A program made the translations under genes and the position numbers. A stretch of DNA of 21,227 nt from a virus: the IMG/VR virus record IMGVR_UViG_3300007734_000457, positions 1 to 21,227 of that record. The stretch is one strand, 5' to 3'. Positions within the stretch are counted from its first letter, which is position 1. Each line of letters opens with the position of its first letter. This document shows, one piece after another, positions 1 to 21,227 of this stretch. Under the pieces are notes generated by a model that saw only the letters and a list, made by a program, of their open reading frames with translations, made no database searches and was not told the origin of the DNA.

Positions 1-1
1 C

Positions 2-199
2 TTTCTACGCTTTGCAGAGAACCTAGACTTCGGCGAGATAGCAAACTACTTGGAACTTGGTACTGATAGTGCAGCACGAATGCGATTGAAGCGTGCCATT
101 ACTAGATTGATTAACAAGATAGGTGGATATAAACCATATAGGGATGTTGATACCACCAGTGAAGAGCCTGAAGAAGAACATCAACCACCTGTTGAATAG
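2..199 (+). CDS. Sigma-70-like factor, region 4 (3' fragment)
   Basis: Open from the left edge to a TAG at 197-199, about 65 residues; the true start lies outside the window. The fragment begins FLRFAENLDFGEIANYLELG and continues TDSAARMRLKRAITRLINK, the pattern of a sigma-70 region 4 helix-turn-helix (a first helix ending in EIA, a turn at LGTDS, then a recognition helix rich in Arg/Lys). An acidic, Pro-rich tail (SEEPEEEHQPPVE) follows. By analogy with the family it would bind the -35 element and direct RNA polymerase to chosen promoters, perhaps phage promoters. It is the only + strand gene in the left arm and its last 19 bases overlap, tail to tail, the end of the FmdB-like gene. Another LuxR- or sigma-like helix-turn-helix regulator is possible because regions 2 and 3 cannot be seen. 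Confidence 0.6.
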   Translation, partial: FLRFAENLDFGEIANYLELGTDSAARMRLKRAITRLINKIGGYKPYRDVDTTSEEPEEEHQPPVE

Positions 200-357
200 A
201 ACCCTGTCCCTTTGAAGTGAACTGGGTTGGCTTGATACTCTCTCGTCATCTCTCTATTACATTGCGGACACTCAACCAAGTCGTCTCGTTCATCAACGCT
301 ACGACTTAGTTCTGTTAGTGTCTTATCGTCAAGACAGCGGTATGAATATGTAGGCAT
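181..357 (-). CDS. FmdB-family zinc ribbon protein, 58 aa
   Basis: Start ATG at 357-355 behind a strong AGAGGAG ribosome binding site; stop TGA at 183-181. The protein opens MPTYSYRC, has CPQC at residues 30-33, and ends HFKGTGFYSTGG. The MPxYxYRC start, the central CPxC and the KGxGFY end are the signature of the FmdB-type regulatory zinc ribbon family. The second Cys of the first knuckle is missing: where the family has CxxC near residue 8, this one has a single Cys8 followed by LDD, so metal binding may use three Cys or be weaker. Its ATG overlaps the TAA of the preceding gene by one base (TAATG), so the two are probably translationally coupled. The molecular role of phage FmdB-like proteins is not established. 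Confidence 0.8.
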   Translation of the reverse strand: MPTYSYRCLDDKTLTELSRSVDERDDLVECPQCNREMTREYQANPVHFKGTGFYSTGG

Positions 358-533
358 TAGAACTCCTCTTCATCATCTGGTGTTGGTGCTGTTGCAAGAG
401 TGCCGCACAAAGCACACTCCATATCTAGGAAATACATATCAATCTCCCCAGTCTCATCATCAAACACAGTCTTAACATTCCATATATTACAACCGCAAGG
501 ACACACAGTAGTAGCACTACCTCGTATATCCAT
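357..533 (-). CDS. Small putative zinc-binding protein, 58 aa
   Basis: Reads from ATG at 533-531 to TAA at 359-357. It contains CPCGC at residues 11-15 and CALC at 40-43, two knuckles spaced as in a short zinc ribbon, and an acidic tail (PDDEEEF). No ribosome binding site precedes this ATG. The same frame stays open upstream, without ATG/GTG/TTG, back into the end of the lysozyme-like gene, where an AGAAAGGA stretch sits; the reading frame there gives NKPKHITELKPDYKSA before Met1. The true start may therefore be a non-canonical codon (ATA or ATC) near 577-586, adding about 15-18 residues. No function recognised; it could be a transcription- or nucleic-acid-associated zinc ribbon. Confidence 0.6.
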   Translation of the reverse strand: MDIRGSATTVCPCGCNIWNVKTVFDDETGEIDMYFLDMECALCGTLATAPTPDDEEEF

Positions 534-583
534 AGCAGACTTGTAGTCAGGCTTAAGTTCTGTTATATGTTTTGGTTTATTGA

Positions 584-985
584 TTAGTAGTATCCTTTCT
601 TAGTGAAGAACTCCCACGCTTTACAAGGTGTGTGGTATCTGTTATAGATATAAGACAAGCCTCTATCTATTTGAACAGGTGCTGGAGTTTTAGGGTCAAG
701 CCCTAGTATCTGCGGGATACCGCCAGCATTCTTACCCATTACCTTTATCTTATTGTATGCGTTGGGTCTCCAATTACTTTCTTTAGTCCATAGTTTATTG
801 AGACACAACCATTGTTTATGTTGCCACTCATATAACTTGTCTTGTGCATATGCTTTACTATCCTCTGTTGTCCACTCAATGATGGGTTCATCACGCTTAA
901 GTGGGTTGCCAATAGGGGTAGCAAACTTTATACTGACTAATGCTAACAAGCATATGGTAAGCATAAACATAAGTTCTCTTCTCAT
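584..985 (-). CDS. Lysozyme-like / lytic transglycosylase-like protein with N-terminal membrane segment, 133 aa
   Basis: Residues 6-22 (MFMLTICLLALVSIKFA) form a hydrophobic signal or anchor preceded by two Arg, so the protein is probably exported or membrane-tethered. From about residue 57 it has a lysozyme-like fold pattern: W59, LCLNKLWTKESNWRPNA with E69 as the likely catalytic acid, AGGIPQIL at 87-94, and QIDRGLSYIYNRYHTPCKAW near the end. This matches the compact SLT/goose-type lysozyme domains of actinobacterial secreted proteins and phages, which cleave the glycan strand of peptidoglycan. The ATG overlaps the TGA of the upstream 31-residue membrane peptide (ATGA). Likely role: host lysis, as a signal-anchor endolysin, or local wall remodelling. 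There is no separate wall-binding domain. Confidence 0.75.
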   Translation of the reverse strand: MRRELMFMLTICLLALVSIKFATPIGNPLKRDEPIIEWTTEDSKAYAQDKLYEWQHKQWLCLNKLWTKESNWRPNAYNKIKVMGKNAGGIPQILGLDPKTPAPVQIDRGLSYIYNRYHTPCKAWEFFTKKGYY

Positions 986-1077
986 AACAAAGCACCTATA
1001 AAGTATAGAACTAAAAGAAATATAAGGGTGTATGGTAGTGATGAGCCACCCATTGTGAGTAGCAAACCAACTGCCAT
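982..1077 (-). CDS. Very small membrane peptide coupled to the lysozyme-like gene, 31 aa
   Basis: ATG at 1077-1075 preceded by TAGGATTTAAT; stop TGA at 984-982 shares bases with the ATG of the lysozyme-like gene (ATGA). The product (MAVGLLLTMGGSSLPYTLIF... GALL) is almost wholly hydrophobic, with one helix-length segment at about residues 13-31. Position and coupling suggest a holin-like or lysis-timing role, but 31 residues and a single segment are short for a known holin. A stronger ribosome binding site (GAGAGGAG, about 1104-1111) lies 6 bases before an in-frame ATA, which would add eight residues (MLKFIGFN). This gene is too small for reliable recognition by coding statistics. Confidence 0.45.
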   Translation of the reverse strand: MAVGLLLTMGGSSLPYTLIFLLVLYFIGALL

Positions 1078-1115
1078 ATTAAATCCTATAAACTTTAGTA
1101 TCTATAACTCCTCTC

Positions 1116-1292
1116 TTAGATTTCCTCTGCTTGTACATCTGCGCCTGTCGGCATATCAAAGTAGGACACTTCCCATTCTTTATATGGTGCGTCTATTGCC
1201 AACTCAATGGCTCTATCTATATCATATTCTGATACATAATATACTAACTCAGCACGGACATTGATTGATATTTTATAGTTATTCGTATTCAT
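1116..1292 (-). CDS. Hypothetical protein, 58 aa
   Basis: I chose the ATG at 1292-1290 (MNTNNYKISI) rather than the more upstream ATG (1337), because it overlaps the stop of the preceding gene by a few bases in the usual way here and has GAAGGG about 10 bases before it. The product looks like a small alpha/beta protein: an amphipathic strand (YKISINVRAELVYYV), an acidic helix (DIDRAIELAID), then a strand EWEVSYFDMP and an acidic end. No family recognised. It sits in the unit that also carries WhiB and the lysozyme-like gene. Confidence 0.55.
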   Translation of the reverse strand: MNTNNYKISINVRAELVYYVSEYDIDRAIELAIDAPYKEWEVSYFDMPTGADVQAEEI

Positions 1293-1452
1293 TATCGAAC
1301 AACCCTTCGACATCATTGTCGCTAGACATCTCCTCATAAGTGATATAAACTAGGTCGTCCAGTTCTCTGATAAGCAAACTTATCTTATCCATAGACCAAC
1401 CTGCTACCATATCCTTAGTGATTGCGCCTTGCCACACTATATCCTTATCCAC
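1279..1452 (-). CDS. Hypothetical acidic protein, 57 aa, GTG start
   Basis: The frame opens with GTG at 1452-1450, overlapping the TAA of the WhiB gene (GTGGATAA), and has AAAGGGG just upstream. It runs to TAA at 1281-1279, overlapping the next gene by 14 bases. The product (VDKDIVWQGAITKDMVAGWS...) has a central helix SMDKISLLIRELDDLVYI and a very acidic C-terminal third (EEMSSDNDVEGLFDNEYE). No family recognised. The overlaps on both sides are the main evidence that it is translated. Confidence 0.5.
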   Translation of the reverse strand: MDKDIVWQGAITKDMVAGWSMDKISLLIRELDDLVYITYEEMSSDNDVEGLFDNEYE

Positions 1453-1870
1453 CTATACCCCTTTCTTTCATAGTAGTTCTTACCTTCCTTGCGAAGGCAA
1501 GTTTATTTATTATTGCTGCTTTCTTTGTGGTCTTTCCTAACATAATTAGTCTTTCGCCAGGCATTGTACCACCATAAATACCAAAGTATTTCTGTGGTCC
1601 ACGCATACCTAGTTCTAAACAATTAACTTTAGCAGGACAATTACTACATATGGATAAAGCAATAACAGCCTTATCAACTTCTAGTTTAAGTCTGCTTCTC
1701 TGCTCTGCGTTATTTCTCCATACTTCGTTATCATCTTTATCTACTTCACCTGCGAACCATAAGTCAGGGTCATTGTGATTAACACACAAGCCATTACTTA
1801 CATCTAAATCTTTATCATTAGATAGGTAGTCAAACACACTACCCTTTATACCTGAACCCTTACCACCCAT
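1445..1870 (-). CDS. whiB-like: WhiB-family transcriptional regulator, 141 aa
   Basis: The protein carries the complete Wbl signature: C29 in CVNHNDPDLWF, then C75-x2-C78-x5-C84 in SICSNCPAKVNC, and a GIYGG turn at 97-101 followed by TMPGERL. In this family the four cysteines bind a [4Fe-4S] cluster and the region around the glycine-rich turn contacts the principal sigma factor, so the protein acts on transcription through RNA polymerase. A basic tail (KKAAIINKLAFARKVRTTMKER) could contact DNA. Compared with cellular WhiB proteins there is an extra insert (about residues 41-64, GEVDKDDNEVWRNNAEQRSR) between the first Cys and the CxxC motif. WhiB proteins occur in Actinobacteria and their phages; a phage copy is known to interfere with host WhiB2. 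Its ATG overlaps the upstream TAA (TAATG). Confidence 0.93.
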   Translation of the reverse strand: MGGKGSGIKGSVFDYLSNDKDLDVSNGLCVNHNDPDLWFAGEVDKDDNEVWRNNAEQRSRLKLEVDKAVIALSICSNCPAKVNCLELGMRGPQKYFGIYGGTMPGERLIMLGKTTKKAAIINKLAFARKVRTTMKERGIGG

Positions 1871-2013
1871 TAGTTATGTATCCCATACTCTGAACATATA
1901 ACCTGAACTGCTGAGGTTAATTTAATTATCATCTCTTTAATTTCCTCATCTGATAGGTGTGCTGTGTCCCTCTTGGGTAGATAGCAACTCCAATCATAAT
2001 CATTGTCTATCAT
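1870..2013 (-). CDS. Hypothetical protein, 47 aa
   Basis: ATG at 2013-2011 directly behind GAGAGGACAGT; TAA at 1872-1870 overlaps the WhiB ATG by one base. The product starts MIDNDYDWSCYLPKRD and has an amphipathic helix LSDEEIKEMIIKLTSAVQVI. No family recognised. A good ribosome binding site and the coupled stop/start make it a convincing small gene in the WhiB unit, possibly needed for WhiB translation. Confidence 0.6.
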   Translation of the reverse strand: MIDNDYDWSCYLPKRDTAHLSDEEIKEMIIKLTSAVQVICSEYGIHN

Positions 2014-2036
2014 ACTGTCCTCTCTATGTTAGGGTA

Positions 2037-2056
2037 GGTGGGGCGATTACCCCACC
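2037..2056 (-). other. GC-rich hairpin between two leftward genes
   Basis: A perfect 7-bp stem, GGTGGGG pairing with CCCCACC around a six-base loop (2044-2049), lies in the 60-bp gap between the 96-residue gene and the 47-residue gene. No T tract follows on the minus strand, so it is not a canonical intrinsic terminator. It could attenuate, or stabilise the 3' end of the promoter-proximal message. Confidence 0.5.
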
Positions 2057-2073
2057 CACAATTAACTAGTTTA

Positions 2074-2364
2074 TTATGGGCGGAATACTACTGAAGTATA
2101 TCCGTCTAGGCGTGAGTGCTTGGCGATTAAGCCCTTGCTTCCAGTCAAGTGTTGATACTTGCCGTTGCCTAATGATACCCACATAGACTTAGGCTTAAAC
2201 CTAGTCTGTGTTGGTAGTGCTTTAAGTATTGTGCCTCGTGGTTCATATCCATTGACACTCTCTACATCTAACTGAACTGTTGCCAGTTCATCTGCTAGGT
2301 CTGCGAGGGTCATTGATATGCTAGCCAAGTAGTCCTCATATACTCGTGCTGTCGTGGTTGTCAT
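2074..2364 (-). CDS. Hypothetical protein, 96 aa, first gene of the WhiB unit
   Basis: I start at ATG 2364-2362 (MTTTTARVYEDYLASISM) because GAAAGG lies seven bases upstream; an ATG five codons earlier has no spacing for this site. The N-terminal half is a probable helix pair (VYEDYLASISMTLADLADELATVQLDV); the C-terminal half looks like a small beta domain with MWVSLGNGKYQHL and GYTSVVFRP. No family recognised. It is promoter-proximal behind the strongest promoter of the left arm and followed by a GC-rich hairpin, so it should be among the most abundant leftward products. Confidence 0.65.
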   Translation of the reverse strand: MTTTTARVYEDYLASISMTLADLADELATVQLDVESVNGYEPRGTILKALPTQTRFKPKSMWVSLGNGKYQHLTGSKGLIAKHSRLDGYTSVVFRP

Positions 2365-2385
2365 TGTATTACCTTTCATTGTTGT

Positions 2386-2408
2386 ATGCTTAGCAATTTA
2401 CCAAGCAT
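2386..2408 (-). other. Hairpin in the 5' leader of the WhiB unit
   Basis: ATGCTT (2386-2391) and AAGCAT (2403-2408) can pair around an 11-base loop in the leader of the 96-residue gene, downstream of its promoter. It might modulate access to the ribosome binding site or stabilise the message; this is inference from the inverted repeat only. Confidence 0.35.
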
Positions 2409-2413
2409 ATCGA

Positions 2414-2430
2414 TAGTGATTATATCACTA
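2414..2430 (-). promoter_or_regulatory. Palindromic operator candidate over the -10 box
   Basis: TAGTGAT and ATCACTA form a perfect 7-bp inverted repeat with a three-base centre, lying across the -10 element (2419-2424). That is the usual place for a dimeric repressor site. The cognate repressor is not identified in the window. Confidence 0.5.
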
Positions 2431-2447
2431 CCAATTCTAGAAGTCAA
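2419..2447 (-). promoter_or_regulatory. Promoter of the WhiB/lysozyme unit (TTGACT-17-TATAAT)
   Basis: On the minus strand TTGACT (2447-2442), a 17-base spacer and a consensus TATAAT (2424-2419). The -35 lies in the last codons of the amidotransferase gene, so this unit can be transcribed independently of it. It is the closest match to the housekeeping sigma-70 consensus in the window. Genes from 2364 down to 181 lie downstream. Confidence 0.8.
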
Positions 2448-3312
2448 GTGGCTCTCTGCTGTACCACTTCTCACTTAAAAATCCATACTCATCTCTGAGC
2501 ATACTCTTAGTCTTAGGGTTGTAGCATAGGCACTCTAAGAACTGTGCGCTACAATCAAAGCAACACTCACACATAGTACAGTAGAGTTCACTTTCCCATA
2601 GGTCTACTAGAGCCTCACAATTAGGACACTCGAAGTTATTGTCCTCGAATAAAGATGGCTCAAAGTGGCTATCTGTTGCTACTATATCATACACACTAGG
2701 CTCATCACCATAGGTATATGTATAACTCTCGGTGCGTGGTGTAGATATGATAGGCTTGTAAGAATTATTACTCCACCATATACCGCTATCGTCCCAACTA
2801 CCTAAACTTTCATTGATAATATAAATCTTGTACTGTGCGCTAGGGTCATTGGTCATAACTACTACCTTGTTGCCACTAGCCCATGAACTAATCATATCAT
2901 ATACATAGTCATCATCAAGGGCAGACACGCCACCTAATCTTGGCAATAACTCCTCTGCCATAATCCTAGTGTCGCTACGCTTATCACCTTTAGGTATATG
3001 AATATCTAGCACACCATTGTGCGCTAAGTAAGTATCGTACTCACCTGCTACCTTAAATGGGTGGCAGTTAAGTTCGTTCTTAACTCCATGAGTAGCATAC
3101 CTAGCGTGCCACATAGCGTAGCCATTAGGGTATTGCTCACGCAACTCTAAGAACCTAGCGATAGACTTCTTAGCAGACATACTACGCTCAGATATAATAC
3201 CTGAACCAGTATCTATCGCAAACCCAAAGCCATGCGGGTTCTTACACGCACCCATCTTTAGGTCATCTTTACTCGGTGTGGAATTAGGATTACACACCAC
3301 TAATAAACACAT
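2437..3312 (-). CDS. Class II glutamine amidotransferase-like protein with C-terminal zinc ribbon, 291 aa
   Basis: Starts MCLLVVCNPN behind GAGAGGAGTTAGT, so Met removal would expose Cys2 as the nucleophile of an Ntn-type (GATase II) glutaminase. Supporting motifs are NPHGFGFAID at 25-34, MWHARYATHG at 67-76 and LAHNGVLD at 96-103, which match the Arg and the Asn-Gly oxyanion segments of GlmS/PurF-type domains; SDTRIMAEELLPRL follows. The domain would release ammonia from glutamine for a partner synthetase. A C-terminal module has C229PNC232, C245TMC248 and further Cys at 250, 251, 254, 261 and 263, probably one or more zinc ribbons. It lies 13 bp downstream of the amidoligase gene, and the two probably work together. 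It lacks any synthetase domain of its own. Confidence 0.82.
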   Translation of the reverse strand: MCLLVVCNPNSTPSKDDLKMGACKNPHGFGFAIDTGSGIISERSMSAKKSIARFLELREQYPNGYAMWHARYATHGVKNELNCHPFKVAGEYDTYLAHNGVLDIHIPKGDKRSDTRIMAEELLPRLGGVSALDDDYVYDMISSWASGNKVVVMTNDPSAQYKIYIINESLGSWDDSGIWWSNNSYKPIISTPRTESYTYTYGDEPSVYDIVATDSHFEPSLFEDNNFECPNCEALVDLWESELYCTMCECCFDCSAQFLECLCYNPKTKSMLRDEYGFLSEKWYSREPLDF

Positions 3313-3325
3313 ACTAACTCCTCTC

Positions 3326-4522
3326 TCATGCTTGGACTAACTCTTTACTATCTATTACTAACTTATCCACTCTACTCATACGCATATAGAGTTCAGGATA
3401 TAAACCATTGTTGGCTTGTATCCAGTCAGCGAACCACTCCCAACTTAACGCACCCATCTTTACATCTGATAGGGTTAGGTTGCGTGTGTATTCTACTGTT
3501 GCGTGTGCTAATTGTATAGCACTAAGCACACCATCAGGGTTCATAGTACCCCTAAAGAACCTGAGTTCTAAGGTGTGTAAGTTCTGCGTATTTACCGCAG
3601 AATATCTCTCGGTCATGGCGTTGTGTGGGTGAGCAACTTTATCGGCTAGTGTAAAGTATGGTCTATCAAACTCATCATACTTATACACATCATTGAACTT
3701 AGCATAGGTAGTTTTACGCCCACCTAATCTCATCATCTTATCAGAGTTCTTATAGATTAAGGATAAGAACCTATGAGTATGAGCACCTGACTTAAACCCT
3801 GCCCTGTTTATATGGACATGTAATCCGCAACTCTTAGCGTCCCAACTCCTAGCGATATGAACTCTCTTTAGATAATCTAAGGTAGTCCATAAGTTCTTAT
3901 TGTTGGTGAAGTAATCGAGAGTAGCAGGGTGAGATACCATCTCGAACCCTTTATAGCCACCACTACCTATACTACTATCATCTTTAAGATAGGTAAAGTC
4001 GCCCATCATCTCCATTACATACTCAGAACTTGCGGATAAATCTCCATCTCTAATCTCCATCTCTAGTTCTATGCCAAAGTATAATTTATTCTTATCATCA
4101 CCATAGAATACAGGGTTAGGCTTGTAAGAGTATTGGTTAATTAACCTACCGCTATCATCACAATTCTCGCAAGCCTCTCGGTTATACTCATCACAACTAT
4201 CGCACCAATGAGCATTATTAGAGCAACAGTCTTGACACCAATATTGGTCAATATCTGCTACTTGATAACTGCCATCATTATCAGAGTACAAGCACTCACA
4301 ACTCTCGCACCAGAAGGTATGGTTATCGGCACAAGGTTCGCACCAAGTACCGCAACCTTCTACATACCTAGAGTTATCTTCATAATCATAGTTATCGCAA
4401 CGCTCACAATAGATACGGCAACCAACGCACAGCGCATCACCGCCTAAAGTGGTGGCTAAATCATCTGGCGAGATACCGATAGCACAACTAGCGCACTCGA
4501 TTAACTCATCATCAATAGGCAT
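3326..4522 (-). CDS. Amidoligase-family enzyme with N-terminal zinc ribbon array, 398 aa
   Basis: Residues 1-121 contain about 18 Cys in repeated CxxC-type knuckles (C10/13, C32/35, C39/42, C61/64, C72/75, C96/99, C107/110, C118/121), a tandem zinc ribbon array. From residue 147 comes a domain with the marks of the phage amidoligase family, relatives of glutamine synthetase/COOH-NH2 ligases: FGIELEME (149-156), KDDSSIGSGG (180-189), FEMVSHP (193-199), CGLHVHINR (232-240), RYSAVN (306-311) and LELRFFRGT (318-326). In that fold the acidic and His/Arg residues bind ATP-Mg and the carboxylate, forming an amide or peptide bond. A strong AAGGAG site precedes the ATG. The adjacent GATase could supply ammonia. 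Substrate unknown; the zinc ribbons suggest a protein or nucleic-acid target. Confidence 0.82.
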   Translation of the reverse strand: MPIDDELIECASCAIGISPDDLATTLGGDALCVGCRIYCERCDNYDYEDNSRYVEGCGTWCEPCADNHTFWCESCECLYSDNDGSYQVADIDQYWCQDCCSNNAHWCDSCDEYNREACENCDDSGRLINQYSYKPNPVFYGDDKNKLYFGIELEMEIRDGDLSASSEYVMEMMGDFTYLKDDSSIGSGGYKGFEMVSHPATLDYFTNNKNLWTTLDYLKRVHIARSWDAKSCGLHVHINRAGFKSGAHTHRFLSLIYKNSDKMMRLGGRKTTYAKFNDVYKYDEFDRPYFTLADKVAHPHNAMTERYSAVNTQNLHTLELRFFRGTMNPDGVLSAIQLAHATVEYTRNLTLSDVKMGALSWEWFADWIQANNGLYPELYMRMSRVDKLVIDSKELVQA

Positions 4523-4531
4523 ATTAACTCC

Positions 4532-4708
4532 TTACTTTATTGGAAGTTCTAACTCTATCATTATATCATTAACTTTACTTCTTAGCAAACTGGTAGCAGT
4601 AGCCATACTCTTAAAGTCTGACCTAACATACCAGTTCTCCTGAGTTCTTAAAGATTTGCGGATTAACTCCAACTCATCTTTAGTTATCTCTATCACTATG
4701 TTATCCAT
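4532..4708 (-). CDS. Hypothetical protein, 58 aa
   Basis: ATG at 4708-4706 lies two bases after the upstream gene's TAA (TAATATG) and has no clear ribosome binding site, so it probably depends on coupled translation. The product (MDNIVIEITKDELELIRKSL...) is mainly helical, with an EITKDELELIRKSL helix that resembles short phage regulatory or accessory proteins, W26, and a C-terminal helix SLLRSKVNDIMIELELPIK. No family recognised. It ends nine bases before the amidoligase ATG. Confidence 0.55.
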   Translation of the reverse strand: MDNIVIEITKDELELIRKSLRTQENWYVRSDFKSMATATSLLRSKVNDIMIELELPIK

Positions 4709-4709
4709 A

Positions 4710-4862
4710 TTACTTGCGTTCTCTAAATAACTTGATACTTCTTAGGGTGATACCAATAATCGCTAGGATTATCAGCGTTCTATGGGGTAGCCATATCTCA
4801 CCAAAGTAAGTGCTTAGGTAGGTAGCCACGCTATCCACGCTAAACTCTTGGATTATCTCCAT
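4710..4862 (-). CDS. Small single-pass membrane protein, 50 aa
   Basis: I start at ATG 4862-4860 because AGGAGATGGAG lies just upstream; an earlier ATG at 4913 lacks a properly spaced site and lies within the promoter's -10 region. The product has an amphipathic N-terminal half (MEIIQEFSVDSVATYLSTYF), a hydrophobic segment at about 30-44 (LIILAIIGITLRSI) and a basic end (KLFRERK), a topology with the C-terminus inside. It is the first gene of the unit that contains the amidoligase pair. It could be a holin-like or anchoring protein; no family recognised. Confidence 0.55.
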   Translation of the reverse strand: MEIIQEFSVDSVATYLSTYFGEIWLPHRTLIILAIIGITLRSIKLFRERK

Positions 4863-4903
4863 TAGTTCTCCATCTCCTAATCTAGTGATTAGGCTACCCT
4901 CTA

Positions 4904-4932
4904 AGGATACCATACCCTTAAAGGATAGTCAA
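4904..4932 (-). promoter_or_regulatory. Promoter of the amidoligase unit (TTGACT-17-TATCCT)
   Basis: Minus strand TTGACT (4932-4927), 17-base spacer, TATCCT (4909-4904, four of six consensus bases). A repeated AAGGATA (4903-4909 and 4921-4927 on the + strand) surrounds it. Immediately upstream, at 4940-4954, is a perfect 15-bp palindrome (CTTAAAG-T-CTTTAAG) in the last codons of the previous gene. It would drive the membrane protein, the 58-residue protein, the amidoligase and the amidotransferase. Confidence 0.6.
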
Positions 4933-4936
4933 GCCA

Positions 4937-5035
4937 CTACTTAAAGTCTTTAAGTATATCTGCCACTATATCTAACTCATCATTAGATAGGTGGTCAATA
5001 CTAACCGCTTTATCAAAGCCTAATTTATCTGCCAT
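4937..5035 (-). CDS. Hypothetical small protein, 32 aa
   Basis: ATG at 5035-5033 behind GTAAGGAGAAGTA, with the upstream TAA overlapping it by one base (TAATG). The product is an acidic helical peptide (MADKLGFDKAVSIDHLSNDE, LDIVADILKDFK). It ends five bases before the next promoter's -35 box. Small size limits confidence; the ribosome binding site and coupling support translation. Confidence 0.5.
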   Translation of the reverse strand: MADKLGFDKAVSIDHLSNDELDIVADILKDFK

Positions 5036-5163
5036 TACTTCTCCTTACAATTTTCTAGCAAATAGTTATTTACTATCTGCCACTCCTTCTCATTAGCAGG
5101 TGCTATCTTAGAGAGTTTTAATTCTCTAATGCTAAACCTTACCATATCCCTAACTAGGGGCAT
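5035..5163 (-). CDS. Hypothetical small basic protein, 42 aa
   Basis: ATG at 5163-5161 with GGGAG eight bases upstream; TAA overlaps the ATG of the next gene. The product starts MPLVRDMVRFSIRELKLSKI and contains EKEWQIVNNYLLENCKEK. It looks helical; its net charge is near +2. It is the first gene downstream of a promoter with a 21-bp palindromic operator candidate. No family recognised. Confidence 0.5.
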   Translation of the reverse strand: MPLVRDMVRFSIRELKLSKIAPANEKEWQIVNNYLLENCKEK

Positions 5164-5185
5164 AATTCATACTCCCTTACTTATA

Positions 5186-5206
5186 CCTAAGTATAGCATA
5201 CTTAGG
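5186..5206 (-). promoter_or_regulatory. 21-bp perfect palindrome over a -10 box (operator candidate)
   Basis: CCTAAGTAT and ATACTTAGG form a perfect 9-bp inverted repeat with a three-base centre (5195-5197). It covers the -10 box at 5190-5195. This is one of the most regular palindromes in the window and the best operator candidate of the left arm. Confidence 0.6.
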
Positions 5207-5218
5207 GCTATAAGTCAA
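5190..5218 (-). promoter_or_regulatory. Promoter of the two-gene small-protein unit (TTGACT-17-TATACT)
   Basis: Minus strand TTGACT (5218-5213), 17-base spacer and TATACT (5195-5190). Directly upstream lies a 14-base motif (5226-5239) that is repeated exactly upstream of another promoter at 6169-6182. A tRNA-like element (5231-5286) separates it from the previous gene. Confidence 0.75.
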
Positions 5219-5225
5219 GTTCTGA

Positions 5226-5239
5226 CTTATTGGCGTGTC
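5226..5239 (-). repeat. 14-bp direct repeat upstream of a promoter (copy 1)
   Basis: CTTATTGGCGTGTC (+ strand) recurs exactly at 6169-6182. In both places it sits 3-7 bases upstream of a TTGAC -35 box on the minus strand, so it may be a shared activator site. In this copy it also overlaps the 3' acceptor strand and tail of a tRNA-like element. Confidence 0.65.
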
Positions 5240-5286
5240 CTAGTAGGGTATCGAACCCTAAGCACTCCGAACCTATCGGCTAGGAC
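5231..5286 (-). ncRNA. tRNA-like element 1 (acceptor, D-like and T arms, no anticodon arm)
   Basis: Read on the minus strand: a perfect 7-bp acceptor-like stem (GTCCTAG 5286-5280 with CTAGGAC 5243-5237); a short hairpin CCGA-TAGGT-TCGG (5279-5267) whose loop has a GG pair, like a D loop; a six-base linker; and a textbook T arm, TAGGG-TTCGATA-CCCTA (5260-5244), abutting the acceptor stem as in a tRNA. The tail is ACGCCA. There is no anticodon arm, so it cannot decode. It starts nine bases after the stop of the 104-residue gene and ends just upstream of the next promoter. Possible roles: 3'-end formation by RNase P/RNase Z, or protection of the mRNA end. A degenerate tRNA is the alternative. 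Confidence 0.6.
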
Positions 5287-5295
5287 TATCTTAAA

Positions 5296-5610
5296 TTATA
5301 GATAACTCTCGGCAGGTTTAGCCAATAGTTTTGCCAATTCTGCCAAGCGTTCTTGCGCCTTGATGTTGCGTAGTTCTAGTTCTGTCAAGGGTTTAGGAGT
5401 AGCAGGGCTAGGCTTGGCGTTCTTAATTGTACGCCTTGCCAATTTAACCGCAGGGCTATCCTCGATAGCCACGATTATATTGCCCGCTTTATCACGCACC
5501 ACTAGATTACTAAACCTCTTAGAGCGTGAGCCTTGCCACGCCTTAGTGGTTCGCACCTCTCTTGGTGGTGTGATAATACTACCCATAACCCCATAAGGGT
5601 TATAGGACAC
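5296..5610 (-). CDS. Hypothetical basic protein, 104 aa, GTG start
   Basis: GTG at 5610-5608 (MSYNPYGVMG) with GAGAGG eight bases upstream. The N-terminal half is basic (REVRTTKAWQGSRSKRFSN) with a short strand pair NLVVRDKAGNIIVAIED; the C-terminal half is Pro/Ala/Lys-rich and then a long helix LTELELRNIKAQERLAELAK. It may bind nucleic acid, but no family is recognised. It has an unusually structured leader of about 140 bases and is followed after nine bases by a tRNA-like element, so its message is bounded by structured RNA at both ends. Confidence 0.65.
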   Translation of the reverse strand: MSYNPYGVMGSIITPPREVRTTKAWQGSRSKRFSNLVVRDKAGNIIVAIEDSPAVKLARRTIKNAKPSPATPKPLTELELRNIKAQERLAELAKLLAKPAESYL

Positions 5611-5630
5611 TATCTTACCTCTCTACTAGG

Positions 5631-5732
5631 GGCTTGATTAGATAGTGAGTAGTCCATCAAGTATCCCGCCAGCGCACCCGCCAGCATAACAAGGGGCGTA
5701 TCCCGTTGGACTACTTACTACCTAATCAAACC
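5631..5732 (-). ncRNA. Structured 5' leader with a 26-bp imperfect stem
   Basis: Arms 5631-5656 and 5707-5732 pair over 26 positions with three non-Watson-Crick positions; two of these become G-U pairs in the minus-strand RNA. The 50-base interior contains direct repeats: CTGGCGGG twice and CGGGATAC twice (minus strand), plus a possible inner stem CGCCCC/GGGTGCG with one bulged base. The element lies between a promoter (5756-5784) and the GTG of the 104-residue gene, so it should form the leader of that message. It could be a cis-regulatory RNA (attenuator or riboswitch-like), or a small RNA. No known riboswitch class recognised. Confidence 0.55.
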
Positions 5733-5755
5733 TTCTTTATTTATTTATTAAGCGT

Positions 5756-5784
5756 ATCTTACCACACCTTCTTAGTGGTGTCAA
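5756..5784 (-). promoter_or_regulatory. Promoter of the 104-residue gene (TTGACA-17-TAAGAT)
   Basis: Minus strand consensus -35 TTGACA (5784-5779), 17-base spacer, TAAGAT (5761-5756). Inverted repeats overlap it: GTGTC/GACAC around the -35 (5778-5793) and ACACC/GGTGT within the spacer (5764-5781), either of which could be an operator. Transcription would start near 5749, just before the structured leader. Confidence 0.75.
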
Positions 5785-5800
5785 GTCCGACACGCTGACC

Positions 5801-5815
5801 AGATTATCTTAATCT
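5801..5815 (-). other. Small hairpin between tRNA-like element 2 and a promoter
   Basis: AGATTA and TAATCT form a perfect 6-bp stem around three bases. It directly follows tRNA-like element 2 in the direction of leftward transcription. It lacks a T tract, so a terminator role is only possible, not shown. Confidence 0.35.
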
Positions 5816-5822
5816 AGTCTAG

Positions 5823-5870
5823 TGCCTAGTGGGGAGTTGAACCCCATCTCCCGCCTTATCGGGCTAGGCT
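5823..5870 (-). ncRNA. tRNA-like element 2 (acceptor, D-like and T arms, no anticodon arm)
   Basis: Read on the minus strand: GCCTAG (5869-5864) pairs with CTAGGC (5829-5824), a 6-bp acceptor-like stem; a hairpin CCCG-ATAAGG-CGGG (5863-5850) again has GG in its loop; a three-base linker AGA; and a T arm TGGGG-TTCAACT-CCCCA (5846-5830) directly abutting the acceptor strand. An outer GTC/GAC pairing may extend the helix. Its plan matches element 1 although the stem sequences differ, which is covariation-like support for the fold. It begins seven bases after the stop of the 72-residue gene and lies upstream of the next promoter. No anticodon arm is present. Confidence 0.6.
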
Positions 5871-5876
5871 GACCTT

Positions 5877-6095
5877 CTAAGCCTTGCTTAGTCTGTCCTC
5901 AATCAGAAGGGCGCAAGTGTCGTATGAGTTCGCACCCTCACCATCTGAACCTTCTAACCATACTATTCGACCTCGAACCCTAATCGTAGAACCTTCTCCA
6001 TGAAGGCTCATCAATAAGGCGAAGCCGTAGTCGTCTGGATTACATTTCGCAATCAAGCGACCTTCTGGTGTATAGGCGTCATAAGTGTATTTCAT
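5877..6095 (-). CDS. Hypothetical protein, 72 aa
   Basis: ATG at 6095-6093 with GGTGAT upstream; TAG at 5879-5877. The product (MKYTYDAYTPEGRLIAKCNP...) looks like a small beta-rich domain: an N-terminal hairpin, then STIRVRGRIVWLEGSDGEG and TCALLIEDRLSKA. No family recognised. It is the last leftward gene, nearest the divergent region with the SOS boxes, and has its own promoter, so it may be an early or immediate-response product. Confidence 0.6.
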   Translation of the reverse strand: MKYTYDAYTPEGRLIAKCNPDDYGFALLMSLHGEGSTIRVRGRIVWLEGSDGEGANSYDTCALLIEDRLSKA

Positions 6096-6137
6096 TTTAT
6101 CACCATTTTCTTTATGTAGTTGGGTCTTACAATCCGA

Positions 6138-6165
6138 ACTCTACCACGCTGAAAAACCTTGTCAA
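6138..6165 (-). promoter_or_regulatory. Promoter of the 72-residue gene (TTGACA-16-TAGAGT)
   Basis: Minus strand TTGACA (6165-6160), 16-base spacer, TAGAGT (6143-6138, four of six consensus bases). The 14-bp repeat (6169-6182) lies just upstream, and SOS box 1 is about 38 bp upstream of the -35. The weak -10 suggests it may need an activator. Confidence 0.55.
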
Positions 6166-6168
6166 GTC

Positions 6169-6182
6169 CTTATTGGCGTGTC
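6169..6182 (-). repeat. 14-bp direct repeat upstream of a promoter (copy 2)
   Basis: Exact second copy of CTTATTGGCGTGTC (first at 5226-5239). Here it overlaps a small hairpin, TGGCG-TGT-CGCCA (6174-6186). It lies three bases upstream of a TTGACA box on the minus strand. Confidence 0.65.
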
Positions 6183-6202
6183 GCCATGTTAGATACATCA
6201 CA

Positions 6203-6216
6203 CGAACATCTGTTCG
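6203..6216. promoter_or_regulatory. SOS (LexA) box 1
   Basis: CGAACATCTGTTCG is a perfect palindrome of the form CGAAC-N4-GTTCG, the core of Gram-positive and actinobacterial LexA boxes. The flanks are A and A, so the outer position of the actinobacterial TCGAAC-N4-GTTCGA consensus is met on one side. Centre-to-centre distance to box 2 is 47 bp. Confidence 0.7.
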
Positions 6217-6223
6217 ATTACCC

Positions 6224-6241
6224 CCCCAAATAATCTTGGGG
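6224..6241. other. Inverted repeat between the SOS boxes
   Basis: CCCCAA (6224-6229) and TTGGGG (6236-6241) form a perfect 6-bp inverted repeat around six bases, placed between the two SOS boxes and preceded by three more C. It may be a further protein site or a hairpin. Confidence 0.4.
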
Positions 6242-6248
6242 AGATAGT

Positions 6249-6264
6249 TCGAACATGCGTTCGA
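6249..6264. promoter_or_regulatory. SOS (LexA) box 2
   Basis: TCGAACATGCGTTCGA matches the full actinobacterial consensus TCGAAC-N4-GTTCGA. The DNA around boxes 1 and 2 is a near-exact 18-bp direct repeat differing only at two central bases. A -10-like TATACT follows at 6280-6285 on the + strand, though without a good -35. Binding by host LexA, or by a phage LexA-like repressor, would link phage transcription to DNA damage. Confidence 0.75.
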
Positions 6265-6286
6265 TTATTTAGATTTTAATATACTC

Positions 6287-6317
6287 TCTCAGGTAGTTCT
6301 CAGGTATCTCAGAGGTA
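6287..6317 (+). repeat. Three tandem iteron-like repeats
   Basis: TCTCAGGTA occurs at 6287-6295 and 6298-6306, and TCTCAGAGGTA at 6307-6317, so unit starts are 11 and 9 bp apart, near one helical turn. A run of related GATAA/GTCGA words follows up to about 6370. Tandem sites at helical spacing are typical of initiator or activator binding. Confidence 0.5.
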
Positions 6318-6436
6318 GGAGTAAGAAAATAGTACTAGTCGGTAAGTAGATAAGTCGACAAATCGATAAAATGTTTGACCCAGACTTGTTTAATTTTGGC
6401 AGGTAATATATATATGTGACCCATAAAAATTATATG

Positions 6437-6466
6437 TTAGGTGGCCTAAAGTAAGTATAATATACT
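6437..6466. promoter_or_regulatory. Two adjacent palindromes
   Basis: TTAGG-TGG-CCTAA (6437-6449) is followed after four bases by AGTATA-A-TATACT (6454-6466). The second contains a TATAAT (6456-6461 on the + strand), but no acceptable -35 lies 16-18 bases upstream. They are operator candidates; I cannot name the binding protein. Confidence 0.4.
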
Positions 6467-6510
6467 ACCCTGTAAAAATATATCACCCTAAGTTGTTCGC
6501 TTTTCAGTTT

Positions 6511-6540
6511 TTCACAGGTTATCTATATATGTAATATAAA
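6511..6540 (+). promoter_or_regulatory. Candidate rightward promoter (TTCACA-18-TATAAA)
   Basis: TTCACA (6511-6516) and TATAAA (6535-6540), each five of six consensus bases, with an 18-base spacer. It is the best match I find facing the terminase gene. In this AT-rich tract chance -10 matches are common, so the call is tentative. Confidence 0.4.
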
Positions 6541-6551
6541 TTATTATATAG

Positions 6552-6582
6552 GGAGTTGTCTCCCTTTAATTCCGACAACTCC
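6552..6582 (+). other. 9-bp hairpin in the AT-rich tract
   Basis: GGAGTTGTC (6552-6560) and GACAACTCC (6574-6582) pair perfectly around 13 bases, with a further G-T pair outside, and are flanked on both sides by ATTATATA-type DNA. It could be a leader hairpin of the late message, a bidirectional terminator, or part of an origin. It has A/T-rich flanks but no pure T tract. Confidence 0.5.
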
Positions 6583-6628
6583 TATTATATATATTATATA
6601 TTATTATATATTATAGTGGGGATACTAT

Positions 6629-6641
6629 GCCGTTAAACGGC
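6629..6641. promoter_or_regulatory. 13-bp palindrome before the terminase gene
   Basis: GCCGTT-A-AACGGC is a perfect palindrome 29 bp before the terminase ATG; a half-site-like ACCGTTAG follows at 6643-6650. It is an operator or leader hairpin candidate. Confidence 0.4.
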
Positions 6642-6670
6642 TACCGTTAGATTAGTCTTAGGGGCGTTAA

Positions 6671-8527
6671 ATGGCAAAGCAGAACCTTACTAAGGAGGAG
6701 GCCCAACAGAGGGTACTCATCCAACTTAAACAGGGACAAACCATCAAGATGGCGATGGAATCCGTTGGCCGTTCTGAGGCCGCTTTCCGCCAGTGGACCC
6801 TTACCGAGCCAAGTTTCAAGGCAGAGGCTGACAAGGCCAGGCTAGAAGCCAAGGGTGTTAAAACAGATTTAGCAGAACTTAAAGATATATCCTTTGAGGA
6901 TTTCTCTCAAGAGTTCTTAGATACAAGACTCTTCCCCCACCACCTTGACTGGGTGGATTTGGTTGAGGGTAAAGAGCCTAGGTGGTTACATCCATCTATG
7001 ACCTACGAGGTAGGTGCTAGCAATCGTGTACTTATCAACGTACCACCTGAGCACGCCAAGTCAACTGTAATTACAATTAACTACGTTACCTATCGTCTAG
7101 CGGTAGACCCTAACGTTCGAATCATCATAGTTTCAAAAACCCAGGGTATGGCACGAAAGTTTCTTTCAGCCATCAAGACCCGCCTAAGTCATCCTAACTG
7201 GACTAAACTACAAGTGGCCTTCGGCCCACAGGGTGGATACAAAGCAGACTCCAACACTTGGTCTGCCGATATGATTTACTTAGGTACTGGTAGAGACTCT
7301 GGCGAGAAGGACCCTACTGTACAAGCATTGGGATTCGGGTCACAGATTTACGGTGCAAGAGCCGACCTGATTATCCTTGACGATGTGGTGATGAATGCAA
7401 ACGCCCATGAGTGGGAGAAGCAAATTGAATGGCTTCAAAAAGAAGTCATCACCCGTTTGGGTCGACACGGAAAACTACTTATTGTAGGAACCCGTGTCGC
7501 ACCTATTGACCTTTATAAGATGATGAGAGACCCTGGTCAGTGGACTGGTGGTAAATCTCCATTCACCTACTTTAGCCAACCAGCAGTCTTAGAGTTTGAT
7601 GAGAAACCCGCCAACTGGAAAACCTTGTGGCCAAAGACTGATAGGCCTGAGGGTGAACAAGATGAGGCGGACAAAGATGGATTATATACAAAGTGGGATG
7701 GACCCTCGCTATTTACTAGAAGGTCTGAAGTCGCTCCGTCAGTATGGGCGCTTGTCTACCAACAAGAAGATGTTATGGAAGACTCCATCTTCGCACCTAC
7801 CGCAGTCGCAGGATGCGTCAATGGTATGCGAAAGAGGGGACCACTCAAGGCTGGAGTACCTGGCCATCCAAAACACATTGATGGCTCTTATACCGTTATC
7901 GGCCTCGACCCCGCTATGGCAGGAGCAACAGGAGCAGTAGTAATAACCTACAATCGTTCTGATGGCAAAATCTATGTATTAGATTGCGTCAATATGACCG
8001 ATACAACTCCACAAAGAATTAGAGACCTTATCGAAGAATGGGTTATCAAATACAAACCCCAAGAGATAAGAATTGAAATTAACGCCCACCAGAAGGCTTA
8101 CGCCTTAGATGATGATTTACGCAACTGGTTGGCACAATATGGCTGTACCCTAAACTCTCACTTCACAGGTAAGAACAAATGGGATACTGGCTTTGGTGTA
8201 GCATCTATGGCTACCCTATTCGGGACGATAAGAGATTCTCGTTTCCAGGATAATAACCTAATTGAACTTCCTTCTAATGAAGGCTCTGAGGGCTTGAAGT
8301 CCTTAGTACAGCAATTGATTACCTGGAAACCTGATACCAAAAACCCAACAGACTGTGTTATGGCATTATGGTTTGCCGTTATCAAAGTTCGTGAACTTAT
8401 GCAGAAATCATCATACGCTACTAAGTTTGCTAATAACCGTTGGGCAACTAGAGCACAAAAAGATAAACGGTACGGAATTAACTTAGACGATGCCTTTGCA
8501 GAGCAATGGGCTGAAACATACAGTTAG
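6671..8527 (+). CDS. terL: Terminase large subunit, 618 aa
   Basis: ATP-driven DNA packaging motor with headful or cos nuclease. The ATPase half shows a degenerate Walker A (VPPEHAKST, 124-132), Walker B LIILDD (233-238) and the coupling motif VGTR (272-275). The C-terminal RNase H-like nuclease has GLDPAMAGATGAV with D413, IRIEINAHQ with E469, and NPTDCVMALWFA with D561, the expected acidic triad. The first 60 residues contain a helix-turn-helix-like stretch (QGQTIKMAMESVGRSEAAFR, then QW) that is reminiscent of small-terminase DNA-binding domains; no separate small subunit gene is seen in the window. AGGGG seven bases before the ATG supports the start. It is the first gene of the rightward virion cluster. 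Confidence 0.95.
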   Translation: MAKQNLTKEEAQQRVLIQLKQGQTIKMAMESVGRSEAAFRQWTLTEPSFKAEADKARLEAKGVKTDLAELKDISFEDFSQEFLDTRLFPHHLDWVDLVEGKEPRWLHPSMTYEVGASNRVLINVPPEHAKSTVITINYVTYRLAVDPNVRIIIVSKTQGMARKFLSAIKTRLSHPNWTKLQVAFGPQGGYKADSNTWSADMIYLGTGRDSGEKDPTVQALGFGSQIYGARADLIILDDVVMNANAHEWEKQIEWLQKEVITRLGRHGKLLIVGTRVAPIDLYKMMRDPGQWTGGKSPFTYFSQPAVLEFDEKPANWKTLWPKTDRPEGEQDEADKDGLYTKWDGPSLFTRRSEVAPSVWALVYQQEDVMEDSIFAPTAVAGCVNGMRKRGPLKAGVPGHPKHIDGSYTVIGLDPAMAGATGAVVITYNRSDGKIYVLDCVNMTDTTPQRIRDLIEEWVIKYKPQEIRIEINAHQKAYALDDDLRNWLAQYGCTLNSHFTGKNKWDTGFGVASMATLFGTIRDSRFQDNNLIELPSNEGSEGLKSLVQQLITWKPDTKNPTDCVMALWFAVIKVRELMQKSSYATKFANNRWATRAQKDKRYGINLDDAFAEQWAETYS

Positions 8528-8534
8528 GATATAA

Positions 8535-10322
8535 ATGGCTTTATCAATAGACCAGATTGCATCACGAGTTGAATCACTCAAGTATCGTGCATCAGAGCGT
8601 GATGCCCGTGCAGGTGATGTACTTGCTGTGCGCCAAGGTAAAATCTCAGAAGTCTATCCTGACTTTTTTCCAGAGGGTGTAGATACAAATGTCGTTGCGA
8701 ATTTTATTGACATTGTTGCTAGGGACTTATCGGAGGTTATGGCACCTCTTCCAGCGGTTAACTGTTCATCCGCTAGCCAGGTTAATGACCGTGCTCGTAA
8801 GTTTGCTGATAATCGTACTCGCATTGCTTCTAATTATTTTAATCATTCCGATTTACAAGTTTCTATGTACACGGGGGCGGACCACTATATAACATACGGA
8901 TTCCTGCCATTCGTAATTGAATTGGACCAGGAAGCAAAACTGCCTCGCATCCGCCTGGAAAACCCAAGGATGGCTTATCCTGAATTTGACCGCTATGGAC
9001 GATGCATTGCATTTGCAAAGAGATATACATTAACACTAGGTGAACTAGTAGCACAATTCCCAGAGTACGAAGGTCAACTACTTGGCCCATCTGGATTCAA
9101 GCAAGATGTAAATAACTTGATTGAAATTATCCGCTACTACGATAAAGACCAATCTGTTGTATATATACCATCAAGACAAAATTTAGTTTTATCACAAGCA
9201 CGTAATCCGCTAGGCAAGATGATGGTTATTGTTGCTAAGCGTCCATCTGTAGATGGTGAGATGCGTGGACAGTTTGATGATGTATTAGGTATTCAGTTAC
9301 TTCGTAACCGTTTTGCTATGCTTGCTATGGAGGCTGCAGAGAAATCTGTACAAGCCCCAATCGTACTTCCACAAGATGTACAAGAGTTGCAACTTGGTGG
9401 CGATGCTGTTATCCGTACTTCTAATCCAGCGGGTGTACGTCGTGTAGAACTTACTCTACCACAAGGTGCATTTACTGAACAACAATTATTAAATCAAGAA
9501 CTTAGAGTTGGTGCTCGTTATCCAGAAGGACGTACTGGTAACATCGATGCATCTATTGTTACAGGTCAAGGTGTACAGGCTCTTATGGGAGCCTTTGATA
9601 CACAGGTTAAATCAGCACAGGCAATCTTTGCTACAGCACTTCGTGATGTTATTAGCCTATGCTTTGAAGTTGACCAGATGTTCTTTGACGAAACAAAAAC
9701 AATTCGTGGCGTAGATGCTGGTTCACCTTACGCACTAGAGTACAAGCCAAGTAAAGACATTAAGAATGATTTCTCTGCCGATGTTCGTTACGGTATGCTT
9801 GCTGGTCTTAATCCAGCACAGGGACTTATCTTTATGTTGCAAGCACTTGGTGGTAAATTAATCTCTAAAGATATGGCTATGAGGGAGTTACCATTTAATG
9901 TCAATGTTACGCAAGAGCAAGAGAAGATTGAGATTGAAGATATGCGTAATGCTCTTATTGGTTCACTTCAAGCATACACCCAAGCCATTCCACAAATGGC
10001 CGCTAGTGGACAGAATCCTTCTGACATTGTTAGAAAAATTGCTGAGGTTATTAAATCAAGACAAAAGGGACAAGCAATAGAGGATGCAATTGAAGAGATA
10101 TTTGCGCCTGAAGCGCAACAAGTTCCTCCTGCTGGCGCACCTTCTCAGGTTGAGCAAACGTCCCCTGCTCCCGCTGCTGCTCCAGTAGGAGGTCCTACAC
10201 CAGAGCAGGGTGCAGCAGAACTACCACCACAAGAGCAAGCACCAGATATTCAAAGTCTTTTATCAAGTCTAACATCAGGTGGGGAAGCAAACGCAAGCGT
10301 AAGAACTATTCGACGACGATAA
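8535..10322 (+). CDS. Portal protein, 595 aa
   Basis: Starts seven bases after the terminase stop, with AGGA upstream. The length and the place directly after the large terminase fit a portal protein, the dodecameric ring at the capsid vertex through which DNA is packaged and to which the tail attaches. Consistent segments are YPDFFPEGVDTNVVANFIDI near residue 41, FVIELDQEAKLPRIRLENPR, VARY-type helices in the middle and a long helical stem region (QLLNQELRVGARYPEGRTGN; TGQGVQALMGAFDTQVKSAQ). Residues from about 520 on are Pro/Ala/Gln-rich and probably disordered (QVPPAGAPSQVEQTSPAPAA). There is no single catalytic motif, so identification rests on context and overall pattern. Confidence 0.85.
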   Translation: MALSIDQIASRVESLKYRASERDARAGDVLAVRQGKISEVYPDFFPEGVDTNVVANFIDIVARDLSEVMAPLPAVNCSSASQVNDRARKFADNRTRIASNYFNHSDLQVSMYTGADHYITYGFLPFVIELDQEAKLPRIRLENPRMAYPEFDRYGRCIAFAKRYTLTLGELVAQFPEYEGQLLGPSGFKQDVNNLIEIIRYYDKDQSVVYIPSRQNLVLSQARNPLGKMMVIVAKRPSVDGEMRGQFDDVLGIQLLRNRFAMLAMEAAEKSVQAPIVLPQDVQELQLGGDAVIRTSNPAGVRRVELTLPQGAFTEQQLLNQELRVGARYPEGRTGNIDASIVTGQGVQALMGAFDTQVKSAQAIFATALRDVISLCFEVDQMFFDETKTIRGVDAGSPYALEYKPSKDIKNDFSADVRYGMLAGLNPAQGLIFMLQALGGKLISKDMAMRELPFNVNVTQEQEKIEIEDMRNALIGSLQAYTQAIPQMAASGQNPSDIVRKIAEVIKSRQKGQAIEDAIEEIFAPEAQQVPPAGAPSQVEQTSPAPAAAPVGGPTPEQGAAELPPQEQAPDIQSLLSSLTSGGEANASVRTIRRR

Positions 10323-10336
10323 ATAAGTAGGGGACT

Positions 10337-10906
10337 ATGACAGCAATTGTTGGAATACAAGGTAAAGGCTGGGCTGTTCTAGGCGCAGATACTACAACCT
10401 CATATCAAGATAGACCATATGTAGCCAAAGGTTGCGAAAAGATAGTTAAGATTGGTGAGTATCTAATTGCAGTTGCAGGTGATGCAATTGTAGGAGATAT
10501 TCTTAATAACCTATGGCAACCACCAAAGGTAATTAAGACACAAGACCCAGATAGATTTATGATGATTAGAGTATTACCATCTTTAAAGCAAACTATAATT
10601 GATGGTGGATACGACCCAACACCTAAAACAAAGAATGATGATGATTCAGGTTGGGATGCATTAGTTTGTTTTAATGGTAGATTATATCAAGTTAGTGATG
10701 ACTATGGATATATGCGAGATGACAAAGGTTTATATGCAATAGGTTCTGGTGGAACCTTAGCACTTGGCGCATTAGCAGCACTAGAGTCTGAAACTAAGAC
10801 ACACGCTAAAGCATCAGGGGCTGCAAAGAAAGCAATTAATATAGCAATTGAATACAACGTATGGTGCGGTGGAACCGCAACTGTTAAAACACAATTTACT
10901 AAGTAG
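10337..10906 (+). CDS. Proteasome beta/HslV-like Ntn hydrolase, candidate prohead protease, 189 aa
   Basis: The protein begins MTAIVGIQGKGWAVLGADTT. Removing Met would leave Thr as residue 1, with Asp at mature position 17 and a Lys at 34 (EKIVKIG), matching the Thr1/Asp17/Lys33 active site of proteasome beta subunits and HslV. YLIAVAGDAIVGD fits the next strand-helix, and YAIGSGGTLALGALAALE (133-150) fits the GSGG segment around Ser129. The Asp166/Ser169 pair is replaced by N174 and C177 in NVWCGGTATV, a departure from the family. It lies between portal and the internal protein genes, where phages usually place the head maturation protease, and I see no other protease in the right arm. It could instead be an ejected protease acting in the host. 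Confidence 0.8.
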   Translation: MTAIVGIQGKGWAVLGADTTTSYQDRPYVAKGCEKIVKIGEYLIAVAGDAIVGDILNNLWQPPKVIKTQDPDRFMMIRVLPSLKQTIIDGGYDPTPKTKNDDDSGWDALVCFNGRLYQVSDDYGYMRDDKGLYAIGSGGTLALGALAALESETKTHAKASGAAKKAINIAIEYNVWCGGTATVKTQFTK

Positions 10907-10914
10907 GAGGAACT

Positions 10915-11367
10915 ATGGCTGAGAATCGTGGCGGAATGCGCCCAACTGCACCACAGAACAATCCTGCTAATATATCAGCAACAGGTGGTGCTGGTCAATC
11001 AGGAACACAACCTGCACGTTATATGTCAGGCTTAGCCTATGGACAAGGTCAAGCACAGATGGCACAACAGACTGCTGCTCCTATGGCTGGTAATCCAGTT
11101 GCTACTGCAAGACCAATGGCTGCTGCTCCTCAAATGCCACAAGTTATTGCACTTGACGCACCAACACAAAGACCAGATAGACCAGTAACAACTGGTATTG
11201 ATGAGGGGCCTGGTGCTGGTTCAGAGGCTTTAACGCTACCAGCAATGGTGCCACAACAACAACCAGATTCAGCCGCTAAATTAGTTCAGGCACTGTATCT
11301 TCAAGACCCAAGTAATGAAGATGTTCGACGTATGTTGGAGTATTTGAGCGCTGAAGGTAGAATCTAG
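10915..11367 (+). CDS. Ala/Gln/Pro-rich virion-associated protein, 150 aa
   Basis: Perfect AGGAGGAACT site before the ATG at 10915; its TAG overlaps the GTG of the next gene (TAGTG). Residues 1-115 are low complexity and probably disordered (QMAQQTAAPMAGNPVATARP). The last 35 residues look helical (AAKLVQALYLQDPSNEDVRR, MLEYLSAEGRI) and may be the binding module. No family recognised. Composition and position suggest an assembly or scaffolding helper, or an extended linker packed inside the head. Confidence 0.6.
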   Translation: MAENRGGMRPTAPQNNPANISATGGAGQSGTQPARYMSGLAYGQGQAQMAQQTAAPMAGNPVATARPMAAAPQMPQVIALDAPTQRPDRPVTTGIDEGPGAGSEALTLPAMVPQQQPDSAAKLVQALYLQDPSNEDVRRMLEYLSAEGRI

Positions 11368-14300
11368 TGGGTTTTCCTAATATTAAAAAGGATGCTAACG
11401 GCAATTATTATGTCGAAGGTATTAAAGAGAGAGAAATCTCTCAACAACAATTTGACTACAATGACATTGTTCAGTCTACACAATTTTTAACTGGTCCTCA
11501 GGGTGATGCAGCACGTCAAGCAATATCACAAAATCCAGATATATCTGCTGGCGTAATTGCTGGTTTATATAAAAATGGTAGTATTGGTTCAAGTAAACTA
11601 GTAGATACTTTTGTTGAGATTGATAAACAAACTGCAGCAAAAAGAGCAGAAGACCAATTTAAAGAAGCACAAAGAATTTCTAACGAAAAATTTCAAAAAA
11701 CAATTAGAGGTAAAGCCTACACTGGTTTCAAAGGTGCATTGCGTACTGCTGGTACAGCATTATTTACTCCTATTGAATCTTGGTTTGCTGGTATAGGTAA
11801 CAACATTGGTATGGTTGCCAAAGAATTTCAACTTACATTTCAAGGTAAACTTGATTGGGCTGGTAATCCTACAGACCCAAATGATACCAGAGAAAGTTTG
11901 GGACTGCTTTCTGAAAAAGAAATGTTAAATGTAGCATTTAATCCAATAGTTCCACTTAAACAAACTACAGCATTTCAAGCCGCTAAACAACAAATTCAAG
12001 AAGGCAGAGTTGACGTAGGCCAAGGATTTTTTCCAAGTGAAGAAATTGGTGCTGGATTTAAAGCACGCCAGGAAAAAATGAAGTATGCTAAAATTCCAGT
12101 TTATCAAAATGGAGAACAAGCAAAGGACGCTGAAGGTAATCCTATATACCGTCCATACTCTCCAATTGACCCTGTATCATTTGTAATAACAAAGAGTCTT
12201 GGTTTAGATGATAGCACAGCAAGATTTATTAATGCAATTGGCGAACTAGGCGTAATGGTAGTTACTGACCCAGTTGCTTCTTATGCTAAACTTGCTAGAG
12301 CAAAAAAACAATTGGAAACAGCAAAAGCACTTAATGCTGGAATGCTTCCTGGTAAAGAGATGCAAAGACTTACAGTTCTTGAAACTCAAGTAGACGAAGC
12401 ACAAAAAGCAGTTGAAGAGTCTTTGGCTCAAATGAATGTTTTTACTGGACAAACAACTGGCCAGAAAATACAAAACTATAGAGCAGCACTTGCTGAACAA
12501 ACTAAAATAGAAGCAGAGTTTACTACTGCTTTACGTAAAGAAATTAATTATGAACCAGTTGCTGCATTTTTAAGTGGTGGTAGTGGTTCTCACATTATAG
12601 ATGCTATTGCTAACTTGGATGACTGGAAACAAATTTGGAATATAAGTAAAAAAGGTGGCAAGCCTGGTTTTACCGTAGACCAAGCAAAAGTTCTTGCTGC
12701 TGCTACAAATAGAGAAGAAGTTTTAAGAGCAATTGCTCCGTATGTTGCCAGTGGTGATGTTGTTCAAAATGTTTTAGAAACTGGAAATACAACAAGCAGA
12801 TTTTTAAATAAAATGGTTGCTGGAAAAATAGCCAGACCTGCAGAAGGAATTAGTGGCTGGGCTGCCAAAGGTATACGTCGCAAACCAGCAATCGTAAGAG
12901 GTTTAACTGGACTAAGTAAATATTACTCTACATATGTTCCTTCAAGTGGAGCATTTGTTCACTATGCCGATAAAGATGCTTTAGTTGAAACAATTATTAA
13001 CTACGGACGTAGTACGAAAGTAGACGAAGCCGTTATTAACTCAATTATAGATGACGTAGCATTCTCAACAGATGCTTCTACCGCTGGATTTAAAGCAGTA
13101 ACTAAATTATTTGACTCAATATTTGAAGCAAACAAAGTTGCATTTGCTAAAGCAGGAATAAATGAAGCAGAGTTAAGAAAATTAACTAAAGTATTTGATG
13201 ATGAACGCAAGGCTCAGTCAACTTATTGGGCTGAATTACACGCAAGTGGTGCAAGTATAGACTTTGCAATTGTTGGTGGGAAAAAATTTACTTTAAGTGG
13301 AGCGCATTTAGACTCAGAGTTTTTAAATTCTATGATTTATTTCCCTTCTGCTTTAGATATTATGTCTGAAATAGGAAAAATTGGTAAACTTTCTAAAGCC
13401 ACTGGTGGTTTGTCTAGTAAAGTAGTTAGACCATTTGATAGTTTTACTAATAATTTTTGGAAAAAAGTAGTTTTAACTAGACCTGCCTATGTTATACGTA
13501 ACATCACGGAAGAACAAATACGTGTTATGGCAACTGGTCACGTATCATTCTTTACTAATCCTGCTATGGCTATTGGTATGTGGTTAGGTCGTGAAGGTGG
13601 ACCTAAGTGGAAATCTTTATTAAATTCTTTTGACCCATATAGACACACAGTATTCGGCAATCAATTTAAATTAGCCAATTCTGCAGATGAATTATTGTAT
13701 GAGACAATGGCTCACGGCCAAGCCGATGAATATGTAGGATTTATGAACTCTCAAGCCATAGGTGCTGCTAATGAAACTCAAAGAGTATCTACTTTGCGTG
13801 GATATAAGAATGTTCAACAAGATGAACCTAGGTTTTGGGAAGGTGTTGCTAACGAAATTCGTATATTACAGGCTAGTCCAATTGCTAAAGCAGTTGCACG
13901 AACTCAGCCAGGATATGAACAAGCAACTATTGATTATTTATTAAGAGGTCAAGGTAAAGATGCTTGGACTCGTTTCGTTAATGCTAGAAATGAAGAGACT
14001 AAAAACTGGCTACTAACCGACCAAGGTGCCCGCACATATTTGTTTGATGGAGTTACCGAATCAGGAAGAGCCGCATCTCTTAGAGCACGTATTGAAGAAG
14101 TTGCGGGACAAGGTGGACCAGCATCTGCTGCTATAAGAAAACTTATTTCTGATGGAGCATTTGAAACTGGCGGATACTCACTTAAAGTTCCCGTTGCTGG
14201 TGATAGCGCAAGAAATTCTATTAAGAATGCTCAAGAGATTTCTAGTAATAGAAAGTCAATTAAAGATGCAAATCAAGAGTTTGCTGAGCAATTAAAGAAA

Positions 14301-16256
14301 GCATTTGATGGTCAAGGTAATTGGGAGGGTATAAGATTTAAAGTATCTGACCCTAAGACTATTATAGAGCGTGGCGCTAGTAACGGTACAATTAGTAGAT
14401 ACATAGACTCTTTCTTTGACTTTACTATTCGCCTTGAGAAAACAAGCACTATGGGTCCAGAATGGCGTATGAAATACTGGGATATTGCTAGAACTATGGC
14501 ACTATCCGCAGACTCAAATGCTTTAAAGTTATTAAAAGAAACTGCAGAAAAATCTTTGCGCCCACTTACAAATCCTAATGGAGTAAGAATTGGTGATAAA
14601 CACGCTGCTTGGAATATTCTCAATAAAGCAAAGGGTGACGGACCGTTAACTATTGATGAGATTCACGAGTATGCTTCAAAAGTTGCAAGTCAACATACTA
14701 AAGAATTATTTTATAATGCTTCAAAAAAACGTTTATTGTGGCATCAATTAAGATTGATTGCTCCCTTTGGAAATGCTTGGGGAGATACAATTCAGAAGTG
14801 GTCAAAACTAGCCTTTGATAATCCAGACGAAGTATATAAAATTTCTAGAGGATTAAACTGGCTTAACTCACCTGAGTCATCTGCTCTTTATGAAGTAACA
14901 GATGCTAAAGATTATTATGACCCAAACCAAGGTTTCTTTTTTACGGACCCTCAAAGTGGTCAGCGTAATTTCTTTGTACCGTTTATGTCAACTGGTATGA
15001 ATTTTATGGCCAACTTATTTAAAGGTGACCTTAGCACAAAAGGTCCGTTTGCTGCTGGAGCAAGCCCACAATCTTTTAACTTTGCATTAGGTTCTGGTAT
15101 TGTACTTCCTGGTTTTGGTCCTGGAATTTCTTTAGGTTTAAATATATTAGATGGATTAAGCAAAAATCCTTTAGATAAATTACCACCCGCCTGGAAAGAC
15201 GACTTGTATAAAGTAGTTTATCCTTTCGGTCAGGCTGACTTAAGTGTAGCATCTCAGGCTATAGGTTCTGTTACAAGCGGTAATATTGGCAGAGTGTTTG
15301 CTGGACTAACAGGTTCTCAGGAATCTTATGCGGCATCATTTTCTCCAGTCATGAACTATCTTGCGTCAAGCGGAGATTATAATATTGATGACCCTGCAGA
15401 CCAAAGTAAACTAGTTGCAGATACAAATGAACTTGCTAAGTACTTTATGTTAATGAGGGGTGTATTTGGATTTGTATCTCCAGTTGCTATTCAACCCAAG
15501 GATTTAACTAAAGATAAAGATGGAAATCTTTTATTAGCATCATCTCTATACGCTGACTTTAGAGTATTAGAGCAGGCTAATGGTTCTAATAGAAATAAAG
15601 CATATGCAGATTTTCTAGACCTATATGGTCCAGAGCAGGTATTTGCTATTATATCCGCTACATCTGGTGGACCTAATAACCTATATACATATGATTTAAT
15701 TCAACGTGACCCTAGTGTTGTAAACGAGTATTCAGATGTATATGGATACTTTTATCCTAATGGTGGATTTTCTCAGGAATTATACAGATGGCAACTACGC
15801 AATAAAAAGCGTGAAAGATTGTCATCCGAAGAGATTCTAGAAAAGGCAACCAACATACGATACTATGCTGCTAAGGATAGATTGTTAGCACGCTCAGTAG
15901 GTGAAGGTTGGGACTCTAAGAGAACAGAACAAGGGTTAAGACAATTAGGTGATTCTTACGAGTTGCGTAATCGTAAAGTTGTTTTTGATGCAACTAAAGA
16001 ACCAAGAGTTCTTGCTCAGTTAACTAAAGCCGCATATGATGAAAGATTTATTGACTCAGATGCAGTAAATGGTTTAAGAGATTACTTACATTTAAGAGAA
16101 AAAGCCATTGCTGCAAGTGGTAGAGTTTCATTAAAGAATCAATCTAGCCTACCTCAAAGAGAATGGTTAGCGCAAGAGGCTCTTAAACTTATACAGAAGT
16201 ATCCTGATTTCCAAAAAATATATTACTCGTTCTTTAAAAAAGAATTGGAAGGTTAA
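11367..16256 (+). CDS. Giant putative internal virion/ejection protein, 1629 aa
   Basis: Opens with GTG overlapping the previous TAG, behind GAAGGTAG. At 4.9 kb it fills almost a quarter of the window. Visible parts: an N-terminal KDANGNYYVEG hairpin; a hydrophobic segment TGFKGALRTAGTALFTPIES near residue 118; a coiled-coil stretch at about 305-355 (AKLARAKKQLETAK; ETQVDEAQKAVEESLAQMN); FWKKVVLTRPAYVIRNITEE near 698, a pattern I associate with very large phage internal proteins; and a Gly-rich hydrophobic segment near 1235-1265 (SGIVLPGFGPGISLGLNIL) that could insert in a membrane. I recognise no enzyme motif. Size, position and lack of tail-fibre features favour an internal core protein ejected with the DNA, like T7 gp16; a tape measure protein is less likely because long regular helices are lacking. 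Confidence 0.55.
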   Translation: MGFPNIKKDANGNYYVEGIKEREISQQQFDYNDIVQSTQFLTGPQGDAARQAISQNPDISAGVIAGLYKNGSIGSSKLVDTFVEIDKQTAAKRAEDQFKEAQRISNEKFQKTIRGKAYTGFKGALRTAGTALFTPIESWFAGIGNNIGMVAKEFQLTFQGKLDWAGNPTDPNDTRESLGLLSEKEMLNVAFNPIVPLKQTTAFQAAKQQIQEGRVDVGQGFFPSEEIGAGFKARQEKMKYAKIPVYQNGEQAKDAEGNPIYRPYSPIDPVSFVITKSLGLDDSTARFINAIGELGVMVVTDPVASYAKLARAKKQLETAKALNAGMLPGKEMQRLTVLETQVDEAQKAVEESLAQMNVFTGQTTGQKIQNYRAALAEQTKIEAEFTTALRKEINYEPVAAFLSGGSGSHIIDAIANLDDWKQIWNISKKGGKPGFTVDQAKVLAAATNREEVLRAIAPYVASGDVVQNVLETGNTTSRFLNKMVAGKIARPAEGISGWAAKGIRRKPAIVRGLTGLSKYYSTYVPSSGAFVHYADKDALVETIINYGRSTKVDEAVINSIIDDVAFSTDASTAGFKAVTKLFDSIFEANKVAFAKAGINEAELRKLTKVFDDERKAQSTYWAELHASGASIDFAIVGGKKFTLSGAHLDSEFLNSMIYFPSALDIMSEIGKIGKLSKATGGLSSKVVRPFDSFTNNFWKKVVLTRPAYVIRNITEEQIRVMATGHVSFFTNPAMAIGMWLGREGGPKWKSLLNSFDPYRHTVFGNQFKLANSADELLYETMAHGQADEYVGFMNSQAIGAANETQRVSTLRGYKNVQQDEPRFWEGVANEIRILQASPIAKAVARTQPGYEQATIDYLLRGQGKDAWTRFVNARNEETKNWLLTDQGARTYLFDGVTESGRAASLRARIEEVAGQGGPASAAIRKLISDGAFETGGYSLKVPVAGDSARNSIKNAQEISSNRKSIKDANQEFAEQLKKAFDGQGNWEGIRFKVSDPKTIIERGASNGTISRYIDSFFDFTIRLEKTSTMGPEWRMKYWDIARTMALSADSNALKLLKETAEKSLRPLTNPNGVRIGDKHAAWNILNKAKGDGPLTIDEIHEYASKVASQHTKELFYNASKKRLLWHQLRLIAPFGNAWGDTIQKWSKLAFDNPDEVYKISRGLNWLNSPESSALYEVTDAKDYYDPNQGFFFTDPQSGQRNFFVPFMSTGMNFMANLFKGDLSTKGPFAAGASPQSFNFALGSGIVLPGFGPGISLGLNILDGLSKNPLDKLPPAWKDDLYKVVYPFGQADLSVASQAIGSVTSGNIGRVFAGLTGSQESYAASFSPVMNYLASSGDYNIDDPADQSKLVADTNELAKYFMLMRGVFGFVSPVAIQPKDLTKDKDGNLLLASSLYADFRVLEQANGSNRNKAYADFLDLYGPEQVFAIISATSGGPNNLYTYDLIQRDPSVVNEYSDVYGYFYPNGGFSQELYRWQLRNKKRERLSSEEILEKATNIRYYAAKDRLLARSVGEGWDSKRTEQGLRQLGDSYELRNRKVVFDATKEPRVLAQLTKAAYDERFIDSDAVNGLRDYLHLREKAIAASGRVSLKNQSSLPQREWLAQEALKLIQKYPDFQKIYYSFFKKELEG

Positions 16257-16262
16257 TCCAAT

Positions 16263-17561
16263 ATGTCATCTATTGTACCTATTGCAAAAACGGTTGCCAA
16301 AAAGGTTATACCTAAATCTAAAAAAGGTAAGGTAGCGGCAGCAGGAGCGGCAGCAGTTGGTATTGGAATGGCAAATAAAGGTGATTCTAAGCCTGCCACA
16401 ACAACAACCGCTATGACTCCCAGTCAAGATGCACAAGGTCAAAATCCACCTGTTGGTGGAGGAACTACCGCTGCTGGTACGTTGCTTGGATTGCCAGTAG
16501 GTACTGCTGTAAAAGCAGGGGTAAGTGGATTTCCAGGAATACCATATCGTTTAGATTATAAAGGTGCTACATTTACTAATGCTGACATCATTAAAGGCGA
16601 TGCGGAAAAGTATTTTGCTACTAAGAGTGCTCCAGAAAAAGCCGCATTACTTCTTAGATTAGGTCAAATACCTGGTCTATATACAAAGGGACAGGCTCCT
16701 ACTTCTGCATATGTTCAGACTATGGGCAATAGAATTATATGGCGTGAAGAAGATGCTAAGGCTTTAGAGAAGGTTCTTTATGTTCAGGACCAATTAGGTG
16801 ACCCTACTCCTGACTTAACTTTAACAAATCTTATATCTAATCCTTCATTATCCAGTAGACTTTTTGGAAAAGTATCTGGTACTGCTAAGGCAGTTTCCTC
16901 TCCAGCAGCACTAGAGTCTGAATTCAATAATAAATTTTTAGACCTATTCGAAACATCAGACCCTGCTCTGGCAAAGTCTTATGCTAAAGAAGTAAATAAA
17001 CTTGAGTCTACAACGGGAATTAGCGCACAGCAAAAAGAAGACATTCTTTTAAAGTATGTGCAGAAGAAAGCAACTGACCAATTTAATCTTGGCCAGACTG
17101 GTATGGTTAAGGGAGCCACAGATAAGGGTGCTCTAGGTAGAACTGTTAGAAGTATCAGAGCAGCCTATGAAGACAATGGTATTCCTATAAATGAAAAAGA
17201 TGTTTACAATAAAGCGGTACAATCCTTAAGAAGTCCTGAAGCCTATAAGAATGTTCTTGATAACGTTATGATGCAGGCAAGCGTTGTTATGCCAGCATTT
17301 AAAGATTTCTTTTCTCAGGGTAAAACAGCAAGAGAAGTCCTTTCTCCTTGGATTAATACTAGAGCGCAAGTGCTTGGTATACCTGCTGACCAAATTAAAA
17401 TATCAGATATGTACGATATTGGTTCTGGTCCAGCACCTAAGTCTATACAAGACTATAAGAAAGAATTATACAGAAGTCCAGAGTATAAGAAGACAGATGC
17501 TTATAAAGAGCGGTCTTTGGGCGATTTGCAAACACTACTAAAAGCATTTAACATAGGATAA
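16263..17561 (+). CDS. Putative internal virion protein, 432 aa
   Basis: Starts six bases after the giant gene; GGAAGG lies about ten bases before the ATG. It has a basic N-terminus (KTVAKKVIPKSKKGK), an Ala/Gly hydrophobic segment at 24-38 (VAAAGAAAVGIGMA), a disordered Thr/Pro/Gly stretch, then a helical body. Arg codons here are mostly AGA (10 of 13). No family recognised. The short hydrophobic segment after a basic stretch could interact with a membrane during DNA ejection. Context suggests it works with the giant protein and the 429-residue protein. Confidence 0.5.
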   Translation: MSSIVPIAKTVAKKVIPKSKKGKVAAAGAAAVGIGMANKGDSKPATTTTAMTPSQDAQGQNPPVGGGTTAAGTLLGLPVGTAVKAGVSGFPGIPYRLDYKGATFTNADIIKGDAEKYFATKSAPEKAALLLRLGQIPGLYTKGQAPTSAYVQTMGNRIIWREEDAKALEKVLYVQDQLGDPTPDLTLTNLISNPSLSSRLFGKVSGTAKAVSSPAALESEFNNKFLDLFETSDPALAKSYAKEVNKLESTTGISAQQKEDILLKYVQKKATDQFNLGQTGMVKGATDKGALGRTVRSIRAAYEDNGIPINEKDVYNKAVQSLRSPEAYKNVLDNVMMQASVVMPAFKDFFSQGKTAREVLSPWINTRAQVLGIPADQIKISDMYDIGSGPAPKSIQDYKKELYRSPEYKKTDAYKERSLGDLQTLLKAFNIG

Positions 17562-17569
17562 GGAAGACA

Positions 17570-18859
17570 ATGGCCGAAAAACCTAAAGTTACTACCGCTG
17601 GAGTGGTGAATGTAAGTCAGCAATATGCTGCAAATCAAAGGGAAAGCAGAACTCCTGCCCCTTCATATAAAATTCCGTCTGTTATAGCAGCACCAAAACC
17701 TGCTACAACTCAGACATTAAATCTTTATGGTACACCAGCAACTAGTACTAGACCAAGTGGTGGTTCTACACAAACTCAACCTGTTAAATCCGCATCTGCA
17801 AAAACAGATGCTCAAATTAATAAAGAACTAGCAGCAGTTCAGGCTGGACTAGATGAGATATTAAAAAATGTAAATGCTTTTGGAGCATCATATGGTGCAG
17901 GTGGGGTAACGACTGGAGATGGTGGAACAACTACTCAGGCAACTACTACTACAACTCCAGCCAAAAAAGAAATTATACCTAATGTTGCCTATGATACAAT
18001 TCAAAAGATACTTGAATCATATAGAATCACAGGCCTTGCTTCAGTATTAGAAAGTATTCGTGATGAATATCCTGAGGCTAGTAGCACTGAATTATTAACA
18101 TTACTACAGTTTGACCCTAGATATAATGCTAAGTTTAATGAAAGATTTGCTGGTAACGTAGCAAGGCAGAAGGCTGGAAAGCCTGTATTGTCTCCTGGCG
18201 AATACCTTAAACTAGAACAAGCATATGAGAAAGTATTTACTTCTTATAATCTACCTAAGTTTAAGACTCAATCATATTATGATAGTTTTATTGTATCAGA
18301 TGTAGACCCAACAGAGGTAACTGAAAGAGTTCAATTAGCATACGATAGGGTTATGGGCGATGACCCAGTACTATCTACCTTTAAGAAGTTCTACTCATCA
18401 CTAGGTTTTTCAGATATAGTAACTGGTATGCTTGACCCAGTCAATCAATTACCTGCACTTCAACAGAAGGTTAAGGCTGCAGAGATTGGTGGTGCTGCAC
18501 TGCGTCAAGGACTTACAGCCAGTGAACTAGCAACTACTCCAGAGACAACTACTGGATTTGCTAATGTAACTACTGGTACAGTAGGAGCAGATGTACTTGC
18601 TAGACAAGGTGTTACTAAAGCAGAGGCTGAGGCTGGCTATAAAGAGATAGCACAGATACTTCCTACTGCAGAGAAGTTAAGTTCTATCTATGGTGGAACC
18701 GAGCAGCAATATGGAAGATTAGAGGCAGAGCAAGAAAGACTTCAAGGTCTAGCATCTGCACAACGTAAGCGTCAAAGACTATCAGAACTTGAAGCAGCAC
18801 AATTTAAGAAGAGTTCAGGTCTTGGTAAAGGCGCATTAGGAACAATAACAAACCTATAA
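17570..18859 (+). CDS. Putative internal virion or head-tail protein, 429 aa
   Basis: AAGGAAGACA precedes the ATG. The first 140 residues are disordered and include a Thr-rich run (TTTQATTTTTPAKKE). The middle is helical with a conserved-looking block (SPGEYLKLEQAYEKVFTSYN; DPVNQLPALQQKVKAAEIGG). The end is a charged coiled coil (AEQERLQGLASAQRKRQRLS) closing with GLGKGALGTITNL. The layout, disordered N-terminus plus helical body, resembles the preceding 432-residue protein, and similar length hints at a paired role. No family recognised. Confidence 0.5.
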   Translation: MAEKPKVTTAGVVNVSQQYAANQRESRTPAPSYKIPSVIAAPKPATTQTLNLYGTPATSTRPSGGSTQTQPVKSASAKTDAQINKELAAVQAGLDEILKNVNAFGASYGAGGVTTGDGGTTTQATTTTTPAKKEIIPNVAYDTIQKILESYRITGLASVLESIRDEYPEASSTELLTLLQFDPRYNAKFNERFAGNVARQKAGKPVLSPGEYLKLEQAYEKVFTSYNLPKFKTQSYYDSFIVSDVDPTEVTERVQLAYDRVMGDDPVLSTFKKFYSSLGFSDIVTGMLDPVNQLPALQQKVKAAEIGGAALRQGLTASELATTPETTTGFANVTTGTVGADVLARQGVTKAEAEAGYKEIAQILPTAEKLSSIYGGTEQQYGRLEAEQERLQGLASAQRKRQRLSELEAAQFKKSSGLGKGALGTITNL

Positions 18860-18867
18860 CTAGAATC

Positions 18868-18951
18868 CTACACGGACCTATCGGCCCTCGTGTGGTGTAT
18901 AAGACCGATAGCAAGAGCCAGCCAGTTTCCCCGAACTGAACTGAGGCTTGC
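18868..18951 (+). ncRNA. Possible H-type pseudoknot and hairpins before the scaffold gene
   Basis: Two 7-bp helices interleave: CTACACG (18868-18874) with CGTGTGG (18889-18895, one G-T pair), and CTATCGG (18878-18884) with CCGATAG (18905-18911). A further hairpin CAGTT-TCCCCG-AACTG (18923-18938) sits inside a GCAAG/CTTGC pairing (18911-18915 with 18947-18951). Together they fill most of the 123-base gap between the 429-residue gene and the scaffold gene. Possible roles are RNA processing, a translational or transcriptional switch raising scaffold and capsid output, or mRNA protection. No known RNA family recognised. Confidence 0.45.
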
Positions 18952-18982
18952 GACTAATCAACGAATAGAAAGGGTGGTTGCT

Positions 18983-19459
18983 ATGAGCAACAATTACTGG
19001 GAAGACGAAGACGACGACCTAGATACAGATACAGATACACAGATGGATGGAAGTGACTTACTTAAAAAGTTACGAAAAGCCAAACGTGCAGATGAGAAAC
19101 GTATCAAGGAACTTACTGAGCAACTTGAGGGATTATCCAAGGTGCAGCGTGAGCGAGTTGTCAAAGAAGTCCTAGAAAAGAAGGGTGTCAACGCAAAGGC
19201 TGCAAGACTTGTTCTTAAAGACTTAGACGATGTTAACGAGGAGTCAGTGAATAACTGGCTTGATGATAACGCTGATTTATTTGGAATTAAGATTAACAAG
19301 GAAGAGCCTAAAGTGAGTGAAGTAGACAGAGCAGCCTTAAGGCAGCAAGATGTACTTACTCAAAGTGCTATGACCCCTGACCGAGCAGAGGATTTAAATT
19401 CTCGCATCGATAATGCAGATTCAATGGATGCATTACTTGATGTACTTCGCTCACAATAA
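18983..19459 (+). CDS. Scaffold-like protein, 158 aa
   Basis: I start at ATG 18983 (MSNNYWEDEDDD), which has AAAGGG eight bases upstream; the frame stays open further upstream through a structured leader and should not be taken as coding. An acidic N-terminus (EDEDDDLDTDTDTQMD) is followed by a coiled coil at about 24-62 (LLKKLRKAKRADEKRIKELT, EQLEGLSKVQRERVVKEV), a small helical middle (EESVNNWLDDNADLFGI) and a C-terminal helix SMDALLDVLRSQ. A short, highly charged, helical protein immediately before the major capsid gene is the usual position and character of a capsid scaffolding protein. Confidence 0.75.
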   Translation: MSNNYWEDEDDDLDTDTDTQMDGSDLLKKLRKAKRADEKRIKELTEQLEGLSKVQRERVVKEVLEKKGVNAKAARLVLKDLDDVNEESVNNWLDDNADLFGIKINKEEPKVSEVDRAALRQQDVLTQSAMTPDRAEDLNSRIDNADSMDALLDVLRSQ

Positions 19460-19491
19460 TAATTCCGTTCATAGTCACTTGGAGGTGACAA

Positions 19492-20445
19492 ATGGCTAAT
19501 GCCTACGTATCAACAGGTTCTTCCTCTCTAGGAGGTACCGCTGGTGGTGCTGGTTTAGTACAGAAGGCGTATGACCGTCTTCTAGAGTTTGCTCTCCGTT
19601 CTGAACCACTAATTCGTTCAGTCGCAGACAAGCGTCCAGCACGTCAAGCAATCCCAGGTTCAACAGTTGTTCTACAACGCTACGTTGACCTATCTGCTGC
19701 AACTACAGCCCTCACAGAGGATACTGACCCAGATGCAGTAGCAATGTCAACACCAACCTCAGTAACCATTACTCTTGCAGAGTACGGTAACTCAGTGTTG
19801 GTAACTCGTGCTCTTGAGTTATTCTCATTAGCAGATGTTGACCCTGCAATCGCAAATATTATTGCATTCAACCTTGCAGATTCTATTGACTCCGTAGCAA
19901 TGACAACATTGCGTGGCGGAACCAACGTAATCTACTCAGGTTCAACTGCAACTTCAACAGCAACTATTACTGCTGCTGCAACACTATCTTCTGCTAACAT
20001 CCGCAAGGCTGTTGCTAAGTTACGTGCTGGCAAGGCCGTTGCTCGTAAGGGTTCACTATACTGGGCTGGTATCCACCCAGAGGTATCCCACGACCTACGT
20101 GCTGAGACAGGTTCAGCAGGATGGTTACTTCCTAACCAATACGGCTCTGTTCAAGACCGTATCTGGGCAGGAGAAATTGGAACATACGAAGGTGCATACT
20201 TCGTAGAGTCTCCACGTCTGTACTCAGCAACTGATGGTGCTTCATCTGCAAAGGTGTACCGCACAATCCTTGCTGGACAACAGGCATTGGCTGAGGCAGT
20301 TGCCGAAGAGCCACACGTAGTTATCGGACCAGTAGTTGACAAGTTAATGCGTCACCGCCCAATGGGTTGGTACGGCGTACTAGGTTTTGCTCGCTACCGT
20401 GAAGAGGCACTATACAGAATCGAATCAGGTTCATCAATCGCTTAG
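19492..20445 (+). CDS. Major capsid protein, N4 gp56-like (HK97 fold), 317 aa
   Basis: A near-perfect GGAGG site seven bases before the ATG. The pattern VVLQRYVDLSAATTALTEDT (about 59-78), then VTITLAEYGNSVLVTRALEL and ANIIAFNLADSIDSVAMTTL, with GSLYWAGIHPEVSHDLRAET and a C-terminal GWYGVLGFARYREEALYRIE, is that of the N4 gp56-type major capsid family, which has the HK97 fold and forms the icosahedral shell. No N-terminal delta domain of HK97 type is evident; a separate scaffold gene precedes it. Codon use differs from its neighbours: 19 of 20 Arg codons are CGT/CGC and all eight Lys codons are AAG, as expected for a very highly translated gene. Confidence 0.85.
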   Translation: MANAYVSTGSSSLGGTAGGAGLVQKAYDRLLEFALRSEPLIRSVADKRPARQAIPGSTVVLQRYVDLSAATTALTEDTDPDAVAMSTPTSVTITLAEYGNSVLVTRALELFSLADVDPAIANIIAFNLADSIDSVAMTTLRGGTNVIYSGSTATSTATITAAATLSSANIRKAVAKLRAGKAVARKGSLYWAGIHPEVSHDLRAETGSAGWLLPNQYGSVQDRIWAGEIGTYEGAYFVESPRLYSATDGASSAKVYRTILAGQQALAEAVAEEPHVVIGPVVDKLMRHRPMGWYGVLGFARYREEALYRIESGSSIA

Positions 20446-20453
20446 TTGATTGA
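20434..20453 (+). other. Hairpin across the capsid gene stop
   Basis: TCAATC (20434-20439) and GATTGA (20448-20453) pair perfectly around eight bases that include the TAG. It lies just before a stronger hairpin at 20458-20481 and may help set the 3' end of the capsid message. Confidence 0.4.
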
Positions 20454-20457
20454 CGGT

Positions 20458-20481
20458 AGGGCTAGGGGAAACTCTAGCCTT
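20458..20481 (+). terminator. Terminator- or attenuator-like hairpin after the capsid gene
   Basis: AGGGCTAG (20458-20465) pairs with CTAGCCTT (20474-20481), 8 bp with one G-T, around an eight-base loop. The following bases (ACAGTAAGTTCATT) contain only scattered T, so full intrinsic termination is doubtful. Partial termination or a stabilised 3' end would raise capsid message over the genes downstream. Confidence 0.45.
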
Positions 20482-20505
20482 ACAGTAAGTTCATTAAGGA
20501 GAGCA

Positions 20506-20775
20506 ATGGCAGATTATGTTTTTAAAACACCAACAGTCCGAGAGGGACCAGCAGGTGGACATAGATTATTTTACTTCTATAAATTAGATAGAGGTATTAG
20601 TATTGCTAAAAGTGGTGGAGTATATTCACGAGTTCGTTATGTTTTAGATGAAGCAATGGATAACTACCAAGAGTTTTATATTGGTGGACATAATCATATA
20701 GTTAATGATGCTACCAAAGCAGCACTAATTGCTGGTGGCGTAGGGGTAACGGAAGCAAACTTTACAGCGATATAG
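20506..20775 (+). CDS. Hypothetical small structural protein, 89 aa
   Basis: I start at ATG 20506 (MADYVFKTPTVREGPAGGHR) with AAGGAG six bases upstream; the frame extends upstream through the post-capsid hairpin, which is unlikely to be translated. The product looks like a compact beta-rich protein (RLFYFYKLDRGISIAK; YQEFYIGGHNHIV) and ends AALIAGGVGVTEANFTAI. Placement directly after the capsid gene suggests a decoration, head-tail connector or minor virion protein. No family recognised. Confidence 0.65.
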   Translation: MADYVFKTPTVREGPAGGHRLFYFYKLDRGISIAKSGGVYSRVRYVLDEAMDNYQEFYIGGHNHIVNDATKAALIAGGVGVTEANFTAI

Positions 20776-20782
20776 GGGACAT

Positions 20783-21091
20783 ATGAAACACTGGGAACAT
20801 CATCCAGAACCAATTGATGGATGTTTTGGATGCAAAGGATTAGGACTCCAGATGAATACTGGAGATGCTAAACGAGATATTCCAGATAAGAAATGGAACG
20901 CTGAGTTACAGGCTTATCGGGACGCAAGAGCACAAGGAATACAACCAGCAGGAACAACTATGCGACACGTGCAAGAAGCGCATAGAGCCTCAGAAGTATT
21001 AGGTAAAGCGTACAATGCGGACACTATGCCTAAGACTAAAGATATAACTCCAAAAGCCGCAACTGTAATGAAAGAGATAGGACAAATCTAA
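20783..21091 (+). CDS. Hypothetical protein with N-terminal CxxC, 102 aa
   Basis: AGGGGACAT precedes the ATG. The product starts MKHWEHHPEPIDGCFGCKGL, so His and the CFGC pair could bind a metal, then IPDKKWNAELQAYRDARAQG and a helical end. Its TAA overlaps the next ATG by one base (TAATG). Function unknown; a small virion or assembly protein is likely from context. Confidence 0.6.
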   Translation: MKHWEHHPEPIDGCFGCKGLGLQMNTGDAKRDIPDKKWNAELQAYRDARAQGIQPAGTTMRHVQEAHRASEVLGKAYNADTMPKTKDITPKAATVMKEIGQI

Positions 21092-21227
21092 TGCCAAAAG
21101 TAGGAAAAAAGAAGTTCCCATACACAGCCAAGGGTAAGGCTGCAGCCAAGGCTTATGCTAAGGGTGAGAAGATGGAATCCAAATCTGAAAAGAGAATGGA
21201 AATGCGTAAGGGTATGAAAAAGATGGG
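21091..21227 (+). CDS. Lysine-rich small protein (5' part, cut by window edge)
   Basis: Reads MPKVGKKKFPYTAKGKAAAK and stays open for 45 codons to the edge of the window. About a third of residues are Lys or Arg, with Ala and Met making up much of the rest. Coupled to the previous gene by TAATG. Such a basic peptide could bind DNA or RNA, for example inside the head, but no family is recognised and the end is missing. Confidence 0.6.
   Translation, partial: MPKVGKKKFPYTAKGKAAAKAYAKGEKMESKSEKRMEMRKGMKKM

Follow-up and report, generated by a model that had tools for sequence, protein, structure and literature searches.

Anticodon-less tRNA-like RNAs after stop codons in phages of probable freshwater actinobacteria: an RNA family without an Rfam entry and with a possible role in forming mRNA ends

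Introduction

The tRNA-like domain of tmRNA has an acceptor stem, a T arm and a D-like loop and lacks an anticodon arm; tmRNA itself is an alanine acceptor with a long insert that encodes a tag. Structured intercistronic elements are familiar from the phage T7 operon as well, where the early mRNA contains RNase III sites.

In plant mitochondria, so-called t-elements give rise to mRNA ends through the action of RNase P and RNase Z, and the tRNA-like products receive CCA but do not become charged (PMC11658184). With mascRNA and menRNA, a cut by RNase P makes the 3' end of the upstream RNA (PMC11693755). Phages also supply substrates of bacterial RNase P, namely M3 RNA and the C4 antisense RNA of P1/P7, and the RNA of the bacterial enzyme can cut a hairpin that combines an acceptor stem with a T arm (PMC11143913). 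RNase P and RNase Z each gauge distance along the stacked acceptor and T stems, starting at the elbow (PMC4919913; PMC11693755). In actinophages, repeated intergenic elements have been described as the ESAS of cluster K mycobacteriophages, which are sequence-conserved 17-bp inverted repeats tied to the next start codon (PMC3203893).

Here, we analyse a 21.2-kb virus record (the window, meaning the whole stretch of DNA studied), in which two tRNA-like elements had been noticed at the ends of leftward genes. The window encodes TerL at 6671-8527 (phrog_38), has the portal and other rightward genes in its right part, and carries a leftward gene set that includes a WhiB-like gene. Because of this WhiB-like gene and the actinophage relatives of TerL, the host is probably a freshwater actinobacterium; scans of bacterial genomes with TerL and with the element pattern gave no match.

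Results

The two elements of the window are both on the minus strand, as are all features described in this section, palindromes apart, unless otherwise stated, and thermodynamic folding returns the proposed fold as MFE and centroid for each of them (z -2.45 for TLS1, -2.90 for TLS2). TLS1 (5237-5286) has the sequence GTCCTAG-CCGA[TAGGT]TCGG-AGTGCT-TAGGG(TTCGATA)CCCTA-CTAGGAC, comprising an acceptor-like stem of 7 bp (P1), a D-like hairpin with a TAGGT loop (P2, CCGA[TAGGT]TCGG, 5267-5279), a 6-nt linker and a T-like arm with a TTCGATA loop (P3, TAGGG(TTCGATA)CCCTA, 5244-5260), the loop being closed by one further T-A pair in the predicted fold. TLS2 (5824-5869) has the sequence GCCTAG-CCCG[ATAAGG]CGGG-AGA-TGGGG(TTCAACT)CCCCA-CTAGGC and consists of a 6-bp P1, a D-like hairpin with an ATAAGG loop, a 3-nt linker and a T-like arm with a TTCAACT loop. 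The acceptor and T stems together measure 12 in TLS1 and 11 in TLS2. Both elements thus present what the original prediction had described, a tRNA elbow without an anticodon arm, in that a D-loop GG accompanies a canonical T-like loop of the form TTCRA. Two details of that description needed amending: the start of the first element had been placed at 5231, which takes in an ACGCCA tail, and the D-like hairpin abuts the acceptor-like stem with no linker or with one base.

TLS1 begins 9 nt after the stop codon of the gene for a 104-aa protein (5296-5610) and TLS2 begins 7 nt after that of the gene for a 72-aa protein (5877-6095), in agreement with the spacing of 7-9 bases first reported. A second hairpin (P4) follows each element, with the form ATAAGTCAG(AAC)TTGACTTAT at 5210-5230, where it overlaps the next -35 box, and GACTAGATTA(AGA)TAATCTGGTC at 5797-5819. 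None of 50 shuffles was as good as P4 in either case, and folding with P4 included lowers the z scores to -3.7 (TLS1) and -3.8 (TLS2). Leftward promoters lie just downstream of TLS1 (TTGACT-17-TATACT, 5190-5218) and downstream of TLS2 (TTGACA-17-TAAGAT, 5756-5784), while the promoter of the 72-aa gene (TTGACA-16-TAGAGT, 6138-6165) is likely the start of the TLS2-bearing transcript. An intrinsic terminator was considered and rejected at both elements, neither of which has a U run or a terminator-like site. ARAGORN found no tRNA gene in the window, the D-like and T-like arms being only 3-6 nt apart, and Rfam gave no match at the gathering threshold in the window and eight relatives (at E<=10, sub-threshold matches only).

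Searches of IMG/VR with TerL, along with pattern scans, yielded several hundred loci; blastn with the region against isolate phages gave no match. Homologues of TLS1 carry compensatory changes in all three helices, with P1 occurring as GTCCTAG/CTAGGAC, GTCGTAG/CTACGAC and GTCCTGC/GCAGGAC, P2 as CCGA/TCGG and CCCG/CGGG, and the T stem as TAGGG/CCCTA and TGGGG/CCCCA. A third kind of element, GTGTCG-CCCC[TAGTA]GGGG-GTAAT-CTTAG(TTCACAA)CTAAG-CGACAC, has a T stem that reads CTTAG, CCTAG or CTGAG, with partners to match. MAFFT misplaces the P2 and P1 registers when classes are mixed, so that RNAalifold then recovers P2 and P3 only; the covariance model (R1) was built from copies of TLS1 of class 1 alone, the class with tRNA-like loops. 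This model recovers TLS2 at E = 3e-4 and a related locus (L003) at 5e-7, and it finds one copy apiece in eleven whole records.

In the relatives, the leftward strand around TerL (0.44 Mb) gave 48 distinct matches to a descriptor of the plan, against 5 matches in 3.2 Mb of control strands, one of these being a genuine tRNA-Trp. Percent pairing within descriptor matches is circular and was set aside as evidence; the non-circular support consists of this strand contrast and of a set of sequences picked solely as lying downstream of homologues of the 104-aa protein. A tRNA-like element is found, by reading, in about 31 of the 43 distinct sequences of that set (two of them cut by contig ends). A long hairpin stands in its place in four (L004, L007, L011 and L014), joined, where read further, by a second hairpin, and the other eight run straight into another gene. 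Further tRNA-like variants occur in L060 and L143. Thus, the elements are a real phage RNA family without an Rfam entry (gathering cut-off), and not a tRNA; the two copies of the original prediction are genuine, and the family holds many more.

With ORFs of >=30 codons, the element starts within 20 nt after a stop codon in 47 of the 48 forms (7% at random), at a distance of 6-16 nt. The proposed check, a search for more post-stop copies with compensatory changes, was therefore borne out. Elements are roughly 45-51 nt long and occur as serial copies within a genome, after the stops of different genes. A sigma70-like promoter <=110 nt downstream accompanies 20 of the 48 forms, mainly in the window's own clade, and most relatives have no promoter after the element, just the next gene some 30-50 nt on; hence the leftward promoter originally expected to follow is there at both window elements and is not a general trait of the family. 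It could be asked whether an element so close to a stop codon stimulates readthrough or frameshifting, the spacing of 6-11 nt being like that of viral readthrough structures. We consider this extremely improbable, as the frame past the stop closes within 0-15 codons in many members and the identity of the stop varies (TAG 24, TAA 19, TGA 10).

One relative, L060, has a tRNA-Trp(CCA)-like RNA in the same slot (8513-8581, ARAGORN), with a 3-nt D loop and an anticodon-like arm bearing a CTCCAAA loop, and the hairpin that follows it, GCGGAAATACCGC, is the same as that after the element of L046. Together with the tRNA-like loops of class 1, this RNA is what would be expected if the family had arisen by decay of a phage tRNA-Trp gene, its members being remnants from which the anticodon arm has gone. 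The original prediction had named relatives with an anticodon arm as evidence against itself, and L060 is the sole such form among about 68-70 distinct ones. Decay is, however, very unlikely given about 68 distinct stop-proximal forms in which pairing is kept up through compensatory changes, the recurrent placement after stops of different genes and the serial copies per genome, from which we conclude that the elements are maintained. A remote origin from a tRNA is possible.

A second phage group (L325/L326), of about 56% GC and with a DnaN-like gene identified by reading of the sequence, has four or five copies, all with GG and TTCGAYT. In one example, GCGCGGG-GGCA[GACGG]TGCC-CTTG-TCCGG(TTCGATT)CCGGA-CCCGCGC follows the stop of the DnaN-like gene by six nt. 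Since a few of its proteins are distant matches to those of the window's relatives, we do not claim that this group is independent. An element of the same plan, AGCTAG-GTA[TGG]TAC-TTATA-TGAGG(TTCGACC)CCTCA-CTAGCT, was also observed at 5972-6016 of L082, a 67-kb contig that also bears a tRNA-Arg.

How far does the likeness to tRNA extend? An early form of the descriptor required TTC in the loop, and conservation of C56 would then be circular, so loop and ruler statistics were taken from rescans without a loop constraint, the ruler scan being anchored on stop codons only, with loop sequence and distance left free. Among its 62 structures, the distance from the centre of the P3 loop to the 3' end of P1 is 15.5 nt (= 12) in 40 and 14.5 nt (= 11) in 9. 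This ruler is held despite a shifting partition between P3 and P1 (5+7, 4+1+7, 3+1+8 and 5+6), P1 ranging from 6 to 8 bp and P3 from three to five outer pairs, in some cases with a single unpaired A. The ends are similarly constrained in 53 family members, where the flanks follow A(C/T)A|G...C|AC(G/T): position -1 is A in 44, C in 8, G in 1 and U in none; +1 is G in 52; the last P1 base (72) is C in 50; 73 is A in 50; and 75 is G in 38, U in 11, A in 4 and never C. Position 74 is C in 53/53, a count inflated by some members having been picked with C74 as a filter; the counts at +1, 73 and 75 are free of this effect, save that the selection allowed only A or G at 73.

In the loop corresponding to the T loop, T54 is found in 39/47, U or G at 55 in 47/47, C56 in 46/47, R57 in 47/47 and A58 in 33/47. 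Across 58 distinct loop pairs, the P2 loop contains GG alongside 11 of 12 canonical TTCRA-H loops and 4 of 46 others (Fisher 7e-8, relatedness ignored). Such linkage would be expected of a G18G19-T-loop elbow in the elbow class, of which the window elements are members. Some three quarters of the distinct loop combinations are without an elbow of GG and canonical T loop (class 2). The family is tRNA-like, then, in defined and tested respects.

The serial copies in one operon, the conserved flanks and the elbow-less class 2 would also suit a site bound by some regulator of the leftward operon, of phage or host origin and acting through translation or antitermination, with a shape that only resembles tRNA. 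We judge this unlikely, because the same rules of distance and loop sequence apply as in tRNA and a place after stop codons is unusual for nut-like sites.

In most members, the second hairpin starts 2-5 nt past P1 (shuffle p<=0.1 in 70%), and its stems vary (GGCGGA/TCCGCC, AGTGTCTGA/TCAGACACT, GAAGGGGCA/TGCCCCTTC and others). In most relatives it is followed by a Shine-Dalgarno sequence and the next start codon, whereas within the window's clade it overlaps with the -35 box that comes next. The leftward gaps of FlowerPower (L320) and Immanuel3 (L321), isolate Streptomyces phages with a TerL about 47% identical, contain no such tRNA-like element. We observed there the order stop, long hairpin with an internal mismatch, second hairpin and GGGGAGAG Shine-Dalgarno sequence. 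In light of these plain hairpins, the slot may serve some general purpose between cistrons, one taken on by the tRNA-like form among relatives of the window. FlowerPower and Immanuel3 also offer a culturable system for the study of intercistronic processing.

Several other features of the window deserve mention in their own right. The structured 5' leader RNA of the 104-aa gene (5615-5733) has a long closing helix of variable sequence and at least two Watson-Crick types at 14 of 16 consensus pairs in 30 relatives; its only match in Rfam is a sub-threshold one to STnc400, and it is possibly a second unregistered RNA. A CGTGTCG/CGACACG motif, possibly an operator, lies just upstream of leftward -35 boxes here (e.g. 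5788-5794, and 6177-6183 on the plus strand) and in relatives, with five occurrences in the window against 0.4 expected, and almost every class-1 leader of the 104-aa gene contains it. The palindromes CGAACATCTGTTCG and CGAACATGCGTTCG at 6203-6216 and 6250-6263 are like actinobacterial LexA/SOS boxes (3 matches with at most one mismatch, 0.15 expected). Neighbouring genes at 2437-4522 match an amidoligase (phrog_2443) and a glutamine amidotransferase-like family (phrog_4736).

Discussion

What might these elements do? From their sequence and placement, we propose, with a probability of roughly one half, that they serve intercistronic processing or 3'-end formation by tRNA-end enzymes. Host enzymes of this kind, measuring from the elbow, would recognise the element in the leftward transcript, with RNase P acting at A-1|G+1, RNase Z and CCA addition after A73, or both. 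Cleavage would separate neighbouring cistrons. The upstream mRNA would then end shortly after its stop codon or be protected by a tRNA-like cap at its 3' end, and the second hairpin would be left as the 5' end of the next message. The elements would then act much like tRNA punctuation or plant-mitochondrial t-elements, serially and with anticodon-less mimics.

The principal alternative is that the element is a stable 3' structure between cistrons, acting as a block to 3'-5' exonucleases or marking the point to which a Rho-terminated transcript is trimmed, with no part for tRNA enzymes; the three-way junction would be one of several stable folds in the slot. We take this to be a serious possibility, if not a probable one. 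It is consistent with the long hairpins in the slot of L007 and L011 and in similar gaps of Streptomyces phages, each with a second hairpin after it, with second hairpins being common, and with the many members that lack an elbow. A mere roadblock does not, however, predict a 12-nt ruler with a shifting stem partition, nor the invariant C74 and excluded C75, the near-invariant C56-R57 and the linkage of GG to the T loop.

Processing by tRNA-end enzymes has difficulties of its own. The RCC motif is of importance to RNase P RNA (PMC12710915), and the absence of C75 (0/53) and of U-1 (0/53), along with the many elbow-less members, makes for a poor fit to an optimised RNase P substrate. The long hairpins in the same kind of slot (L007/L011 and the Streptomyces Beephvirinae) indicate that a tRNA-like shape is dispensable, and in the window's clade the next gene could be expressed without processing, since a promoter follows the element. 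The mimicry of tRNA originally suggested is thus supported in part, by the elbow architecture, the placement, the compensatory changes and the many copies in relatives, and weakened by the elbow-less majority, the missing C75 and U-1 and the plain hairpins of relatives.

More broadly, and more tentatively than for the elements themselves, phages whose hosts are probably freshwater actinobacteria may use series of anticodon-less tRNA mimics as punctuation in their leftward operons, for processing by host RNase P, perhaps with RNase Z and the CCA-adding enzyme. By analogy, and with a like degree of caution, such a system could be the equivalent, in bacterial viruses, of mitochondrial tRNA punctuation, with an elbow that is kept or lost and a slot that can be switched to plain hairpins. 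If true, this would be, as far as we have found, the first serial anticodon-less tRNA mimicry to shape phage mRNA ends. It would also provide a natural experiment on what tRNA-end enzymes need, with dozens of variants that differ in sequence, stem partition and even elbow while the 12-nt ruler stays. As an RNA family absent from Rfam, the elements are useful for annotating actinophage operons.

Among known systems, tmRNA differs from the elements in that only a few nt separate the D and T arms here and CCA is not encoded. The RNase III sites of T7, like the gap hairpins of the Beephvirinae, are simple long hairpins, in contrast to a tRNA-like three-way junction. The ESAS are, like the present elements, repeated in actinophages, whereas our elements vary in sequence and are anchored on the previous stop codon. 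M3 RNA and C4 antisense RNA occur singly, as small or antisense RNAs, and are not serial post-stop elements. The mascRNA and menRNA of MALAT1 and MEN-beta have in common with our family a reduced D arm, two G contacting the T loop, the lack of linker residues, and the acceptor and T arm; TLS2 scores 17.3 bits against mascRNA-menRNA (RF01684), below the cut-off of 42.5. An anticodon-like arm is retained in mascRNA, which comes from mammalian lncRNA loci, and we do not claim homology. Finally, the t-elements and mitochondrial tRNA punctuation resemble the phage elements, for which cleavage is predicted, in placing tRNA-like structures at gene ends. Unlike them, t-elements are homologous to whole tRNAs, whereas the elements described here have no anticodon arm, reside in phages and are repeated after several genes.
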